Shown here: positions 1 through 64,000 of the stretch, piece after piece
Position numbering within the stretch: the stretch's first letter is position 1
Layout of the letters: each line of letters opens with the position of its first letter
Assembly: GCA_913046365.1 (NCBI GenBank)
Contig: CAJWRM010000011.1
Span: 1 to 64,000 of the forward strand
DNA: 64,000 nucleotides
Direction of reading: 5' to 3'
Origin: an uncultured Flavobacteriales bacterium
Lineage (GTDB): Bacteria; Bacteroidota; Bacteroidia; Flavobacteriales_D; Crocinitomicaceae
Program-made: the position numbers and the translations under genes
The notes under the pieces: generated by a model
What the model was told of the DNA's origin: nothing
Databases searched by the model: none
Seen by the model: only the letters and a program-made list of their open reading frames with translations

Positions 1-2588
1 CCTGCTTCATCTCCAGTAGGAGGGCAGTTCATGTAGTTCTGGATTTCGGATTGTGTTAGGGCGGTGTTCCAGATTTGGACATTATCCATTTTACCTTTAA
101 AATTCCCCTCTCCAAAATCGTCTCCTATTGAAAAATAACCCAAGTTACCACCATTCGGATCATCGTTATATACTGACGAATTAGTAAGTAGACCATCAAT
201 GTAAATATTTACCTCTTGATTCTGAATATTTCTTGTAAGTGTTACGCTATGCCATGTATTTAGAATGAGATTATTATTACCCGGTATATCTACATTAGAA
301 CCAGAATTGAATTCGTGATTGTAATATACTTCAGAAGAATTAGGAGGTAACTCAGCGGAATAAAGTACGTTTTCACCGTTTGTTTCTCCTCCACCACCAA
401 ATGTGATTAAGTGTGTCGATGAATTGACTAATTCAGTGAGAGAGATATCAAATGAAATACTGACGTCACCATCGATATTTAAATTATTATAGTTGCTAAA
501 ATCAATTTGATCATCACCATCAAAACTCATGGAATAGTCATTGACCACGGCATCGCCTTGACTAACGGTTGCGGAATAGGTACCACTGCTATTTGCATAA
601 ATGCTTTGCGTGCTTTCACCTGTGTTCCAACTATACGAATCAAATCCTGCACCTGCATCGAGCAATACACTGTCTGTATCACAAATGGTGAGTGTATCGG
701 GACCTAAATCAAGTGATAAGGGACTGATCGTAAGGTCTAAAGTGATGATCGTGTCACATCCAGCTGCGCTAGGAATCACATAGGTAATATTATTGGTTTC
801 TGATACGGTAATTGTTCCGGACATCATTGGCGCATGTGGATCGCACTGGTAATTATACGTTCCAGCTGTTCCAAATACATGCGTATAGGTCCATCCTGAA
901 CCGACACTGTTTCCGAAGCTTTCAGGGTTTCCAGAAAAGGTCCCAGTAGTTCCATTTACGTTGTGGTTTCCTCCCGTATTGATAAATGTCACAGTATCTC
1001 CGACAAATATGTTTATCGAACTAGGTGAGAAGGTCATTCCAGACGTTTGGACAATATGGTTTGTATTGGCAACAGGGGTGACACTTTCTGTATAGGTGAT
1101 GCCATCAATCCAAGTAAAGGAGTCACATGAAGTGATTTCGTCAGTACTTGAGTATGATTCATATATTTCAATAAATATTGAGTCGGTATATGATTGGCTG
1201 CAGTTGCTAAAAGTTACATCTATATACTGACTTTCAGTTAGCGTTATTGATAATGTATCCTCTGAAGATCCATTTTCCCAGGTAATATCATAGTTTTGAT
1301 TGTAATGGTTAATGAAATTATTCATCCATGAGGGTATTGTTGACATGTCCGCTCCCATATTCGACCCTCCCTCTCCTGATCCAATACATGGTGATCCTGG
1401 AGCTAAACTAAAGTCTAAATTGTTTGGGTCATTAAACAAGGGGTCTCCCTGAATATTACCATTGCCTGAAATACCGTCTCCTAAAGAATTATAAAAATTC
1501 AATTGCCCTTGATTTGCACTTACATGCGCCCTTGCCTCTCCAGGATAGTATATCGATGATTTAGATTGTCCTTGGTGATCCCACCAGCCGGAACTGTAAT
1601 AATTTACATTGTTATTGTAAAAAGAACAATGATCTATCGTGTTAAGCCCTGACCAGTTTGTACCACAATAAACGACTCCACGCTCTAAACTTGTATTGTT
1701 AAGAAAAATAGAATTCTCGACTCTTTTTCCATGGCCTAGATTAAGTAAAGTATATTGCCCTGAATTACAAACAAACATGCAATTTCTCCATTGTTGCGGA
1801 GGGTCTGCTACGTGGCCATTTCCTCCTATGTACATGTTTCCAAAAAACAAGCATTTTTCTATGTAAAATGATTTTTTGTAGGAATAGATACAATTCCCAA
1901 GGTTATTACTGAAATAACAATTTTCTACACCACTTTGAGGGCCACTTGTTTCATTGTCGCCAAACAAAATACATCCTTGTTGATTGTTCTGAAAAAAGCA
2001 ATCTTTTATGAGAACCCCCGAATTATCTTCAACAAAAATTCCACTTCCAGCATCGCTATTTAGTGGAGGCAAAACGTTTAAACCATTTATGATATTAAAA
2101 CCTTTAATGATTGTGTTCATCGATTCACCCTGATTTACTATAAATCCTCTACCATTAAATTCACAATCAATAGTAGTATTCAGTGGACCTGTATCACTTT
2201 GTACCACAATCTGTTTACCCATGGTAGAAATTTCAATATTGCCGACACCACTGTAAGTTCCTGCCAAGACAGTGACTATTTGACCATTCGCGGCCGCTGC
2301 AATACCGGCTTGTATTGTTTGGAATGGATTTCCAAGAGAACCGTTTCCAAAAACATCAGATCCTGTTGTGGATACATATAATTCTGTCCCAAAATTTTTG
2401 GAATAGGGAAATTCTAGAGTTGGTGCGGGTGGTAAGTTCAATTCCGCTGAAATGATAAAATCCGAATTCGGACAACCGCTTGTTATGGGTGTATTGAAGA
2501 CTATTGGAGACTGACAAATTGAATTTTTAGAAATAAAAATTAGAATTGAAAGCAAAAATATTTGAGTCGAGAGACGCATGTTGAACAT
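1..2588 (-). CDS. Secreted beta-helix / cupredoxin / LamG protein, partial (C-terminus beyond left edge)
   Basis: The frame is open from an ATG at 2588 to the left edge (862 codons, no stop), so the C-terminus is missing. Residues 1-26 form a signal peptide ending near ICQ. Residues about 50-420 look like a right-handed parallel beta-helix (repeating short strands such as GIFVEDNSGVLIKDCFFQNN). Residues about 505-600 form a plastocyanin/amicyanin-like cupredoxin domain with candidate copper ligands His542, Cys582, His585 and Met588 (CDPHAPM, the amicyanin C-x2-H-x2-M spacing). Residues about 685-855 form a LamG/concanavalin-like domain ending in LTQSEIQNYMNCPP. Short CDSF/CDT segments between domains resemble repeats of T9SS-exported adhesins. 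A T9SS sorting domain is expected in the missing part; this is inference. It is probably a cell-surface protein binding polysaccharide or copper. The family is unnamed. Confidence 0.85.
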   Translation of the reverse strand, partial: MFNMRLSTQIFLLSILIFISKNSICQSPIVFNTPITSGCPNSDFIISAELNLPPAPTLEFPYSKNFGTELYVSTTGSDVFGNGSLGNPFQTIQAGIAAAANGQIVTVLAGTYSGVGNIEISTMGKQIVVQSDTGPLNTTIDCEFNGRGFIVNQGESMNTIIKGFNIINGLNVLPPLNSDAGSGIFVEDNSGVLIKDCFFQNNQQGCILFGDNETSGPQSGVENCYFSNNLGNCIYSYKKSFYIEKCLFFGNMYIGGNGHVADPPQQWRNCMFVCNSGQYTLLNLGHGKRVENSIFLNNTSLERGVVYCGTNWSGLNTIDHCSFYNNNVNYYSSGWWDHQGQSKSSIYYPGEARAHVSANQGQLNFYNSLGDGISGNGNIQGDPLFNDPNNLDFSLAPGSPCIGSGEGGSNMGADMSTIPSWMNNFINHYNQNYDITWENGSSEDTLSITLTESQYIDVTFSNCSQSYTDSIFIEIYESYSSTDEITSCDSFTWIDGITYTESVTPVANTNHIVQTSGMTFSPSSINIFVGDTVTFINTGGNHNVNGTTGTFSGNPESFGNSVGSGWTYTHVFGTAGTYNYQCDPHAPMMSGTITVSETNNITYVIPSAAGCDTIITLDLTISPLSLDLGPDTLTICDTDSVLLDAGAGFDSYSWNTGESTQSIYANSSGTYSATVSQGDAVVNDYSMSFDGDDQIDFSNYNNLNIDGDVSISFDISLTELVNSSTHLITFGGGGETNGENVLYSAELPPNSSEVYYNHEFNSGSNVDIPGNNNLILNTWHSVTLTRNIQNQEVNIYIDGLLTNSSVYNDDPNGGNLGYFSIGDDFGEGNFKGKMDNVQIWNTALTQSEIQNYMNCPPTGDEA

Positions 2589-2749
2589 GATTTTTTTCGA
2601 TTTACAATTTATTACCTTTTTTTTTATTTACATGGTATTGTTAGTAGTCGACTAGGTTTAATGAGCCAACATTCACTTTTGTTGAATATTTTGGCCTATG
2701 GACCTTTTATACGGCCATATCTAATTATTATTTAATTAATGCAACTCAC

Positions 2750-2780
2750 TTGCAATATCAAATTATAGGTATTAATTTTG
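2750..2780 (+). promoter_or_regulatory. Bacteroidota-type promoter of the His/Cys-rich gene
   Basis: TTG at 2750-2752 and TAATTTTG at 2773-2780 match the Bacteroidota -33 (TTTG/TTG) and -7 (TAnnTTTG) elements with a 20-bp spacer, the same spacing as in front of rpsF. The ATG at 2787 follows after only 6 nt, so the mRNA is leaderless or nearly so. An upstream in-frame TTG (2778) lies inside the -7 box and cannot be the start. Confidence 0.65.
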
Positions 2781-2786
2781 CACTCG

Positions 2787-3122
2787 ATGAAACAGTTTGT
2801 GTTGTATTCGATTTTGCTTGGGATGGTGCTCATAAATGCACCCAAGTCATTCTTGCATGAATGTACGCACGAGGTCCATAAATGTCATCATAATCAAACT
2901 AATGCTGATATCCATGAAGATGGCGAAGAGACCAGCATAGAAATCGCGGATTGTCATCAATGTTCATATTATTTTCAATCGATAGACACTCCCAATTTTC
3001 CTTTACGATTCTTGTCCGTCAATGGAAGCTATGTTCCCTTGGCGATGAACGCTCTTTCGGTTTCTATTGGAACCATTCAATATCCAAAATTGCGGGGTCC
3101 GCCCGCGCTCGTTAAGATTTGA
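2787..3122 (+). CDS. Small exported His/Cys-rich protein upstream of TonB receptor
   Basis: This is a 111-residue protein with an N-terminal hydrophobic signal (VLYSILLGMVLI). It then has a His/Cys-rich stretch (HECTHEVHKCHH, and DCHQC near residue 58) and a C-terminal LRGPPA motif. Clusters of His and Cys separated by acidic residues suggest binding of a soft or borderline metal such as Zn, Cu or Ni in the periplasm; no experimental function is known to me. It lies 30 bp before a TonB-dependent receptor of metal-uptake type, on the same strand and probably in one operon, which supports a role in sensing or delivering the same ligand. The ATG at 2787 is chosen because the longer TTG start overlaps the promoter. 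Confidence 0.75.
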   Translation: MKQFVLYSILLGMVLINAPKSFLHECTHEVHKCHHNQTNADIHEDGEETSIEIADCHQCSYYFQSIDTPNFPLRFLSVNGSYVPLAMNALSVSIGTIQYPKLRGPPALVKI

Positions 3123-3152
3123 TTGCAAATTAGTTAACGATAAAAATAAATA

Positions 3153-5390
3153 ATGAATAAAATTTCTTTAACAATCCTGTTCTTATCAGGATTTATGTGC
3201 TTTGCACAAAAGCTATCCGGAGTGGTTACGGATGGATTAAATAAACGGCCTATACCAGGGGCGAAAATAGAACTTAAAGAGCTCAACCTTGCCACCTTTT
3301 CTGATGACGATGGAAAGTTTTCTCTTGACGGTGATTGGCCAGAGCAGCTGATCCTTGAAGTAAGCATGGCAACCTACGAAACCAAAACTGTTTCTGTAGC
3401 TTGTTGTGACTTTCTAGAGCTATCGCTGGAGCCAGACCCTCATAATATGCAAGAAATTATGGTTCGTGTTGAGCGTCGAGAGCTTCAAGGTAGTGCTACC
3501 CAAAAAACAGACTACATTGAGCTGGATCGATTGAGTGTTATCTCACCACTTACGATTACAGAGGCTTTGACGCAAATAGATGGTGTTCAAATGGCATCCT
3601 ACGGACCTTTAAACTCTAAACCTGTCATTCGTGGAATGCAAGGTATGCGTGTGGTGACTTTTTTGAATGGAATGCGCATTAACAATCAGCAATGGGGTGG
3701 AGACCATGGTTTGGGTATTTCACAAGCAGGGATGGAAAGTGCAGAAGTGATCAAAGGTCCTATGTCTTTAATTTATACCGGTGATGCAACAGGTGGCCTT
3801 TTATACCTAAAAGATGGTTCTTTTGCACCGCAAAACTCCTATTCCGTTGATGTGAATTCACAATTTGAAACGGTAAGTATGGGAACTCAAAATTCAGTAA
3901 TATACAAGCAGTCTGGTGAGAAGTTACGCTTGAGTGCTGCCGGTATTTATTCGAGCTATGCTGATTATAAATTGCCAAATGGTAGTTATTTGAGTGATTC
4001 GCGTATGCAAGATATGGGAGGGAAATTCAAGTTGGGTTATAATTCAGGCAAGTGGAATCTTGAACTAAACTATTTGTATTCGAACTCTAGGGTAGGTATT
4101 CCTGGCCATACGCATGACCTAAATCCGCAACCGGAATCATTTATGATAAATTACCAGGACCGAGATCAATCGTTGCCATTCCAGAAAATACAGAATCACT
4201 TTGGAAACATGAAAGCCACTTACTTTGTGAATGCTAAAAATAAATTGGAGTTTTTCGCAAATCATGGTTATAATAACCTAGCAGAATTTGGTGAAAAAAT
4301 ATTTACACCTGCCATAGATATGTATTTGAATTCTAGCTCTGTTCAAGCTAGACATCACTGGAACTTAAATAAGAGGCTTCAAATACTTTCTGGAGTGCAA
4401 ACAATTTTAGAAAGCAATGAAAATGGTTCAGATGCAGAAGAGCGTTTGATTGAAGATTCGGATCAATACGATTTAGGACTTTACAGCTCCCTATCTTATG
4501 ATCTTAAAGGTGTGAAACTAAATGGTGTCCTTCGTTTTGATCATCGAGCTGTCCGGAGTGCTGATTTTAGCGGTGACTATCCTAATTTTAATGCGGCAAT
4601 CGGAATACGGAAACAATGGAAAGAGAAATCTGTAAAAGATTTGTCCGCGCATGTGTCGTCAGGTACAAGAGCACCTCATTTATCAGAATTGCTAAGTGAT
4701 GGTGTTCATCACGGGGCAGTGCGATATGAGCTTGGAGACCGTAATTTGAAATCTGAACGATTTATCCAGCTTGATGTGAATTATGAGTTTTCTAATGAGC
4801 ATTTTTCCCTTATGTTTAATCCATATACGACATATGCAACGGGTTATATTCAGTTGGCTCAAGTCGATTCTATCATTGATGGAATGGAGGTTTACAAATA
4901 CACTGCTAAAGATGCGGTATTGCTTTACGGTATCGAAACGCGATTGCACTACCATCCACATTTTGCGCACCGATTGCATTTTGAAACGGGTTATTCGAAT
5001 ACCTTCGGACGTGATTTAGATTCTGAAGGTGAGGACCTTTACTTTATGCCTCAGGCAAGACTTCGATCTAATGTTCGAATTGAACTGTCAAAAAACAAGG
5101 CTTTCGGTTTTGCTTCATTAATCGTTCAGCATAATTATTTTTTCAACCAGGAGCGTGTTGGTCCGTTAGAGACGGTGACAGATCCATACCATCTACTGCA
5201 GCTTGGGTGTCAAATGAAGTGGGATGGAAACTGGCCTGTTCAGCTCTCTTTTGGTGTTAGAAATGCATTAAATACAAGCTATATCAACCATATGTCTAGT
5301 TTAAAATCACTTGGTTTAATGGAACCAGGAAGAAGTTTCTATTTCAATCTTAAGTGGAGTATTGAAGGCAAGAATCAATCAAATAAGTAA
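3153..5390 (+). CDS. TonB-dependent outer-membrane receptor, ZnuD-like
   Basis: The 745-residue protein has a signal peptide (cleavage after FMCFAQ), a carboxypeptidase-regulatory-like beta-sandwich (about 20-95, GVVTDGLNKRPIPGA), a plug domain (about 110-230, with VIRGMQGMRVVTFLNGMR) and a 22-strand-type barrel to the C-terminus. The loop motif GIPGHTHD near residue 314 and RAPHLSELLSDGVHHG in the barrel are typical of the ZnuD-like branch of small TonB receptors, which import zinc or related metals. It lacks the large extra domains of SusC glycan receptors. The flanking His/Cys-rich protein and Cys-rich lipoprotein fit metal acquisition. The exact metal cannot be read from the sequence. Confidence 0.88.
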   Translation: MNKISLTILFLSGFMCFAQKLSGVVTDGLNKRPIPGAKIELKELNLATFSDDDGKFSLDGDWPEQLILEVSMATYETKTVSVACCDFLELSLEPDPHNMQEIMVRVERRELQGSATQKTDYIELDRLSVISPLTITEALTQIDGVQMASYGPLNSKPVIRGMQGMRVVTFLNGMRINNQQWGGDHGLGISQAGMESAEVIKGPMSLIYTGDATGGLLYLKDGSFAPQNSYSVDVNSQFETVSMGTQNSVIYKQSGEKLRLSAAGIYSSYADYKLPNGSYLSDSRMQDMGGKFKLGYNSGKWNLELNYLYSNSRVGIPGHTHDLNPQPESFMINYQDRDQSLPFQKIQNHFGNMKATYFVNAKNKLEFFANHGYNNLAEFGEKIFTPAIDMYLNSSSVQARHHWNLNKRLQILSGVQTILESNENGSDAEERLIEDSDQYDLGLYSSLSYDLKGVKLNGVLRFDHRAVRSADFSGDYPNFNAAIGIRKQWKEKSVKDLSAHVSSGTRAPHLSELLSDGVHHGAVRYELGDRNLKSERFIQLDVNYEFSNEHFSLMFNPYTTYATGYIQLAQVDSIIDGMEVYKYTAKDAVLLYGIETRLHYHPHFAHRLHFETGYSNTFGRDLDSEGEDLYFMPQARLRSNVRIELSKNKAFGFASLIVQHNYFFNQERVGPLETVTDPYHLLQLGCQMKWDGNWPVQLSFGVRNALNTSYINHMSSLKSLGLMEPGRSFYFNLKWSIEGKNQSNK

Positions 5391-5430
5391 TCAATAATCA
5401 ATAAATAAATAATCAATTAAATTTTAACTT

Positions 5431-5643
5431 ATGAAAACTAAATTGTTTTTTGCAGCGACGCTGCTAATCGCGAGTGTAGCTTGCAACAAAGAAGAATGTT
5501 ACGAATGTCATTATGACGGTCCTAACGGAGAAGAAGTAGAACTGGAAGGAGAATACTGTGGTGATGCAGCTGAAGACCTAGAAAACGCAGGTTTTGTAGG
5601 TCCTGACAGTACAGTTTATGTTGTTCACTGTGGTGAGCACTAA
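5431..5643 (+). CDS. Small cysteine-rich lipoprotein
   Basis: This is a 70-residue protein with a lipoprotein signal: MKTKLFFAATLLIASVAC places the lipidated Cys at residue 18. The mature part is about 52 residues, very acidic, with four further Cys (CYEC, then CGD and HCGEH). No family is recognised. It follows the TonB receptor by 40 bp of A/T-rich sequence on the same strand and is followed by a strong terminator, so it is probably the last gene of the metal-uptake transcript. The paired Cys and terminal His could hold metal or form disulfides. Confidence 0.75.
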   Translation: MKTKLFFAATLLIASVACNKEECYECHYDGPNGEEVELEGEYCGDAAEDLENAGFVGPDSTVYVVHCGEH

Positions 5644-5663
5644 AATGCTTCTTTAAGAACTGA

Positions 5664-5691
5664 AAAGCGTCCCTTTGGGGCGCTTTTTTTT
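5664..5691 (+). terminator. Rho-independent terminator after the metal-uptake cassette
   Basis: The inverted repeat AAAGCGTCCC / GGGGCGCTTT has a 3-nt loop, one G-U pair and a run of eight T. It lies 21 bp after the lipoprotein stop. Confidence 0.85.
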
Positions 5692-5739
5692 GATCAAAAC
5701 TTTAAGTAATTTTATGTGTTACTTAATTATAAAATTAAA

Positions 5740-6297
5740 ATGAAACGATTCATAATACCTGCTTTTATTCTTTTAACGGTTCAAAGCTTCGCTAATGCCC
5801 AAAGCTTTAACGTAGATCAAAACATAGTTGATATTGACGCTTGTACAGCTTGTACAGGTCCTGCAAACAACACAAATCTCAATGCATTAGAAGATGCTGC
5901 ATTATCTTGGTCAATCGTCGATACAGATATTCCTCAAGGTTGGGAGTTTTCAAATTGCTTCCCCAATTGCTACGAAATTGGAGTGATTTCAGGTGTATTG
6001 AATATTACCGCTGGTCAACAGTATTATTTAAATTGTCATGTTTACCCTAATGAAATCGCAGGCGAGGGGAGTATTACCATGCAGATCACAGATAATAATG
6101 GAACAGTTGAAGAAGTTACCTGGAATGCGATCATTGGATCTGCGGGTCTTATTGACAATATTTTAGATCAGGATGAACTAACCATTAAGGCGATATACAA
6201 TCTACAAGGTCAGGAAATCCCAGAATTAATGAAAAATCAACTGCAAATCGTCGTTTTTAGCGATAACTCAAGAAAGCAGGTATTCATTGCTGAATAA
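5740..6297 (+). CDS. Secreted protein with degenerate T9SS-type C-terminal domain
   Basis: The protein has 185 residues from the ATG at 5740; a GTG 24 bp upstream would add residues in front of a good signal peptide and is not preferred. The signal peptide is MKRFIIPAFILLTVQSFANA, cleaved before QSFN. The mature part has six Cys, including the pairs CTAC and CFPNC, and an all-beta look. The last 40 residues (IKAIYNLQGQEI...SRKQVFIAE) resemble the end of type A T9SS sorting domains (xxVYNLxGQ...) but lack the usual YPNP start. It is probably exported across the outer membrane; the function is unknown. Confidence 0.7.
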   Translation: MKRFIIPAFILLTVQSFANAQSFNVDQNIVDIDACTACTGPANNTNLNALEDAALSWSIVDTDIPQGWEFSNCFPNCYEIGVISGVLNITAGQQYYLNCHVYPNEIAGEGSITMQITDNNGTVEEVTWNAIIGSAGLIDNILDQDELTIKAIYNLQGQEIPELMKNQLQIVVFSDNSRKQVFIAE

Positions 6298-6343
6298 CCA
6301 ATTTTTCTGAAGATATTTTTACCTGTATTTGAATAGGATTCTC

Positions 6344-6868
6344 TTATGAAAAAATAATGGCCCCTATAATAAGAATGAATAAAGCAACAAATAAATTTAC
6401 CAGGAGGTAAATTTTCAATATCTTTTTCACCTGTTTTTTATTACTATCCCTGAGCTCATCGCTTACTTTGTAGCTTTGCAACTCAATAATATCAATTGGT
6501 TCCAGATAAATTCGGGTGTTTTTATTTGTGCATCGCCTATCAATGTTTATGTGAACCTCATTCTTCAGGTAGATATTTTTTCTGATTAATGAATCTCTGA
6601 CTATATCACTTTTAGTTGCTTCTAATTCCCCTGCTAAAGTCGAATCATAAATTTGAATATTCTTAAATTGAAATGTTGAATCATCAAGATCGTGAATATA
6701 AAATTCCAATGTACGGCTACCTTTTGTGTATTTACGTTCGGTAAAGAGCGCTTCTTTTGGTTCTGTTTTTAGTTCATAAATAGCTATATCTTGGTTGGTT
6801 TGGTAATTGTACGTTGAGCAAGATGCAAGTACAAAAGTAATAAAGAGGTATAGTAGCTTATTTTTCAT
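6344..6868 (-). CDS. Lipoprotein with C-terminal membrane segment, paralogue of the neighbour
   Basis: This 174-residue protein has a lipobox (FVLASC, Cys16) and a hydrophobic C-terminal segment (LLVNLFVALFILIIGAIIF). The middle shares a clear pattern with the upstream gene at 6930-7811: FYIxDLDDSTF, then STL, KNEVxxxI, RCTNKNxxIYLxPxDI and SYK/M. The two are therefore tandem duplicates, separated by 61 bp. Having both a lipid anchor and a C-terminal transmembrane helix is unusual. No known family is recognised and no function is proposed. Confidence 0.7.
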   Translation of the reverse strand: MKNKLLYLFITFVLASCSTYNYQTNQDIAIYELKTEPKEALFTERKYTKGSRTLEFYIHDLDDSTFQFKNIQIYDSTLAGELEATKSDIVRDSLIRKNIYLKNEVHINIDRRCTNKNTRIYLEPIDIIELQSYKVSDELRDSNKKQVKKILKIYLLVNLFVALFILIIGAIIFS

Positions 6869-6929
6869 TGTAATTTTTCAGTAAATAATATTTTTTCAAT
6901 GTCAAGTTTAAGCAAAACGATTTATTAAT

Positions 6930-7811
6930 TTATCCAAGGGAAATCGCGAGGCCAATAAAAGCTAAAATACCTAATCCTAACACTGATGAAATAATAATTC
7001 CAAGTGTTCTTAATATTTTACCGAAAGAATCACTTTTCTTAAAATCTAAATCTTTTTGTGACATGTAACTCTCTACAATCATTATGTCATTTGGCTTTAA
7101 ATAAATTTTCGGGTTTTTATTTGTGCACCGAAGATTAATTTTCATGAATACTTCATTTTTCTGGAACTGGTTATTTTTATTCAGTTGCAACATTTTCGAT
7201 TTGTTTTTAAAAGGAATTAACATTGCTGATAGTGTTGACTCGTTCATCATTACATTTGTACATTCAAATGTTGAGTCATCAAGATCGTTAATGTAGAATT
7301 TCCATTCGTCTATATTTTTAGAAAAACCATTTTGATCGAAAATATCTTTTACTGTTCTTTGTTTCAAAATGAATTCATTAATAGGTACTTGTCTTGGTGG
7401 ATATTTGTAAATCGAATCTATCTCATTTAGTTTTATTGAAATTGTTGTCCTTGATTGGTTTGTTCCGTAGGTTGAATAGTTGACCCTTTTGCTTGTGAAG
7501 ATATGAGTCTCATCCTCTTTGAGCTCCATTTGACGGTCATTTCGGCTTGAATGAAAAGATTTTTTTTTGACATTTAAAAGTTTAAGTAAGGAATCTTCTA
7601 CACTTCCTTTCTCTGCTGAAAATAAACGTCCGAGTGTATCGTAAAAATAAAACTTACTATTGTCTAATTTTCTCGAATGCAAATTACGCTGATCCAAAAA
7701 ATCTGATGCTGATTTATACTTTTCTTTAGGGAAGTCGATTGTTTTATAGTTATATATATTACACGATGTTAAAACCATTAGGATTAATATGTAGAATAAA
7801 TTATTTTTCAT
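6930..7811 (-). CDS. Lipoprotein with C-terminal membrane segment (longer tandem paralogue)
   Basis: The protein has 293 residues from the ATG at 7811; the longer start at 7841 would add ten charged residues before the signal and spoil it. The lipobox is MVLTSC (Cys16). The C-terminal third matches the 174-residue neighbour: FYINDLDDSTF, NEVFMKI, RCTNKNPKIYLKPNDI, then a C-terminal hydrophobic helix (GIIISSVLGLGILAFIGLAI). The N-terminal half (about residues 20-170) is extra and may be a diverged second copy of the same unit. It probably precedes its paralogue in one transcript. The function is unknown. Confidence 0.7.
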   Translation of the reverse strand: MKNNLFYILILMVLTSCNIYNYKTIDFPKEKYKSASDFLDQRNLHSRKLDNSKFYFYDTLGRLFSAEKGSVEDSLLKLLNVKKKSFHSSRNDRQMELKEDETHIFTSKRVNYSTYGTNQSRTTISIKLNEIDSIYKYPPRQVPINEFILKQRTVKDIFDQNGFSKNIDEWKFYINDLDDSTFECTNVMMNESTLSAMLIPFKNKSKMLQLNKNNQFQKNEVFMKINLRCTNKNPKIYLKPNDIMIVESYMSQKDLDFKKSDSFGKILRTLGIIISSVLGLGILAFIGLAISLG

Positions 7812-8110
7812 TTTAGAAATTTTGCATTTTGAAAGTAGCATTAAAAATATTTTTATCCTATAAATCTTAATGAAGAGGGCTTCAAAAACGGATGTGTAAT
7901 TTCCTTAATTAATTTTTGTATCGTAGGTTTATATTATATTTTTTAGATGAAAAAAGGATTTATTCAATCTTGAAACGCAAATCAATTTAACTCATCTGCC
8001 CGGTGACCAAATATATCACTTAATTAGAAATCTGACTTTCGTTAATGGTGTGGGAACGCCATTATTTAAATTGTAATTAACTTTTATTTTTTTAAATAAA
8101 TCTTACTTGT
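7812..8110. other. 299-bp A/T-rich intergenic region
   Basis: No open frame of note lies here. On the minus strand TATATTTG (8025 to 8018) matches the -7 consensus and could drive the lipoprotein pair, but would give a leader of about 200 nt. A weak 7-bp hairpin (8044-8063, AATGGTG/CGCCATT) has no T-tract on the relevant side. I see nothing else. Confidence 0.4.
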
Positions 8111-8680
8111 CTAGTAAAGCTCGATGCTATCAATTTCAAGTTTGAATGCTTCATCTGTGCCATTTGCGATTAGAAAGGCTACTTGGCCAATTTCGTCTTT
8201 GTCAAAGTTTGGGATTTCCAATTTTCTTCCACGAAAGCTGGCATAAAAATCTTTGAGCTTTAGTTCCATTACCTGCCATTCGCCGTTTGTTGAAAAAGTT
8301 GTGATGTAAGAGAAATAATCTGATGTTTTATTTTTAATGCGGAATTGGTAGTTTTTACCATCTCCTTTAACCTTGATTCTGATAGTGGTTGATGCTTTGA
8401 TGTTTATTTCATCCATAATATGGCGAACAGAGGCAAAGCCACCATTATTTTCAGTGGAAACATTGCCTTGAAAAATGCCATGCCCTGATTTACTTAATTT
8501 GAAACTTGAAGTCGAAATTCCCCCCATCACATCGTCATTTACAATTCTCCAGTTCTTGATGTTTATCCCTTTAGAAAAGTTAAATAATGTAATCGGCGTA
8601 TTATGCGGAGCTTGGCTTGCAGTCATTGAAAAGGTTTGTAAAGCGAAAAGTATGTTTAGTATAATTGACATGGAAATCAT
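8111..8680 (-). CDS. Exported CIA30 / NDUFAF1-like domain protein
   Basis: The CIA30 (complex I intermediate-associated protein 30) pattern is clear: LFNFSKG, WRIVNDDVMGGIS, GxFxGNVSTENNGGFASVR, then IRIKVKGDGKNYQFRIK and a C-terminal IDSIELY. CIA30 folds as a galactose-binding-like jelly roll; bacterial members are of unknown role and need not relate to complex I. The ATG at 8680 gives 189 residues beginning with a hydrophobic signal (SIILNILFALQTFSMTA), so the protein is probably periplasmic. The longer start at 8773 would run into the tRNA terminator and is rejected. It is monocistronic. Confidence 0.82.
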   Translation of the reverse strand: MISMSIILNILFALQTFSMTASQAPHNTPITLFNFSKGINIKNWRIVNDDVMGGISTSSFKLSKSGHGIFQGNVSTENNGGFASVRHIMDEINIKASTTIRIKVKGDGKNYQFRIKNKTSDYFSYITTFSTNGEWQVMELKLKDFYASFRGRKLEIPNFDKDEIGQVAFLIANGTDEAFKLEIDSIELY

Positions 8681-8748
8681 TTTTAATTGAACAAACTGCT
8701 CGACTAAAAGTTTTGAAATTGATGTAGCGTAAAAAGATCCCGTAAAGC

Positions 8749-8783
8749 ACAAAAGGCCTTGAGTAGAGCTCAAGACCTTTTGT
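8749..8783 (-). terminator. Terminator downstream of tRNA-Met
   Basis: Inverted repeat ACAAAAGG-C-CTTGAG / CTCAAG-A-CCTTTTGT with a 5-nt loop and one mismatch. It begins 15 nt past the tRNA 3' end. The T-run is inside the stem, and it may act in both directions. Confidence 0.65.
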
Positions 8784-8798
8784 TACGATAGGTTATTG

Positions 8799-8872
8799 TA
8801 GCGAGAGGGAGATTTGAACTCCCGACCTCCGGGTTATGAATCCGGCGCTCTAACCAACTGAGCTACCTCGCC
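8799..8872 (-). tRNA. tRNA-Met (anticodon CAT)
   Basis: The minus strand folds as a 74-nt cloverleaf: acceptor GGCGAGG with TCTCGCT (G-U at both ends), D-arm GCTCAGTTGGTTAGAGC, anticodon stem CCGGA/CCCGG region with loop TTCATAA (anticodon CAT), T-arm GGGAG-TTCAAAT-CTCCC, discriminator A. CCA is not encoded. The sequence looks like an elongator Met tRNA rather than the initiator (no C-A mismatch at 1-72). A CAT anticodon read as lysidine-modified Ile cannot be fully excluded. Confidence 0.93.
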
Positions 8873-8882
8873 ATTTCGGGTG

Positions 8883-8890
8883 CAAATATA
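8883..8890 (-). promoter_or_regulatory. -7 box of the tRNA-Met promoter
   Basis: TATATTTG on the minus strand (8890 to 8883) matches TAnnTTTG and lies 10 nt before the tRNA 5' end, leaving a short 5' leader for RNase P. No clear -33 TTG is seen. Confidence 0.6.
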
Positions 8891-8916
8891 AGCAGATTTT
8901 TAAAAAAACAGTCTAA

Positions 8917-10626
8917 TTATGTATCAAGCTTTTCGAGCTCTAGCTCTATAAAATTGGCCAGCGTGCAAATGTGGTCTCCTGAAAATTTAAAGTCAATTCC
9001 TGCCCTCGCATACACCTCCGGCATAGATTTGGTGTAACCAAGGCTCAATGCGCTTCTATAATTTTCAATGGATTCCTTAAAATTTGTTTTACTGTTTTTC
9101 CAAACACCAATGGCGCCAAGCTGCGCAATTCCGTATTCAATGTAGTAAAATGGGACTTCGAATAAATGCATTTGTCTTTGCCAGGAGGATGCTAGTGTTT
9201 CTTCATATCCCGTCCAGTCAACTAGTCCAGTTCCGAATCTTTTATTAAGCTCCATCCAATAGGTGGTTCTCTCGGCCGCTGTATGGTTGTGGTTCTCATA
9301 GATCCAATGCTGAAAAGCATCAATTTGCGCAATCCAAGGAAGGATTGTAATGGTTCCCTGAAGCTGTTCTTTCTTTGCTCGGTTCAAATCGTCTGCCTTA
9401 TCATAAAATTCATCCCAATGCTCCATAGTCAGTAATTCCATAGACATAGATGCGAGCTCGGCAATTTCAGATGGAAAGCTTTTGAACGCTGTGAGTTCCA
9501 ATTCATGTGTCAAGAAGCTATGAATAGCATGACCGCCTTCATGAATCATAGTAGATATGTCTCCTTGAGAACCAACTGCATTCATAAAAATAAATGGAGC
9601 GCCAGTTTCATAAAGTGGATAATTGTAACCGCCTGGTGCCTTTCCTGGCTTGGACTCTAGATCAAAATGCTTCATTTCCTCCATTGTTTTGAGAAATCCA
9701 GAAAATTCGGGATTTATTTTCTCAAAGACAGCAATGGTGCCGTCTAACATTTCTTGTCCCGTTTCAAAAGGCTTTAAAGGGGCTTTCCCCTCAGCATTAA
9801 CAGCAGTATCCCATGGTCTGAAGATTTCTTTATTCATTTTGGCAAGCCGTTCTTGTTGTATTTTCTTAACCAACGGAACGATATGTTTTTCCACAGAGTC
9901 ATGGAATTCAAAGCAGGATTCCTTCGTATAATCAAAACGCCCCATTTCTTTGAATTTGTAATCGCGATAATTATCAAATCCTGCATTCTTCGCTAACTCT
10001 GTGCGTTTTTGAATGAGTGTATCAAATAGCGTATCAAGATCAGCGATATCCGAAGAACGTCTAGCAGCCATTTTTTCAAATACGCTTTTCCTTAAGCTTT
10101 CATCTTGTTCTTTAAGGTACAATCCAGCTTTTTGCATTGTGATAGATTCGCCATCATGCTCTATACTTTGTGCACCACTTAACGCACCAAACTCTTGTGT
10201 TTTTTCCGCCAAAAAGGCTTGTATTGAGATATTTTCTTCTCTGTATAATTCGAGCTGACTCTTTACGCTTCGAATGTGAATTGCAAATGCCTCTTCTTTT
10301 TCTAATTCAGTATGGAAAGGGCACGCAATAAATTTTTTGTTCAGTGCATCATCAATCGGAGCAAGCTTTGGTTGAATTTCAGTTACAAAAAAGGTATAAG
10401 CTTTTTGGAACTCCTCATTTGCTGTATCGATAGACATTCTGATATAACGCCAAGCCATATCTTCCTCCAAAACGGCTTCGAGTTCACTTTTATCCTTTAG
10501 CCACTTGCGCAAAGCCTCAGGGGAATCAAGGTTTCTGTCGAGCAAGAGCGTTAGATATTTTTCAACTGATTCAAAGGAATCAATGACCAATTGTTCGTCT
10601 ACAAACGAGCGACGATATTTATTCAT
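8917..10626 (-). CDS. M3 family oligoendopeptidase (PepF-like zinc peptidase)
   Basis: This is a 569-residue cytoplasmic zinc metallopeptidase of family M3, which degrades short peptides. The zinc motif HExxH is seen as MIHEGGHAIHSF at about residue 360, followed about 25 residues later by the SEIAELASMSMELL segment that supplies the third ligand Glu. The helical N-terminal half and the GxYNYPLYETGAPFIFMN segment before the motif are typical of the M3 oligoendopeptidases found in Bacteroidota. Length fits the family (about 570). There is no signal peptide. It follows the DUF5606 gene by 14 bp on the same strand, so the two are probably co-transcribed. Confidence 0.93.
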   Translation of the reverse strand: MNKYRRSFVDEQLVIDSFESVEKYLTLLLDRNLDSPEALRKWLKDKSELEAVLEEDMAWRYIRMSIDTANEEFQKAYTFFVTEIQPKLAPIDDALNKKFIACPFHTELEKEEAFAIHIRSVKSQLELYREENISIQAFLAEKTQEFGALSGAQSIEHDGESITMQKAGLYLKEQDESLRKSVFEKMAARRSSDIADLDTLFDTLIQKRTELAKNAGFDNYRDYKFKEMGRFDYTKESCFEFHDSVEKHIVPLVKKIQQERLAKMNKEIFRPWDTAVNAEGKAPLKPFETGQEMLDGTIAVFEKINPEFSGFLKTMEEMKHFDLESKPGKAPGGYNYPLYETGAPFIFMNAVGSQGDISTMIHEGGHAIHSFLTHELELTAFKSFPSEIAELASMSMELLTMEHWDEFYDKADDLNRAKKEQLQGTITILPWIAQIDAFQHWIYENHNHTAAERTTYWMELNKRFGTGLVDWTGYEETLASSWQRQMHLFEVPFYYIEYGIAQLGAIGVWKNSKTNFKESIENYRSALSLGYTKSMPEVYARAGIDFKFSGDHICTLANFIELELEKLDT

Positions 10627-10640
10627 ATGTGTTGTTTAAT

Positions 10641-11186
10641 TTATTTTCCCCGCTGGGAGCCCATTTTTGTTGGACCTGCTTTTTTAGCCGACGATGGTTT
10701 TCCTCCTTTCGTCTTAGGTGCTGATTTTTTAGGAGCAGCTTTTTTGACTGCTTTTTTGACTACTTTTTCCTCTGAATCTGACGCTTTCGCTTTTTCTGCA
10801 GTCTCTTTGATTTTAATCCCAGCTTTAATAAGGATATTATACCATTGAAAAATTTTCCGTAAATCAGATTTATATACGCGCTCTTTATCGTAATTAGGAA
10901 GAATTTTTTCAAGCAAACCTTCCAGCACTATAAGCTCCTCTTTGTGTGATGGGCATGCCTTTCCTTCAAAATGATCGTAAAAGGAAGCCAACACATCAGT
11001 TAGCTTTGCATCTTCATCTGTTGTATAGATACTGATGTCTCCTAGCGTGGATATTCTATCAGAGGCATAAGCTGGAAATCTTTTTTTATCTACAATTGAT
11101 TCGACAATCACATTGTTTTTCCCTTGGGCAACAACTTTGAATAACCCCGGTCTTCCTGTTATTGAAATAATTTCTTTTAATTCCAT
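10641..11186 (-). CDS. DUF5606 domain protein with Lys/Ala-rich tail
   Basis: Residues 1-140 match the Bacteroidota-restricted DUF5606 pattern: MELKEIISITGRPGLFKVVAQGK-like start, then FPAYASDRISTLGDISIYT and RVYKSDLRKIFQWYNIL. Residues 140-181 are a low-complexity Lys/Ala/Pro tail (KKAVKKAAPKKSAPK) resembling histone H1-like or nucleic-acid-binding tails. The function is unknown. A basic tail on a small cytoplasmic protein suggests interaction with nucleic acid or ribosomes, which is inference. It is the first gene of a two-gene unit with the M3 peptidase and is divergent from the DEAD-box helicase. Confidence 0.88.
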   Translation of the reverse strand: MELKEIISITGRPGLFKVVAQGKNNVIVESIVDKKRFPAYASDRISTLGDISIYTTDEDAKLTDVLASFYDHFEGKACPSHKEELIVLEGLLEKILPNYDKERVYKSDLRKIFQWYNILIKAGIKIKETAEKAKASDSEEKVVKKAVKKAAPKKSAPKTKGGKPSSAKKAGPTKMGSQRGK

Positions 11187-11200
11187 GAAAAAAGTTTGGT

Positions 11201-11208
11201 CAAAAATA
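11201..11208 (-). promoter_or_regulatory. -7 box upstream of DUF5606 gene
   Basis: TATTTTTG on the minus strand matches TAnnTTTG; the ATG (11186) follows after 14 nt. It is one half of a divergent promoter region with the helicase. Confidence 0.5.
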
Positions 11209-11303
11209 GAAAAACTTCACCTGACAAGGGTAATAATCCTTCTCTAATATCTGTAATCCAAGTAAATAAAGGACGAATAATCGTCTAAGCACTCTTTTAT
11301 ACG

Positions 11304-11311
11304 TACCTTTG
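11304..11311 (+). promoter_or_regulatory. -7 box upstream of DEAD-box helicase
   Basis: TACCTTTG matches TAnnTTTG; the leader is about 20 nt and contains AAGG directly before the ATG at 11333. No clear -33 element is seen. Confidence 0.55.
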
Positions 11312-11332
11312 CACCCAATTAAATAATTAAGG

Positions 11333-13189
11333 ATGACATTTGAAGAGCTGGGATTGAGAGAAGAGGTGCTTAAGTCGTTAAAAGAATTGGGTTTTGAAGC
11401 ACCGACTCCCATCCAGGAACAAGCAATTCCCCACCTAATGAAAGACGATTGTGATTTCGTTGGGTTAGCACAGACCGGAACGGGGAAAACGGCAGCATTT
11501 GGTTTGCCATTAATAAATTCTATTAACACTAAGTCTAATCGACCGCAAGGGCTAATTATCTGTCCCACCCGTGAGTTATGCTTGCAAATAACAAGAGATC
11601 TAGAAATATTTGCTAAGCATGTCAAATGTCCTGTTGTGTCCGTTTACGGTGGAGCAGACATTCGACGTCAAATGACACAAATAAAGAAAGGAGTATCAAT
11701 TATCGTAGCCACTCCTGGAAGACTTCTTGACTTAATCAAAAGAAAGGCCATACAGCTTTCTGAAGTTCAAAATGTAGTTTTGGATGAGGCGGATGAAATG
11801 TTAAACATGGGGTTTAAAGAAGATATTGATGATATCCTAGAAACCACACCTGAAACCAAAAATGTTTGGTTATTCTCAGCGACAATGCCAAAGGATGTTG
11901 CGCGAATAGCAAAAACCTATATGACTGATCCCTTAGAGGTATCCATAGGTCATAAAAATCAGACGAATGAAAATATCGAGCACATATATTATGTGGTCAA
12001 AGAAAGAGACCGATATGAGGCAGTAAAGCGCTTGATCGATTTTCACCCCAAAATATATGGATTGATTTTCTGTAGAACAAAGCACGAAACAGGAACGGTT
12101 GCGGAAAAGCTAGCCCGGGAAGGTTATAATGCAGAACCTTTGCATGGTGATTTAACGCAGCCAATGAGAGATCGTGTGATGGCTCGATTCAGAAGTAAAG
12201 AGCTGCAGATATTAGTAGCCACCGATGTGGCTGCCCGAGGTATTGATGTTGATGACATAACGCATGTAATCAACTATAATCTTCCCGATGACAATGAGAA
12301 TTATACCCATAGAAGTGGACGTACTGCGCGTGCAGGAAAAAAAGGCCAGTCTTTGGTTTTAATTACCCCTAAAGAAGGATTTAAAATTAAATCGATCGAA
12401 AAGCAAATGCGCACAGAATTTAGTCAAGGCCAAATTCCAAATGCAGAGGAGATATGCGAAATCCAGTTAATGAAGTTGATTCAAAATACAATAGACATTA
12501 ATGTAAAGGAAAAAGACATTGAAAAGTTTATGCCTCAGATTTTGGCTTCATTTGAATCAATGGACAAGACAGAGATCATCAAAAAGTTTGTTTCTGCTGA
12601 GTTCAATCGTTTTATAGAGTATTATGATCGAGCAGGGGATTTAAATCAGCGTGCAAAGCAAGATAGTGGTCGTGAACGAGGAGAGCGTAAAGACAAAGGT
12701 CAGCGGGCTAGAGATGAAGGAAAAACACGTTTTTTCCTGAGTGCTGGACGCAGAGATGGACTTAATCCAGGCGCACTCTTACGTGTCGTTTGTGATGCTG
12801 CAGGTATTAAATCGGATGTGATAGGTAGAATTGATATCATGACCTCATATGCTTTTTTTGATGTAGATGAAGCGCATACGGAAAGGATACTTAAAAGTGT
12901 AAATGGAACTGAATTTGAAGGGACAAAATTATCCGTAGAGGTTACAAACACACAAAACGGTGGATCTAAAGGATCGGGTGGTGGAGACCGAAGGTCTGGC
13001 GGCGGTCGTTCAGGAGGTAAACGTTCTGGAGGCGGAGGATTCCGTAGATCTGGCGGTAGTAATTTCAGAAGCAAGAGGTCAGGAGGGAGAGATAGAGGCC
13101 GAGGAGGTTCTGACCGACGTTCAGGAGATAGAAATGGAGGCTCTGATCGCCGATCAGGCTCAGAAAGATCAAGACATAGAGGTCGTTAA
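11333..13189 (+). CDS. DEAD-box ATP-dependent RNA helicase with DbpA-type RNA-binding domain and RGG-like tail
   Basis: The 618 residues carry all core helicase motifs: Q motif (GFEAPTPIQ), Walker A AQTGTGKT (about 46), PTREL, TPGRLLD, DEAD in VLDEADEMLNMGF (about 150), SAT (about 180), then ARGIDVDDI and HRSGRTARAG in domain 2. A DbpA/CsdA-type RNA-binding domain follows (about 465-545, FFLSAGRRDGLNPGALLRVV). The last 70 residues are a Gly/Arg/Ser-rich tail (GGGDRRSGGGRSGG) that binds RNA non-specifically. It probably works in ribosome assembly or mRNA unwinding, especially in the cold. typA follows by 15 bp, giving a translation-related operon. Confidence 0.95.
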   Translation: MTFEELGLREEVLKSLKELGFEAPTPIQEQAIPHLMKDDCDFVGLAQTGTGKTAAFGLPLINSINTKSNRPQGLIICPTRELCLQITRDLEIFAKHVKCPVVSVYGGADIRRQMTQIKKGVSIIVATPGRLLDLIKRKAIQLSEVQNVVLDEADEMLNMGFKEDIDDILETTPETKNVWLFSATMPKDVARIAKTYMTDPLEVSIGHKNQTNENIEHIYYVVKERDRYEAVKRLIDFHPKIYGLIFCRTKHETGTVAEKLAREGYNAEPLHGDLTQPMRDRVMARFRSKELQILVATDVAARGIDVDDITHVINYNLPDDNENYTHRSGRTARAGKKGQSLVLITPKEGFKIKSIEKQMRTEFSQGQIPNAEEICEIQLMKLIQNTIDINVKEKDIEKFMPQILASFESMDKTEIIKKFVSAEFNRFIEYYDRAGDLNQRAKQDSGRERGERKDKGQRARDEGKTRFFLSAGRRDGLNPGALLRVVCDAAGIKSDVIGRIDIMTSYAFFDVDEAHTERILKSVNGTEFEGTKLSVEVTNTQNGGSKGSGGGDRRSGGGRSGGKRSGGGGFRRSGGSNFRSKRSGGRDRGRGGSDRRSGDRNGGSDRRSGSERSRHRGR

Positions 13190-13204
13190 TTCAATACTTT
13201 TTTA

Positions 13205-15004
13205 ATGGAGATAAGGAATATAGCTATTATAGCACACGTTGACCATGGTAAGACAACCTTGGTTGACAAAATGATTGAGGCCGGTGATTTTACAAATGAG
13301 CGAGATCGTCCAACGGGCGAGCTTATTATGGATAACAATGACCTGGAAAAAGAAAGAGGAATTACCATCGTATCAAAAAACGTATCGGTTACCTATAAAA
13401 ACACCAAAATAAATATTATCGATACACCCGGTCACGCGGATTTTGGTGGTGAGGTTGAACGTGTATTGAACATGGCTGATGGTGTTTGTTTACTTGTCGA
13501 TGCCTTTGAAGGTCCTATGCCACAAACAAGGTTTGTATTGGGTAAAGCACTTTCAATGGGGTTAAAACCGCTCGTAGTTGTTAACAAGGTTGATAAAGAA
13601 AACTGTACTCCAGAGGAGGTACATGAAAAAGTTTTTGATTTAATGTTTGAGCTAGACGCATCTGAGGAACAGCTTGATTTTCCAACTATTTATGGCTCTG
13701 CAAAGAACAATTGGATGTCTACAGATTGGAAGACGCCTTCGGGTACGATTACGCCGCTTTTAGACGAGGTACTCAATTATTTTCCGCCAAAAGAAATTGC
13801 AGAAGGAAATACTCAGATGTTGATTACTTCATTAGATTTCTCTTCCTACGTGGGACGTATTGCTATAGGTCGACTTACGAGAGGGGAGTTGAAAGAAAAC
13901 ATGCCTATTGTACTAACGAAAAGAGATGGAACCACTGAAAGACATCGTGTAAAGGAGCTTTTTATTTTCGACGGTATTCAGCGTGTGAAGGTTACTTCTG
14001 TAACGCCAGGAGACATTTGTGCAGTTACGGGAATTGAAGGTTTTGAAATTGGAGATTCAATTTGCGATGCTGAAAACCCTGAAGCATTGCCAACGATTAA
14101 TATGGACGAGCCTACGATGTCGATGCTTTTTTCAATTAATGATTCTCCTTTTTTCGGTAAGGAAGGTAAGTTTGTTACCTCAAGACACATACAAGAACGT
14201 TTGACAAAAGAGCTTGAAAAGAACCTTGCTTTGCGCGTGCATGAAACGGACAAGGCGGACAAATGGTTGGTCTATGGAAGAGGCGTTCTGCATTTATCGG
14301 TACTCATAGAAACAATGCGACGTGAGGGTTATGAACTTCAAGTTGGACAGCCTCAGGTCATTGTTAAAGAAATTGATGGAAAAAAATGTGAACCTGTTGA
14401 AGAACTAACAATTGATTTACCTGAAGAATTTAGTGGAACTGCTGTAGAGGCTGTTACGAAAAGAAAAGGCGAGATGCTCAACATGGAGCCAAAGGGCGCA
14501 AGAATGGTGATGCAATTTCAAATTCCTTCACGTGGAATTATTGGGTTGAGAAATTATTTGTTGACGCAAACCGCAGGAGAGGCAATTATGACACATAGAT
14601 ATATCGAATACCAGCCTTTTAAAGGAGAAATCCCTGGACGTCAAAATGGTTCTCTCATTTCATTGGAGCTTGGTAAGTCTATCCCATTTTCATTGAATAA
14701 TCTTCAGGAAAGAGGAACTTTCTTTATTGGTTCAAATCAGGACATCTACGAAGGTCAGGTAATAGGAGAAAATTCTCGAACTGGTGATTTATGTGTCAAT
14801 GTTACCAAGACAAAGAAAATGTCAAACATGCGTTCTTCAGGAGCAGACGATAAAGTTCGAATTGCGCCACCTAGAATTTTTAGCTTGGAGGAATGCTTGG
14901 AGTACATTCAGCGCGATGAATATGTTGAGGTTACACCTTCTACGCTAAGGATTCGTAAAATCCTTCTAAAGGAAATGGATAGGAAGCGTGCTCAAAAAAA
15001 CTAA
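13205..15004 (+). CDS. typA: Translational GTPase TypA/BipA
   Basis: The 599-residue ribosome-associated GTPase has G1 AHVDHGKTTL (about 10), switch II DTPGHADFGGEVERVL, G4 NKVDK and G5 GSAKN. EF-Tu/EF-G-like domains II, III and V follow, and the TypA-specific C-terminal domain (SGADDKVRIAPPRIFSLEECLEY). TypA assists 50S assembly and stress or cold adaptation. The length equals the family norm (about 600). It lies 15 bp after the helicase and is probably co-transcribed with it. Confidence 0.97.
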   Translation: MEIRNIAIIAHVDHGKTTLVDKMIEAGDFTNERDRPTGELIMDNNDLEKERGITIVSKNVSVTYKNTKINIIDTPGHADFGGEVERVLNMADGVCLLVDAFEGPMPQTRFVLGKALSMGLKPLVVVNKVDKENCTPEEVHEKVFDLMFELDASEEQLDFPTIYGSAKNNWMSTDWKTPSGTITPLLDEVLNYFPPKEIAEGNTQMLITSLDFSSYVGRIAIGRLTRGELKENMPIVLTKRDGTTERHRVKELFIFDGIQRVKVTSVTPGDICAVTGIEGFEIGDSICDAENPEALPTINMDEPTMSMLFSINDSPFFGKEGKFVTSRHIQERLTKELEKNLALRVHETDKADKWLVYGRGVLHLSVLIETMRREGYELQVGQPQVIVKEIDGKKCEPVEELTIDLPEEFSGTAVEAVTKRKGEMLNMEPKGARMVMQFQIPSRGIIGLRNYLLTQTAGEAIMTHRYIEYQPFKGEIPGRQNGSLISLELGKSIPFSLNNLQERGTFFIGSNQDIYEGQVIGENSRTGDLCVNVTKTKKMSNMRSSGADDKVRIAPPRIFSLEECLEYIQRDEYVEVTPSTLRIRKILLKEMDRKRAQKN

Positions 15005-15055
15005 ATTTATAGCCTTAAAAGCGTAATAAAATAGGTTTCGAATCGTTTATTTATT

Positions 15056-15877
15056 GTGATAACAAGATATCTCCTTATAATTTTTCTGTTTTTCGCATGC
15101 ACTTCGCGTGCGCAACAGCCCAATTTTTTTTCCCGCTCAGAGATTGGTGTTCATGTGGGTACTATGTTTTACATAGGTGACCTGAATCAGTTCAAGCCGT
15201 TTTACAAAAGTAAGCTGGCTGGAAGCTTGGTGTATCGCTTCAATGTACATTCGCGAATGACGCTGCGTTTTAATGCGACATACGGAAATGTCGCAGCAGA
15301 TGATCGTGATGCGCGTCAGTCACTCATCCTAAATAGAAATTTAAATTTCACCTCTCAAATTAAGGAGTTGGCTGGCGGACTCGAGTTTCACTACATGCCT
15401 TTTCAATTTGGAAATAGGCGTTACATTGGAACGGCATATATGATTACACAAATTGGTGTTTTTCACATGAACCCGAAAACCGAATATAATGGTGAGATGG
15501 TAGCCCTGCAATCTATTGGCACAGAAGGCCAAAATGCCACTGGTGGAACAAAGCCTTATAGCAAATACCAGCTATGCATACCGTTAGGTTTGGGGGTGAA
15601 GCTATCAATGGGAAAATTTTGTTCTTTTAATATTGACATTGCAATCCGAAAAACGTTTACAGACCATCTTGACGATGTGGGTACCGATACCTACATGGAT
15701 GCTGCTGCTTTAGACGCCATTAATGGTTCTGACGCAGTTGCCTTATCGAATAGAAGTTTGGACGGTTCTTTTCAGGGGAGAAGAGGCAATTCTACAAATA
15801 AGGATTGGTATGTATATGCAGGGGGCATGATCACCTTTAGGCTAGGAAAAGGGAATAATTGCCCAGTGATTCGTTAA
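15056..15877 (+). CDS. DUF6089 family outer-membrane beta-barrel protein
   Basis: This 273-residue protein has a signal peptide ([16 protein letters not shown], cleaved before QPNF). Alternating aromatic/hydrophobic strands match DUF6089, a Bacteroidota barrel family related to PorT-like proteins: [16 protein letters not shown] near the N-terminus, [12 protein letters not shown], and a C-terminal [16 protein letters not shown]. It has a GTG start; no ATG lies in frame upstream of the signal. It follows typA by 51 bp. The specific role is unknown. Its stop codon overlaps that of the convergent DUF2256 gene by 4 nt. Confidence 0.85.
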
Positions 15878-16017
15878 GCTTTTTTATTTCTCCTGCAGCG
15901 TTCACTGCAATATTTTACTTCAACCCAGCAGGACTTCCATTTTTTCCTCCACGAGAATTTTTTTTGGCACACCGCGCATACTTTGGATGGAAAATGCTCT
16001 TTTTTAGTCGTTTTCAC
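15874..16017 (-). CDS. DUF2256 mini-protein (Cys4 zinc-binding, 47 aa)
   Basis: This is a very short gene, read on the minus strand from GTG at 16017 to TAA at 15874. The product matches DUF2256: [18 protein letters not shown] followed by [16 protein letters not shown]. The two pairs CxxC and CxxxC (Cys14, Cys17, then YCSERC) form a probable zinc ribbon. An in-frame TAG lies two codons before the GTG, so the start is tightly bounded. DUF2256 genes are often next to TIGR03643 and cryptochrome/photolyase-related genes in other bacteria. Here TIGR03643 is divergent, 41 bp away. The function is unknown. Confidence 0.88.
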
Positions 16018-16058
16018 AATAAGCTAAACATTTTCAATCGTTGTATTGTTTTTAAGCT

Positions 16059-16319
16059 ATGAATGAAAGGGACATGAACCGGGTAATCGAAATGGCTTGG
16101 GAGGATCGAACGCCATTTGATGCGATCGCGTTTCAGTTTGGTTTGTCGGAAAAAGAAGTCATTATTCTTATGCGTTCTGAATTGAAAAATAGTAGTTGGA
16201 AACGCTGGAGAAAGAGAGTGCAGGGAAGAGGCACCAAGCATCAAGCAAAAAGAGAATTTACTATTGGACGACACAAATGCTCAAGACAAAGAAGCATTAG
16301 CCATAACAAAGTGACTTAG
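16059..16319 (+). CDS. TIGR03643 family small protein
   Basis: The 86-residue protein matches TIGR03643: RVIEMAWEDRTPFDAIAFQFG, LSEKEVIILMRSEL, then SSWKRWRKRVQGRGTKH. The middle looks like a helix-turn-helix. The C-terminal 30 residues are strongly basic, which suggests binding of DNA or RNA (inference). It is divergent from DUF2256; the two families are known to co-occur. The stop codon TAG (16317-16319) interlocks with the stop of trpS on the other strand. Confidence 0.88.
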   Translation: MNERDMNRVIEMAWEDRTPFDAIAFQFGLSEKEVIILMRSELKNSSWKRWRKRVQGRGTKHQAKREFTIGRHKCSRQRSISHNKVT

Positions 16320-17293
16320 CCTCCTACGTACCCTACTTTCTGGCGGACTCTGCTTAAAACGTCATTGGCTATATTTTTCGCTTTTTGGGCACCTATAGAA
16401 AGTGCGTCATCAATTTCGTTTTTATGCTCCATCAGGTAGTTGTATTTCTCCCGTTCGGCTTTGAATTTTTCAAGTATTAGTTCATATAGCGCTTGCTTCG
16501 CATGACCATAACCATAGCCTCCCTCTTCATAATTCCTTCGCATTTTTGAAACATCATCCTTTTCGGCTAGAATAGCGTAAAGGGCAAAAATGTTACAACT
16601 ATCGGGGATTTTCGGATCTTCTAAAGCTTCACTATTTGAAACGATGGACATGATTTGTTTACGAAGCTTCTTCTCTGGAAGAAAAATATCTATAAGGTTG
16701 TTTCTGGACTTACTCATTTTGTGTCCATCGGTTCCTGGAATCAATTTTGTGTCTTCGGTTATGGCTTCTTCCGGAATCACAAAGGTTTCGCCAAGCTGAA
16801 GATTAAATTTTGTTGCAACATCTCTTGTCATTTCAATATGTTGCTTTTGGTCTTTACCTACAGGAACAATTTGTGCATCATACAGAAGAATATCTGCAGC
16901 CATGAGCATGGGATAAGTAAATAATCCTCCATTTACATCATCAAGGCGATCTGCTTTATCTTTAAATGAATGTGCTAGTGTGAGTCGTTTGTAAGGATAA
17001 AAACACAGTAGATGCCACATTAATTCAGTAACCTCAGGTATATCACTTTGTCTGTAAAACGTCGTTTTTGATGGGTCTAATCCACAAGCTAGCCAAGCCG
17101 CAGCAGTTTTGTAGGTGTTTTCTTTTAATAAATCTGAGTCTTTAACTTGAGTCAGAGAATGTAAGTCTGCAATAAATAAAAAAGATTCATTTTTGTTACT
17201 TTTTGCAAGTTCAATTGCAGGTATAATTGCACCCAAAAGGTTTCCGAGATGGGTTGTACCTGTACTCTGTATTCCGGTTAATATTCGTGCCAT
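16316..17293 (-). CDS. trpS: Tryptophanyl-tRNA synthetase
   Basis: This class I aminoacyl-tRNA synthetase charges tRNA-Trp. The HIGH-type motif is TTHLGN (about residue 12-17) and the KMSKS motif is HKMSKSRNN (about 195). The start at 17293 (MARILTGIQSTG) matches the family N-terminus; the frame extends further upstream to 17338 but would add 15 residues absent from homologues. The resulting 325 residues fit the usual 320-340. It is monocistronic and convergent with the TIGR03643 gene with a 4-nt overlap of stop codons. Confidence 0.96.
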   Translation of the reverse strand: MARILTGIQSTGTTHLGNLLGAIIPAIELAKSNKNESFLFIADLHSLTQVKDSDLLKENTYKTAAAWLACGLDPSKTTFYRQSDIPEVTELMWHLLCFYPYKRLTLAHSFKDKADRLDDVNGGLFTYPMLMAADILLYDAQIVPVGKDQKQHIEMTRDVATKFNLQLGETFVIPEEAITEDTKLIPGTDGHKMSKSRNNLIDIFLPEKKLRKQIMSIVSNSEALEDPKIPDSCNIFALYAILAEKDDVSKMRRNYEEGGYGYGHAKQALYELILEKFKAEREKYNYLMEHKNEIDDALSIGAQKAKNIANDVLSRVRQKVGYVGG

Positions 17294-17362
17294 AAGATTT
17301 AATGTAAAAGTAGAAAATATATTTTCTTTGATTTCCAAAACTTTTTCTTAATTTTCTTTGTA

Positions 17363-18130
17363 ATGAAATTTCTATTCGGTTTCGTGCGAAATTTATGGAA
17401 GATATACATCTTTTTGGTGTTTTCTATCTTCGCAATATTCCTATATCCCTTTTTTCGTATAGTCCTAATTAAAAAGTCATGGAAGAAATATAGCTTTAAG
17501 CTATTTATGATTTGGAGCTGGCTTATGCGTATTTTTTGTTTTTATATTGTACGTAATGTTCAAAGCGCTGAACTTCCTGCTGGGCCATATATTATTGTTG
17601 CGAACCACACCTCATATTTAGATATCTTTTTTATGTATTCAATGCTTCCCAAGCATCCTTTTGTGTTTTTAGGTAAAAGCGAGATTTTAACCTATCCAAT
17701 TATTCGAACCTACTTTAAGAATTTGAATATTCCAGTTTTCAGATTTAACCGTAAAAAGGTAGGTTTATCATTTACTCTTGCTGTTGAGTCGATTCAAGAA
17801 GGTTGGTCATTGGTTATCTTTCCTGAAGGCACCATACCCGCTGAAAACATTCCAAGAATGGTACCTTTTAAAAACGGTGCATTTAAAATAGCAAAGGAAG
17901 CCAGGGTGCCAATTGTCCCTATTACTTTTACAACGAATCATTTGCTTTTTTCGGACCCTACCGACGTTTTTGGTCCAGCGAGACCTGGTGTATCGAGGTT
18001 TTATATCGGCCAATACATCTCTAAAGAGGATGTTGAACGCATGAGTTTCTCAGAGCTCAATAAAGTCAGCTTTGAGCGCGTAGAGGCTCCATTAAAAAAG
18101 GAATACCCTCATTTGTATTCAACTCAATGA
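17363..18130 (+). CDS. plsC: 1-acyl-sn-glycerol-3-phosphate acyltransferase
   Basis: This is the membrane-bound enzyme of phospholipid synthesis that adds the second acyl chain to lysophosphatidate. N-terminal hydrophobic segments (about 10-35 and 50-65) precede the catalytic NHxxxxD box (ANHTSYLDIF, about 84) and the FPEGT box (about 153). The 255-residue length is normal. gatC follows by 18 bp on the same strand, so the two may share a transcript. Confidence 0.93.
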   Translation: MKFLFGFVRNLWKIYIFLVFSIFAIFLYPFFRIVLIKKSWKKYSFKLFMIWSWLMRIFCFYIVRNVQSAELPAGPYIIVANHTSYLDIFFMYSMLPKHPFVFLGKSEILTYPIIRTYFKNLNIPVFRFNRKKVGLSFTLAVESIQEGWSLVIFPEGTIPAENIPRMVPFKNGAFKIAKEARVPIVPITFTTNHLLFSDPTDVFGPARPGVSRFYIGQYISKEDVERMSFSELNKVSFERVEAPLKKEYPHLYSTQ

Positions 18131-18148
18131 AATGCTTAACTTTATCTC

Positions 18149-18439
18149 GTGAAAGTAACAGATGAAATTGTGAAACATATTTCCCATTTGGCTCGCTTAG
18201 ATTTTAAGGGTGAAGAGCTAGATGCAATCAAGGCCGATATGGAAAAGATAATTGGTTTTGTGGATAAGCTATCCGAGATCGATACTGAGAATGTGGAACC
18301 ACTTATTTTCATGAATGAAAAGGTAAATGTTTTAAGGGAAGATATATCTAATCAAACCTTGACCAAACAGAACGCGTTAGCTAATGCACCAAAAAGCGAC
18401 TCTGACTATTTTAGGATTCCTAAAGTATTAGATAAGTAA
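18149..18439 (+). CDS. gatC: Asp-tRNA(Asn)/Glu-tRNA(Gln) amidotransferase subunit C
   Basis: This 96-residue subunit stabilises the GatCAB amidotransferase. The family pattern is clear: VKHISHLARLDFKGEELD at the start, then KIIGFVDKLSEIDTENVEPL, LREDI and a C-terminal YFRIPKVLDK. It has a GTG start. gatA and gatB are not in the window. It is convergent with trmB, with 1 bp between them. Confidence 0.95.
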   Translation: MKVTDEIVKHISHLARLDFKGEELDAIKADMEKIIGFVDKLSEIDTENVEPLIFMNEKVNVLREDISNQTLTKQNALANAPKSDSDYFRIPKVLDK

Positions 18440-18440
18440 T

Positions 18441-19106
18441 CTAAATTTCAAAGCAACAATACTTTATAATAGATCCTTTACTAGCGAATAGTTCCTCGTA
18501 ATGTGTTTTGATGTTAAAAATTTCTTTTTCGCTATTTGTCAGCTTATTTTGAAATGAACCATATAGGTCCCAGGTGAGTGCATGACATTTATAGCCTTCT
18601 TCCTTGATTTGTTCTTCAGTATACTCAAACAAAATATCGCTATCTGTTTTGACATGTATCAAACCATTTTTCTTTAAGAAATTTTTATAGCGGCTAATAA
18701 AAAGGGGAGAGGTAAGTCTTTTTCTAGGTTTTTTAGGTTGCGGATCTGAAAAGGTTAGCCAAATTTCATCAATCTCGCCCTCTTCGAAGAAGTTTTCTAT
18801 AAAGTCAACTCTAGTGCGTAAAAATTGAACATTATCCATTTTTTTTTCGAGCGCCTTTTTTGCACCTATATATATTCTGTTCCCTTTGATATCGATACCT
18901 AAAAAGTTCTTTTCCGGAAACATTTCACCTAGTCCAACTGCATATTCTCCTTTTCCGCAACCCAGCTCTAAAACAATGGGTTTATCGTTTTTGAAAATTT
19001 CTTCTTTCCATTTTCCTTTTTGAGGAAAAGTTTCTGAAAATGGCGCTTCCGTTACATTCGTAAACCTTTTGATCTCAGAAAACCGCCATAATTTATCTTT
19101 TCCCAT
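18441..19106 (-). CDS. trmB: tRNA (guanine-N7-)-methyltransferase
   Basis: This SAM-dependent enzyme makes m7G46 in tRNA. The SAM-binding motif I is LELGCGKGEYA (about 46); the family motif FSDPQPKKPRKRL (about 120-132) and HVKTDSDILFEYT follow. The 221-residue length is normal. It lies 2 bp after the upstream lipoprotein gene on the same strand, so it is probably translated from the same mRNA. Confidence 0.96.
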   Translation of the reverse strand: MGKDKLWRFSEIKRFTNVTEAPFSETFPQKGKWKEEIFKNDKPIVLELGCGKGEYAVGLGEMFPEKNFLGIDIKGNRIYIGAKKALEKKMDNVQFLRTRVDFIENFFEEGEIDEIWLTFSDPQPKKPRKRLTSPLFISRYKNFLKKNGLIHVKTDSDILFEYTEEQIKEEGYKCHALTWDLYGSFQNKLTNSEKEIFNIKTHYEELFASKGSIIKYCCFEI

Positions 19107-19108
19107 AC

Positions 19109-20590
19109 TTATTGAAATATTGATCCTAAAATAAGGCTTGGAATTAGGTTAGCTATTTGAGTCATTGAATTTTCTTCTTCATCTTTCATTGTTATTATGA
19201 GTTCTCCACCTGTTAGATCAGCGTTCAAAGTCATATGTTTTAATAGTTCTAAAATACGCTGTATTACTATTTCGTTCATGAAGAGTTCCTTGTAGGGATT
19301 TTGTTCAATATCCCAAAAAGCGGATATTGGCTTAGCACCGAGCGCTTCAAACTGGGGTTTTAATTGTAATTTATTTACATTATTCTGAGGTCCATTTGCT
19401 TCGGAAGTATATAGTTCCATTCTCGTGTCATCTATTTCTAATGAATGAAAAAATCCTTTTATTGGATTGAACTCATTTTTTAGTATTTCTTCTAATCTAG
19501 GACCTATACCAAAATATGCACTGTATTCCATGTGTTTCTCATCAACTGAGTACTGCCCAAAGGCGAAATTTCCATCGATATAACGTTGAAGTCCATCTTT
19601 TTGAATGAACGCCTCAATGACTGATAGCTCTCTTGGGACTGCTCTTTTTATGCTAGCGTCAAGATCTGAATCCTGTATGGCATTTGATATACTTTTGGGT
19701 AGGTACTGCTTTCGTAATTTTTCAAGTCCTTGCATATTAAGCGCCAATGTTATTGCAGCGCTGGGTGATCCGGCGCCTAGCTTATTTAGCATCGGCTTGC
19801 TGTTTTTAGCAAATATATTTAATCCGCTAGCCTGTTGAGATAAGTAGTTTGTATTCGTCAATATAATCTTTCCTTTTTCAAAAGATAAATGCATGGTAAT
19901 AGTTCCCTCAATAAGTTCATTATGTTCAGGAACTTCTGCGTTCAAAGTGGTTGTAAAGGATTTAAGAACCTGCTGCATAATTATGGCAAAAGTGATATCG
20001 TCCTGAGCAGCAATTATTTGCGCTATTTCTGAGTTGTTTTTTTTACTTTTCAACCCATCTATTGTGTTTTCAATTTCCCTTCGGGCCCGCTTATTGTCAA
20101 TGTTGTCAGATATATAGATAATCATCTCGTTGTTAGTGAGGCCGATTTTGATGCCACTTGGAAATAAATATTTCACTCCATTTTCCTCAATGATTTCGCC
20201 AATTTGGAAATCTTTTTTCATTATTTCAATGGCCAAGGATGCGTCTTTTATTTTGCAAACAAGAACTACATCAGGGGTGGTTATATCTCTTAAATTAGAC
20301 TTAACAGCGTAATACATTGGTAATTCTGTGTAAATCACCTTTGAATAGTCCTCAATCATATCCGTAGGAACAAGTCCAGAGTCGGATAATTTTGAATCAT
20401 AAATGGCTTTTCTAAGCATTTGATCAATGCGCACAGCACCGAATGAGATTAGATTAGATTCACTTGCTAGATAAGCTTCCGCAGCGTTCTGCCAAATTTC
20501 TTTAGATGGGACTTTAGGTTCACTTTTGTCTGCGTTTGTGCATGAAAAAAGTAAACATACTGTACCTAAAATAGCGATGTAAATGCGCAT
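19109..20590 (-). CDS. Lipoprotein, DUF4836-like
   Basis: The 493-residue protein has a lipobox (LLFSC, Cys17) and mixed alpha/beta content. Segments such as VLVCKIKDASLAIEIM, LNMQGLEKLRKQY and the closing LTADLTGGELIITMKDEEENS-like region recall DUF4836 proteins of Bacteroidota, large surface or periplasmic lipoproteins of unknown function. The family call is tentative. It starts 25 nt after a -7 box (20622 to 20615) and is followed by trmB with a 2-bp gap. Confidence 0.68.
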   Translation of the reverse strand: MRIYIAILGTVCLLFSCTNADKSEPKVPSKEIWQNAAEAYLASESNLISFGAVRIDQMLRKAIYDSKLSDSGLVPTDMIEDYSKVIYTELPMYYAVKSNLRDITTPDVVLVCKIKDASLAIEIMKKDFQIGEIIEENGVKYLFPSGIKIGLTNNEMIIYISDNIDNKRARREIENTIDGLKSKKNNSEIAQIIAAQDDITFAIIMQQVLKSFTTTLNAEVPEHNELIEGTITMHLSFEKGKIILTNTNYLSQQASGLNIFAKNSKPMLNKLGAGSPSAAITLALNMQGLEKLRKQYLPKSISNAIQDSDLDASIKRAVPRELSVIEAFIQKDGLQRYIDGNFAFGQYSVDEKHMEYSAYFGIGPRLEEILKNEFNPIKGFFHSLEIDDTRMELYTSEANGPQNNVNKLQLKPQFEALGAKPISAFWDIEQNPYKELFMNEIVIQRILELLKHMTLNADLTGGELIITMKDEEENSMTQIANLIPSLILGSIFQ

Positions 20591-20614
20591 AAAATGTGCG
20601 TTTTAAAACTTCCT

Positions 20615-20622
20615 CAAAATTA
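20615..20622 (-). promoter_or_regulatory. -7 box upstream of the DUF4836-like lipoprotein
   Basis: TAATTTTG on the minus strand (20622 to 20615) matches TAnnTTTG, with a 24-nt leader before the ATG at 20590. Confidence 0.5.
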
Positions 20623-20647
20623 ATAAGAATATGTCAAATCACTTGAT

Positions 20648-20655
20648 TAAATTTG
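20648..20655 (+). promoter_or_regulatory. -7 box directly abutting the next start codon
   Basis: TAAATTTG matches TAnnTTTG and ends 3 nt before the ATG at 20659. The in-frame TTG at 20653 lies inside the box, so it cannot be the start. It is divergent from the lipoprotein promoter 26 bp away. Confidence 0.55.
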
Positions 20656-20658
20656 GAC

Positions 20659-21234
20659 ATGCACTTTATTGAGCCATATTATAATTGGAGAGGATATTAC
20701 ATTGCCTCAGAGGATCCTTCTTCGCCATTTTATGAGAGGGTTTACAGTGAATTCGAGTATTCTAATCGCATCTATAATTTTCTTATTCACCCACAGTGGG
20801 ATTACTTTGGCTCACCTACGCTTTTTGTGAAAGTACTTTTCGTAGATTACGATTTGGGTCACGCCGTTCTTGAGCTCATAGGGGAATGGAATGACGCCAT
20901 TGAAAACGATATTATGCGCCTCAAAAGAGACGTAGTAGAACCAATTATGAAAACAGGGATCGATAAGTTTATCTTGATTGGTGAAAATGTCCTAAACTTT
21001 CATTCCTCTGATGAATGCTATTACGATGAATGGTTCGATGACGTAGAGGATGGATGGATTGCTATGGTGAATTTTCATGAACATGTAGTCAAGGAATTTA
21101 TTTCAGCCAACCTCGACCATTATTTTGTGATGGGTGGTCAACTCGAGGAGCTTGATTGGAGGACTTTTAGGCCTTTGCAATTCTGCCAAAAAGTAGAATC
21201 CCTCGTAAATAAAAGAATTGGTGCAATTAACTAG
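20659..21234 (+). CDS. Conserved-looking hypothetical protein, acidic and aromatic-rich
   Basis: This is a 191-residue soluble protein with no signal or membrane segment and with many Tyr, Trp, Phe, Asp and Glu (YYNWRGYYIASEDPSSPFYE at the N-terminus, CYYDEWFDDVEDGW in the middle). No family is recognised with confidence. The start at 20659 is chosen because the promoter -7 box occupies the alternative TTG. It is convergent with the DUF819 gene (11 bp apart). No function is proposed. Confidence 0.75.
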   Translation: MHFIEPYYNWRGYYIASEDPSSPFYERVYSEFEYSNRIYNFLIHPQWDYFGSPTLFVKVLFVDYDLGHAVLELIGEWNDAIENDIMRLKRDVVEPIMKTGIDKFILIGENVLNFHSSDECYYDEWFDDVEDGWIAMVNFHEHVVKEFISANLDHYFVMGGQLEELDWRTFRPLQFCQKVESLVNKRIGAIN

Positions 21235-21245
21235 ATCATTCAGCT

Positions 21246-22862
21246 TTATACCGATAGTGCTTGCATCATTAAGGTACATAAAATAGCGCCAAATGTTCCA
21301 ACAGCATATCCAAGAACGGCAAGTAAAACCCCAACCGGTGCCAATGAAGGACTGAATGCACTTGCAACAATTGGTGCAGAAGCTGCTCCTCCTACGTTTG
21401 CTTGACTTCCAACCGCTACATAGAAGAAAGGGGCCTTAATGATTTTTGCAACGACGAACAAGAATAAAGCGTGTACCATGATCCAAATTAAACCAATAGA
21501 AAGCAAGAATTTAAAGACACCCCAATTCGCGATCAGCTCCATAATGTCCATTTTCATACCTATTGTAGCCACCAAAACATATAGGAATAGGCTACCCATT
21601 TTTGATGCGCCAACACCCTCAAATTCACGGTACCTTGTAAAAGAAAGCCCGACACCAAATAAGGTAGAAAGAACCACCAACCAGAAGAATCCATTTCCAA
21701 AGGATACCATTAATCTCGCAGCTGTTTGGTTTTCCATTCCATTTAGTATTTCCGTTACCCATGGACCTATGTAATCTGCTCCCAAATGGGCGATACCAAC
21801 GCAAAAGAAGGTGATTCCTAACATATAAATGAGGTCATTGAAGCTTGCGATTTTAGAAACACTCATTTGGAATTTTTCCATTTTTGTTTTCAAGCTTTCA
21901 ATAGCAGAGTCATCGGCTTTAAAGAATCGGTTGAGTTTCTTGTTGTACCCAGTTCCAAAAAGCAACACGGACATAAATAGATTGGCGACGAATACATCCA
22001 CAACAATCATAGCAGAAAACATTTGGTCGCTGGCGCCATAAATTTCTTTCATAGCCGTTTGATTGGCTCCACCACCGATCCAAGATCCGGCAACAGTTGA
22101 TAATCCTTTCCAAATTTCTCCATTTAGGACCTCAGGTGCAAATAAAGAAACGACGTAAAGTGCAAGAGGACCTCCGACAACAATTCCTGCTGTCGCCGCA
22201 AAAAACATAATAATCGCTTTTGAGCCAAGTCTTTTAATTGCGGGAATGTCTATGCTCAAACAGAGTAATATCAAACTGGCCGGCAAAAGATACCTTGATG
22301 CTATGAAGTATAGGTTGGATTCTTCTGACGAGATGATTCCAAATGAGTTCAGCCCTGCTGGAATGAAGTAACATAGCAATAAGGCCGGAACAACTTTATA
22401 AAATTTCTTAAAATAGCTTCGCTCACTTTTTGCTGTTTTGAAAACAAAAAATAGAACAATCATTAATAATCCGAATACTGTAGCGTCATTTGAAAACCAT
22501 GGTCTCGCGGCTTTAACCTTGAAAGATTTACTTATCTCTTCAGCATCTCCAGCTACATTTACTTTTTTCAAGGTTATGGTGTGGTCTCCTCTTTGTAAAT
22601 CTTTCAGAAAAATATCTGTATTCGATAGCAGCTCTGTATTGTTAGCGTCAAAGTAAACAGCATAATCATACATCCCTTCGAAGGTTATCGTCAAATTTGG
22701 ATCTTCAGATGCATAGAATATTCTCTCTAGGTCATTAAATGAAATGGTCTTGTTTTTATCGCTGTTATTAAGATAGTTTGAAGTTTCAACTATTGTCTGG
22801 CTTTGCAACGAAAAAATGAGACCGCAAATGAATATTCCGATTAAACCGATTGATTTTTTCAT
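21246..22862 (-). CDS. DUF819 family membrane protein with exported N-terminal domain
   Basis: Residues about 130-538 hold ten or more membrane helices with the DUF819 pattern (VVGGPLALYVV, GSWIGGGANQTAMKEIYG, GGAASAPIVASAFSP), a family resembling YjcL and sodium-dependent transporters. Residues 1-22 are a cleavable signal and about 23-120 form a small soluble domain (ITFEGMYDYAVYFDANNTELL) of beta-sandwich appearance. Usual DUF819 proteins are about 380-420 residues and lack this part, so this is a fusion. The substrate is unknown. A terminator separates it from the upstream peptide transporter. Confidence 0.85.
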   Translation of the reverse strand: MKKSIGLIGIFICGLIFSLQSQTIVETSNYLNNSDKNKTISFNDLERIFYASEDPNLTITFEGMYDYAVYFDANNTELLSNTDIFLKDLQRGDHTITLKKVNVAGDAEEISKSFKVKAARPWFSNDATVFGLLMIVLFFVFKTAKSERSYFKKFYKVVPALLLCYFIPAGLNSFGIISSEESNLYFIASRYLLPASLILLCLSIDIPAIKRLGSKAIIMFFAATAGIVVGGPLALYVVSLFAPEVLNGEIWKGLSTVAGSWIGGGANQTAMKEIYGASDQMFSAMIVVDVFVANLFMSVLLFGTGYNKKLNRFFKADDSAIESLKTKMEKFQMSVSKIASFNDLIYMLGITFFCVGIAHLGADYIGPWVTEILNGMENQTAARLMVSFGNGFFWLVVLSTLFGVGLSFTRYREFEGVGASKMGSLFLYVLVATIGMKMDIMELIANWGVFKFLLSIGLIWIMVHALFLFVVAKIIKAPFFYVAVGSQANVGGAASAPIVASAFSPSLAPVGVLLAVLGYAVGTFGAILCTLMMQALSV

Positions 22863-22898
22863 GAGGATAAATTAAAATTATAAAAAGAAGGGTTTAAT

Positions 22899-22925
22899 AA
22901 AAAAGGCTGCACTAGGCAGCCTTTT
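22899..22925 (-). terminator. Terminator after the peptide transporter
   Basis: A perfect 10-bp stem AAAAGGCTGC / GCAGCCTTTT (22901-22910 with 22916-22925), 5-nt loop, then T-rich sequence on the minus strand. It lies 10 bp after the transporter stop. Confidence 0.85.
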
Positions 22926-22934
22926 GTTTGTTTT

Positions 22935-24845
22935 TTAGTTGATGCCGTGCATCCATTTTTTAATCGGCTTACCAATTAAAAATAAGATTAATCCGCAGGC
23001 CATTGCAATAAAACCGAGCATTTCAAAAACACTCAATCCCTTATTTAGTGACTCGCTCCTTATCGAATTGATTACCGCTGTTCCTGGCGTGTTTTCTGTT
23101 AGTTTTTTGAGTTCACTTTGTGAAACAGTATCGGCTGTAATCGTATTTTCTTCATAAGTTATGAAGCTAACATTTGCAGCACTTAGCATTTTTTCTTTTT
23201 TCGTTCCTTTATAACTTTCAGCTTCTTCTAATGCCTCTTTTACATAGACATTCGATTTGGTGTAGGATTTGTTCCCTTTCAAGTTTAGCTCAGATATAAA
23301 TGATGAATCAGTCAATACCGATTCAATAGAGCTGTCGTCTAGCTTGTCAGTGAATTTCTTTGATAAAAGCAATGTTTTGACATCCTCGTCCATTTTTGAT
23401 GCTTTAAATGCATCACTTTGAACAATGGTTTTTTCATTTACAGTCGTCAGTTTGGCAATATGCTTTCCTCCTTGATGTGCAAGTGAAGAAGAAAGTAACC
23501 AAATCCCCATTAAAAATCCAACCATATGTCTTGGAGATAGCTTTGTAACCAATGAAAGGCCCACAGGTGAAAGTGTAAGTTCACCAATCGTATGAAGTAA
23601 ATAAAGAAGTACCATGAACATCGCTGGAATCATTCCGGCGGTTGCAGATGCGCCACCAAGGTTTAGTGCTAGAAATCCAAGACCTAATAGAAGCAAGCCC
23701 ATACCAAACTTATAAGGTGCTGCTGGTTCTTTATTTGCATTGGACAATTTAATCCATACCCAGGAGAATATCGGTGCGAAAAGCATGATAAACAAAGGAT
23801 TAAATGATTGAAAGAAAGTTGTTTTTATTTCATATCCAAATAACGACCTATCCACGTTTCTTGCAGTAAAAAGACTTAAAGCTGATCCTGCCAGCTCAAA
23901 GAAGGTCCAAAATACAGTTGTAAAGAATAAAAGTACAACCACGACCCATATTCTTTGTTTTGCTTGAAGCTCCATTTTACCCGCTTCATAGAGTAGGTAT
24001 CCAATCACAAGGACCGCCAAAAGTACCAATATGATATCGACAATATCATTATAAACAATTAGTGTTGAAGCTAAAATGATCATGATGATTGTGGAAACAG
24101 CAGGAAGCATCTTGTTAGATAAGCCTGGAATAATCGGCTTGTCTAATTCTACATCAGGTCCATTTCCTACATCCTCATAAATTCCTTGTTTCGATCCCCA
24201 AACAAATACAAGGTAACCGATGACCATACCAATACCAGCAGTCAAGAATCCATATTGCCATCCTTCATTCTCTCCAATTGCACCACAGGTTAATGGTGCT
24301 AGGAAAGCACCCATATTTATCCCCATGTAGAACAAGGTAAATGCACCATCTCGACGTTTGTCTCCCTCTTCGTAGAAGCGTCCAATCATACTCGAAATAT
24401 TTGGCTTGAAGAAACCGTTTCCTACGACCAATACAGCAAGTCCTATATAAAAAGAAACTTCATTTGCATTTCCACTCAAGAATAATGTAAACTGTCCAAT
24501 GGCCATTAAAATAGCTCCCCAAACAATGGCTTTTCTGAATCCTATTAATTTATCTGCAAAGAACCCTCCAATTAAAGGTGTAAGGTAAACTAGTGCTCCA
24601 TATGCTCCATATATTCCGTATGCTTTTGCATCGTCAAATTCAAAACCACCGTCAATAACACTGGCCGTCATATATAAGATGAGAAGGGCACGCATACCAT
24701 AGTAGCTAAAGCGTTCCCATAGCTCAACCATGAATAGAGCAAATAAAGCTTTAGGATGTATTTTTCTGTTTGAAAAGATTACAAACGCCACCCAAGCTGC
24801 AACTCCAGCCCAAGCAATTAACATTAACTGATAATCAGGATTCAT
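22935..24845 (-). CDS. POT/PTR family proton-dependent peptide transporter
   Basis: This inner-membrane MFS symporter imports di- and tripeptides. The POT signatures are present: VELWERFSYYGMRALLILYM (ExxER-like), and FTLFYMGINMGAFLAPLTCGAIGE. At 636 residues it is longer than most POT proteins (about 450-520). The surplus is a soluble, charged insert at about residues 465-605, between two late helices (before EMLGFIAMACGLILFLIG), predicted to face the periplasm. Such inserts occur in Bacteroidota POT proteins. It is monocistronic with its own terminator. Confidence 0.93.
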   Translation of the reverse strand: MNPDYQLMLIAWAGVAAWVAFVIFSNRKIHPKALFALFMVELWERFSYYGMRALLILYMTASVIDGGFEFDDAKAYGIYGAYGALVYLTPLIGGFFADKLIGFRKAIVWGAILMAIGQFTLFLSGNANEVSFYIGLAVLVVGNGFFKPNISSMIGRFYEEGDKRRDGAFTLFYMGINMGAFLAPLTCGAIGENEGWQYGFLTAGIGMVIGYLVFVWGSKQGIYEDVGNGPDVELDKPIIPGLSNKMLPAVSTIIMIILASTLIVYNDIVDIILVLLAVLVIGYLLYEAGKMELQAKQRIWVVVVLLFFTTVFWTFFELAGSALSLFTARNVDRSLFGYEIKTTFFQSFNPLFIMLFAPIFSWVWIKLSNANKEPAAPYKFGMGLLLLGLGFLALNLGGASATAGMIPAMFMVLLYLLHTIGELTLSPVGLSLVTKLSPRHMVGFLMGIWLLSSSLAHQGGKHIAKLTTVNEKTIVQSDAFKASKMDEDVKTLLLSKKFTDKLDDSSIESVLTDSSFISELNLKGNKSYTKSNVYVKEALEEAESYKGTKKEKMLSAANVSFITYEENTITADTVSQSELKKLTENTPGTAVINSIRSESLNKGLSVFEMLGFIAMACGLILFLIGKPIKKWMHGIN

Positions 24846-25024
24846 TCTTTTAAGATTTAAATATTAAGGCTCGAATTTACTAAAAAATGTGGTGAAACAA
24901 TCAAATTGTGTGAATTGTTCTTTTTAAATGATTTTTAATGAAAAATAACGATATTAGTGTCCTCCTTATTTTTAACGATTGCGCTTTTGCAATAATGAGA
25001 TTTAGTTAAACTTAATTTAGAACA

Positions 25025-27070
25025 ATGAAAAAAACATTTTTACTATTTATGATGGGATGCTTTGCTTCCTTTACATTTGCCCAAACCTTTTCGGATGATT
25101 TTGAATCCTATACAATAGGATCGTATTTGGGATCTAGCTCTGCTGATTGGACGACTTGGAGTGGCACAGAAGGTGGTGCAGAGGATGTCCAAATTACCGA
25201 TAATAACGCGAGCAGTGGCTCGAATTCAATCTATTTCAGCTCAACTTCACCAAATGGGGGGCCGGCTGATGTGGTACTTCCATTTGATCAGGTATACAAT
25301 TCTGGGAATTTTTCTTTTGAAGCCAACTTTTATGTTGAAGCAGGAAAGGGAGCGTACTTCAATCTTCAGGGTACACTTGTCGTTGCTCAGGTTTGGGCAC
25401 TTGATTGTTATATGCTAGAAGACGGCACCTTGAAGCTTTCCAATCAGGGGACACCATACATAAATGCGAATTACCCAAGTGCACAATGGTTTAACCTAAG
25501 AGTGGATATGGACCTCACATCAAATGTTTGGGAGCTTTTCATTGACAATGTTTCTCAAGGTTCTTTTTCAAACCCGACAGGACAAATCGGAATTTTGGAT
25601 TTATATCCAGTAAACCCAGCAGGTCAGGGAGGAAATGGAATTTCTGGATTTTATGTAGATGATATCAGCTATACCCATTTACCGGCTACTTTGCCACCTC
25701 TTAATGGTGGAGTTTCATTTATTTCACAGATTAGCGGTATAGCTGGCTTAAGCTATGATGTAGTGGCTACAGCAAGGAACCTCGGTCAATTTGAGATTAA
25801 TTCTTTTGATTTAACCTATAATTATAATGGGGTAGATGTGACAGAAAGTATAACAGGTTTGAATTTAGCTTCATTGGATACTTATGAACATACTTTTGGA
25901 ACGGCTTTAACACCAGTATTGGGAAATAACGATTTAACCGTAACAATCTCAAATGTTAATGGAGTCAGTACTGATGATGATCCTTCTGATGATTCCAAAG
26001 TGATTAGTATTGATCCTGTTGTACCCGCTGAAGGTAAAATGGTTGTTGGTGAAGAAGCAACAGGAACATGGTGTCAGTGGTGCCCTAGAGGAGCTGTTTA
26101 TATGGATTTATTTGAAGAGCAATATGGAGATTATTGGGTGGGAATTGCAGTTCACAACGGTGACCCTATGACAGACGCAGTATATGATGCTGGAATTGGA
26201 GGTTCTATTGGTGGATATCCAAGTGCATTGGTTGATCGCGGTGCAGATGTGGATCCATCAGCTATGAATGCTGACTTTTTAGACCGTCTTTTAACTGCAC
26301 CTGCGGGTGTTCTTGTTAATGGTGCAAATTGGGATCCGGTTTCAAGAGTTTTAGATGTATCTGTAAAATCTACATTTTCTCAAGCGGTAACAAATTCATA
26401 CAAATTGGCTTGTGCCTTGACAGAGGATGGCGTAACAGGAACGGATGCCGGTTACAATCAATCTAATGCTTATGCAGGTGGAGGAAATGGTGTAATGGGA
26501 GGGTATGAATCTCTTCCTAGCTCTGTTCCAGCTGCTCAAATGGTATATGATCATGTTGCACGTTCAATAGCACCTAGCTTTGAAGGTTCCTCTATATCTT
26601 TTCCTGCAAATGTCAATGCAGGTGAAAATGTAATTAGTAATTATTCATTTACACTTCCGGCAGATTGGGATGAGAACAACATGCACATCGTAGGTTTGCT
26701 TATATCTCCTGATGGAAGAATTGACAACGCAGCTTCATCATCTATTACAGAGGCAGTAAGCAATGGGTATGAAGAGGGGCCAAACGTCGGTTTATTTGAT
26801 GGATTTAACAATCAAATCGATGACAAACTGAAAGTCTATCCGAATCCGGCCTCTAATTTATTAAATGTAACTATTGATATCGTGAATTCTAATTCAAATC
26901 AATTGAGGATATTTAATGCTCAAGGTCAAGTGGTAAAAGATTTTGAAATGATCGAAACAAGTGGTAGTTGGAGCTATTCAATTGACATCTCTGGTTTTTC
27001 ACCTGGCGTTTATGCAATATCATATACCAGTGACAATGGAAATAAAATGAAGCGTTTTGTAGTAGAATAA
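25025..27070 (+). CDS. T9SS-exported Omp28-like protein with thioredoxin-fold domain
   Basis: The signal peptide is MKKTFLLFMMGCFASFTFAQ. Residues about 22-215 look like a concanavalin/LamG-type jelly roll (FSDDFESYTIGSYLG, GISGFYVDDISYTH). Residues about 335-560 match the Omp28-related family with a CxxC site in TGTWCQWCPRGAV (about 350). The C-terminal 75 residues are a type A T9SS sorting domain (VYPNPASNLLNVTI ... GVYAISYTSDNGNKMKRFVVE). The protein is therefore exported to the cell surface or medium. The CxxC suggests redox or thiol chemistry outside the cell, but its catalytic competence is unproven. Confidence 0.9.
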   Translation: MKKTFLLFMMGCFASFTFAQTFSDDFESYTIGSYLGSSSADWTTWSGTEGGAEDVQITDNNASSGSNSIYFSSTSPNGGPADVVLPFDQVYNSGNFSFEANFYVEAGKGAYFNLQGTLVVAQVWALDCYMLEDGTLKLSNQGTPYINANYPSAQWFNLRVDMDLTSNVWELFIDNVSQGSFSNPTGQIGILDLYPVNPAGQGGNGISGFYVDDISYTHLPATLPPLNGGVSFISQISGIAGLSYDVVATARNLGQFEINSFDLTYNYNGVDVTESITGLNLASLDTYEHTFGTALTPVLGNNDLTVTISNVNGVSTDDDPSDDSKVISIDPVVPAEGKMVVGEEATGTWCQWCPRGAVYMDLFEEQYGDYWVGIAVHNGDPMTDAVYDAGIGGSIGGYPSALVDRGADVDPSAMNADFLDRLLTAPAGVLVNGANWDPVSRVLDVSVKSTFSQAVTNSYKLACALTEDGVTGTDAGYNQSNAYAGGGNGVMGGYESLPSSVPAAQMVYDHVARSIAPSFEGSSISFPANVNAGENVISNYSFTLPADWDENNMHIVGLLISPDGRIDNAASSSITEAVSNGYEEGPNVGLFDGFNNQIDDKLKVYPNPASNLLNVTIDIVNSNSNQLRIFNAQGQVVKDFEMIETSGSWSYSIDISGFSPGVYAISYTSDNGNKMKRFVVE

Positions 27071-27086
27071 ACGATTCAAAATAAGT

Positions 27087-27113
27087 AAAGAGCCACTTCG
27101 GTGGCTTTTTTTA
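27087..27113 (+). terminator. Terminator shared by the Omp28-like gene and purK
   Basis: The stem AGCCAC/GTGGCT closes a UUCG tetraloop (C-TTCG-G) and is followed by seven T. It overlaps the purK stop codon on the other strand and is probably bidirectional. Confidence 0.88.
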
Positions 27114-28247
27114 TGCTTTTACTTTTATCGTTTCTTTGACCTGGTCTGCAATTCTCTTTACTTCAAGAAGTGTGCTTCCTGTGATGGTTACATGTCCCAT
27201 CTTTCGGAATGGTTTGGTATCACTTTTTCCATAAATATGAGGGTGCACTCCCGAGAACCCTAAAATCTTTTCTAAACCTTCATAAATGGCAGGTCCAGTA
27301 AAACCTTTTTCTCCAAGGATATTGATCATGGCACCTGGATTAATTAGCGTCGTATCTCCCAAAGGAAGGTTTAAAATAGACCTCAGGTGTTGGGCATATT
27401 GTGAGGTGTTGCAACATTCAATCGTATGGTGCCCACTATTGTGGGGTCTTGGTGCAATTTCGTTCACCAATAAGTCGCCGTTTTTACAAAGAAAGAATTC
27501 TACAGCAAGGAGTCCAATCATGTCTAGTTTTTGGATGAGGTCTATAGCTATTGAATTTGCTTTTTGTGTTATTTCTTCGGGAATATTGGCTGGTGAGAAT
27601 AAATATTCTACGAGGTTGGCCTCTGGATTGAATTCACATTCAACGGATGGAAAACATTGAACATCTCCGTTCTCATTTCTTGCGACGATAACGGATAGCT
27701 CTTTATCGAAATCAATGAGTGATTCACAGAGGTTCGGTGCATCAAAAGAATCGGAGGATTGTTTAAGTAATTGAACACCCTTGCCGTCATAACCTCCCGT
27801 TCTCATTTTTTGAATAATAGGATAACTTATACCCGCTTCTTTTAGGGCATTTGCATTATCATAAAGTGTAAAAGGCGCTGTCGGTATGTTGTGATCAGCA
27901 TAAAATTGTTTTTGAACTCCCTTGTCCTTAATTATTTTTAAAACTCTTGGCTGCGGAAAAATTTTCACGCCTTTTTGCTCAAGTGCTTCAAGTGCCTCAA
28001 TATTTACGTTTTCTATTTCAACAGTAATTAGGCCCTTGTCCTTTCCAAATTCTATTACTGTATCATAGTCTGTTATAGAACCGATTGTAAAGGAATGTGC
28101 AATTAGCGCACATGGCGCATTTGGGTCGGGGTCAATCATATGCAGATGAACATCTAAGTCTATTGCCTCTTGAATTAGCATTCGCCCTAATTGGCCACCA
28201 CCAAGAACGCCAATTTTAAAATCTTTAGAATTCCATCTTCTATTCAT
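27111..28247 (-). CDS. purK: N5-carboxyaminoimidazole ribonucleotide synthase
   Basis: This ATP-grasp enzyme carboxylates AIR in purine synthesis. The N-terminal GVLGGGQLGRMLIQEA (about 14-28) and IDPDPNAPC match PurK. The ATP-grasp core follows with MRTGGYDGKGVQLL (about 153), then NEIAPRPHNSGHHTIE (about 275) and the C-terminal MGHVTITG. The 378-residue length is normal. The ATG begins only 4 nt after the -7 box TATCTTTG, so the mRNA is probably leaderless. It is divergent from hpt, another purine gene. Confidence 0.96.
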   Translation of the reverse strand: MNRRWNSKDFKIGVLGGGQLGRMLIQEAIDLDVHLHMIDPDPNAPCALIAHSFTIGSITDYDTVIEFGKDKGLITVEIENVNIEALEALEQKGVKIFPQPRVLKIIKDKGVQKQFYADHNIPTAPFTLYDNANALKEAGISYPIIQKMRTGGYDGKGVQLLKQSSDSFDAPNLCESLIDFDKELSVIVARNENGDVQCFPSVECEFNPEANLVEYLFSPANIPEEITQKANSIAIDLIQKLDMIGLLAVEFFLCKNGDLLVNEIAPRPHNSGHHTIECCNTSQYAQHLRSILNLPLGDTTLINPGAMINILGEKGFTGPAIYEGLEKILGFSGVHPHIYGKSDTKPFRKMGHVTITGSTLLEVKRIADQVKETIKVKA

Positions 28248-28251
28248 AATA

Positions 28252-28259
28252 CAAAGATA
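28252..28259 (-). promoter_or_regulatory. -7 box of purK
   Basis: TATCTTTG on the minus strand (28259 to 28252). The ATG at 28247 follows after 4 nt. No good -33 TTG is seen. Confidence 0.6.
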
Positions 28260-28300
28260 CGGCTCTATTCAAATTAATTTCATCTTAGAACCTAAAATTG

Positions 28301-28308
28301 TATCTTTG
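28301..28308 (+). promoter_or_regulatory. -7 box of the hpt operon
   Basis: TATCTTTG, identical to the purK box on the opposite strand. The hpt ATG at 28317 follows after 8 nt. Confidence 0.6.
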
Positions 28309-28316
28309 CTGCTTTT

Positions 28317-28856
28317 ATGAAGCTAGAAATCCGTCTACTTGACAAAACATTTTCTCCGTATTTATCTGAGGATGAAATAATGGATAGAATTGAAATCATT
28401 GCAAATGATCTCGAACAGGATTATTCGGATAAAGATGTTGTTTTTTTAAGTGTTCTGAATGGTGCATTCATGTTTACTTCCGACCTGATGAAATCATTAG
28501 ACATCAATCTTCAAATTTCTTTCGTTAAGCTTTCATCCTATCAAGGGACTGAAAGCTCAGGTGTTGTTCGAGAGTTGATAGGTTTAAATAAGAACATAAA
28601 AGATAAGCATGTTGTTATTCTTGAGGATATTGTAGATACTGGTAATACCATAGATAAATTTATGGAGCTACTTAAACCTCATGGCGCTCAAAGTATAGAA
28701 GTATGTACGTTGCTTTTTAAACCGACTGCATTTGAAGGTCAAAAGGCTCCAAAGTATGTCGGATTCGAAATTCCTAATAAATTTGTCGTCGGATATGGAT
28801 TGGATTACGATGAAGCCGGAAGAAATATTAAAGAATTATATCAATTAAAAGAATAA
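28317..28856 (+). CDS. hpt: Hypoxanthine phosphoribosyltransferase
   Basis: This purine-salvage enzyme converts hypoxanthine or guanine with PRPP to IMP or GMP. The PRPP-binding loop is seen as VVILEDIVDTGNTIDKF (about 98-114). The upstream FLSVLNGAFMF and SYQGTESSG flexible loop and the C-terminal FVVGYGLDYDE match the family. The 179-residue length is normal. It is the first gene of a five-gene unit (hpt, adk, obgE, PAP2, crcB) and divergent from purK. Confidence 0.96.
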   Translation: MKLEIRLLDKTFSPYLSEDEIMDRIEIIANDLEQDYSDKDVVFLSVLNGAFMFTSDLMKSLDINLQISFVKLSSYQGTESSGVVRELIGLNKNIKDKHVVILEDIVDTGNTIDKFMELLKPHGAQSIEVCTLLFKPTAFEGQKAPKYVGFEIPNKFVVGYGLDYDEAGRNIKELYQLKE

Positions 28857-28860
28857 AGTT

Positions 28861-29433
28861 ATGTTGAATATTGTGCTATTTGGCCCACCGGGAGCAGGAA
28901 AAGGTACGCAATCTGAACGATTGATAGAAGAATTTGGTTTGGTGCACCTCTCTACTGGTGATATTTTCAGATCAAATATAAAAGGAGAAACAGATCTAGG
29001 TAAGCTAGCCAAAAGCTATATGGATCAAGGGAAATTGGTCCCGGATAGTGTGACGATAGATTTGCTCCGTTCAGAGGTCCTGAAACACAGTTCGCCAAAA
29101 GGATTTATTTTTGATGGTTTTCCTCGAACAAATGCACAAGCAGAGGCTTTAGATGTTTTTCTTGAGTCCATAGATACTTCTATTAAGGTAATGCTTTCAT
29201 TAGATGTTGAAGAAGAAGAGCTGAAAAAAAGATTGATTAAACGCGCTGAGGTAAGTGGCCGAGCGGATGATGCAGATTCAAAAATCATTGACAATAGAAT
29301 TGCAGTTTACCATAAAGAAACTGCACCCGTTAAATCCTTTTATGAGAACCAAGGGAAATTGGTTTCTATAGCAGGAATGGGTAGCGTAGATGAAATTACA
29401 GCGCGGCTGTTTGCCTCAATAAACGCAATTTAG
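28861..29433 (+). CDS. adk: Adenylate kinase
   Basis: This enzyme interconverts ATP + AMP and 2 ADP. The P-loop is [13 protein letters not shown] (residues 7-19), with LSTGDIFR and [12 protein letters not shown] as the AMP-binding segments. The lid is short ([10 protein letters not shown]), so this is the small type without a zinc-binding lid, which explains 190 residues. It starts 4 bp after the hpt stop. Confidence 0.97.
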
Positions 29434-29441
29434 TCCATACA

Positions 29442-30446
29442 ATGGCTTCAGATAACTTTGTTGATTACGTAAAAATTCATGTCAAATCTGGAAATGGAGG
29501 TGGAGGATCTACCCATTTTAGAAGAGAAAAGTATATCCCAAAAGGTGGTCCTGATGGAGGTGATGGTGGCCGCGGAGGTCATGTATACTTGAGAGGAAAC
29601 AAACAGCTTTGGACGCTATTACATCTGAAATTTAAAAAGCATGTTAAGGCGGAGCATGGTGCACATGGCTCGAGTAATTTGAAAACAGGATCTCAAGGCA
29701 AGGATGTATATATAGACGTTCCATTGGGTACGATTGTCAGAGACGAAGAATCAGACGAGGTTCTTTTTGAAATTACGGAAGATGGCGAAGAGAAAATTGT
29801 TCAGAAAGGAGGGCGAGGAGGTCTCGGAAATAACAATTTTAAGTCTTCAACACATCAAACTCCACGTCATGCGCAGCCAGGTGAGTCTGGTATTGAAGGA
29901 TGGAAAGTTCTTGAGCTTAAAATCTTAGCAGATGTAGGTTTGGTAGGCTTTCCAAATGCTGGTAAAAGCACATTACTTTCTGTCGTCTCTGCTGCCAAAC
30001 CAGAAATCGGTGATTATCCTTTTACGACTATTCGGCCCAATCTAGGAATCGTATCTTATAGAGATCATCGCTCTTTTGTTATGGCTGATATTCCTGGAAT
30101 TATTGAAGGGGCTTCCAAAGGGAAGGGTCTCGGATATCGCTTCTTGAGGCATATTGAAAGAAATTCACTTCTTTTATTTATGGTTCCAGCTGATGCCGAT
30201 GATATTGCAGAGGAATATCGTATTCTAAATTCCGAGCTCAAAGCGTACAATCCAGAACTTTTACATAAAGAATCTATTCTTGCTATTACTAAGTCTGATA
30301 TGCTCGACGAAGAGCTTGAAGACGAAGTAAGAAAAGAACTTGATAATAGTTTATCCGGTATTAATTATTTGTTTATTTCCTCTGTGGCGCAGTCTGGAAT
30401 TATTGAGCTGAAGGATGAGATTTGGAAACTTTTACAGGATGATTGA
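29442..30446 (+). CDS. obgE: Obg family GTPase ObgE/CgtA
   Basis: This is a ribosome-assembly and stress GTPase. The glycine-rich Obg fold covers about residues 4-160 ([31 protein letters not shown]). The G domain has P-loop [12 protein letters not shown] (about 167), switch [17 protein letters not shown] and TKSDMLD. At 334 residues it lacks the variable C-terminal extension seen in E. coli, as is usual here. It lies 8 bp after adk and overlaps the next start by 8 nt. Confidence 0.97.
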
Positions 30447-31014
30447 AAAATTGGAATCCATTGACCATAGCTTAGTTTTGGCTATAAATGCAATGCATTC
30501 GACGTTTTTAGATTCATTTATGTGGTTTCTGTCCGGTCCATATATTTTATTGCTTCTGATCCCTTTTGTTTTTTATTTCTTATTTCAAGCATATAGTTCC
30601 AAACAGTTAATCTGGATATTTGTAGCTATTGTTCTTACGATTGTTTTAACTGATCAGTTATCCGTACATGCTTTTAAGGAGGTGTTTCAGCGTTATCGAC
30701 CTTCACACAATTTATTGCTCAAATCTCAGCTTTATCTTCATGAGTACCCAGATGGTTCATTTTATGGAGGAGGCAAGTTTGGCTTCGTTTCTTCTCATGC
30801 AGCGAATTATTTTGGAATATTGACGATAATGTTTACGCTCATAGGTCAGAAATGGGTTAAAATAATATTGTTGGTCCTTGCCTTATTGGTAATCTACAGT
30901 CGCGTATATTTGGGTGTTCATTATGTAAGTGATGTATTGTGCGGAGCTTTTTTAGGTTTCGGTTTAGCTCAATTCGTTTTACAATTCCTACTTTTAAAGA
31001 AAGTTGCAGTTTGA
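30439..31014 (+). CDS. PAP2 superfamily membrane phosphatase
   Basis: The start at 30439 overlaps obgE by 8 nt and gives 191 residues. The three PAP2 motifs are present: K-x6-RP in [16 protein letters not shown] (a variant of PSGH) in [11 protein letters not shown], and SR-x5-H-x3-D in [12 protein letters not shown]. Five or six membrane helices surround them. Such enzymes hydrolyse lipid phosphates, for example undecaprenyl pyrophosphate or phosphatidate; the substrate here is unknown. Translation is probably coupled to obgE and to crcB. Confidence 0.9.
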
Positions 31015-31370
31015 TGAATTATCTATTGGTATTTCTCGGTGGTGGAATCGGAAGCTTACTTCGATTTGGCGTGGGTAAAGTTTTTTCAAAATGGAGTACT
31101 GATTTTCCACTTGCAACTTTGGTTTCAAATTTAACGGCTTGTCTCATTTTTACTTTGGTTCTTTACTTTTGGACCAAAGAAATAAAGAGTGAATGGATTT
31201 ATCCCTTTGCGATAATTGGTTTATGTGGAGGTTTCAGTACCTTTAGTACATTCTCCTTTGAAAATTTCCAGCTATATAATCAATCTAACTATTTTCTTTT
31301 AGTATTGAATATCTTTTTGTCATTGATCCCGGGAATATTTTGCTTTTATTTGGTATCTGATAGGTTGTAA
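31014..31370 (+). CDS. crcB: Fluoride channel CrcB/FluC
   Basis: This small membrane protein of 119 residues has four helices. GGGIGSLLRFGVGK near the N-terminus and GLCGGFSTFSTFSFE (about 70) are the signature segments of dimeric fluoride channels that expel F-. The start ATG at 31014 overlaps the stop of the PAP2 gene (TGATG). No fluoride riboswitch is seen; expression comes from the operon. Confidence 0.93.
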   Translation: MNYLLVFLGGGIGSLLRFGVGKVFSKWSTDFPLATLVSNLTACLIFTLVLYFWTKEIKSEWIYPFAIIGLCGGFSTFSTFSFENFQLYNQSNYFLLVLNIFLSLIPGIFCFYLVSDRL

Positions 31371-31422
31371 CCTAAACCTTTAATTCGGTTAAATAGAATG
31401 TTAATAATTAAATATATAAAAT

Positions 31423-32163
31423 ATGAAGTTTGTTAAAAAGCTAGTACCGACTGTTATGATTGCCCTTGCAGTGATTGTTACCGGTTATATTTTAGGAAGT
31501 TCGTATTTGTCTCGGGGAAAATCTGATCCATCAGTTACGGTCAAAGGCCTCGGTCAGCAATCCTTTGACTCTGATTTAATTGTTTGGCGCGCTAGCTTTT
31601 CTAGAAGGGCTGTTGATCTTAAGCAAGCGTATAAAGATTTGAATGCCGACATCTTGACGGTTAAAAAGTTTCTGGCCAGTCAGGGTATAAAGGATGCAGA
31701 AGTCGTATTTGATGCGGCCGACATTAGTAAGAATTATGACAATCAATACGATGAAAATGGGAATTTTACAGAGCGTCTTTTTAGGGCTTATGATTTAAGT
31801 CAGTCTTTTGAGATTCAATCAAAGTCTGTAGATCTTGTTGAAAAGACCTCTCGTGAGGTTTCAAAGCTAATTGATGCCGGTATCGAGTTGAACTCTTATG
31901 CTCCAGAGTATTACTATACAAAGCTTGCAAAGCTTAAAATTAAAATGATTGAAGCTGCAACCAAGGACGCTAAGAATCGAGCCGAAACCATTGCGGAAAA
32001 TGGGGGAGGGTCACTTGGGAAATTGACATACGCCAGTATGGGAGTTTTTCAAATTACGGCCGAAAATTCTAGTGATGAATATTCCTGGGGGGGAAGTTTT
32101 AATACCTCTTCTAAGCGTAAAACTGCGAGCATTACTATGCGCCTTCACTATGAGATTAATTAA
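31423..32163 (+). CDS. SIMPL domain (DUF541) protein
   Basis: The 246-residue protein has an N-terminal membrane anchor or signal (VMIALAVIVTGYILGSSYL). The SIMPL pattern follows: VTVKGLGQQSFDSDLIVWRASFS, DLKQAYKDLNADILTVKKFLASQGI, and KDAKNRAETIAENGGGSLGKLTYASMGV. SIMPL proteins are periplasmic or surface oligomers of poorly known function. It lies 52 bp after crcB, possibly as a separate transcript. It is convergent with the amidohydrolase, 3 bp apart. Confidence 0.9.
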   Translation: MKFVKKLVPTVMIALAVIVTGYILGSSYLSRGKSDPSVTVKGLGQQSFDSDLIVWRASFSRRAVDLKQAYKDLNADILTVKKFLASQGIKDAEVVFDAADISKNYDNQYDENGNFTERLFRAYDLSQSFEIQSKSVDLVEKTSREVSKLIDAGIELNSYAPEYYYTKLAKLKIKMIEAATKDAKNRAETIAENGGGSLGKLTYASMGVFQITAENSSDEYSWGGSFNTSSKRKTASITMRLHYEIN

Positions 32164-32166
32164 ATA

Positions 32167-33189
32167 CTAGCCAAGCCACATCAGCACATTGTCGCGCCAG
32201 ATTTCGTCGGCTTCTCTTTGTGTAAGGATATCTACTTCAACCGCAAAGTCGATTACCCTTCCCGGAAACGAATTACCAACTCCTTCCATCTCGCCTAAAG
32301 GATACGGATCGTCGAGTCCAGCTACAATTTGTGATACACCAACGCGACGTTTTAAGAGCTCTAAGGTATAAGAATCATGTACCAATGAATCAAAAAATAA
32401 GTTTTTATGACCCAAAGATGCCCTAGGATTTTCAACATCTTCAAATAAATCGGGTCGACCATCATACCCTTGAAGCCTTCTTCCATAATTCGCAATGCCA
32501 AGCATACAGCCATGGGCAAAACAGGTTCTGATATTCGGAAATTTATTTGGAATATCATTTAATGTGTATAGGTGAAGTGTATCCGCACATTGAGCCATCA
32601 TCCAAACCAAATGAAAACGCCAGTATTGGTCTTTAAGATTTACTATTTTTTCTCCATCGTAAGGATGAATTTCTATAGCCAAATTATACTTATTGGCTAG
32701 TTCATAAATGGGAAATACCGATTGATCTGCAATTGAAGTCCATTGATTATTGGCATTCAAGAAGTGCGTTGGAAGGCAAAGCAGCTTAAGACCAAGCTCT
32801 AATACGCAGCGTTCTATTTCCTTTAAAGCATCATCCATGTAAAGGGGTTGAACGACAAATCCGCTAGTGAATTTCTCAGGAAAATCCTTCTGAACTGAAG
32901 CATTAAAGTCATTTTGCCAAGTTACTGCATCTTTCGTGTTTTGTTGCCTCCAACCATTACAATATATTTGGGAAAGATTTAGCATTACACCGTGGTCAAT
33001 ATTGTAAGTATCCATCCACTCGAGTTTTTCTTTCAAAAAGAAACTTGGATCTGTGATTGGTCTGGTCCAATTTCCTTGCCGCATGAATTTCTTATCGTCA
33101 TCGATCCAGAACAATTTTTTATCCTTCATGAATTTTGGTATCTGATGAGGTTCTGGAAGGATATGACCGTGGCCGTTAATTCTTTTCAT
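32167..33189 (-). CDS. Amidohydrolase-family protein, ACMSD-like decarboxylase
   Basis: The protein has 340 residues from the ATG at 33189; the frame continues upstream to 33243 without homology. The metal-binding features of the ACMSD branch are present: NGHGHILPEP (HxH-type), a His in LAIEIHPYDGEK (about 180), CFAHG (about 230) and the Asp in VAGLDDPYPLGEMEG (about 295). ACMSD decarboxylates 2-amino-3-carboxymuconate-6-semialdehyde in tryptophan/kynurenine degradation. The other kynurenine genes are not in the window, so the substrate is inferred. Confidence 0.85.
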   Translation of the reverse strand: MKRINGHGHILPEPHQIPKFMKDKKLFWIDDDKKFMRQGNWTRPITDPSFFLKEKLEWMDTYNIDHGVMLNLSQIYCNGWRQQNTKDAVTWQNDFNASVQKDFPEKFTSGFVVQPLYMDDALKEIERCVLELGLKLLCLPTHFLNANNQWTSIADQSVFPIYELANKYNLAIEIHPYDGEKIVNLKDQYWRFHLVWMMAQCADTLHLYTLNDIPNKFPNIRTCFAHGCMLGIANYGRRLQGYDGRPDLFEDVENPRASLGHKNLFFDSLVHDSYTLELLKRRVGVSQIVAGLDDPYPLGEMEGVGNSFPGRVIDFAVEVDILTQREADEIWRDNVLMWLG

Positions 33190-33244
33190 AGCTATTAGAC
33201 TAATGTATACTTTGAATGAAGCTCTTTTAAAACGAATATACATA

Positions 33245-33274
33245 AAAAAAGAGCCTCAATGGAGGCTCTTTTTT
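33245..33274 (-). terminator. Terminator after acyl-CoA dehydrogenase
   Basis: AAAAAAGAGCCTC / GAGGCTCTTTTTT with a 4-nt loop. The stem has T-runs on both sides. It lies 20 bp after the dehydrogenase stop and before the amidohydrolase start. Confidence 0.88.
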
Positions 33275-33293
33275 ATATTGAATTATTTGTGCT

Positions 33294-35078
33294 TTAGAAA
33301 TCGTATTTACCGTCAGCAATTAATTTCTGCGCAATGGTTTGTCTTGCTGCTTTCGGGTTGAATGCTTGAGTCTTTGTAAATCGTTTCAACCCCATCAGCA
33401 TCATTCTTGCTTCATCACCTTCTGCAAATGATTGGATTGCGTCTTTGGCTGCCTTTGCTATTTTGTCTGCTGTGTCGTAAAAATAGGTCTTCGCAATTGC
33501 TATATCATGCTCACATGCAGCTTCTCCCTGGCTATCTATTTTCTTCTGAACTCTCAGATAAACGGATTCAGCGAGATAGGTCCATATTGCAACGTCTGCT
33601 ATATTCATCAATACCTCTTGCTCTTTAGCAAGTGTTTGCATTAGTTTTTGTACGGCTGAACCTGCAACCATCAAAATCGTTTTTTTGAAGCCATCAAGCA
33701 TATTTTGTTCGTCTCCTAATGGGGAGTTCGAAGGCTCTTTTATTTCTGGAATGCTCATAAGCTCGCCAGCGACTTTCATTGCGGGGCCCATCAAATCTAG
33801 CTCTCCCTTCATGGCGCGTCTCAGCACCATATCTACCGTAAGCATTCTATTGATTTCATTTGTTCCTTCAAATATTCTGTTGATTCTTGAATCTCGATAG
33901 GCGCGTTCAACTGAGGATTCGGCCGAATACCCCATGCCGCCAAATATTTGAACAGCCTCATCAACAACAAAGTCAAGGCACTCAGATCCTGCTACTTTAA
34001 TCACAGCGCATTCAGGAGCAAACAATTCGATTCCTTGAAGTGTAGCCTGGGCTTTATCCATTCCACCTTCTATCAAACCTTTGATTGCGTCGTCAATATT
34101 TTGACCTGCACGATAGGTGGCAGATTCAACAACGTAGGTTTGAATGACTTGCTCTGCAAGCTTGTGGCGAATCGCACCATACTTGGAAATGGATCTTCCA
34201 AACTGCTCTCTTTCAAGAGAGTATCTTACAGACTCGTCAATTCCACCTTTGGCACCGCCCATTACGGCCGCGCCTAATTTAATTCTTCCAATATTCAAAA
34301 TATTTAAGGCAATTTTAAATCCGTTTCCTCTTTCTGAGAGCATATTTTCAACAGGAACTTTAACATTGTTGAAGAATACCTGCCGTGTTGAGGAACCCTT
34401 AATTCCCATTTTTTTCTCTTCCGGATTTAAGCTAATTCCTTCACTGTCTGCTTCCACGAGGAATGCTGTCAAATTTTCATCGTCTTCTATCTTTGCAAAC
34501 ACAGTAAATAGATTGGCAAAACCACCATTAGTAATCCACATTTTTTGCCCTGTGATGCTGTAGTATTTACCATCAGATGATAACTCTGCTTTGGTTTTTC
34601 CAGAATTTGCATCTGAACCTGCCCCCGGTTCAGTTAAACAATAGGCGGCCGCCCATTCTCCTGAAGCTAATTTTGCTACATACTTATTTTTTTGTTCATC
34701 ATTTCCATAATAGAGTAGTGGAAGAGTCCCAATTCCGGTATGTGCACCATAGGCCACAGAAAATGAAAAGCCTAAGCCTAAATATTCCGTTGCGAGTAAG
34801 GTTGTTTTAAAATCAACGCCCATTCCCCCATATTCCTCAGGAACGGAAAGCCCAAGTAAGCCAAGCTCACCTGCCTTTTTTAATAATGAGGGCATTAAAC
34901 CTTCTTCAAGGCTGTCAATACGGTCTAGGTGAGGGATGATTTCTTGAAGAATAAAATCTTCGCACATACTAGCGATCATTTTATGCTCTTCTGTAAATTC
35001 CTCTGGTGTAAAAATGTCTTTTGGCGCGGTATCTCTTATAATGAATTCGCCACCTTTTATAGGTTGATTGTCACTCAT
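33294..35078 (-). CDS. Acyl-CoA dehydrogenase
   Basis: This FAD enzyme catalyses the first step of fatty-acid beta-oxidation. The 594 residues hold the N-terminal helical domain, the substrate/FAD motif AAYCLTEPGAGSDANSGKT (about 140), KMWITNGGFANLFTVF, and the C-terminal FGGMGYSAESSVERAYRDSRINRIFEGTNEI region cut by the catalytic helix. An extra C-terminal helical part (about 430-594) makes it VLCAD/ACAD9-like in length, the common Bacteroidota form. It has its own promoter, a palindromic candidate operator (35127-35146) and a terminator, so it is a regulated single gene. Confidence 0.95.
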   Translation of the reverse strand: MSDNQPIKGGEFIIRDTAPKDIFTPEEFTEEHKMIASMCEDFILQEIIPHLDRIDSLEEGLMPSLLKKAGELGLLGLSVPEEYGGMGVDFKTTLLATEYLGLGFSFSVAYGAHTGIGTLPLLYYGNDEQKNKYVAKLASGEWAAAYCLTEPGAGSDANSGKTKAELSSDGKYYSITGQKMWITNGGFANLFTVFAKIEDDENLTAFLVEADSEGISLNPEEKKMGIKGSSTRQVFFNNVKVPVENMLSERGNGFKIALNILNIGRIKLGAAVMGGAKGGIDESVRYSLEREQFGRSISKYGAIRHKLAEQVIQTYVVESATYRAGQNIDDAIKGLIEGGMDKAQATLQGIELFAPECAVIKVAGSECLDFVVDEAVQIFGGMGYSAESSVERAYRDSRINRIFEGTNEINRMLTVDMVLRRAMKGELDLMGPAMKVAGELMSIPEIKEPSNSPLGDEQNMLDGFKKTILMVAGSAVQKLMQTLAKEQEVLMNIADVAIWTYLAESVYLRVQKKIDSQGEAACEHDIAIAKTYFYDTADKIAKAAKDAIQSFAEGDEARMMLMGLKRFTKTQAFNPKAARQTIAQKLIADGKYDF

Positions 35079-35106
35079 GTTGGTTAATTATGATATAGAA
35101 TTTATT

Positions 35107-35114
35107 CAAATATA
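35107..35114 (-). promoter_or_regulatory. -7 box of acyl-CoA dehydrogenase
   Basis: TATATTTG on the minus strand (35114 to 35107); the leader is 28 nt. The palindrome at 35127-35146 sits 12 bp upstream, over the expected -20 to -40 region. Confidence 0.6.
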
Positions 35115-35126
35115 TAAAAACTAAAA

Positions 35127-35146
35127 GTATTATGCATGCATAATAC
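35127..35146. promoter_or_regulatory. Perfect 20-bp palindrome, candidate operator
   Basis: GTATTATGCA followed directly by its reverse complement TGCATAATAC, with no loop. It lies between the GNAT stop and the acyl-CoA dehydrogenase -7 box. Uninterrupted two-fold symmetry suits a dimeric repressor (TetR or GntR type), not a terminator. The regulator is not in the window. Confidence 0.6.
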
Positions 35147-35148
35147 AG

Positions 35149-35634
35149 TTAAATTTTTATTTTCATTCTATAATCATTCATGAAGTAGCCGTTTCCGATA
35201 TCTAAATCGATGGATTCTACTATTTCGAAACCTATTTTTTGATAGAAATTAACTGCAGGATTAGTTCGATTCACAAACAAATCAAGGGTATTCAATTTGT
35301 GCTCACGACCAACGCCATATATGTGTTCTAGTAGCTTTCGTCCTGAACCTTTGTGCTGCTGTTTTGGATTTACATATAGTTTATGGAGTCTTATACATGA
35401 TTTTTCGTTTCTGATTTCGAAGGAGGCGAATCCGATATTTTCTTCTTGTTCTCGAAGTACAATGAATTCATGGCCCTTGGCAAAATTTTGTTGAAGTTGC
35501 TTCAGGTTATACATCCATTCGAGCATATAGTTGATCTGCTCATGACTAATCATGTCTTTAAAGCAGATGGGCCAAATTTCATGTGCCATCGTATGAATCA
35601 GTTCAAGCTTATTTTTCGCTAATCTTTGAATCAT
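35149..35634 (-). CDS. GNAT family N-acetyltransferase
   Basis: This 161-residue acetyl-CoA-dependent acetyltransferase shows the GNAT motif A as LHKLYVNPKQQHKGSGRKLLEHI (Q/R-x2-G-x-G/A variant, about 95-112) and motif B as FVNRTNPAVNFYQKIGFEIVE (about 125-140). The substrate is unknown. It starts 1 bp downstream of the stop of the subtilase gene on the same strand, so the two are probably co-transcribed. Confidence 0.92.
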   Translation of the reverse strand: MIQRLAKNKLELIHTMAHEIWPICFKDMISHEQINYMLEWMYNLKQLQQNFAKGHEFIVLREQEENIGFASFEIRNEKSCIRLHKLYVNPKQQHKGSGRKLLEHIYGVGREHKLNTLDLFVNRTNPAVNFYQKIGFEIVESIDLDIGNGYFMNDYRMKIKI

Positions 35635-35635
35635 A

Positions 35636-37804
35636 TTAATGCTTAATGAATGTTAGCTGTCTCGTTTGTCCATTATGCTTAAATTCAATAAGGTACATTC
35701 CCGCTGAAAAATCCGCACAGTCTATGCGACCATTTATAATTTTAATTCGCCTTGATCTTCCGGAAAAATCTTTAAGTATGGCTTTAAGACTTATGTTGTC
35801 GAGTTCGTCTAAATACAATATGTTACTCACTGGATTTGGGTAGACCTTAAAACAAAAATCTTCGTTACCCTGATTTAATCCTAAATCTAAAGCCTCTCTC
35901 AAAGCGGCCATTGCATCTACCTTTCCATGACCCCATTTTGGATCACCCTCTACTGGAAGGACGCCTGTTTTATTATCTTCTCTTGCTGTTGACAATAGAA
36001 TTTGTTTTACATCTGTTGCACTAAGCTCAGGTTTTGCTTGGAGTAATAATGCAGCTATTCCAGCGACCATTGGTGAAGCCATCGATGTTCCTGAGAGTTT
36101 GGCAAAATGATATGTTCGTGCATTGAATTCTATGCTCTCCACTGCTGAAAATGAAGCATCGGTATAAGATGAAATTGCTGCACCAATGGCTACTCCGGGG
36201 GCTGCAATATCAGGTTTCATCACACCATCGTATCTCGGTCCTTGGCTTGAAAATGAAGCCATTGCTCCACCTGTTGTTACTCCTGTGGGTGTTACCCATC
36301 CGGAAGCATAGGCCGCTACACTGATGACATCATCTGCACAAGAAGGTTCACTAATTCCATTTTCGTTATCTCCGCTCATTGAACCAGTTCCATATGCTGA
36401 AAACGGCATACCCCAATTTCCAACGTCATTGGTTAATTCAGTAACATTCCAATTGTTTACTGTGCCTGAATTGGCAGTTGATTTAAACATTACTCGATAT
36501 GCACTAGATGTACATTTTACGCGCAAGCGCATTTGAGGTCTGCCGTTCAATGGATGAGCCTCATCGGCAGAAATATTATACCAAATGGTATCTGTTTCAT
36601 TGATAAGAAAAGTATCTATGTATGTATTCGTTGTTTCGGTCGAGTAATAGGGCGATTGTGCGACCACCTGACCGCTCGTATTTTTAATTTCCAATGCATT
36701 TGAAAAGTCTTGTCCTACTTCACCCCAGCTATGAATGCTTTGTCCCCACATATTTGTATTTGCGCTGTAATCGTAAAATTGTATTCTTGAAGCAATTGTA
36801 TCTGATTCGAAAGTGTGTTTGAGGTGAAAGTTCACATTACCGTTATTTCCTCCGGAATTCACAAAAACAACCCCTAAATCAGTATATGCCGAAATAGCTG
36901 TGCTTAAAACCGAGTTTCCATCTAAAGAACCGATATGGTATAGTCCCCAGCTCATATTTATGACGAGTCTTTTTCCTTCCTCAATGGATTTTTGGTACAT
37001 CCACTCCCATGCATCTAGGACTGCTCCCTCATCTACAAGGAATGTGACAAATAAGAATTGTGCTCCAGGTGCAATCCCTTTATAAGCTGTACCTACTGAG
37101 CTTCCGCCTGCAATTGAGGCAACATGCGTTCCATGTGTAGAATAGCTATATATATTTGCTGTATCGCTACCTGTAGCCATAAGTTCACTTGGTGTGTCAA
37201 ATTCTGTTCCATAGTTGAAATTATCTGGACTTGGACCACTCAGCTTGTATTGATCCCATGCTGCTAAAATTCGTGTTTCTTGGAGGAGCGAGTCGTAAAA
37301 TACGGGAGAGCTATAATCGAATCCCCAATCTGTAACACCAATCAATATATTTTCACCATCATATCCTTGTGGTAGGTTTCCAAGGCCTAGGTGAACCGAA
37401 TCTGCATGGGTGTCAATGAGGGCTTTGTCCAAGCACGGTTTTAGCTTTCTTGAAAGCGAGGCAAATTCAATGTTTTCTAGCTCTTTGAGCTTATTTATTT
37501 CTGAAATAGGAAGACGTAGATGGGCAAGTCCGTTTATGGTAACATGCGCTCGGCCTCCGAAGGACTCAATTTGTTTCGGGCTAAATCCATTCTTGGTTTT
37601 TGCAACAAGGCCTAAATAAACCTTGTTATCTTCATCGAGTAAGGCGTATTTATTATTTTTCAAGAGTTTCGTTGGGTCTTTTATAAATTGTTGTTGAAGC
37701 CCAGATAAATCGTGTAGGTCTGTACTGCTAATAAAATCTTGTGCTATTGAAGTACTGATCGAGCACGTAAATATCAAAAACGTAAGGTATAGGATGGCTT
37801 TCAT
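35636..37804 (-). CDS. S8 subtilisin-like protease with T9SS sorting domain
   Basis: The signal peptide MKAILYLTFLIFTCSISTSIAQ starts a 722-residue secreted serine protease. The catalytic triad is visible: Asp in GVTDWGFDYSS (about 157), His in STHGTHVASIAGG (about 225) and Ser in GTSMASPMVAGIAALL (about 574). Residues 25-110 look like an inhibitor-type propeptide, and an insert at about 330-470 has the beta look of Bacteroidota subtilases. The last 75 residues are a type A T9SS sorting domain (VYPNPVSNILYL ... GMYLIEFKHNGQTRQLTFIKH). The protease is exported to the surface or medium, probably to digest environmental protein. Confidence 0.95.
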   Translation of the reverse strand: MKAILYLTFLIFTCSISTSIAQDFISSTDLHDLSGLQQQFIKDPTKLLKNNKYALLDEDNKVYLGLVAKTKNGFSPKQIESFGGRAHVTINGLAHLRLPISEINKLKELENIEFASLSRKLKPCLDKALIDTHADSVHLGLGNLPQGYDGENILIGVTDWGFDYSSPVFYDSLLQETRILAAWDQYKLSGPSPDNFNYGTEFDTPSELMATGSDTANIYSYSTHGTHVASIAGGSSVGTAYKGIAPGAQFLFVTFLVDEGAVLDAWEWMYQKSIEEGKRLVINMSWGLYHIGSLDGNSVLSTAISAYTDLGVVFVNSGGNNGNVNFHLKHTFESDTIASRIQFYDYSANTNMWGQSIHSWGEVGQDFSNALEIKNTSGQVVAQSPYYSTETTNTYIDTFLINETDTIWYNISADEAHPLNGRPQMRLRVKCTSSAYRVMFKSTANSGTVNNWNVTELTNDVGNWGMPFSAYGTGSMSGDNENGISEPSCADDVISVAAYASGWVTPTGVTTGGAMASFSSQGPRYDGVMKPDIAAPGVAIGAAISSYTDASFSAVESIEFNARTYHFAKLSGTSMASPMVAGIAALLLQAKPELSATDVKQILLSTAREDNKTGVLPVEGDPKWGHGKVDAMAALREALDLGLNQGNEDFCFKVYPNPVSNILYLDELDNISLKAILKDFSGRSRRIKIINGRIDCADFSAGMYLIEFKHNGQTRQLTFIKH

Positions 37805-37808
37805 AAAT

Positions 37809-37816
37809 CAAATGTA
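37809..37816 (-). promoter_or_regulatory. -7 box of the subtilase gene
   Basis: TACATTTG on the minus strand (37816 to 37809), 4 nt before the ATG at 37804. Confidence 0.5.
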
Positions 37817-37961
37817 ATGAAAACCCCTCATAATTGTTATGATTATAAAAGGAGCATTATCTCTATTTAAATTTGTCCGAGCACAATGATTAATAACACG
37901 TTGTTGATAGCTTTTTAATTTGCTTAAACGCATATTCATAAAATAATTCGAAATTAGTGAC

Positions 37962-39188
37962 ATGGTATTGAATAGGATTTGGTTTGGGATGTTTTTGATA
38001 GCAATCGCACTTGGATTTTATAAAACATTTTTTTTGGGTGATTATTCTGTCATGAAAGAAATGATTGATAGTCTTTCTTCTTCTGCTAAGCTTGGTTTTG
38101 AACTTTCGCTATACCTCACTGGGGCAATGTGCCTTTGGCTTGGAATAATGAGAGTAGGTGAAAAAGGTGGTGCAATAGGACTATTAACCAGAGCAGTGAC
38201 GCCCTTGTTTTTAAGATTGTTTCCTGAGATCCCCAAGAATCACCCTTCAATTGGATCAATGATGATGAATTTTAGTGCCAATATGTTGGGTCTTGACAAT
38301 GCCGCAACGCCCCTTGGGCTGAAAGCAATGAAAGAACTTCAGGAAATTAACCCTACCAAGGACCGTGCATCCAATGCTCAAATCATGTTTCTTGTTTTGA
38401 ATACCTCAGGACTTACTATTATACCTATTTCGATTTTTGCACTGAGGTCAGGTGCAGAATCACCAACAGAAGTTTTTTTACCTATTCTAATTTCAACATT
38501 TATAGCGTCCTTAGCAGGTTTGATATTTGTGGCAATCAGACAAAGGATCAATCTTCTAAATGTAACTGTTTTGACATATATCGGAGGTTTGTCTTTATTG
38601 ATTGGCTTGTTGCTCTATTATGTCGTCGAACATCCGAGCCAAGGTGAAGCGGTATCTGTCGTTGTAGGTGGTGGGATAATGTTCAGTATAATCTCAGCAT
38701 TTATCATTTTGGCTATTCGAAAAAAAGTCAATGTATATGAATCATTTATAGATGGAGCCAAGGGAGGGTTTAACGTAGCCATTAGTATTATCCCTTACCT
38801 GATTGCTATTTTATGTGCTATAGCTTTATTTCGAGCCTCTGGCGCTTTGGACGGTATTCTCAATGGAGTTAGGTGGTTGGTGCTCACTGCCGGATTATCC
38901 GTTACTGAATGGGTAGATGCACTTCCTGTGGCATTTATGAAACCCTTAAGTGGAGGAGGAGCAAGAGGTGCCTATGTTGAGGTTATGAGTAATTTTGGTG
39001 TCGGATCACTACAAGAGCTTATTGCAGCTACGATGCAAGGCAGCACGGAAACGACGTTTTATGTGCTTGCCGTATACTTCGGATCTGTAGGGATTAAAAA
39101 GACTAGGTATGCTGTTACGGCGGGGTTGTTTGCTGATTTGATTGGGATAATTGCAGCTATTATTGTTTCGTATATTTTCTTCGCATAA
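37962..39188 (+). CDS. SpmA/SpmB fusion, nucleoside-recognition (Gate) membrane protein
   Basis: The 408 residues form two halves with about ten membrane helices. The first half matches SpmA (AMCLWLGIMRVGEKGG, NFSANMLGLDNAATPLGLKAM). The second half matches SpmB (FNVAISIIPYLIAILCAIALFRASGALD, PLSGGGARGAY). In Bacillus these are separate spore-maturation proteins; in non-sporing Bacteroidota the fused form is common and of unknown role, perhaps transport of a small polar solute. It is monocistronic. A -7-like TAAATTTG at 37868-37875 would give an 86-nt leader. Confidence 0.9.
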   Translation: MVLNRIWFGMFLIAIALGFYKTFFLGDYSVMKEMIDSLSSSAKLGFELSLYLTGAMCLWLGIMRVGEKGGAIGLLTRAVTPLFLRLFPEIPKNHPSIGSMMMNFSANMLGLDNAATPLGLKAMKELQEINPTKDRASNAQIMFLVLNTSGLTIIPISIFALRSGAESPTEVFLPILISTFIASLAGLIFVAIRQRINLLNVTVLTYIGGLSLLIGLLLYYVVEHPSQGEAVSVVVGGGIMFSIISAFIILAIRKKVNVYESFIDGAKGGFNVAISIIPYLIAILCAIALFRASGALDGILNGVRWLVLTAGLSVTEWVDALPVAFMKPLSGGGARGAYVEVMSNFGVGSLQELIAATMQGSTETTFYVLAVYFGSVGIKKTRYAVTAGLFADLIGIIAAIIVSYIFFA

Positions 39189-39258
39189 TTTTTGTTTTTG
39201 ATTTGAAGTCAAATGGTTGCACAGGTTATTTTTAAGATATATTTTTTTAATTTGGAAG

Positions 39259-39747
39259 ATGGGTTGGTTCAAAAAAAGTAAAAAACCAAAAGAGAATACC
39301 TCTAAAGTCGAAAATACTTCAAAGGTGCCTTTGCGTCCTATTCAGTATTCCAACATGGTTATTTTAGCCTGGGCCAAGGCGGTTGACGGCAATATGGATT
39401 TACAAAAGTGGCTTGTTGAAAATGATTACGAAGAATTGGTGCATGCTTCTTATGCAATACGATTGAAAGAAGATTCAAGGACATGGCTTATGGACAATGG
39501 TTATGCGCATATTATGGCGATGATTAATGGTTGTGAAGGTAATGGTCAGGCACAAAAATGGTTACTCGATTATGGGTTTCTTAATCTCTATCATGTAGCA
39601 CGTGCAATTGATTACGAGAAGGATAGCTGGAAATGGTTAGCCATTAAAAAACTCCCCCAGCTTGCTATATTAGCAAAAAGCATCCAGCGAGTAAAGGACA
39701 AAATAGAGGAAACGCATAATGATATTCACTCCATGAATAAAGATTAG
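39259..39747 (+). CDS. Helical-repeat hypothetical protein
   Basis: The protein has 162 residues from the ATG at 39259 (MGWFKKSKKPKEN); the longer TTG start at 39217 is not supported. After a basic N-terminus, four units of about 30 residues repeat the pattern (A)-x-A-x6-(D/N)-x2-xWL-x-x-x-xY/L: LQKWLVENDYEEL, SRTWLMDNGYAHI, AQKWLLDYGFLNL, SWKWLAIKKLPQL. They probably form an alpha-solenoid for protein binding. No family is recognised. Its stop codon interlocks with that of the NYN gene on the other strand. Confidence 0.75.
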   Translation: MGWFKKSKKPKENTSKVENTSKVPLRPIQYSNMVILAWAKAVDGNMDLQKWLVENDYEELVHASYAIRLKEDSRTWLMDNGYAHIMAMINGCEGNGQAQKWLLDYGFLNLYHVARAIDYEKDSWKWLAIKKLPQLAILAKSIQRVKDKIEETHNDIHSMNKD

Positions 39748-40568
39748 TATTTCTTATTCCTGCTCTGTTGTTCTTTGATACGAACATAAATAAGCTTATG
39801 GCGGCTTTTAGAATTTTCTCTTTGTTCTATCTCGAATTCTCCAATGGATTTGATTAATGGAGTTAGCTTTTCAAAACCAAAGTTTCGAGAGTCAAAGTTT
39901 GGTTGCTTTTTAACCATTAAGCCTCCCACATCTCCTAGGAATGCCCATCCATCATCGTCAGAGACATCAGAAATTGTGGATTTGATTAGCTGAATTACTT
40001 TTTTGGTGATAACATCTACGCTTTCTTTGTTAGATGACTTTTCCTTGTTGTTTTCGGAATTTGCGGCCCTAGATTTTAAAATCTCTATATAGATAAACTT
40101 ATCACAAGCCACAATGAAAGGATTTGGTGTTTTCTTTTCACCTATTCCTATAACCTGCATTCCAGCTTCGCGAAGTCTTGTTGCGAGTCTTGTAAAATCA
40201 CTATCACTTGACACCAAACAAAAGCCATTTACTTTCCCTGAATAGAGAATATCCATCGCATCAATAATCATTGCTGAATCTGTTGCGTTTTTACCAGTAG
40301 TGTATCCATATTGTTGAATAGGGGTGATGGCATTTTCGAGCAGTAGGTTCTTCCACTTGGAGAGACGAGGTTTTGTCCAATCGCCATATATTCTTTTGAT
40401 AGATGGATTGCCATATTTTGCAATTTCTTCCATCATTTCTTTCACCTGTGCTGATGGTATATTGTCTCCATCAATAAGCACTGCGAGGTTTTTGTTTAGA
40501 TCCATTGTATTTGAATTTCGACAATCATTTTTGCTAATAGTAATTGATTGTCCTTTGTTTTCAGCCAT
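39744..40568 (-). CDS. NYN-domain putative RNase with C-terminal OST-HTH/LOTUS domain
   Basis: The NYN (PIN-like nuclease) domain spans about residues 25-165, with LAVLIDGDNIPSA, TDSAMIIDAMDILYSG and SSDSDFTRLATRLREAGMQVIGIG; the acidic residues D33, D35, and the pairs TDS and DSDF form the metal site. Residues about 185-270 match the OST-HTH/LOTUS RNA-binding domain (GWAFLGDVGGLMVKKQPNFDSRNFGF). This limkain-b1/LabA-like architecture suggests an RNA-cleaving or RNA-sequestering role. The start could also be the ATG at 40505 (MDLNKNLAVLIDGDN), which agrees better with the domain edge. Confidence 0.88.
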   Translation of the reverse strand: MAENKGQSITISKNDCRNSNTMDLNKNLAVLIDGDNIPSAQVKEMMEEIAKYGNPSIKRIYGDWTKPRLSKWKNLLLENAITPIQQYGYTTGKNATDSAMIIDAMDILYSGKVNGFCLVSSDSDFTRLATRLREAGMQVIGIGEKKTPNPFIVACDKFIYIEILKSRAANSENNKEKSSNKESVDVITKKVIQLIKSTISDVSDDDGWAFLGDVGGLMVKKQPNFDSRNFGFEKLTPLIKSIGEFEIEQRENSKSRHKLIYVRIKEQQSRNKKY

Positions 40569-40668
40569 TTTGAAACAATAGCTATTTTCTACTAAGTTAA
40601 GAACTATATAATAAGAAGCGAATTAGGGATAAAATACGACTCAATATTCGAATGAACACAAACTAAAA

Positions 40669-42513
40669 TTATATCTCGCTCACAAAGGCCGCGAAGACTT
40701 CTTTGTGTCTATTCAAATCCATATCTGCTGATAAAGCTACGCGGGCAATGTAATCTTTGTCTCCCTCTTTAGTCGTTCCTTGAGTTGAGGTAGCTGGAAT
40801 TGTCCAATAGCATCCTTTTAGTTGTCCGTAGGATACGCAATATTTACTTTCGTTCGGGATTTCATTGATCATAAGCTTGATCAGCTTATGGTTGAGTGTT
40901 CGTTTATAAGCCTCTCTTTCTTCATCTGTACTTCCTTTTGTAGGTAGGTCTAAAGAGAAGACTGATGGGGTAAAACCTTCATTCGCCAATTCTTCAGAAA
41001 CAAAATTTATTTTAGCTTCAGGTAGTATTTCCTTTATGAAGTTTACAAATTCACGTGTATGTATATAAGCATCATGAATTCTTTTGTTCATTGAAGGTAG
41101 TTGGGCTGCCAGTATTTTATATTGGAGTGCAGTCGCCTCATTGTCACAAATAGTCAAATGTTGTAAAATTTTTTGCATCAAGGGCTCAGCTTTTTCGTTC
41201 GCAACGCAGTATCCCGCTGTACATTTTCCTCCGCTTGGGAATTTTGAACCACTTGCATAGGATAAAGCGCGCACCGAGGATAAAATTTCTCCATCTCCTA
41301 AAAAATGAATATTTGGGCAAAAGGTCTGGTCTAATATAAATACTGGCTCAACTGCGGGTGTTCCGTTTTTTGTCTTTCTAATCTTACTTAATGCTAATTT
41401 CAGTTCTATGAGGTCTGGAACTTCAACTCGGGGGTTTGTTGGTATTTCCGCAATAATATAGGGCACTGCATCTTCTTTTGCGGTCTGCTCTAAGACTTTC
41501 TCAATGCTTTGAACCATGTCATTGCCGCCATCGACAGGTAAATCTGTGATTTCAACACCATTGATACAAGCTGCAACCCTTCGTGCTTGATCATTGGTTC
41601 CACCATAGCAATTCGGAGGAACAATGATTTTTATTGTTTTTCCTTTGTGATTTTGGAATGCATCATCAATGAGACCCATCAAAATTGCATATTGAATAGA
41701 CAGTCCACTGGATGCCACAGCTGGGTTGATACGTGTTTCAGTTATAGCTCTTATAGAAGCCAATACGCGTTCTTTATTGTTTGCTTTTTGCTTAGGATCG
41801 ACTTGGTTTAGTGGACCCCCAATGATGGTCTGAAGACAATGAAATGCATTGATTGGGGTCATGGCTATTGTTTCTCTTCTCCTTACATGTTGTATTTCTG
41901 AAATGTAATGCTCATTTTGTTTTCCATTGACAAGGAGAATACTACCGAACTCATCGTGAATATTGAGTATGAAGTCAATATTCGAATTTACTTGAAAATC
42001 CGCAAGTTTATTTTGTTCTGATAGTATTACCGTACTTCCTTCAAAATCATTAATGGCATCGGTTTCATCTATTTCCTGAAGTGTGAACGAATAACCGTAT
42101 ACCTTTCTAAGTTTTTCGGAATTAAAAAAAATGGGCAGTGAATTTTTGTAAAGAATCTGTGTATTTTTTTGTTCAAACAAGTTCTTTCTCAGAATAGCTA
42201 AAATTGGAGCCATCTTTGAGCCAAAGCTGATTACATGCTCTGCGGGCAAATTATTGAGTTCTGCAATGGACCATTCTAATATACATGACAAAGGATGTCC
42301 CAATCTGATATAATCGAAAGCAGTAGGAAGGTTATTTAATGCGGAAGCTTGAAGATTATCTTTTTCAATAAGCTCTTCAAAGCTACTAAGAAATTGAGTT
42401 TTCGCAAGACTTTCGTTATAGATGTCTAGCCTATGAGTGGTTAGGTTTAACCAATCAGCAGGTATGTTTTTTAGTACAATACTTAGCTTTTGTATCACGC
42501 TTTCTTGTTCCAT
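40669..42513 (-). CDS. Cys/Met-metabolism-type PLP-dependent enzyme with long N-terminal region
   Basis: The C-terminal 380 residues resemble the trans-sulfuration PLP fold: NCYGGTNDQARRVA, AEIPTNPRVEVPDL, FILDQTFCPNI, and SYASGSKFPSGGKCTAGY with the probable Schiff-base Lys near residue 424. Residues 1-220 are not typical and include a YIRLGHPLSCILEWSIAEL segment like the family's lid-forming N-terminus. At 614 residues it is about 200 longer than cystathionine gamma-synthases or lyases. The reaction is unknown; an elimination or replacement on a sulfur amino acid is likely. It is monocistronic. Confidence 0.75.
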   Translation of the reverse strand: MEQESVIQKLSIVLKNIPADWLNLTTHRLDIYNESLAKTQFLSSFEELIEKDNLQASALNNLPTAFDYIRLGHPLSCILEWSIAELNNLPAEHVISFGSKMAPILAILRKNLFEQKNTQILYKNSLPIFFNSEKLRKVYGYSFTLQEIDETDAINDFEGSTVILSEQNKLADFQVNSNIDFILNIHDEFGSILLVNGKQNEHYISEIQHVRRRETIAMTPINAFHCLQTIIGGPLNQVDPKQKANNKERVLASIRAITETRINPAVASSGLSIQYAILMGLIDDAFQNHKGKTIKIIVPPNCYGGTNDQARRVAACINGVEITDLPVDGGNDMVQSIEKVLEQTAKEDAVPYIIAEIPTNPRVEVPDLIELKLALSKIRKTKNGTPAVEPVFILDQTFCPNIHFLGDGEILSSVRALSYASGSKFPSGGKCTAGYCVANEKAEPLMQKILQHLTICDNEATALQYKILAAQLPSMNKRIHDAYIHTREFVNFIKEILPEAKINFVSEELANEGFTPSVFSLDLPTKGSTDEEREAYKRTLNHKLIKLMINEIPNESKYCVSYGQLKGCYWTIPATSTQGTTKEGDKDYIARVALSADMDLNRHKEVFAAFVSEI

Positions 42514-42583
42514 TTCTTACGTCATATATTATGGTCGGCAAGATACATTAATTAGAAATTTTAAGAAAGTGTTAAAGCATGTT

Positions 42584-43999
42584 TTATTTCTCAATAAACC
42601 TAACTTCCACGCGTCTATTTAGCTTTCTCCCTTCACTGGAGGAATTATCTGCAATGGGAACTTTTTCACCAAATGCTTCTATAATGATTCTATCGGCACT
42701 TATTCCATTTGCTAGCAAGAAGTCTTGAACCGCTGACACTCTGTTTTTAGACAACATGACGTTATAGTTTTCAGGTCCTTGTGCATCGGTGTGTCCTTTC
42801 AAAGAAATTTTTAGCTCACTTTTAGCATTTAAAATATTCACAATCGACTCAAGTGCACCAAAAGAACCTTTTTGAACAACAGCTTTGTCAAATTCAAATA
42901 GAACATTTTTCTCAATCGGAATAAAGTCTTTCTTTTCCTCTTGGCTTTGTTTCACTTCTAAAACTTCTTTAACAGCTGCCTCAATATATACCGTATCTAC
43001 TCGTGTAATTACGATTGTATCCATTGCTGGAATTTCCACTATTTCCTCATTGCGTAAGGCATTTTTTGTTGTGTCTAGGGCTTCTTTATTTGTCTCTGCA
43101 ATTTCTGGAGTAGTTTTGGGCTTCTTTTTACAAAATTTAATCCCTAAGAGAATCTCATGCGAACCGGAGCTATAGGATGCAATATTTGACATAGGCGTTT
43201 CATAAGCATAGCCTATAAAGAATAAATCTTGTACTTGGATACCAGCTCTTGCAATCAACCCAACTGAAGTTCGATAGCCGATTCCTCCGGAAATATATTT
43301 ATTATAAGTGGCATCCGCATTGATATCAAGCTGATAACCATTATTCGTTCCTTTCGTGTATATCGATGGCGTCAACATCCAATTATCTCCGATTTTTTGG
43401 TTATAAGCTACCAATCCATTTAAGTGTCTTCTTAGTCCAAACCCATCAATACCAGCAAAAGGCATATTACTGGTAGATTGAATAAGTTGTTGAGAGCCAA
43501 TACCAATCTCGAGATTTTTCCATTGATATAAAATCCCGATATTCGAATTAACTGTTCCGCCGGCTTGTTCTCCACCTTCAATAATAGGATCTCCATTTTC
43601 GAAAGCAATGGCATCAGATGCATCTATGCGATATTGGTTATAACCGATTGAGGCCCCAAGTCTAATATTATGGGTTTTACCTATTGTGAGTCCATAAGAT
43701 AGTGATCCCATAGCTGATACCTGCTGTATCATTCCAATTTGATCAACAAGAACTTGTCCTCCCACGCCCAAAGATTTCCCAATCAAACCGTTGGCGCTGA
43801 TCATACTCGTAAGTGGCGCTCCTTCAACCTTTACCCATTGATTTAAGTGTGAAAAATTAATTTGTGTACATCCACTGGCACCCGCATAAGCCGGGTTAAT
43901 AGCGTATTTATTGTATCCATATAGGTTGCGTTGTGGAGTCTGTTGGCTGTAAGAAACCAACGATAGTAAACAGATACTAAGTGAAATGATTTTTTTCAT
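42584..43999 (-). CDS. PorP/SprF family T9SS membrane protein fused to OmpA C-terminal domain
   Basis: Residues 1-18 are a signal peptide. About 20-290 match the PorP/SprF barrel (YGYNKYAINPAYAGASGC, LRLGASIGYNQYRID-like strands), which in gliding and T9SS bacteria helps surface exposure of a partner adhesin. Residues about 350-471 are an OmpA peptidoglycan-binding domain (LFEFDKAVVQKGSF, LKGHTDAQGPENYNVMLSKNRVSAV, RKLNRRVEVRF). It starts 6 bp after the stop of the 1249-residue type B substrate, as in sprB-sprF pairs, so it probably handles that protein. Confidence 0.93.
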   Translation of the reverse strand: MKKIISLSICLLSLVSYSQQTPQRNLYGYNKYAINPAYAGASGCTQINFSHLNQWVKVEGAPLTSMISANGLIGKSLGVGGQVLVDQIGMIQQVSAMGSLSYGLTIGKTHNIRLGASIGYNQYRIDASDAIAFENGDPIIEGGEQAGGTVNSNIGILYQWKNLEIGIGSQQLIQSTSNMPFAGIDGFGLRRHLNGLVAYNQKIGDNWMLTPSIYTKGTNNGYQLDINADATYNKYISGGIGYRTSVGLIARAGIQVQDLFFIGYAYETPMSNIASYSSGSHEILLGIKFCKKKPKTTPEIAETNKEALDTTKNALRNEEIVEIPAMDTIVITRVDTVYIEAAVKEVLEVKQSQEEKKDFIPIEKNVLFEFDKAVVQKGSFGALESIVNILNAKSELKISLKGHTDAQGPENYNVMLSKNRVSAVQDFLLANGISADRIIIEAFGEKVPIADNSSSEGRKLNRRVEVRFIEK

Positions 44000-44005
44000 G
44001 GTTTC

Positions 44006-47000
44006 TTATTTTTTAAGTCTTAATAAATTAATAGATCCCGTATAATCGGTATCACATCCCGTTATCGAATAATAATAAACTCCATCAGGGAGCTGTTCAT
44101 TGTCTTTGGTTCCTGTCCATGTGTTTTCATAGCCAATGGACTCAAAAACAAGCTGACCCCACCTGTTGTATATTTGAACAGTGCAATTCTGAATTCTATC
44201 TGGATATTTAATATTCCAGGTTTCATTTATATTGTCTCCGTTTGGTGTAACAATATTACTGATCTCTTGGTCGCAGAATGAGACACTAAGTTCTAGTCTA
44301 ATAATCGAATCGCATCCGTCAGCTGCGGAAATGGTGTCATAATATACTCCAGCTTCTGTAAGTATTGCCCCATTAAAGTCATAGGTTTCATCGCTGCATA
44401 TGGAGGCAGCTGCCATATATCCTATAGGTGGATCTGTAACGAATACGGATAAATAAACAATCGAGTCACATCCCAGCGGTGTCGTTAAGGTTTCAATATA
44501 AACACCCTCCGTGCTAATCGTATTGCCATTAAAGTCATAGGAGCCTCCCATACAAATCGTTATTTCATCGCTTGCTGTTATGGTCGGTAATAAAAATAGA
44601 GTAGAGGTCACAACACTATCACAGCCATTGATATTCACAAGGGTATCTATGTATACACCTTCGGTATCGTAGGAGCTTGTTCCCACATCTATTGATGTTC
44701 CTGTACAAATTGTATATTCCGGATTACTCTCGGTGTGTGGTAAAATTGTAAGCTCAGTGATTACGGTACTGTCACATCCCTGCGGAGTTACGTAAACTTC
44801 CGAATAAGAACCCGCCTCTGTTTGAGCTGCTCCCTCTAGGAATGCAGATTCCCCTTCACAAATCGATAGGTTAACATTATTGGTTGTCGGTTCACATGGG
44901 TTTCCACAATTTGATGCATCATAGGTAAAACCAACCGAGCAAGCGCCATCAGTTATATCAACAGCGTATATGCCCGCTGTTGGAGATAAGTAGGTGTAAC
45001 CTGCACCAGGACTGACTTGACCTTGTTCTACAATTTCACCCAATGGGCTTGTTATTGTAAAGTCATATGGGGTTCCGTAAAAGCCATTTAATCCACCATC
45101 TGCAATGAATGTAACTGTACAGGTTGCATCATCATATGCGAAAACGGGCGTAAGCTCTTGCAAATAAACAACAGGTTGTCCATCCGAGGCGGTGGAGGTA
45201 AGGCATGAAAACTGTCCCCAATCAGCAGGTATATCAGCAGCTGGAGACAAGAAGTATACTGTATTGAACAACGGATTTCCTGCTGTTCCTGAGCCATCTG
45301 TGTCATTGGTAAAGCTACCAGAACCTTGTATTGATGCTATAATTGAACCTTCAAGTCCTGATCCAGAAACCGGAACAGGAACGGGGTTTTGGTCATGTAA
45401 TATGTATCCTGAAGAAAGACAATCTGGGAAGCTTGCTGTAGATTCTCCTATCCCATTCAGCATCACACTTGGTGTGTAGCTATCAGTGTAGCATATAAAG
45501 CTTGTATCGAGGTCTGTAGTTTGTATTACATTCCCATTTGCTAATGTGATTTCAGACATACCTGCATCACTTTCAACTTCTTGTATGTATTCAATGATAT
45601 ATTGTCCTTCATCTCCAGAAGAACCACCGTCAATTTGAATCGCATATAACGTCCCTGGCGTCATACAGCAAGCTGACTCCTGATTTCCTTCAAATCCTGC
45701 TTGTCCCTGAATGATAGGCGTAATTAATGGTGTTGATTGCGTTCCATCTTGTGTGTAGGTGGCAGGTCCTAAACCTCCGTAACATTCCGTTCCATTTAAC
45801 AGCTCATAAATATTGTAGCGAACGGTATCTAAACCGACATAGGCTCGAACACTTATCTCAACGGCACCAGATGGTGGTGCTGTAAAGTAGTGCCATACTG
45901 TTTGGTTTGCACAATTTGCTGGATCCGTTGAAGCATCGGGTTCTCCTGCGAGATATTCCTTACATGCTAGTACATTGCTTCCAGAAACAGCTTGAAATGT
46001 AGGGTCAGTTCCTGCCAGTATAACAGGGACCTCGTATAATGTATCTTGAAGTGCAAGGCAAAGAATATCGTTACCTGGAGAGTTGAATGATGGGTCAGAT
46101 AAACTAGGATCATAAAGCCAGCTTTTCATTTCTGTAGAAGAAAAAGGGTCAAGAATATTAGCAGGATCAATCATTCCATAATAATTGTACCCTGGCTCTA
46201 AGCAATAATTGGAGACAATTGCGCTTTCATTTCCACCGAAGAATCCATTTAAACCACCTTCTGCCCCAGATAAGAATTCCAGGTTCGCACATGTATAATC
46301 CGTTGGTGTTCCTGGTGCAAATCGTTTATCGAATCCATATAAAGCATTATGTTCGGCATATAAAATACTTCCGTAATCCGCTTCAAAGACAACTCTTCCT
46401 GAGTTGGGAGCTGTAAAATTTAACCAAATACTTTCATTCATATTTCCATTATTCTGCGCTCCTTGATCATAATCATAAGCGTGGAAATTATTAGGGTTAG
46501 TACCGTTAGTGGCACCTCCTGTCTCACCCTTGTCATTTCCTGAGTTAAATGCGCATTCGAAGTCAATTGTCGTTGTTTGTGTATCACCATTCCCAGCACT
46601 TATTGCATTTGTTCCAAGTGTTACACTTCCTGATTGACAAGGTATATCGTCTCCAGAACCAGAACTGCCTCCGACATCATTGACTCGAATCTCTACAAGT
46701 CCTGATTGGTCATTTCCGTCAGATGCCATTTGTACATAGTAAGTTTCTCCTGCAATTAATTTGGTGTAGCTGATTAATGGAATTGGATTACAGGCATCAA
46801 AGGTAAGCTCTGCTTCAGGGTCAATACCAAGAAGATCTACGCCGTCAGCGAATTCGATATGAGAAAGGTATTCGAATTTATCTTTAATTAAATTACCTGA
46901 AATAGGTTGAAGTCCTGCCGAACAGTCCTGTCCGTCAGCGGCATGATATAATTGGAAATATGTACCTATTTCGGTTCCTCCGAGATCACTGGTAATCTCT

Positions 47001-47755
47001 ACTGAACCACTTCCTGGTGCCACAAATTTAAACCATGAGGATGCATCTGTATTATCAACATCTCCTGCATTTGGTTCTCCCGGCTCTAGAGTAGCGCTTG
47101 AGCACACAGCTACGTTGTAGCTTGTATTTGTATTCACTAGAAGTGCATCACAAATGTTATCAGGTAATAAAGTGATACCAGTGGCTTCAACCACAGTGAC
47201 CTCAAATATGATTTCATAATTCTGGGTTCCGCAACCACCTCCCGAACCATTGGCAGAAAAAGTTGTAACTGTTGACCCAGGTGTTCCCGAAACAGGTATG
47301 CTAACGTTTTGAGGTCCGGTTTGTAAATCCGAAAATCCACCTGTCAAATCCCAATTGAAAAATGGGTCATCATTTTCATAGGCTTGCCAGGAAATATTTA
47401 TTTGTGAAGGAATATCTGATGGGCAGGCATACAGATGATTAAAGAACAGATCGTTGGGGCTACTGTTCCAAGGTCCATTATTATTATTATTGTTTTGAAA
47501 GTTAAATTCTCCAGTTAAACCAAAAGCAACTGGATTATTGTTGGTAAAGCCTAGGGTATTGTCTGAGGCTGCATATTCAAAAGCAAAATCAGAATCACCT
47601 GTAATATTAAACAGTAGATTATCACAATCTATATTTTGCAGAACAGATACACTTACGGTTCGGACTTCAATATAGACTTGGGATATTAATGTTTGGGAAA
47701 TAAAAATGAAAATGGCACAACATGCCCAATGGATGGGGGTAAAGGTTTTTCTCAT
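44006..47755 (-). CDS. Large T9SS type B (gliding-motility-associated C-terminal domain) surface protein
   Basis: This 1249-residue protein has a signal peptide (about 1-25, cleaved after TLISQ). The N-terminal 950 residues contain several carbohydrate-binding-like beta domains with ASSWFKFVAPGSGSVEI and ESIWLNFTAPNSGRVVFE repeats. Four tandem repeats of about 65 residues follow (about 965-1163). The end is the CHU_C/type B sorting domain (SNIVTPNGDNINETWNI, then VQIYNRWGQLVFES and DGVYYYSITG). Such proteins are exported by T9SS and attached to the surface with a PorP/SprF partner, here the next gene. It is a probable adhesin. Confidence 0.92.
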   Translation of the reverse strand: MRKTFTPIHWACCAIFIFISQTLISQVYIEVRTVSVSVLQNIDCDNLLFNITGDSDFAFEYAASDNTLGFTNNNPVAFGLTGEFNFQNNNNNNGPWNSSPNDLFFNHLYACPSDIPSQINISWQAYENDDPFFNWDLTGGFSDLQTGPQNVSIPVSGTPGSTVTTFSANGSGGGCGTQNYEIIFEVTVVEATGITLLPDNICDALLVNTNTSYNVAVCSSATLEPGEPNAGDVDNTDASSWFKFVAPGSGSVEITSDLGGTEIGTYFQLYHAADGQDCSAGLQPISGNLIKDKFEYLSHIEFADGVDLLGIDPEAELTFDACNPIPLISYTKLIAGETYYVQMASDGNDQSGLVEIRVNDVGGSSGSGDDIPCQSGSVTLGTNAISAGNGDTQTTTIDFECAFNSGNDKGETGGATNGTNPNNFHAYDYDQGAQNNGNMNESIWLNFTAPNSGRVVFEADYGSILYAEHNALYGFDKRFAPGTPTDYTCANLEFLSGAEGGLNGFFGGNESAIVSNYCLEPGYNYYGMIDPANILDPFSSTEMKSWLYDPSLSDPSFNSPGNDILCLALQDTLYEVPVILAGTDPTFQAVSGSNVLACKEYLAGEPDASTDPANCANQTVWHYFTAPPSGAVEISVRAYVGLDTVRYNIYELLNGTECYGGLGPATYTQDGTQSTPLITPIIQGQAGFEGNQESACCMTPGTLYAIQIDGGSSGDEGQYIIEYIQEVESDAGMSEITLANGNVIQTTDLDTSFICYTDSYTPSVMLNGIGESTASFPDCLSSGYILHDQNPVPVPVSGSGLEGSIIASIQGSGSFTNDTDGSGTAGNPLFNTVYFLSPAADIPADWGQFSCLTSTASDGQPVVYLQELTPVFAYDDATCTVTFIADGGLNGFYGTPYDFTITSPLGEIVEQGQVSPGAGYTYLSPTAGIYAVDITDGACSVGFTYDASNCGNPCEPTTNNVNLSICEGESAFLEGAAQTEAGSYSEVYVTPQGCDSTVITELTILPHTESNPEYTICTGTSIDVGTSSYDTEGVYIDTLVNINGCDSVVTSTLFLLPTITASDEITICMGGSYDFNGNTISTEGVYIETLTTPLGCDSIVYLSVFVTDPPIGYMAAASICSDETYDFNGAILTEAGVYYDTISAADGCDSIIRLELSVSFCDQEISNIVTPNGDNINETWNIKYPDRIQNCTVQIYNRWGQLVFESIGYENTWTGTKDNEQLPDGVYYYSITGCDTDYTGSINLLRLKK
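44270..44870 (-). repeat. Four tandem ~65-residue repeats within the type B surface protein
   Basis: Each unit follows the pattern IC-x-G-x-S ... TEGVYIDTL ... GCDSxV: ending GCDSTVITEL, GCDSVVTSTL, GCDSIVYLSV and GCDSIIRLEL. They are diverged at DNA level, so they are probably stable. Such Cys-containing units are common in T9SS adhesins as stalk elements. Confidence 0.85.
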
Positions 47756-47841
47756 AAAAATAGTTTAGTTGTAGAGGTTAGACTACACAACTAATATACT
47801 ATTTATTTGCGATTGAAAAAACTATGAAATCACCAATGTTT

Positions 47842-49107
47842 TTATAAAAGCATTGATACTGGATTCTCCAAAAATTGCTTAAAATCTTGTAAGAACGCTG
47901 CGCCTGTTGCACCATCTACTACACGGTGATCACAGGACAAAGTAACCTTCATGACATTGCCAGGAACAAGGGCACCGTCTTTAACCACCGGTATTTGCTT
48001 GATTCCACCAATCGCAAGGATACAGCTATCAGGCGGATTCACAATAGCGGTAAAGGATTCGATACCGAACATGCCTAAGTTCGATATGGTAAAAGTGTTT
48101 CCTTCCCAATCACTGGGCTGAAGTTTTTTGTCTTTTGCTTTTTGTGCAAAGTCTTTGACTTCCGCTGAGATTTGCATCAGGCCTTTTGTGTCAGCAAACT
48201 TTACGACAGGTACAAGTAATCCATCTTCTACAGCTACAGCAACCCCAATATGTACGTGGTCATTTCGACGAATAAAATCGCCCATCCAAGCGCTATTTAC
48301 ATTCGGATTCTTCTTTAAAGAATGTGCTACGGATTTTACAACCATATCATTGAAAGAAACTTTGACGCCTTCCATTGCATTCATTGATTTTCTTGCAGCA
48401 ATGGCATTATCCATATCAATATCCAATGTAAGGTAGAAATGCGGAGCTGTAAATTTACTATCTGCCAATCTTCTGGCAATAGTCTTGCGCATTTGGCTCA
48501 CGGTTTCATCTCTGTATGATTCTTTTCCTGCTGGTGCACTTGAAAATTGAGCTACCGGTGCTGAAGGTGTGAAAGGAATGTAATGATCGATATCTCTTTT
48601 GATGATTCTTCCATTGTCACCAGAACCTTGAAGTGTATTTAAGTCTATACCTTTTTCGTTTGCCAGTTTTCTTGCAAGCGGGGAGGCAAATATTTTTTCA
48701 TTTGAGCTCGGCGAATTTGAAGTATTAGCAACTGGGCTATGAGTGGTAGCAGGAATTGGTGCTGGCTTCGCATCAGTCACTTCAGCTTTATTTTCCTCTG
48801 CTGGAGCGGGCACTTCAGCCGCGCTTTCACCTGAACCGGCATTCTTGAGAATTTCAGTAATATCCTCATCTTTTGCTCCGATTACAGCCAATACAGAATT
48901 CACCGGAGCTGCGTTTCCTGTCTCAACGCCAATATGTAGCAGAATACCATCATAGAAAGATTCAAACTCCATAGTTGCTTTGTCTGTTTCAATCTCTGCA
49001 AGAATCTCTCCCTCTTTGACATCCTCACCAACTTTCTTGTTCCAAGCGGCAACCACACCTTCGGTCATGGTGTCGCTCAATTTCGGCATGTAAACTATTT
49101 CCGCCAT
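47842..49107 (-). CDS. pdhC: Pyruvate dehydrogenase E2, dihydrolipoamide acetyltransferase
   Basis: The E2 core of the PDH complex transfers acetyl from lipoyl to CoA. A single lipoyl domain (1-80) carries the modified Lys in EIETDKATMEFE (about 43). An Ala/Pro linker follows, then the E3-binding domain (FASPLARKLANEKGIDLN, about 138-155) and the catalytic domain with SCDHRVVDGATGAAFL (about 395). The 421-residue length fits the one-lipoyl form. pdhA lies 15 bp upstream on the same strand; pdhB and lpd are not in the window. Confidence 0.96.
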   Translation of the reverse strand: MAEIVYMPKLSDTMTEGVVAAWNKKVGEDVKEGEILAEIETDKATMEFESFYDGILLHIGVETGNAAPVNSVLAVIGAKDEDITEILKNAGSGESAAEVPAPAEENKAEVTDAKPAPIPATTHSPVANTSNSPSSNEKIFASPLARKLANEKGIDLNTLQGSGDNGRIIKRDIDHYIPFTPSAPVAQFSSAPAGKESYRDETVSQMRKTIARRLADSKFTAPHFYLTLDIDMDNAIAARKSMNAMEGVKVSFNDMVVKSVAHSLKKNPNVNSAWMGDFIRRNDHVHIGVAVAVEDGLLVPVVKFADTKGLMQISAEVKDFAQKAKDKKLQPSDWEGNTFTISNLGMFGIESFTAIVNPPDSCILAIGGIKQIPVVKDGALVPGNVMKVTLSCDHRVVDGATGAAFLQDFKQFLENPVSMLL

Positions 49108-49122
49108 AATGAATTCTATTAA

Positions 49123-50166
49123 TTAATTTTCTTTAATGTAAGGATAATCTTTCTGAGTATATACGTCTTGATAAAGCTCTTTAGCCTCTGGATAAGGAGA
49201 TTCTTCCGCAAATTCAACGGACTCCTTTACTTCGTTCTTTACCCATTCATCTATTTCTGTGATTTCTGAATCCTTCAGCCATTTATTGTCTTTAATGACA
49301 TTCAGCACATGAAGAATAGGGTCTTGTTCTATCCATTCGGTTACCTCTTCTTTTGTACGGTACTTTTGTGGATCCGACATTGAATGCCCCTTATACCTGT
49401 ATGTTCTAATATCTAGTAGGGTAGGACCATTACCTTTTCTTGCCCGGTTAGCAGCTTCTTCGATAGCATCATGAACAGATTCTGGAAGCATTCCGTTTAC
49501 AATCTTCGATGGCATTTCATAAGATAACCCAATCTTGGATAGGTCAGTTACATTTGTCGTTCGTTCTACAGACGTTCCCATCGCATAATTATTATTTTCA
49601 ATAATAAATACAACAGGCAGCTTCCACATCATAGCCATATTGAATGTTTCATGCAAGGCTCCTTGGCGAACAGCACCATCACCCATTGAGACGAAGGCAA
49701 CATTTGAAGTCCCATTGTATTGCTCTGCAAATGCGACACCGGCTCCCATGGCAATTTGGGCGCCAACGATTCCGTGCCCTCCCATGAAGTTTTTCTCTTT
49801 ATCAAAAAAGTGCATTGACCCGCCTTTACCCTTGGAGCATCCGGTAGCACGGCCATAAAGCTCGGCCATTAATACCCTCGGGTCCGTTCCAAGCGCAATA
49901 GGGTGTCCGTGATCTCTGTAAGCAGTCATATGTTTGTCGTCCTTTCTACAAGCGCTAGCCGTACCAGCAACAATGGCTTCTTGACCAATGTACAAGTGAC
50001 AAAATCCTCCAAATTTCTGTTGGATATATAATTGGCCTGTCTTCTCTTCAAATTTTCTGATCAGAAGCATGTCTTTGTACCATTTCACGTAAGTTTCTTT
50101 TGAAAACTTAGGCTTGGATTTTGCTTTACTTGATGAAGCTTTCGCTTGTTTCGTTTTTACTGCCAT
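49123..50166 (-). CDS. pdhA: Pyruvate dehydrogenase E1 component alpha subunit
   Basis: This thiamine-diphosphate enzyme decarboxylates pyruvate with the beta subunit. The TPP motif is GDGAVRQGALHETFNMA ... ENNNYAMGTS (about 165-200), and YRDHGHPIALG and RYKGHSMSDPQKYRTKEEV are the family loops. The first 20 residues are Lys/Ser/Ala-rich and extra. The -7 box TATATTTG (50193 to 50186) gives a 19-nt leader. It is the first gene of pdhA-pdhC. Confidence 0.96.
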   Translation of the reverse strand: MAVKTKQAKASSSKAKSKPKFSKETYVKWYKDMLLIRKFEEKTGQLYIQQKFGGFCHLYIGQEAIVAGTASACRKDDKHMTAYRDHGHPIALGTDPRVLMAELYGRATGCSKGKGGSMHFFDKEKNFMGGHGIVGAQIAMGAGVAFAEQYNGTSNVAFVSMGDGAVRQGALHETFNMAMMWKLPVVFIIENNNYAMGTSVERTTNVTDLSKIGLSYEMPSKIVNGMLPESVHDAIEEAANRARKGNGPTLLDIRTYRYKGHSMSDPQKYRTKEEVTEWIEQDPILHVLNVIKDNKWLKDSEITEIDEWVKNEVKESVEFAEESPYPEAKELYQDVYTQKDYPYIKEN

Positions 50167-50185
50167 GAGACATCATTTTAGGTAA

Positions 50186-50193
50186 CAAATATA
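50186..50193 (-). promoter_or_regulatory. -7 box of pdhA-pdhC
   Basis: TATATTTG on the minus strand (50193 to 50186). The spacing to the ATG at 50166 is 19 nt. Confidence 0.55.
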
Positions 50194-50233
50194 TAAAGGA
50201 ATTTCTAACTTTTAACTAAGTGTAAGTTCGACA

Positions 50234-51106
50234 CTAAGATATTCTTATTTCTTTCGTACCTTCCCCTTTGTTTTTATTTGATATTGATCTGTAAATCAGT
50301 CCGATACCAACGATTATAAAAGGTATGCTTAAGAGCTGTCCTGTATTTAAAAATAGAACTTCATCCCTTGCGGTCTGGCCTACCTTAAAAAATTCTACAA
50401 TTAATCTTGCTCCGAAGATCAAAATAAGGAAACTTCCAAATATAAAACCGGGCTTTTTCCAAGCTTCTCTCTTCCAGAACAGAAACATGAGAATAAAGAA
50501 AGCGATGAGGTAACAAATTGACTCATAGAGTTGTGCTGGATGTCTAGGTGTAGCGTCAAATGCTTTAATTGAGCTATTCCAATAGTTATTAAACTTAAAT
50601 GCCCACGGAACATCAGTAGGGTGCCCAACGATTTCATGATTTACAAGGTTCCCAAGTCGAATGAAAACACCACCGATCGCAACAGGTGCTGATATGCGAT
50701 CTAAAATCCATAGGAATGGTTTTTTAACGGTGTATTTAGAAAAGACATATAAGCCGATTAAGATGGCAATTGCCGCGCCGTGACTTGCCAAACCGCCCTG
50801 CCATACCTTTAAGATATCGAGTGGATGTGAAAAGTAACCCTCGACCAATCGGCCATCTATAACTTCATCATAATAAGGACCATAAAATAGAACATGTCCC
50901 AATCTGGCTCCAACAATGGTCCCAATAACCATATACATGACAAGTTTGTCTAAAACATCATCTTTGATTCCCTCTTTTTTAAACATTCGCTTGACAACGA
51001 AGTATCCTATTATCAATCCTGTAACAAATAAAACTCCATATAAATTTGGCGTTTTCAATCCAGGAATAATTTCCGGGCTCATTGTCCAATCTATAGCTAA
51101 AATCAT
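50234..51106 (-). CDS. lgt: Prolipoprotein diacylglyceryl transferase
   Basis: This inner-membrane enzyme attaches diacylglycerol to the lipobox Cys. The Lgt signature RLGNLVNHEIVGHPTDVPWAF (about 150-170) is present, as are GARLGHVLFYGPYY and RHPAQLYES. Seven membrane segments and 290 residues fit the family. The many lipoproteins in the window depend on it. Confidence 0.96.
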   Translation of the reverse strand: MILAIDWTMSPEIIPGLKTPNLYGVLFVTGLIIGYFVVKRMFKKEGIKDDVLDKLVMYMVIGTIVGARLGHVLFYGPYYDEVIDGRLVEGYFSHPLDILKVWQGGLASHGAAIAILIGLYVFSKYTVKKPFLWILDRISAPVAIGGVFIRLGNLVNHEIVGHPTDVPWAFKFNNYWNSSIKAFDATPRHPAQLYESICYLIAFFILMFLFWKREAWKKPGFIFGSFLILIFGARLIVEFFKVGQTARDEVLFLNTGQLLSIPFIIVGIGLIYRSISNKNKGEGTKEIRIS

Positions 51107-51142
51107 ATGGTTTTTGTTTTAGTTTCGGTAAAGATATAGCTT

Positions 51143-52186
51143 TTAACCCTTGTTTTTATAGGTAAGATGATCTGCACGACCTTTTTTAAATATTTTATTA
51201 CTGTTATCAATTCCTTTTCGCAATGCTTTTTGCTCTTCAGTTGGCAGGTGGTAAATATCTTGGCACTCTGTTGAGCAGCAATTATCTAATTTTTTTTTGC
51301 ATTTATCACATTGAATAAAAAGTAGATGACAAGCACTATTGGCACAATTCGTATGAGTATCAGCGGGAGTTCCACACAAGTGACAAACAGAAACAATTTC
51401 TTCTGTGATTCGCTCTCCACGTCTTTCGTCGAAGACAAAGTTTTTTCCTTTGAATTTATTCTGAATACCTTGTTCTTTTACATCCCGAGCATATTTTATG
51501 ATTCCTCCTTCAAGCTGGTGAACATTTGGAAAGCCACGGTGCTTAAACCATGCTGATGCTTTTTCACAACGGATCCCCCCAGTACAATACATCACAATGT
51601 TTTTATCTTCGTTTCCTTTCAGTATTTCTTCTTCTATTTTAGGAAGCGAGTCCCTGAACGTATCCACATCAGGAAGAATTGCGCCTTCAAAATAACCCAC
51701 CTCAGATTCATAATGGTTTCTAAAATCAATCAAGAGGGTTTCCGGATCATTTGTCAGTGCATTGAATTCTTCGGCGTTCAAATGTTTCCCTTTTTCCGTC
51801 ACATCAAATGTTTTGTCATTTAGACCATCAGCTAAAATTTTGTCTCTGACTTTTATTTTGAGTTTTAAGAATGGAAATTCTGCCTCCGATTCGTCAAAAG
51901 CGAAATTCAATCGAATGCCATTTAAAAATTCAATTTGATATAATTCCTCCCGGAATTGACTAATGTTTTTTGTCGGTACTGCGATTTGTGAATTGATTCC
52001 TTCTGAAGCGATGTAGGTCCGACCCACAACATCAAGTTTTGACCACATTATAAATAGATGGTCTCTGAATAAGCGAGGGTTTGGAATTTGTGCATACTGA
52101 TAAAACGATATGGTCATAAATTCATGACCAATGTCCCTTAGTTGTTCTTCAAGCTCCTCCTTATTTAATTTGTTCCACAGTTGCAT
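51143..52186 (-). CDS. trhO: tRNA uridine(34) hydroxylase, rhodanese-related (YceA-like)
   Basis: This enzyme makes ho5U34 in tRNA in the presence of oxygen. Its ferredoxin-like N-terminus (about 30-110) precedes a rhodanese domain with CTGGIRCEKASAWFKHRGF (catalytic Cys near 185). The C-terminal 90 residues add a Cys-rich part (CHLCG, CANSAC, CDKCKKKLDNCC) that probably binds zinc; this extension is also known in family members. The 347-residue length is normal. The -7 box TACATTTG (52219 to 52212) gives a 25-nt leader. Confidence 0.94.
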   Translation of the reverse strand: MQLWNKLNKEELEEQLRDIGHEFMTISFYQYAQIPNPRLFRDHLFIMWSKLDVVGRTYIASEGINSQIAVPTKNISQFREELYQIEFLNGIRLNFAFDESEAEFPFLKLKIKVRDKILADGLNDKTFDVTEKGKHLNAEEFNALTNDPETLLIDFRNHYESEVGYFEGAILPDVDTFRDSLPKIEEEILKGNEDKNIVMYCTGGIRCEKASAWFKHRGFPNVHQLEGGIIKYARDVKEQGIQNKFKGKNFVFDERRGERITEEIVSVCHLCGTPADTHTNCANSACHLLFIQCDKCKKKLDNCCSTECQDIYHLPTEEQKALRKGIDNSNKIFKKGRADHLTYKNKG

Positions 52187-52211
52187 GCTATGTCGTATTA
52201 AATAATTTGGG

Positions 52212-52219
52212 CAAATGTA
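52212..52219 (-). promoter_or_regulatory. -7 box of trhO
   Basis: TACATTTG on the minus strand (52219 to 52212), 25 nt before the ATG. Confidence 0.45.
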
Positions 52220-52259
52220 GTTGCTATTTAGGAGAATAAAAAATGATAATAATTGAAAT

Positions 52260-52760
52260 CTAAAGCCACAGTCTTCTCCAGATGATTACGATATCTTTAT
52301 TTAAAACATCGGGTAAAATCCAAGTTCCTGAATATGGAAGTCCGTGCTTGATCAATGCTTTTTTAGCTTTATCTCTACAGTAGTAAACCTGGTAAGTGTT
52401 TTTCCCTTTTACAGAGGCTTCAACCCAATTTTTTCTCTTTTCGTAAGGAATGTTTATATGGTGTATTTTAGTATAATCGAATAGAACAGCTCTAAAAGTT
52501 TCTTGTGAAATAGTAAAGCTAGAATCTGAAGGAAGTTGATTATGGTTCGTATTGCCAAAAGTTAAATAGATTGAATTCTTTATATCCGCATTTAGCTGCA
52601 GTTGCGTTAGCGACTCAAGCGCCTCTTTTTCTTGAGCACTATGCTTTTTCAAAGACTTTGTCTCTGACGGTGAGTAGGAATTCACTGAGTTATTGCATCC
52701 GACAAGGACTGAGCCAAATATAATGTATAGGAATAATACCTTCAATTTAAACTGCAACAT
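52260..52760 (-). CDS. Small lipoprotein of unknown function
   Basis: The 166-residue protein has a lipoprotein signal (YIIFGSVLVGC, Cys22). The mature part is soluble and basic at its end (HGLPYSGTWILPDVLNKDIVIIWRRLWL). Its start overlaps the end of dapD by 14 nt, so it is translated from the same mRNA. No family is recognised. The overlap suggests translational coupling; no function is proposed. Confidence 0.72.
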   Translation of the reverse strand: MLQFKLKVLFLYIIFGSVLVGCNNSVNSYSPSETKSLKKHSAQEKEALESLTQLQLNADIKNSIYLTFGNTNHNQLPSDSSFTISQETFRAVLFDYTKIHHINIPYEKRKNWVEASVKGKNTYQVYYCRDKAKKALIKHGLPYSGTWILPDVLNKDIVIIWRRLWL

Positions 52761-53553
52761 TATGTGTTCTCAACGCATCATTTAAAGAAGTTTTAAGATC
52801 TGTAGAAGCTTTCCGTTGTCCTATAATTAGTGCACAAGGAACTTGATAATCTCCTGCAGGGAATTTTTTGGTAAAGGAGCCTGGTATTACCACGCTTCTT
52901 TCAGGGACATAACCTCTTATTTCTTTAGGTTCATTTCCCGTAACATCAATGATTTTAGTTGATTTAGTTAAGACCACATTTGCACCAAGAACAGCCTCTT
53001 TTCCAATATGGACGCCCTCAACTACAATACATCTTGACCCTATGAATGCACCATCCTCAACAATAACTGGTGCGGCTTGTAAAGGCTCTAGTACTCCACC
53101 AATTCCCACTCCTCCGCTGAGATGAACGTCTTTTCCGATTTGTGCACAACTTCCGACAGTAGCCCAGGTATCAACCATAGTGCCAGAATCCACATAGGCA
53201 CCTATATTAATGTAGGATGGCATCATAATTACTCCTGAAGCTACATATGCTCCGTAACGGGCCACCGCATGCGGAACAACTCGAACACCGAGCTCTTTGT
53301 AGTTGGTTTTAAGCGCCATTTTGTCGTGGAATTCAAAGGGTCCCACCTCGATTGTTTCCATCTGGCGAATCGGAAAATATAATACAACCGCTTTCTTGAC
53401 CCACTCATTCACTTTCCATGTGTCGCCATATGGCTCTGCAACACGAAGTATTCCCTTATCAATTTGCTCGATTACGGCATCAATGGTCTGTATGGTTCCT
53501 TTTTCGTTGAGAAGCTCACGGTTCTCCCAAGCTCTTTCAATGGTTTCTTTCAT
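52747..53553 (-). CDS. dapD: Tetrahydrodipicolinate N-succinyltransferase
   Basis: This enzyme succinylates tetrahydrodipicolinate in lysine and meso-diaminopimelate synthesis. The left-handed beta-helix is shown by hexapeptide repeats (AYVDSGTMVDTWATVGSCAQ, then IGKDVHLSGGVGIGGVLEP). The 268 residues and the C-terminal VPCALIIGQRKASTDLKTSLN fit DapD. It lies 9 bp downstream of the MFS transporter. Confidence 0.95.
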   Translation of the reverse strand: MKETIERAWENRELLNEKGTIQTIDAVIEQIDKGILRVAEPYGDTWKVNEWVKKAVVLYFPIRQMETIEVGPFEFHDKMALKTNYKELGVRVVPHAVARYGAYVASGVIMMPSYINIGAYVDSGTMVDTWATVGSCAQIGKDVHLSGGVGIGGVLEPLQAAPVIVEDGAFIGSRCIVVEGVHIGKEAVLGANVVLTKSTKIIDVTGNEPKEIRGYVPERSVVIPGSFTKKFPAGDYQVPCALIIGQRKASTDLKTSLNDALRTHNVAV

Positions 53554-53562
53554 TGATATAAA

Positions 53563-54888
53563 TTAAGTTGTTATGATTTGTTCCTCTTTTGGAACCTTGA
53601 AGAGATAAAATAGTCCAATTACAAAGAAAATAGCAATAGAGATTACTGAGTAACGTATGTCATCAAAGTAGTATTCGGTAAATGCAAAGAAAGCTGTACC
53701 TAAAACAATCCCAATTTTCTCGGAAACATCATAAAATGAGAAGTAGCTCGCATGATCTGTAGTTTCAGGGAGGTACTTAGAGTAGGTTGATCGGGCAATG
53801 GATTGAATCCCACCCATAACGAGGCCTACTCCAGCAGCCATAATGTAAAATTCAATGGGTTTTGTAATAATGTATGCCCCAATACAGAGTAGAATCCAAA
53901 AGAAAACGGATAGTTTTAGGGTCGAAATATTGCCAATTTTCAGGGATATTTTTGACATTAGTTTTGCACCAAATGCCGCTACGATTTGTATCAGTAATAT
54001 TGCAATTATTAATCCTGTAGTACCCTCTCCTTCAGGCCATTCTATAGCCTTACTTGCAAAAATAGTTGCGAGTAACATTACTGTTTGTACGCCTGAATTG
54101 AAAAAGAAAAAAGCGTACAAATATTTTTTAAGCCTTGTGGTCTGCATAAACTCTTTATAAACAATTTTGAGCTCTCTGTACCCCTTCCAGATATAATCTG
54201 CTTCAGGTTTCTTTTTATAGGGGTTGCTCGGCAAGACCCGATATGTACGTTGCGCAAAAATGACCCACCATAAACCAACGAGTATAAAACTATATTTGGT
54301 CAAATGTGCGCCAACACCCATGATCATTGCCAGACAAATTATGAGCAAAATAATGCTTCCAATATAACCCATAATAAATCCTCTTGCAGAGATATTGTCT
54401 TGTTCTTCAAGTGGCGCAATTTCGGGTAAAAAGGCATTGTAAAAAACAAGGCTGCACCAAAAGCCAATAGAAGCGAGCATGACAGAGAGCATACTTAGCT
54501 CCATATAGTTGGCGTCAAACAAAAACAAGGTGCAACAAAAAAAAGCACCAAAATAACAGAAGAATTTCAAGAATGCTTTTTTATTCCCAGTATAATCTGC
54601 AATTCCAGATAAGATAGGAGATAGAAAGCTGACAAACATAAAGGATATAGAAATGACAAGGGAGTATAAAACACTTGGTGACACGTTGTATCCGAAAAAA
54701 TCTACTGTTACATCATTCGCCTCAAATTGATTTGGAGACAATCCTAATTTTTCTGAATAGGCAGCCGTTGTTTGTGCTTCATAAAAAATAGGGAAGATTG
54801 CAGAGGAAATTACAAGGCTGTAGACTGAATTGGCCCAATCATACATGACCCAACCTTTGATAACTTTCTTATCTCCTTTAACAATCAC
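53563..54888 (-). CDS. MFS transporter, UMF1/Atg22-like
   Basis: Twelve membrane helices are visible in 441 residues. GWVMYDWANSVYSLVISSAIFPIFYEA at the N-terminus and ILSGIADYTGNKKAFLKFF are typical of the UMF1 (Vps22/Atg22-like) family. Substrates are mostly unknown; amino acids have been proposed for the eukaryotic vacuolar relatives. It has a GTG start at 54888; an ATG 14 codons downstream (MYDWANS) would remove only basic residues. It lies 37 bp after the saccharopine-dehydrogenase-like gene and 9 bp before dapD. Confidence 0.88.
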   Translation of the reverse strand: MIVKGDKKVIKGWVMYDWANSVYSLVISSAIFPIFYEAQTTAAYSEKLGLSPNQFEANDVTVDFFGYNVSPSVLYSLVISISFMFVSFLSPILSGIADYTGNKKAFLKFFCYFGAFFCCTLFLFDANYMELSMLSVMLASIGFWCSLVFYNAFLPEIAPLEEQDNISARGFIMGYIGSIILLIICLAMIMGVGAHLTKYSFILVGLWWVIFAQRTYRVLPSNPYKKKPEADYIWKGYRELKIVYKEFMQTTRLKKYLYAFFFFNSGVQTVMLLATIFASKAIEWPEGEGTTGLIIAILLIQIVAAFGAKLMSKISLKIGNISTLKLSVFFWILLCIGAYIITKPIEFYIMAAGVGLVMGGIQSIARSTYSKYLPETTDHASYFSFYDVSEKIGIVLGTAFFAFTEYYFDDIRYSVISIAIFFVIGLFYLFKVPKEEQIITT

Positions 54889-54925
54889 GTCTTAAAAGTA
54901 TAAAATTATTAATGACTTTAAGGGA

Positions 54926-56137
54926 TTATTCGAGCCCCTTTACGTAATCGCTAAGGTAGGCAAAGTCTGGCATAAGGTTTCCCTCTAGGTCTGTTTGGCT
55001 CGCCCGTTCAATGATTCGTTTTGGATCTTTACCAATTAGGGCCGGCAAGACATGCTTAATAAGTTCATTACCAAAATCTTCTGAAGCATCTTTTGGTAAT
55101 TCACAGGGCAGATTGTCAACAGCCATTACAGCAATTGCATTTTCATTCATATAATCAACTTCTTTACCTGTAGACGGGTCATAGCCATAAATTGGAGTAG
55201 CCACTTTGGATGGTCTTAAGGTCGAAGCTATAGGATCTGCGATATCACAGGATATATCTGCAACAACAGAAATTCTGTTGTTGTCTTTTGAAAGATCATC
55301 TTTCGTCAATATTTTTGGTGAGCGGCTATTCCAATAGTGACATGGAATATACATGTCAGTTTCTGGAACATATTTTTGGAAGCCTTGATCGTATAATTCT
55401 GGTTGCTTGTAAAATTCACTTCTTATAAATTCAGTTCCATCCTTCTTTTCAAAGTAGTGTTCTACTTCTAGGTGCGTGAAGACAGGTACGCTAAAATCCC
55501 CGTTTAAATAATCTAAAGGATTAACCTCTTTTATTGGGAGTAAGCTCATTATTTCTCTTGCTCCATGTCCAACGCGGCCAAATCCAGTGAGCGCCATTTT
55601 AAAGTTCTCAGGAAGCTTTACTTTTTGAAGCTCAGATTCTACTTCCTTTCGATCCTTGCATTCGTTTGCCGGTTTAATTGAATACAGTTTATGTTTCAGT
55701 CCATAAGTTCTAAATCCATTATAACAGCCTACTATTCCTGCATAACGCCCGAATCCAATCAGTCGGATATTTCGCTCATCTTTGATGACCTCATAATCAA
55801 TTAAACGAATGTTCTTGTTTAGTATTTCTTCTAATAAAACACGGTTATAGGATTGCTTTTTAAATGTGTGAGAGAAAAACATAAAGGTTTTTCCTGGTAT
55901 CAGGTCCTCTAAATTCACTTCTTTTACTCCAATAATCACATCGCAATGCGATAGGTTGTCCACAAGTGGAAGTCCTAAAGCTTCATATTCATCATCTTTA
56001 TACGTTCTTATGGGACTGCGTTGTATGAAGACCTCTGCCTCTGGATACGTGTCGACAATTTGCTTGCATTGTTTGGGTGTTAAGGCGACTCTATAATCTG
56101 GTGGCACCTTACCCTCCTTTATAATTCCTATTTTCAT
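54926..56137 (-). CDS. Saccharopine dehydrogenase (LYS1-like), AlaDH/PNT family
   Basis: The protein has 403 residues from the ATG at 56137 (MKIGIIKEGKVPPDYRVALTP). Long stretches follow the pattern of yeast LYS1: IIGVKE, FSHTFKKQ, RLIDYEVIKDERNIRLIGFG, TGFGRVGHGA (NAD site), VVADISCDIADPIAST and AVDNLPCELPKDASEDFG. Catalytic Lys and His equivalents are probably KE (about 72) and SH (about 90). It would reduce an imine of lysine and 2-oxoglutarate, or oxidise saccharopine. It is the fifth gene in the operon starting at 59236, 4 bp after the HAD gene. dapD is nearby, but a lysine link is inference. Confidence 0.83.
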   Translation of the reverse strand: MKIGIIKEGKVPPDYRVALTPKQCKQIVDTYPEAEVFIQRSPIRTYKDDEYEALGLPLVDNLSHCDVIIGVKEVNLEDLIPGKTFMFFSHTFKKQSYNRVLLEEILNKNIRLIDYEVIKDERNIRLIGFGRYAGIVGCYNGFRTYGLKHKLYSIKPANECKDRKEVESELQKVKLPENFKMALTGFGRVGHGAREIMSLLPIKEVNPLDYLNGDFSVPVFTHLEVEHYFEKKDGTEFIRSEFYKQPELYDQGFQKYVPETDMYIPCHYWNSRSPKILTKDDLSKDNNRISVVADISCDIADPIASTLRPSKVATPIYGYDPSTGKEVDYMNENAIAVMAVDNLPCELPKDASEDFGNELIKHVLPALIGKDPKRIIERASQTDLEGNLMPDFAYLSDYVKGLE

Positions 56138-56141
56138 ATCA

Positions 56142-56810
56142 TTATCCTTTTTGAAGGTAATTGTCAATAAATTCTCTAATACAACCTTCTCCACCTTTAC
56201 GCTTTAAGACTACATGTGAAATACTTTTAATTTCATTAACGGCATCTGCAGGACAAGCTGCTAAGCCTATGCTAGACATAATGTCTTTGTCATTAATGTC
56301 ATCGCCAATCATTGCTACTTGATCGAGCGTAAGTTCTTTTTCAGTAATCCATGATTTAAGTACCGACATCTTTGCTTCTCTTCCAACATAACAGTTTTCT
56401 ATTTGGAGCATCTTCGCCCTTTTTTGTACAATTTCTGAAGAAAATCCTGATGAAATGATACCCAATTCAATGTCAGTATCTCTGAGCTTTAAGATGCCCA
56501 TACCATCTTTGGTATTGAATTTTTTTAGCTCATCACCTGTTGCTGTGTAATGCATTCCTCCATCGGTCATGACGCCATCAACATCCAAGATCAAGAGCTT
56601 TATATCTTCCAATTTCTTTTTTAATGAGGCTTCAAAGAATACAGCTTTAAAAAGAAGCGTATGCAGATCAATTTCGTATTCTTCACATATCGCCTCAAGA
56701 TCAAATAGGCTCATTTCCATAACATGGTCAACTTCAAAATCTTTAAGAAATTCATAAAAGTCAAGCCCGAATTTGGAACAAATACCTTTTATATTTTGCT
56801 CTAATGTCAT
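56142..56810 (-). CDS. KdsC/YrbI-type HAD phosphatase with N-terminal helical extension
   Basis: The HAD phosphatase of the KDO-8-phosphate phosphatase branch covers about residues 65-222: nucleophile motif LLILDVDGVMTDGGMHYT, FNTKDGMGILKLRD, SSGFSSEIVQKRAK, and MIGDDINDKDIMSS. The first 65 residues are an additional helical region (FGLDFYEFLKDFEVDHVMEM) with HTH-like spacing, not present in standard KdsC (about 170-190 residues). Substrate: a 3-deoxy-ulosonate phosphate is likely, from the family; which one is open. It lies 1 bp after the DAHP synthase gene. Confidence 0.86.
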   Translation of the reverse strand: MTLEQNIKGICSKFGLDFYEFLKDFEVDHVMEMSLFDLEAICEEYEIDLHTLLFKAVFFEASLKKKLEDIKLLILDVDGVMTDGGMHYTATGDELKKFNTKDGMGILKLRDTDIELGIISSGFSSEIVQKRAKMLQIENCYVGREAKMSVLKSWITEKELTLDQVAMIGDDINDKDIMSSIGLAACPADAVNEIKSISHVVLKRKGGEGCIREFIDNYLQKG

Positions 56811-56811
56811 C

Positions 56812-57813
56812 TTATCTTATTTTTCTACCAAGACATTCAGCCAAAGGCTGTAAATCATTATGTAAATCCCTAAACGAATCATAATCTAATTGCTGCGAGG
56901 CATCCGATTTTGCCAAGGATGGAGTAGGGTGTGTCTCAATAATCAGTCCCTCAACATTCATTGCCATACATGCCTTGGTTAATGCAGGAACACCATATGC
57001 ATAACCCATCGCGTGTGAAGGATCCAGTATGATTGGGAGATTTGTGTGTTCCTGAAGCCATGCAACGCCACACAAGTCTAGTGTAAATCTTGTTTTTGTC
57101 TCAAACGTTCTTATACCTCTTTCGCAAAGAATCACATTTGAATTCCCTCCAGATAAAATAAACTCGGCGGCTTGTGTAAATTCTTGTAGCGTCGTACCAA
57201 AGCCTCTTTTGATCATTACAGGTTTTTGTGTCTTTGAACATGCGCGTAAAATGCCCTGGTCATACATTGCTTTTGCACCTATTTGAACAATATCTGTATG
57301 TTCAATGATTTCTGCCACATGCGTTGCGTCTCTTACCTCAGAAATAATTAGGTGACCAAATTCTTCTCTCATTTTAGACAAAAGCTGAAGGCCTTCTATT
57401 CCCATTCCTTGAAATGAGTATGGGCTAGTTCTTGGTTTATAACATCCTCCTCGAAGAACGCTGAGGTTCAGTTCTTTTAAAAGTTCAGCCGCTGATCGTA
57501 TCTGGTCTTCTGATTCAACGGAGCAAGGACCACCTATAAGTAATGTATTATTGTGTTTTCCTCCAATAGATAATCCTTCCTTAAGCTTTATTTCTCTCGT
57601 TATATTTCGGAAATCCCTTGAGGAAAGCTGCATATCTGTGGCAAAAACCCATTGGTTTTCTGCATGCTTGCTGAGCTCATTATCCATTTCTTTGATTGAT
57701 GCACTTGTTATTAAGAAGTTCTTGTCTGAATCGAAAATATGAAAAGCACAGTGCTTTTTTGCTAGGTATTCAATGGTCTCCTCACTCGTAATTTTCTTTA
57801 ACTCGATAATCAT
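56812..57813 (-). CDS. aroF: 3-deoxy-7-phosphoheptulonate (DAHP) synthase, type I-beta with N-terminal regulatory domain
   Basis: This PEP-condensing TIM-barrel aldolase has 333 residues. An N-terminal ferredoxin-like domain (about 1-75) resembles that of Thermotoga DAHP synthase. The barrel has GGPCSVES (about 93), RGGCYKPRTSPYSFQGMG (metal and substrate site), VMIKRG, CERGIRTFE and LDPSHAMGYAYG (metal His). No chorismate-mutase domain follows, unlike the fused enzyme usual in Bacteroidota. It would make DAHP from erythrose-4-phosphate and PEP; a KdsA-like specificity cannot be excluded. It overlaps the epimerase-CBS gene by 4 nt. Confidence 0.88.
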   Translation of the reverse strand: MIIELKKITSEETIEYLAKKHCAFHIFDSDKNFLITSASIKEMDNELSKHAENQWVFATDMQLSSRDFRNITREIKLKEGLSIGGKHNNTLLIGGPCSVESEDQIRSAAELLKELNLSVLRGGCYKPRTSPYSFQGMGIEGLQLLSKMREEFGHLIISEVRDATHVAEIIEHTDIVQIGAKAMYDQGILRACSKTQKPVMIKRGFGTTLQEFTQAAEFILSGGNSNVILCERGIRTFETKTRFTLDLCGVAWLQEHTNLPIILDPSHAMGYAYGVPALTKACMAMNVEGLIIETHPTPSLAKSDASQQLDYDSFRDLHNDLQPLAECLGRKIR

Positions 57814-58814
57814 ATTTCTCCTTTAATCAGGTGGACAAAATTAACAATTCCAATCGCATTTCCTTCCTCATTGATTACCGGCAAATACATAACTGGAAAA
57901 GAACAAGATTTGATTTTTTTCAATAGTTCGTTAACGGTTGCAGATCCTGTAATTGAAATGGGGTCTGTATTGATCAGATCTTCCGGGATAATTGATTGAT
58001 GGTTATCTATTTTTAAAAGAAGCGCTTTGCGAATATCCGCACTGGAAACCAATCCATGTAGCATGCCATTTTCGCCTAATACCAATGAAAATCCCATCTT
58101 TCCATTTTCAACGCATTCTAAAATTTCTTTTGTTTTGGCCCCTTTTAATTTAATATGGGGTGCTTCTTCGAGCGGGGTCATAAAGTCCTTTACAAAGTAT
58201 TGTGATTCGACCTCTCTCTGAGTCAGGTTCATTAAAGCATTACCAACACTCGCCTCACCAAAGAGATAAGAACCAGAAACGGAAGAGCTAACTCCCATAT
58301 TTCTCAGAATAAATGAAACCTCAGCGTTAACGCCGCCATCGACATGAATGGATTTTTTTGGGTAGCTTTTTCTGAATTGTCGAATTTTGGAAAAGTTCTT
58401 TTGGTCAAAAACACCTCCGCTTTGGCCAGGTATTGTTGCCATGATGAGAATAAAGTCCATATCTGAATAATTCTCAAATACTTCGACGCTTGTTGGTGTC
58501 GTAATTGCGAGTCCTTTTTTTCCTTTGATCTCCTCAGGAATCACAAGCGGACGGGAAAGGTTTTCAAACTGAAAAGTGATATATTCAACTGGATGTTCTA
58601 TCAGCAAAGGATAAAATTTCTCAGGTTGATCTGTTATAATATGAAGATCAATAGGGGTTTTACACCAATCTCGAATATTTTTAATATCTTCAAATACGGC
58701 TATATCATCATTGCAGTCGACATGTAATAAGTCCATTTGATGACCAACTAAATCCTGAATCACTTTTCGAAGTGGTCGCTGCTTGTCGCTATATATAGAC
58801 GCTGATATTTTCAT
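57810..58814 (-). CDS. Ribulose-phosphate 3-epimerase-like domain fused to two CBS domains
   Basis: Residues 1-200 follow the ribulose-phosphate 3-epimerase barrel with the metal and catalytic residues retained: Ser6 (SIYS), His31 and Asp33 (LLHVDCND), His58 (IDLHII), the IPGQSGG phosphate/flap loop (about 128-134) and Asp159 (IHVDGG). Residues about 205-334 are two CBS domains (VKDFMTPLEEAPHI ... GLVSSADIRKALL; INTDPISITGSATV ... AIGIVNFVHLI), which normally bind adenine nucleotides. Standard epimerases have no CBS. The pair mimics the CBS pair of KdsD. It overlaps the genes on both sides by 4 nt. Confidence 0.85.
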   Translation of the reverse strand: MKISASIYSDKQRPLRKVIQDLVGHQMDLLHVDCNDDIAVFEDIKNIRDWCKTPIDLHIITDQPEKFYPLLIEHPVEYITFQFENLSRPLVIPEEIKGKKGLAITTPTSVEVFENYSDMDFILIMATIPGQSGGVFDQKNFSKIRQFRKSYPKKSIHVDGGVNAEVSFILRNMGVSSSVSGSYLFGEASVGNALMNLTQREVESQYFVKDFMTPLEEAPHIKLKGAKTKEILECVENGKMGFSLVLGENGMLHGLVSSADIRKALLLKIDNHQSIIPEDLINTDPISITGSATVNELLKKIKSCSFPVMYLPVINEEGNAIGIVNFVHLIKGEI

Positions 58815-59236
58815 TGTTCAGGGTTTAACGGAATAGGCGTGCTAATCATCTGGAATTTATTGTCGCAAATGACTAGTTCACACTTTTTCTCTACAAAAAC
58901 GCGGGTATTTAGGTCTTGTTGTATTTGACCTATTAATTTTAGCTCTTCAAAATCGATTTTCATTTCAGGACTAAAATCTTCGCGAAGAATCAACCTAATT
59001 TGATATACCTCATTGGTTGTGTCTTCGGTAATTTTAATGTTTTGGGGACGGTCTTCAATATAATTTCCTTGTATCCAAAAATCAGCAAATTTTCCAATTA
59101 TTTCCTCATTTGTCGAATCAGAGAAGTAAACTTTTAGATGGCCTCTATCGACTACTTTCTCACCTGTCATATTGCAAGCAAATAAAAGAATACATAAAAG
59201 GGCGATAACAAATGATTTTTCAATAGATTTCGGCAT
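58811..59236 (-). CDS. Small lipoprotein heading the epimerase-CBS operon
   Basis: The protein has 141 residues from the ATG at 59236 (a GTG one codon earlier is possible). The lipoprotein signal is IALLCILLFAC (Cys21). The mature part is a small beta-rich domain (GHLKVYFSDSTNEEIIGKFADFW ... VYQIRLILREDFS). No family is recognised. The stop overlaps the start of the epimerase-CBS gene by 4 nt, so it belongs to that operon. The SRP RNA gene ends 29 bp upstream. Confidence 0.7.
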   Translation of the reverse strand: MPKSIEKSFVIALLCILLFACNMTGEKVVDRGHLKVYFSDSTNEEIIGKFADFWIQGNYIEDRPQNIKITEDTTNEVYQIRLILREDFSPEMKIDFEELKLIGQIQQDLNTRVFVEKKCELVICDNKFQMISTPIPLNPEQ

Positions 59237-59265
59237 CACTTTTCAGAAATAAATTCAAAAAAAGA

Positions 59266-59363
59266 GGGGTAAGCTACTTCTATCGCACCGCTACAACCTC
59301 ACACCTTTGCTACGTTCCCGTCCTGGAGGATTCAGAGGGAGCTGGTCGTAAAAGACTTACCCC
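59266..59363 (-). ncRNA. ffs: Signal recognition particle RNA, small bacterial type (4.5S)
   Basis: The minus strand has the terminal stem GGGGTAAG / CTTACCCC and the apical SRP hairpin with the conserved CAGGACGGGAACGTAGCA: the GGAA-type tetraloop and the 3' AGCA of the Ffh-binding loop. Size is about 98 nt. A run of T (CTCTTTTTTTG) follows at the 3' end and serves as terminator. The -7 box TATATTTG ends 3 nt before the first G of the RNA. Confidence 0.93.
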
Positions 59364-59366
59364 GCG

Positions 59367-59374
59367 CAAATATA
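59367..59374 (-). promoter_or_regulatory. -7 box of the SRP RNA gene
   Basis: TATATTTG on the minus strand (59374 to 59367). The RNA begins about 4 nt after the final G, which fixes the distance from this box to the transcription start. Confidence 0.7.
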
Positions 59375-59401
59375 TTAAGAACTTTCGAATAAGCGGAAGA
59401 A

Positions 59402-59884
59402 TTATTCTTCAGAAGTTGAACGATTTAACAAAGCAACCATAGATAAACAAACAATAAAAAGCTGAGATGCTGTTTCATCACTTAATGATGTGCCATCATC
59501 GTCCTCGGTTGAAACTTCTATCGCCATGAATTTAGAGAGATTAGGTTGGTCTACGTAGGAGTCAATGACTTCTTCATCGTTATTTTCGAAATAAGCATCT
59601 AGCATTTCAAAATAAGGTTCTTGGTGTGCCTCAATATCATCCTCAGATATACTGTTGGTTTTGATTCCTGCTTGGGTGAAACATTCACAGATTAAACAGA
59701 AATAATAAACAAGTAAACCCTCAAGCTGCTCGTTTTCATACTCTTTCGGTGCTGTCATTGCATAACCTAGTAGCATTTCCTGTTCATTTGCATAAGTTTG
59801 AAATAATGTTTCAAGTTGCTCATCATTTAATTCGTCAACTACACTTATTGCATTGTCAATACTCTCTTGAGATATATGTTTCAT
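59402..59884 (-). CDS. Small acidic helical protein of unknown function
   Basis: The protein has 160 residues from the ATG at 59884 (MKHISQESIDNAISVVDEL); the longer start at 59899 would begin inside the promoter. It is strongly acidic, mostly helical, with LVYYFCLICECF in the middle and SQLFIVCLSMVALLN near the C-terminus. These look like buried helices and not clear membrane segments. No family is recognised. The ATG begins 4 nt after the -7 box. It is divergent from the rhodanese gene. Confidence 0.75.
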   Translation of the reverse strand: MKHISQESIDNAISVVDELNDEQLETLFQTYANEQEMLLGYAMTAPKEYENEQLEGLLVYYFCLICECFTQAGIKTNSISEDDIEAHQEPYFEMLDAYFENNDEEVIDSYVDQPNLSKFMAIEVSTEDDDGTSLSDETASQLFIVCLSMVALLNRSTSEE

Positions 59885-59888
59885 GTTG

Positions 59889-59896
59889 CAAAAATA
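59889..59896 (-). promoter_or_regulatory. -7 box of the acidic-protein gene
   Basis: TATTTTTG on the minus strand (59896 to 59889), 4 nt before the ATG at 59884. Confidence 0.55.
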
Positions 59897-59924
59897 CAAT
59901 ACTTTTTAGTTATCACTTTCTTCT

Positions 59925-59932
59925 TACTTTTG
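59925..59932 (+). promoter_or_regulatory. -7 box of the rhodanese gene
   Basis: TACTTTTG, 4 nt before the ATG at 59937. It is divergent from the box at 59889-59896, 28 bp away. Confidence 0.55.
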
Positions 59933-59936
59933 TTTT

Positions 59937-60173
59937 ATGAAATCAATAATCATAGACGTTAGGACCGTAGAGGAATTTAAACAGAGTAGCGTGAAGGGTT
60001 CGCTAAATATTCCTGTTCAGGAAATTGTTCAGCATGCCGAGGAGATTAAAAATATGGAAGGCCCAATTGTCTTTTGTTGCAAGTCAGGACACAGAAGTGG
60101 ACTCGCAACAGAGTATTTTAAAGGTCTTGGCGTTGATTGCTCTAACGGTGGTTCTTGGTTAGATCTTATGTAG
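59937..60173 (+). CDS. Small single-domain rhodanese
   Basis: The 78-residue protein is a minimal rhodanese fold: IDVRTVEEFKQSSVKGSLNIP at the N-terminus and the active-site loop IVFCCKSGHRSG (catalytic Cys near residue 49), then GVDCSNGGSWLDL. Such single-domain rhodaneses carry persulfide sulfur; length is at the low end (usual about 95-110). It is cytoplasmic and a single gene. Its stop is part of a hairpin shared with the convergent peptidase gene. Confidence 0.92.
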   Translation: MKSIIIDVRTVEEFKQSSVKGSLNIPVQEIVQHAEEIKNMEGPIVFCCKSGHRSGLATEYFKGLGVDCSNGGSWLDLM

Positions 60174-60189
60174 CAATTTTATATTGCTA
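60171..60189. terminator. Hairpin spanning both convergent stop codons
   Basis: TAGCAAT (60171-60177) and ATTGCTA (60183-60189) form a perfect 7-bp stem with a 5-nt loop. The first TAG is the rhodanese stop and the last CTA is the peptidase stop on the other strand. It is A/T-rich and short, so termination is possible but weak. Confidence 0.5.
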
Positions 60190-62316
60190 CTTGTTGTGAT
60201 CAAGAATGTAATTTAGTACCTTTTTCATGAGGTGGACTCTGTCTTTACCATAGACATTATGTTCATGCATTGGATAAGGGAAAAAATCAATTTGCTTTTC
60301 ACTTTCAATAAATTTCTGAACTAGCTTAAGGTTGTGTTGCATGACAACTACGTCATCAGAGGTACCATGAATCAGCAATAGATTACCCTCTAGCTGGTCT
60401 GTCTTATTCAGTAAAGACGCTTTTTCATACCCTTCTTCATTCTCTTTTGGTTGATCCATATAGCGCTCTCCGTACATGATTTCATAATATTTCCAATCTG
60501 TAACTGGTCCTCCTGCAACTCCTGTCGTATATACACCTGGTGTTCTCAGCATCATTGAGGTTGTCATAAATCCACCGAATGACCAGCCGTGAACAGCTAA
60601 TCTATTTGCATCAACATATGGGAGGCTTTTCAAGAAGCTTACTCCTGTCATTTGGTCTTCAATTTCCACAGTTCCTAATTGACGGTGTATTTGAGATTCA
60701 AAGGCGAAACCTCGATTACCTGAACCTCGATTGTCTAAAGTAAATACAAGGTACCCTTGGTTCGCCATCCAATGCATCCAAAGACTTGCTCCATAAAGCC
60801 AAGAGTTCGTTACAAGTTGAGCATGAGGTCCACCATAGACATAATTTAATACCGGGTATTTTTTTGATGGATCAAAGTCAGCAGGCTTGATCAATCTATA
60901 GTGAAGTATTGTTCCATCTTTGGCTTCCAAAGCGCCCAGCTCAGTAGATGCAATTTTATAGTCATTTAATTTTTCTTCAGCATTCAGGAGAAGCTTAGCC
61001 ATTTTCCCATTACTAGTATAAATTAAGGCCTTTCTCGGTGTATCTCCATTGCTGTAGGTGTCATATATATATGCGCCATTATCGCATATAGTTGAATTGT
61101 GCGTTCCCTCAACAGGCGTAAGTAGATTAGATTGTTTCTTTTTAAAATGGTATTCATATACCACCGTGTTCATTGGGTTCTTTCCTGTTGCCGTGTAATA
61201 CAAACGCTTTTTGTCTTTGCTCATTCCGATGATGTTTTTGACTACAAAATCGTGGTTTGTCAATACATCAAGTAGCTTACCATCAAAGTCGTAATAATAA
61301 AGATTCATAAATCCATTTTTTTCAGACATCCAAACAAATTTATTTTCCTCTGGACAGGGAAAGAAAGCCGGGTGCTCAGGTTCTACCCACCTTTCATTGG
61401 TTTCCTCTAGTAATGTTTTTACGTATGCTCCAGTACTCGTGTTATATACATTAAGCCACATGTGGTTCTGTGCCCGGTTGACCTCAGCTACAAAAAGATA
61501 TTTTTCATCAGGACTAAAGCTCACATTCGTTAAATATCCATCTTCATCATTTTGTGTTCGTATATAAACCGTTTTTAAACTTTTGGTATTGTAAACTCCC
61601 ACTCGGGCAGTTTCTGAAGCTTGTCCAGCCATTGGATATTTGGTTAGATTTAGGCTACCTGGAGTATCATTGATGTCAAGTAATGGATAGTCATGTACCT
61701 TTGATTCATCTTTTTGATAGAAAGCCAGATACTTTCCTTTCGGCGACCAAAATAAACCTCCTGAGATGCCAAATTCACTTCTAGCAATGGCCTGTCCCGA
61801 CACAATATTTGGATCATTATTTTGAGTTACGTGTAATATTTTACTATTGGCATCTCTCATCATTACATTATTTTCGATGAGGTAAGCCACTTTTTTTGTT
61901 TTGGGTTCAAAAAGTGGACTACTGCTTTTTTCTTCAAGGGAGTGAAGTGTTTTACCTGTCTTTTCTTTTAGATTTACTTCATAAAAAGAGGTTCCATCGT
62001 TCATGAAAAAACTATGCTCGTTAGTAAATTCAAGTGGGTAAAATCCCCAAAGATTAGTTTGTAGGAGCTCGTTTAATTCTTTTATGTTTAATAAAACTTC
62101 TTCGCTTTTAGTTGCGGGACTTGATTTGTAGAGCGTTCCTCTGTCTGGGCTTAAGTAGACATATTTTGTCGTATTAGGTAGCCAGTTGAAACCGGTAATT
62201 CTTTCTGGATAAAATTTCCTGTATTGTTGCATAACGGCATCGTCAAGCGTCAATTCCTGTTGCGCAATTGTATGGCTAAATACAGCTATAAATAGTAGGC
62301 TTATAAATTGTTTCAT
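60187..62316 (-). CDS. S9 family peptidase, dipeptidyl peptidase IV-like
   Basis: The signal peptide is MKQFISLLFIAVFSHTIAQ. An N-terminal beta-propeller (about 40-450, with GGLFWSPKGKYLAFYQKDES) is followed by the alpha/beta-hydrolase domain. The catalytic Ser is in HGWSFGGFM (about 579), the Asp in GTSDDVVVMQHN (about 655) and the His in MHEHNVYG (about 687). DPP4 releases Xaa-Pro dipeptides from peptides in the periplasm. The 709-residue length is normal. The upstream MscS gene is 10 bp away on the same strand. Confidence 0.94.
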   Translation of the reverse strand: MKQFISLLFIAVFSHTIAQQELTLDDAVMQQYRKFYPERITGFNWLPNTTKYVYLSPDRGTLYKSSPATKSEEVLLNIKELNELLQTNLWGFYPLEFTNEHSFFMNDGTSFYEVNLKEKTGKTLHSLEEKSSSPLFEPKTKKVAYLIENNVMMRDANSKILHVTQNNDPNIVSGQAIARSEFGISGGLFWSPKGKYLAFYQKDESKVHDYPLLDINDTPGSLNLTKYPMAGQASETARVGVYNTKSLKTVYIRTQNDEDGYLTNVSFSPDEKYLFVAEVNRAQNHMWLNVYNTSTGAYVKTLLEETNERWVEPEHPAFFPCPEENKFVWMSEKNGFMNLYYYDFDGKLLDVLTNHDFVVKNIIGMSKDKKRLYYTATGKNPMNTVVYEYHFKKKQSNLLTPVEGTHNSTICDNGAYIYDTYSNGDTPRKALIYTSNGKMAKLLLNAEEKLNDYKIASTELGALEAKDGTILHYRLIKPADFDPSKKYPVLNYVYGGPHAQLVTNSWLYGASLWMHWMANQGYLVFTLDNRGSGNRGFAFESQIHRQLGTVEIEDQMTGVSFLKSLPYVDANRLAVHGWSFGGFMTTSMMLRTPGVYTTGVAGGPVTDWKYYEIMYGERYMDQPKENEEGYEKASLLNKTDQLEGNLLLIHGTSDDVVVMQHNLKLVQKFIESEKQIDFFPYPMHEHNVYGKDRVHLMKKVLNYILDHNK

Positions 62317-62326
62317 TTGATAATAT

Positions 62327-63592
62327 TTAAGATTTTAATTTTTGGATGTCGTTTCCACTAGGACTCTCAAAGGTGTATAATTCAAAATCCTGAACTACAG
62401 AGAAAAAGTGGTCAAAAAGATCAGCCATAAGAAGTTCATATTCTTCCCATACTTTTGAAAGGCTAAAACAATAAACCTCCAATGGAAGCCCTTTATCTGT
62501 TGGTTGAAGTTGCCTTACCATTAGCGTCATATCTGAATTCACACCTGGATGATTTTTCAAGTAAAATTCGATGTAGCGTCTATATAAGCCGATGTTTGTG
62601 AATTTTCTTCTATTGGGTTGCTGATCTAATTCATGCTTTTGGTTGTAGGTATCAATTCGTTCAATTTCCTCGTGAAGGAAAGGGCCTAAGAGTTGGCTTT
62701 CTTTTAGAGTTTTAATTAGTGAATCAGATGCCGTACATATGCTATCGGCTTCAATATACAGTGAACGTTTTATTCGGCGGCCCTGTGATTCCTCCATGCC
62801 TCTCCAGTTGTTGAATGAATCTGATATAAAGGAGTAGGTTGGTATGGTCGTAATAGTTCTGTCAAAATTGCGGACCTTCACAGTAGTTAAATTGATTTCC
62901 TCAATATTTCCATCAGCTCCGTAGCGTTCCATTGTAATCCAATCTCCCTTTCGAATCATATCATTGGCAGAAAGTTGAATGCTTCCAACAAAGCCAAGGA
63001 TAGTATCTTTAAATACGAGCAAGATTACGGCAGAAAAAGCCCCGAAATAAGCTAGAAAGCTTGCTGGAGATTGTCCTGTTATTTCTGAAAGAATCAGCAA
63101 GAAAAAAACAATACCCATAAAAATTTTGAAAATCTGAAAATAGGAGTCTATCGGTTTGTCTTTAAATTTTTCATGTTCTGCAAAAAACATATTTATCGCA
63201 GAAATCGTTCGATTAACAGTAATCCAAACCGTGATGATGATGATGATATCAATCAACTTTGATGCAATATCAAAAAGGGTAGGGTAGGCGAATAATGAAA
63301 TCGATAAAAAGGTATATAAAGCAGTTAGGGGAACGATGTGAGCTAGGGAACTAAAAACTTTTTGCGAGACGAGATAATCATCTAGCATTGTCTTGCTCCT
63401 CGAAGCCAAAGAATGAACCGTGACGCGCATCGCAATCCGCGAAAGGTACCATAGAATTAGGAATGCTAGCGCAGAGATAGCAATGAGGAGTATAGAAATC
63501 CAAGGAGTGTCATTGTCAAATGCTTGCTGCATAAAAACACCTTCTGAGTCCTTGTAAAACGATTGTATCCAGGTAATGACTTGTTTCTCCAT
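62327..63592 (-). CDS. MscS family mechanosensitive ion channel
   Basis: The 421-residue inner-membrane protein has four or five N-terminal helices (WISILLIAISALAFLILWYLS and following). The pore helix and MscS domain follow, with FGAFSAVILLVFKDTILGFVGSIQLSANDMIRKGDWI (about 185-220) and the beta domain VKVRNFDRTITTIPTYSFISDSFNNWRG. The C-terminus is longer than in E. coli MscS (286). This is the YbdG-like subgroup, acting in osmotic downshock. It is divergent from rpsF and co-directional with the S9 peptidase. Confidence 0.93.
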   Translation of the reverse strand: MEKQVITWIQSFYKDSEGVFMQQAFDNDTPWISILLIAISALAFLILWYLSRIAMRVTVHSLASRSKTMLDDYLVSQKVFSSLAHIVPLTALYTFLSISLFAYPTLFDIASKLIDIIIIITVWITVNRTISAINMFFAEHEKFKDKPIDSYFQIFKIFMGIVFFLLILSEITGQSPASFLAYFGAFSAVILLVFKDTILGFVGSIQLSANDMIRKGDWITMERYGADGNIEEINLTTVKVRNFDRTITTIPTYSFISDSFNNWRGMEESQGRRIKRSLYIEADSICTASDSLIKTLKESQLLGPFLHEEIERIDTYNQKHELDQQPNRRKFTNIGLYRRYIEFYLKNHPGVNSDMTLMVRQLQPTDKGLPLEVYCFSLSKVWEEYELLMADLFDHFFSVVQDFELYTFESPSGNDIQKLKS

Positions 63593-63670
63593 TTATCGCT
63601 TATTTTTGAGGCTAAAATAGAAATAAATTGTGTGCCGAACATGAAAGAAAATCATTCGGTCTTATTAATG

Positions 63671-63701
63671 TTGTTCATTCTATAAAAATTAAGTATCTTT
63701 G
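63671..63701 (+). promoter_or_regulatory. Promoter of rpsF
   Basis: TTG at 63671-63673 and TATCTTTG at 63694-63701 with a 20-bp spacer match the Bacteroidota housekeeping consensus. The leader is 30 nt. Confidence 0.7.
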
Positions 63702-63731
63702 CACCCCAATTATAAATTAAAAAACACATTT

Positions 63732-64000
63732 ATGACATCTTATGAAACTGTTTTCATTTTAACTCCCGTTTTGTCTGAAGATCAGGCGAAGGAAGCAGTC
63801 AAGAAGTACGAAAGTGAAATTAAATCTTTTGGTGCAAAAATTAAGCACTCTGAATCATGGGGCCTTAAAAAAATGGCCTATCCTATTCAGAAGAAATCAA
63901 CTGGATTTTATTTTCTTTTCGAGTTCGAGGCTACCAACACAACCGTTGCTGACTTTGAGGTTTTATTGAAGCGAGATGAGAGAATTCTTCGATTCTTGAC
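63732..64000 (+). CDS. rpsF: 30S ribosomal protein S6, partial (C-terminus beyond right edge)
   Basis: The first 89 residues match S6: MTSYETVFILTPVLSEDQAK, GAKIKHSESWGLKKMAYPI, and the end LLKRDERILRFLT. S6 binds 16S rRNA with S18. rpsR and rplI normally follow and are expected beyond the right edge. It has a strong promoter of its own. Confidence 0.97.
   Translation, partial: MTSYETVFILTPVLSEDQAKEAVKKYESEIKSFGAKIKHSESWGLKKMAYPIQKKSTGFYFLFEFEATNTTVADFEVLLKRDERILRFL

Follow-up and report, generated by a model that had tools for sequence, protein, structure and literature searches.

A conserved epimerase-CBS and DAHP synthase-like gene module that probably replaces the first steps of Kdo synthesis in Flavobacteriales

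Kdo is the sugar that anchors lipopolysaccharide in the outer membrane. It is near-essential in Gram-negative bacteria, and the enzymes that make it are drug targets. The canonical route of the E. coli type proceeds through KdsD, KdsA and KdsC, followed by KdsB and KdtA. The acceptor D-arabinose 5-phosphate (A5P) is reported to be made by FSA as well (PMC9947464), and A5P isomerase activity is possible in SIS enzymes such as GFAT (PMC11301363), so that the absence of KdsD from a genome is no proof that an A5P isomerase is absent. The locus described here lies in a 64,000-nucleotide stretch of DNA (hereafter the window) from an uncultured Flavobacteriales bacterium, and consists of five ORFs, all on the minus strand:

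58811..59236, minus strand: small lipoprotein (ATG start; an alternative GTG start at 59239 is possible)
57810..58814, minus strand: Rpe-CBS, a ribulose-phosphate 3-epimerase-type barrel plus CBS pair, 334 aa (PF00834 and CBS)
56812..57813, minus strand: DAHPS-like PEP-condensing enzyme without chorismate mutase, 333 aa (PF00793, NCBIfam DAHPS models)
56142..56810, minus strand: KdsC-type HAD phosphatase, 222 aa (TIGR01670)
54926..56137, minus strand: LYS1/LKR-like saccharopine dehydrogenase (AlaDh_PNT_N; PDB 8e8t), with the ATG at 56137 preferred over an upstream GTG

Conservation and distribution of the gene run

All five ORFs of the run described in the initial annotation were recovered, with gaps of -4, -4, +1 and +4 bp. 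Among 38 fetched loci, the DAHPS gene lies directly downstream of Rpe-CBS in 37, where the junction is the same overlap in 35 and measures 2 bp and 87 bp in the other two. The HAD gene follows within 74 bp of DAHPS in 35 of the 38. A further 80 GTDB loci were fetched, sharing some genomes with the first set, and wherever these named loci could be tested DAHPS came directly after Rpe-CBS (75/75) and HAD after DAHPS (71/71). The adjacency of these three genes, anticipated from the window, is not due to chance, and the genes are not scattered in relatives.

The two outer genes are a different matter. The lipoprotein, for which no Pfam or NCBIfam match was found, overlaps Rpe-CBS by 4 bp and is weakly conserved (12 of the 38 module loci, the window's included). 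The LYS1-like protein, whose top PDB match is the lysine-ketoglutarate reductase part of AASS (8e8t, E 1.4e-37), is encoded next to the HAD gene in 19 of the 38 loci, again including that of the window. All 19 belong to a single family (f1), and the other 18 copies are 56-84% identical to that of the window. The gene also stays in two genomes whose locus is without Rpe-CBS and DAHPS. For these reasons the LYS1-like gene, which was initially listed as part of the operon, falls outside the core and is probably a neighbour in the same gene run that takes no part in the Kdo route. A saccharopine dehydrogenase acting on the ulosonate was likewise rejected, because it is not conserved with the core trio.

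A survey of 249 Flavobacteriales genomes, with carriers defined by an Rpe-CBS match at E 1e-100 or better, yielded 94 carriers and 155 non-carriers. The module and the canonical enzymes exclude one another: KdsA is found in none of the carriers versus 140 of the non-carriers, and KdsD in one carrier (G076, a weak KdsD-like match of 92.5 bits) versus 137 non-carriers. The window genome has no KdsD match at E 1e-25. Because one family holds 88 of the 94 carriers and the sampled genomes are related, these counts are not independent, and Fisher p values computed from them assume more independence than there is. Nevertheless, both states occur within each of four families (f1, f3, f8 and f10). In two genomes (G153 and G187), a syntenic lipoprotein-HAD-LYS1-ATG22 locus, with the lipoprotein present in both, is missing just Rpe-CBS and DAHPS, and KdsD-KdsA is located elsewhere; the KdsA proteins of these genomes group with KdsA of another family. 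Another genome (G010) has the DAHPS-like and HAD genes without Rpe-CBS, together with KdsD-KdsA. In a phylum-wide sample of 392 genomes, matches at E 1e-30 came from only 2, both of the window's genus, and the module therefore looks restricted to the order Flavobacteriales.

Proteins of the module and of the later steps

Rpe-CBS matches PF00834 at 84.8 bits. Only one CBS stretch passes in Pfam, but profile comparison aligns this part of the protein over the whole of a CBS pair. It contains these domains only; the SIS isomerase domain of KdsD was not found in it. The window protein falls below the Rpe equivalog cut-off (TIGR01163, 76.7 vs 212.6 bits), and the window genome also has a normal Rpe elsewhere. 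Active sites were compared by sequence alignment only, in which positions H31, D33, H58 and D159, presumably the metal and acid-base residues, are retained in 38/38 Rpe-CBS and 11/11 ordinary Rpe proteins. When a profile of 13 Rpe-CBS CBS pairs is used, the top PDB match is the A5P isomerase 4o9k (E 4.9e-12, positions 3-127 of 130), which we take to be a CMP-Kdo complex. When the CBS pair of the window protein is searched alone, 4o9k comes only fourth (E 2.7e-4). Also, another CBS protein of the window genome, of about 500 residues and presumably IMP dehydrogenase, outscores Rpe-CBS on the CBS portion of the KdsD model (45.8 versus 28.4 bits).

The DAHPS-like window protein exceeds the cut-offs of two DAHPS models (NF006421, 341.9 against 335 bits; TIGR01361, 298.3 against 267.75), which all 14 sampled members of its family match at E 1e-10 or better, and fails the KdsA model (TIGR01362, 117.8 vs 314 bits). 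The KPRT acceptor motif of DAHPS is present in 39/39 DAHPS-like proteins and is not the motif in any of the 12 KdsA proteins compared. Other positions have departed from DAHPS. The GAR-N motif reads GAK[AS]MYD in 39/39, position 181 is K in 39/39 versus R in 14/14 DAHPS, and the last-loop arginine, also R in 14/14 DAHPS, has become A272 in 36 of the 39 (R in 3).

The HAD passes its subfamily model (TIGR01670, 139.3 vs 106.95 bits) and lies under the KdsC equivalog (NF007019, 136.4 vs 208 bits). Its motif residues are invariant in 14/14 operon HADs, and the N-terminus is HTH_3-like in three of these 14, the window protein not among them. Counts of KdsC-type HADs, KdsB, KdtA, NeuB and PF00793 proteins were made in a selection of 57 genomes that includes 39 carriers. 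As read by eye from the match table, a second KdsC-type HAD above 100 bits is found in 32 of the tested carriers, and the KDO-8-phosphate phosphatase is therefore not necessarily the HAD of the operon; in the other seven the operon HAD is the sole one above that score.

The later steps of the pathway are kept. KdsB exceeds its cut-off in 38/39 tested carriers, and in the remaining one it is a fragment cut off by the end of a contig. All 39 have KdtA. Carrier-specific residue columns number one in KdsB (I/V) and none in KdtA, although this comparison is weakened by partial rows in the alignment (KdtA of G006, G007, G014 and G194; KdsB of G112).

Of the companion genes that the initial annotation had thought worth seeking in the window genome, the DAHPS-chorismate mutase fusion was found, on another contig and as the only other PF00793 protein there, and neither KdsD nor KdsA was. 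The module's enzyme is thus not the sole DAHPS-type protein. A second PF00793 protein of the DAHPS-chorismate mutase group, in which the mutase domain itself was confirmed for the window genome only, is present in 38/39 tested carriers (all but G021), and non-carriers likewise have one. NeuB was rejected as a hidden KDO-8-phosphate synthase, as it is absent at E 1e-20 from the window genome and from 17 of the 39 tested carriers.

A replacement route and its alternatives

Taken together, we consider it likely that Rpe-CBS, the DAHPS-like enzyme and the HAD stand in for the enzymes that begin Kdo synthesis. The lack of KdsA and of any convincing KdsD, with KdsB and KdtA retained, makes replacement of the Kdo route the most likely reading, rather than production of an extra ulosonate beside Kdo. 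These same absences lend good support to the original observation that the gene order mirrors KdsD-KdsA-KdsC with two folds exchanged, and carry it beyond what was first proposed.

We infer every substrate, product and regulatory ligand of the module from sequence comparison. Rpe-CBS, in the place of KdsD, would supply a pentose phosphate acceptor, most likely A5P. The likeliest chemistry would be C2 epimerisation of ribose 5-phosphate, which would be an Rpe-type proton transfer beside the carbonyl, one carbon along; isomerisation of ribulose 5-phosphate is the alternative. The DAHPS-like enzyme, in the place of KdsA, would condense the acceptor with PEP to give KDO-8-phosphate, from which the HAD would remove the phosphate, and unchanged KdsB and KdtA would then activate and transfer Kdo. 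By analogy with the CBS pair of KdsD, an end product such as CMP-Kdo probably controls the route through the CBS pair of Rpe-CBS.

Certain observations fit the replacement reading poorly. The DAHPS-like enzyme keeps KPRT and scores far under the KdsA models. Furthermore, if Rpe-CBS simply made A5P, genomes combining it with KdsA might be expected, and there are none among the 94 carriers. The mixed CBS comparisons with KdsD also count against this reading, as does G010, where the DAHPS-like and HAD genes accompany KdsD-KdsA. The DAHPS-type motif means that another ulosonic acid is possible, and arguments from stereochemistry bear on erythrose 4-phosphate, ribose 5-phosphate and A5P as acceptors. 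The module might thus make a different 3-deoxy-ulosonic acid in Kdo's place, which KdsB and KdtA would handle. From ribose 5-phosphate this could be the C5 epimer, and from erythrose 4-phosphate it could be DAH, with seven carbons. The joint loss of KdsD and KdsA is what would be expected if the intermediate differs. We nevertheless judge this unlikely, given that KdsB and KdtA display no matching shift in specificity between carriers and non-carriers, within the limits set by the partial rows, and that KdsB and KdtA are similar in two genomes that rely on KdsD-KdsA although their genus is one of carriers.

Less probable still is an arrangement in which the DAHPS-like protein is a KDO-8-phosphate synthase fed with A5P by another enzyme, for example GlmS, and the role of Rpe-CBS is confined to regulating or balancing the pentose phosphates. 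The changed pocket residues of Rpe-CBS are consistent with such a role, as is the reported complementation of an E. coli A5P isomerase mutant by GFAT enzymes (PMC11301363). Against this, 35 of 38 loci show an overlap between the Rpe-CBS and synthase genes, and genomes with Rpe-CBS are the ones without KdsD, although GlmS should be found in all genomes.

Two further alternatives are very improbable. The regulated entry to the shikimate pathway that the initial annotation had offered agrees with the DAHPS family scores of the window protein, but was rejected because the window genome has the separate fusion and a PF00793 protein of that group occurs in tested carriers and non-carriers alike, and it leaves the missing KdsA and KdsD unexplained. 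That the module is unrelated to lipopolysaccharide, with an unrecognised KDO-8-phosphate enzyme and an exclusion due to lineage only, accords with the crowding of carriers into one family, and is opposed by the mixed families, by the gene-exact difference inside one genus and by the 17 tested carriers with no NeuB match at E 1e-20.

A parallel case is provided by TAL/FSA-CBS, a fusion of an aldolase with CBS domains. It occurs in 8 of 13 genomes that have KdsA and lack KdsD, and in 0 of 127 that have both, nor does any KdsD-bearing genome carry it. From these sequence matches it is apparently a second substitute for KdsD, and 4o9k is the top match of its fused CBS pair among CBS structures. 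TAL/FSA-CBS is found alongside KdsA, in contrast to Rpe-CBS and the DAHPS-like enzyme, which would replace both canonical enzymes at once.

A broader proposal is advanced only tentatively. Flavobacteriales may have exchanged the A5P-forming enzyme at least twice by joining CBS domains to unrelated barrels (Rpe-CBS and TAL/FSA-CBS), with the Rpe-CBS line also exchanging KdsA for a DAHPS-type enzyme. Rpe-CBS might then be a ribose-5-phosphate 2-epimerase, a new activity, or the source of an acceptor other than A5P, in an undescribed route to Kdo or a stereoisomer.

A whole bacterial family apparently makes Kdo with two enzymes that would be labelled ribulose-phosphate epimerase and DAHP synthase in automatic annotation, names under which the Kdo pathway of carriers would look incomplete. 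If confirmed, the proposal would provide new A5P-forming enzymes, a DAHPS recruited to KDO-8-phosphate synthesis, and a regulatory CBS pair joined to different catalytic barrels, and the relation between DAHPS and KDO-8-phosphate synthase would become testable. Our literature search turned up no publication that links Rpe and CBS with Kdo or DAHPS, which is weak evidence of absence, as subscription journals lay mostly outside it.

Comparison with known systems

Relative to ordinary Rpe, Rpe-CBS has the barrel, the aligned S6, H31, D33, H58 and D159, and the phosphate-binding glycines in common. It differs in the fused CBS pair and the sub-cut-off equivalog score, and also lacks a six-residue segment, with M35 mostly N, M66 replaced by I and H88 by Q. 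The DAHPS-like enzyme shares its catalytic domain and the KPRTSPYSFQG stretch with type I-beta DAHP synthases (Aeropyrum 1vs1, Pyrococcus 1zco/4c1k and Thermotoga 1rzm), along with the GPC, KPRT and DPSH motifs, whereas GARN (39/39) and the last-loop arginine (36/39) are changed. The HAD is of the same subfamily as KdsC and KDN-9-phosphate phosphatase, scoring 159.1 bits against the KDN model, under the cut-off of 180, and differs by an extra N-terminal segment of about 65 residues. As in the canonical KdsD-KdsA-KdsC system of E. coli, there is a CBS-bearing sugar-phosphate enzyme, a PF00793 condensing enzyme and a KdsC-type HAD, with KdsB and KdtA; here, however, an Rpe-type barrel takes the place of the SIS domain, and a DAHPS-type enzyme with KPRT takes that of KdsA.

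Organization and conservation of the operon

The initial annotation likened a five-gene operon to KdsD-KdsA-KdsC of Kdo synthesis. The operon is real and this central analogy is right, and its meaning can now be drawn more sharply. The module formed by Rpe-CBS, the DAHPS-like enzyme and the HAD phosphatase most likely replaces both KdsD, the arabinose 5-phosphate (A5P) isomerase, and KdsA, the KDO-8-P synthase, in part of the Flavobacteriales, although we infer the substrates of all its enzymes. In the window genome (2.44 Mb, 63 contigs), Rpe-CBS overlaps both the preceding lipoprotein gene and the following DAHPS gene by 4 bp.

Features upstream of and within the operon
59263-59369, minus strand: small SRP RNA (RF04183, 106.5 bits), adjacent to the operon on its upstream side
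56142-56810, minus strand: HAD, with about 65 N-terminal residues beyond the HAD part
54926-56137, minus strand: LYS1-like enzyme, whose closest match is the AASS lysine-ketoglutarate reductase domain

Among 249 sampled genomes of the order, many of them draft assemblies and the relatives among them not independent, 94 carry Rpe-CBS at E 1e-100 or better (carriers). These comprise 88 from the window's family (f1, presumably Crocinitomicaceae) and six from families f3, f8 and f10. Neighborhoods were obtained for 38 carriers, and DAHPS immediately follows Rpe-CBS in 37; in the sole exception, G139, DAHPS and HAD lie about 12 kb from Rpe-CBS on one contig. The HAD begins at most 74 bp after DAHPS in 35 of the 38, the others being G139, locus L038 (1.6 kb between the two genes) and locus L047, where the gap is 281 bp because the first 65 HAD residues are unaligned. 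The 80 GTDB loci, a set overlapping these neighborhoods, have DAHPS in 75/75 and HAD in 71/71 testable cases. In a phylum-wide sample, Rpe-CBS was found in only two of 392 genomes, both of the window's genus.

A saccharopine-dehydrogenase-like (LYS1-like) gene adjoins the HAD in 19 of the 38 neighborhoods. No copy turned up in the remaining 19, among them L041, where the end of the contig explains its absence. This linkage is seen in part of f1 only.

Distribution of the Kdo enzymes

The window genome encodes two PF00793 proteins, the operon enzyme and one with a chorismate mutase domain on contig C3; therefore no recognizable KdsA is present. Across the 249 genomes, KdsA (TIGR01362, E 1e-50) was matched in 0/94 carriers versus 140/155 non-carriers, and KdsD (TIGR00393, E 1e-25) in 1/94 versus 137/155. 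The lone carrier match, in G076, comes from a 212-residue frame and, at 92.5 bits, falls far short of the single-domain KdsD matches in other genomes (157-176 bits). Five non-carriers have neither enzyme (G016, G081, G120, G141 and G145); the DAHPS-like gene of G145 lies at a contig start, which may simply mean that the Rpe-CBS of this genome was not assembled. Each of f1, f3, f8 and f10 contains both states, module and KdsD-KdsA.

A natural swap is found in genus g13, where nine sampled members carry Rpe-CBS and two, G153 and G187, do not. Their locus reads lipoprotein, HAD, LYS1-like, ATG22-like, with Rpe-CBS and DAHPS absent, and a single-domain KdsD stands immediately beside KdsA at another site. 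Because this KdsA clusters with that of G024, from a different family (support 100/98, 12-sequence tree), the tree suggests horizontal gain. The HAD is present with either set of genes, as would be expected of an enzyme acting on a common product.

Later steps were checked in 57 chosen genomes, including 39 carriers. KdsB exceeded the cut-off in 56, the exception being a fragment at a contig end in carrier G021, and KdtA was present in all 57. One conservative column splits carriers from non-carriers in the KdsB alignment (20 genomes) and none does in that of KdtA (18 genomes, four incomplete). Because carrier-specific columns are almost lacking, the alignments argue, indirectly, that one and the same sugar would feed KdsB and KdtA in both groups.

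By-eye counts gave a second KdsC-type HAD above 100 bits in 32 of 39 tested carriers. The other seven (G100, G118, G167, G169, G173, G185 and G234) have no such HAD besides that of the operon, which for this reason is likely the KDO-8-P phosphatase at least there; in the 32, either HAD could fill this role. The N-terminal segment, which genus g29 lacks, matches HTH_3 in three and HTH_26 in two of 14 members (E 0.05) and may be what is left of a helix-turn-helix domain.

Enzymes of the module

Aligned with 11 ordinary Rpe from the same order, the 38 Rpe-CBS proteins keep the positions of the metal-binding and acid-base residues, but they lack a six-residue segment and have altered pocket positions. 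A normal Rpe is also encoded in the window genome. With the CBS pair of Rpe-CBS as a profile, the best PDB match is the A5P isomerase CBS pair 4o9k (E 4.9e-12), which ranks only fourth for the single sequence; against the CBS region of the KdsD model, another CBS protein of the window genome outscores Rpe-CBS (45.8 versus 28.4 bits).

The DAHPS-like enzyme is, from its sequence, a relative of DAHPS, and the window protein passed DAHPS models and failed KdsA models. All 39 members keep the GPC cysteine, the DPSH histidine and the DAHPS motif KPRT, and have GAK instead of GAR, followed by [AS]MYD; the last-loop arginine is gone in 36. Judged by genome context, it fills the role of KdsA.

Another kind of type I-beta DAHPS without a fused mutase, distinct from the operon enzyme, occurs in some f3 and f4 genomes (loci L073-L075, L077 and L081; frames of 335-366 residues; DPSHGIGIRKHV).

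A probable second KdsD substitute and alternative readings

Thirteen of the 249 genomes have KdsA and lack KdsD, and eight of these encode TAL/FSA-CBS, in which a transaldolase/fructose-6-phosphate-aldolase barrel is joined to a CBS pair. None of the genomes that have KdsD or Rpe-CBS contains this fusion.

L161:1266-2273 (genome G002) and L286-L293: TAL/FSA-CBS fusion, found with KdsA and without KdsD

The best CBS structure for its CBS pair is likewise 4o9k, and it retains the aligned aldolase lysine. The fusion gene is separated from KdsA by about 22 bp in G004 and by 119 bp in G075, where it is interrupted by the contig end. The five genomes without it (G051, G114, G138, G213 and G215) are drafts, 80-90% complete, and G016, a genome lacking KdsA as well as KdsD, has a fragment that matches the fusion's CBS end. 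TAL/FSA-CBS is probably a further A5P-forming KdsD substitute; E. coli FSA converts glycolaldehyde and glyceraldehyde 3-phosphate to A5P (PMC9947464). CBS-fused barrels thus stand in for KdsD repeatedly, and this recurrence supports the reading of Rpe-CBS as an A5P supplier.

The KPRT motif, together with the simultaneous absence of KdsD and KdsA, leaves room for a module that uses a different acceptor or makes a different product. A5P may also be made by other SIS enzymes (PMC11301363, section 5). A weak point of the replacement reading is G010 (L154, contig C8): this genome encodes KdsD-KdsA together with the HAD and the DAHPS-like enzyme, without Rpe-CBS, and its DAHPS-like protein forms a very long branch in the tree. 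If the module does replace KdsD and KdsA, it represents a variant of the known Kdo pathway.
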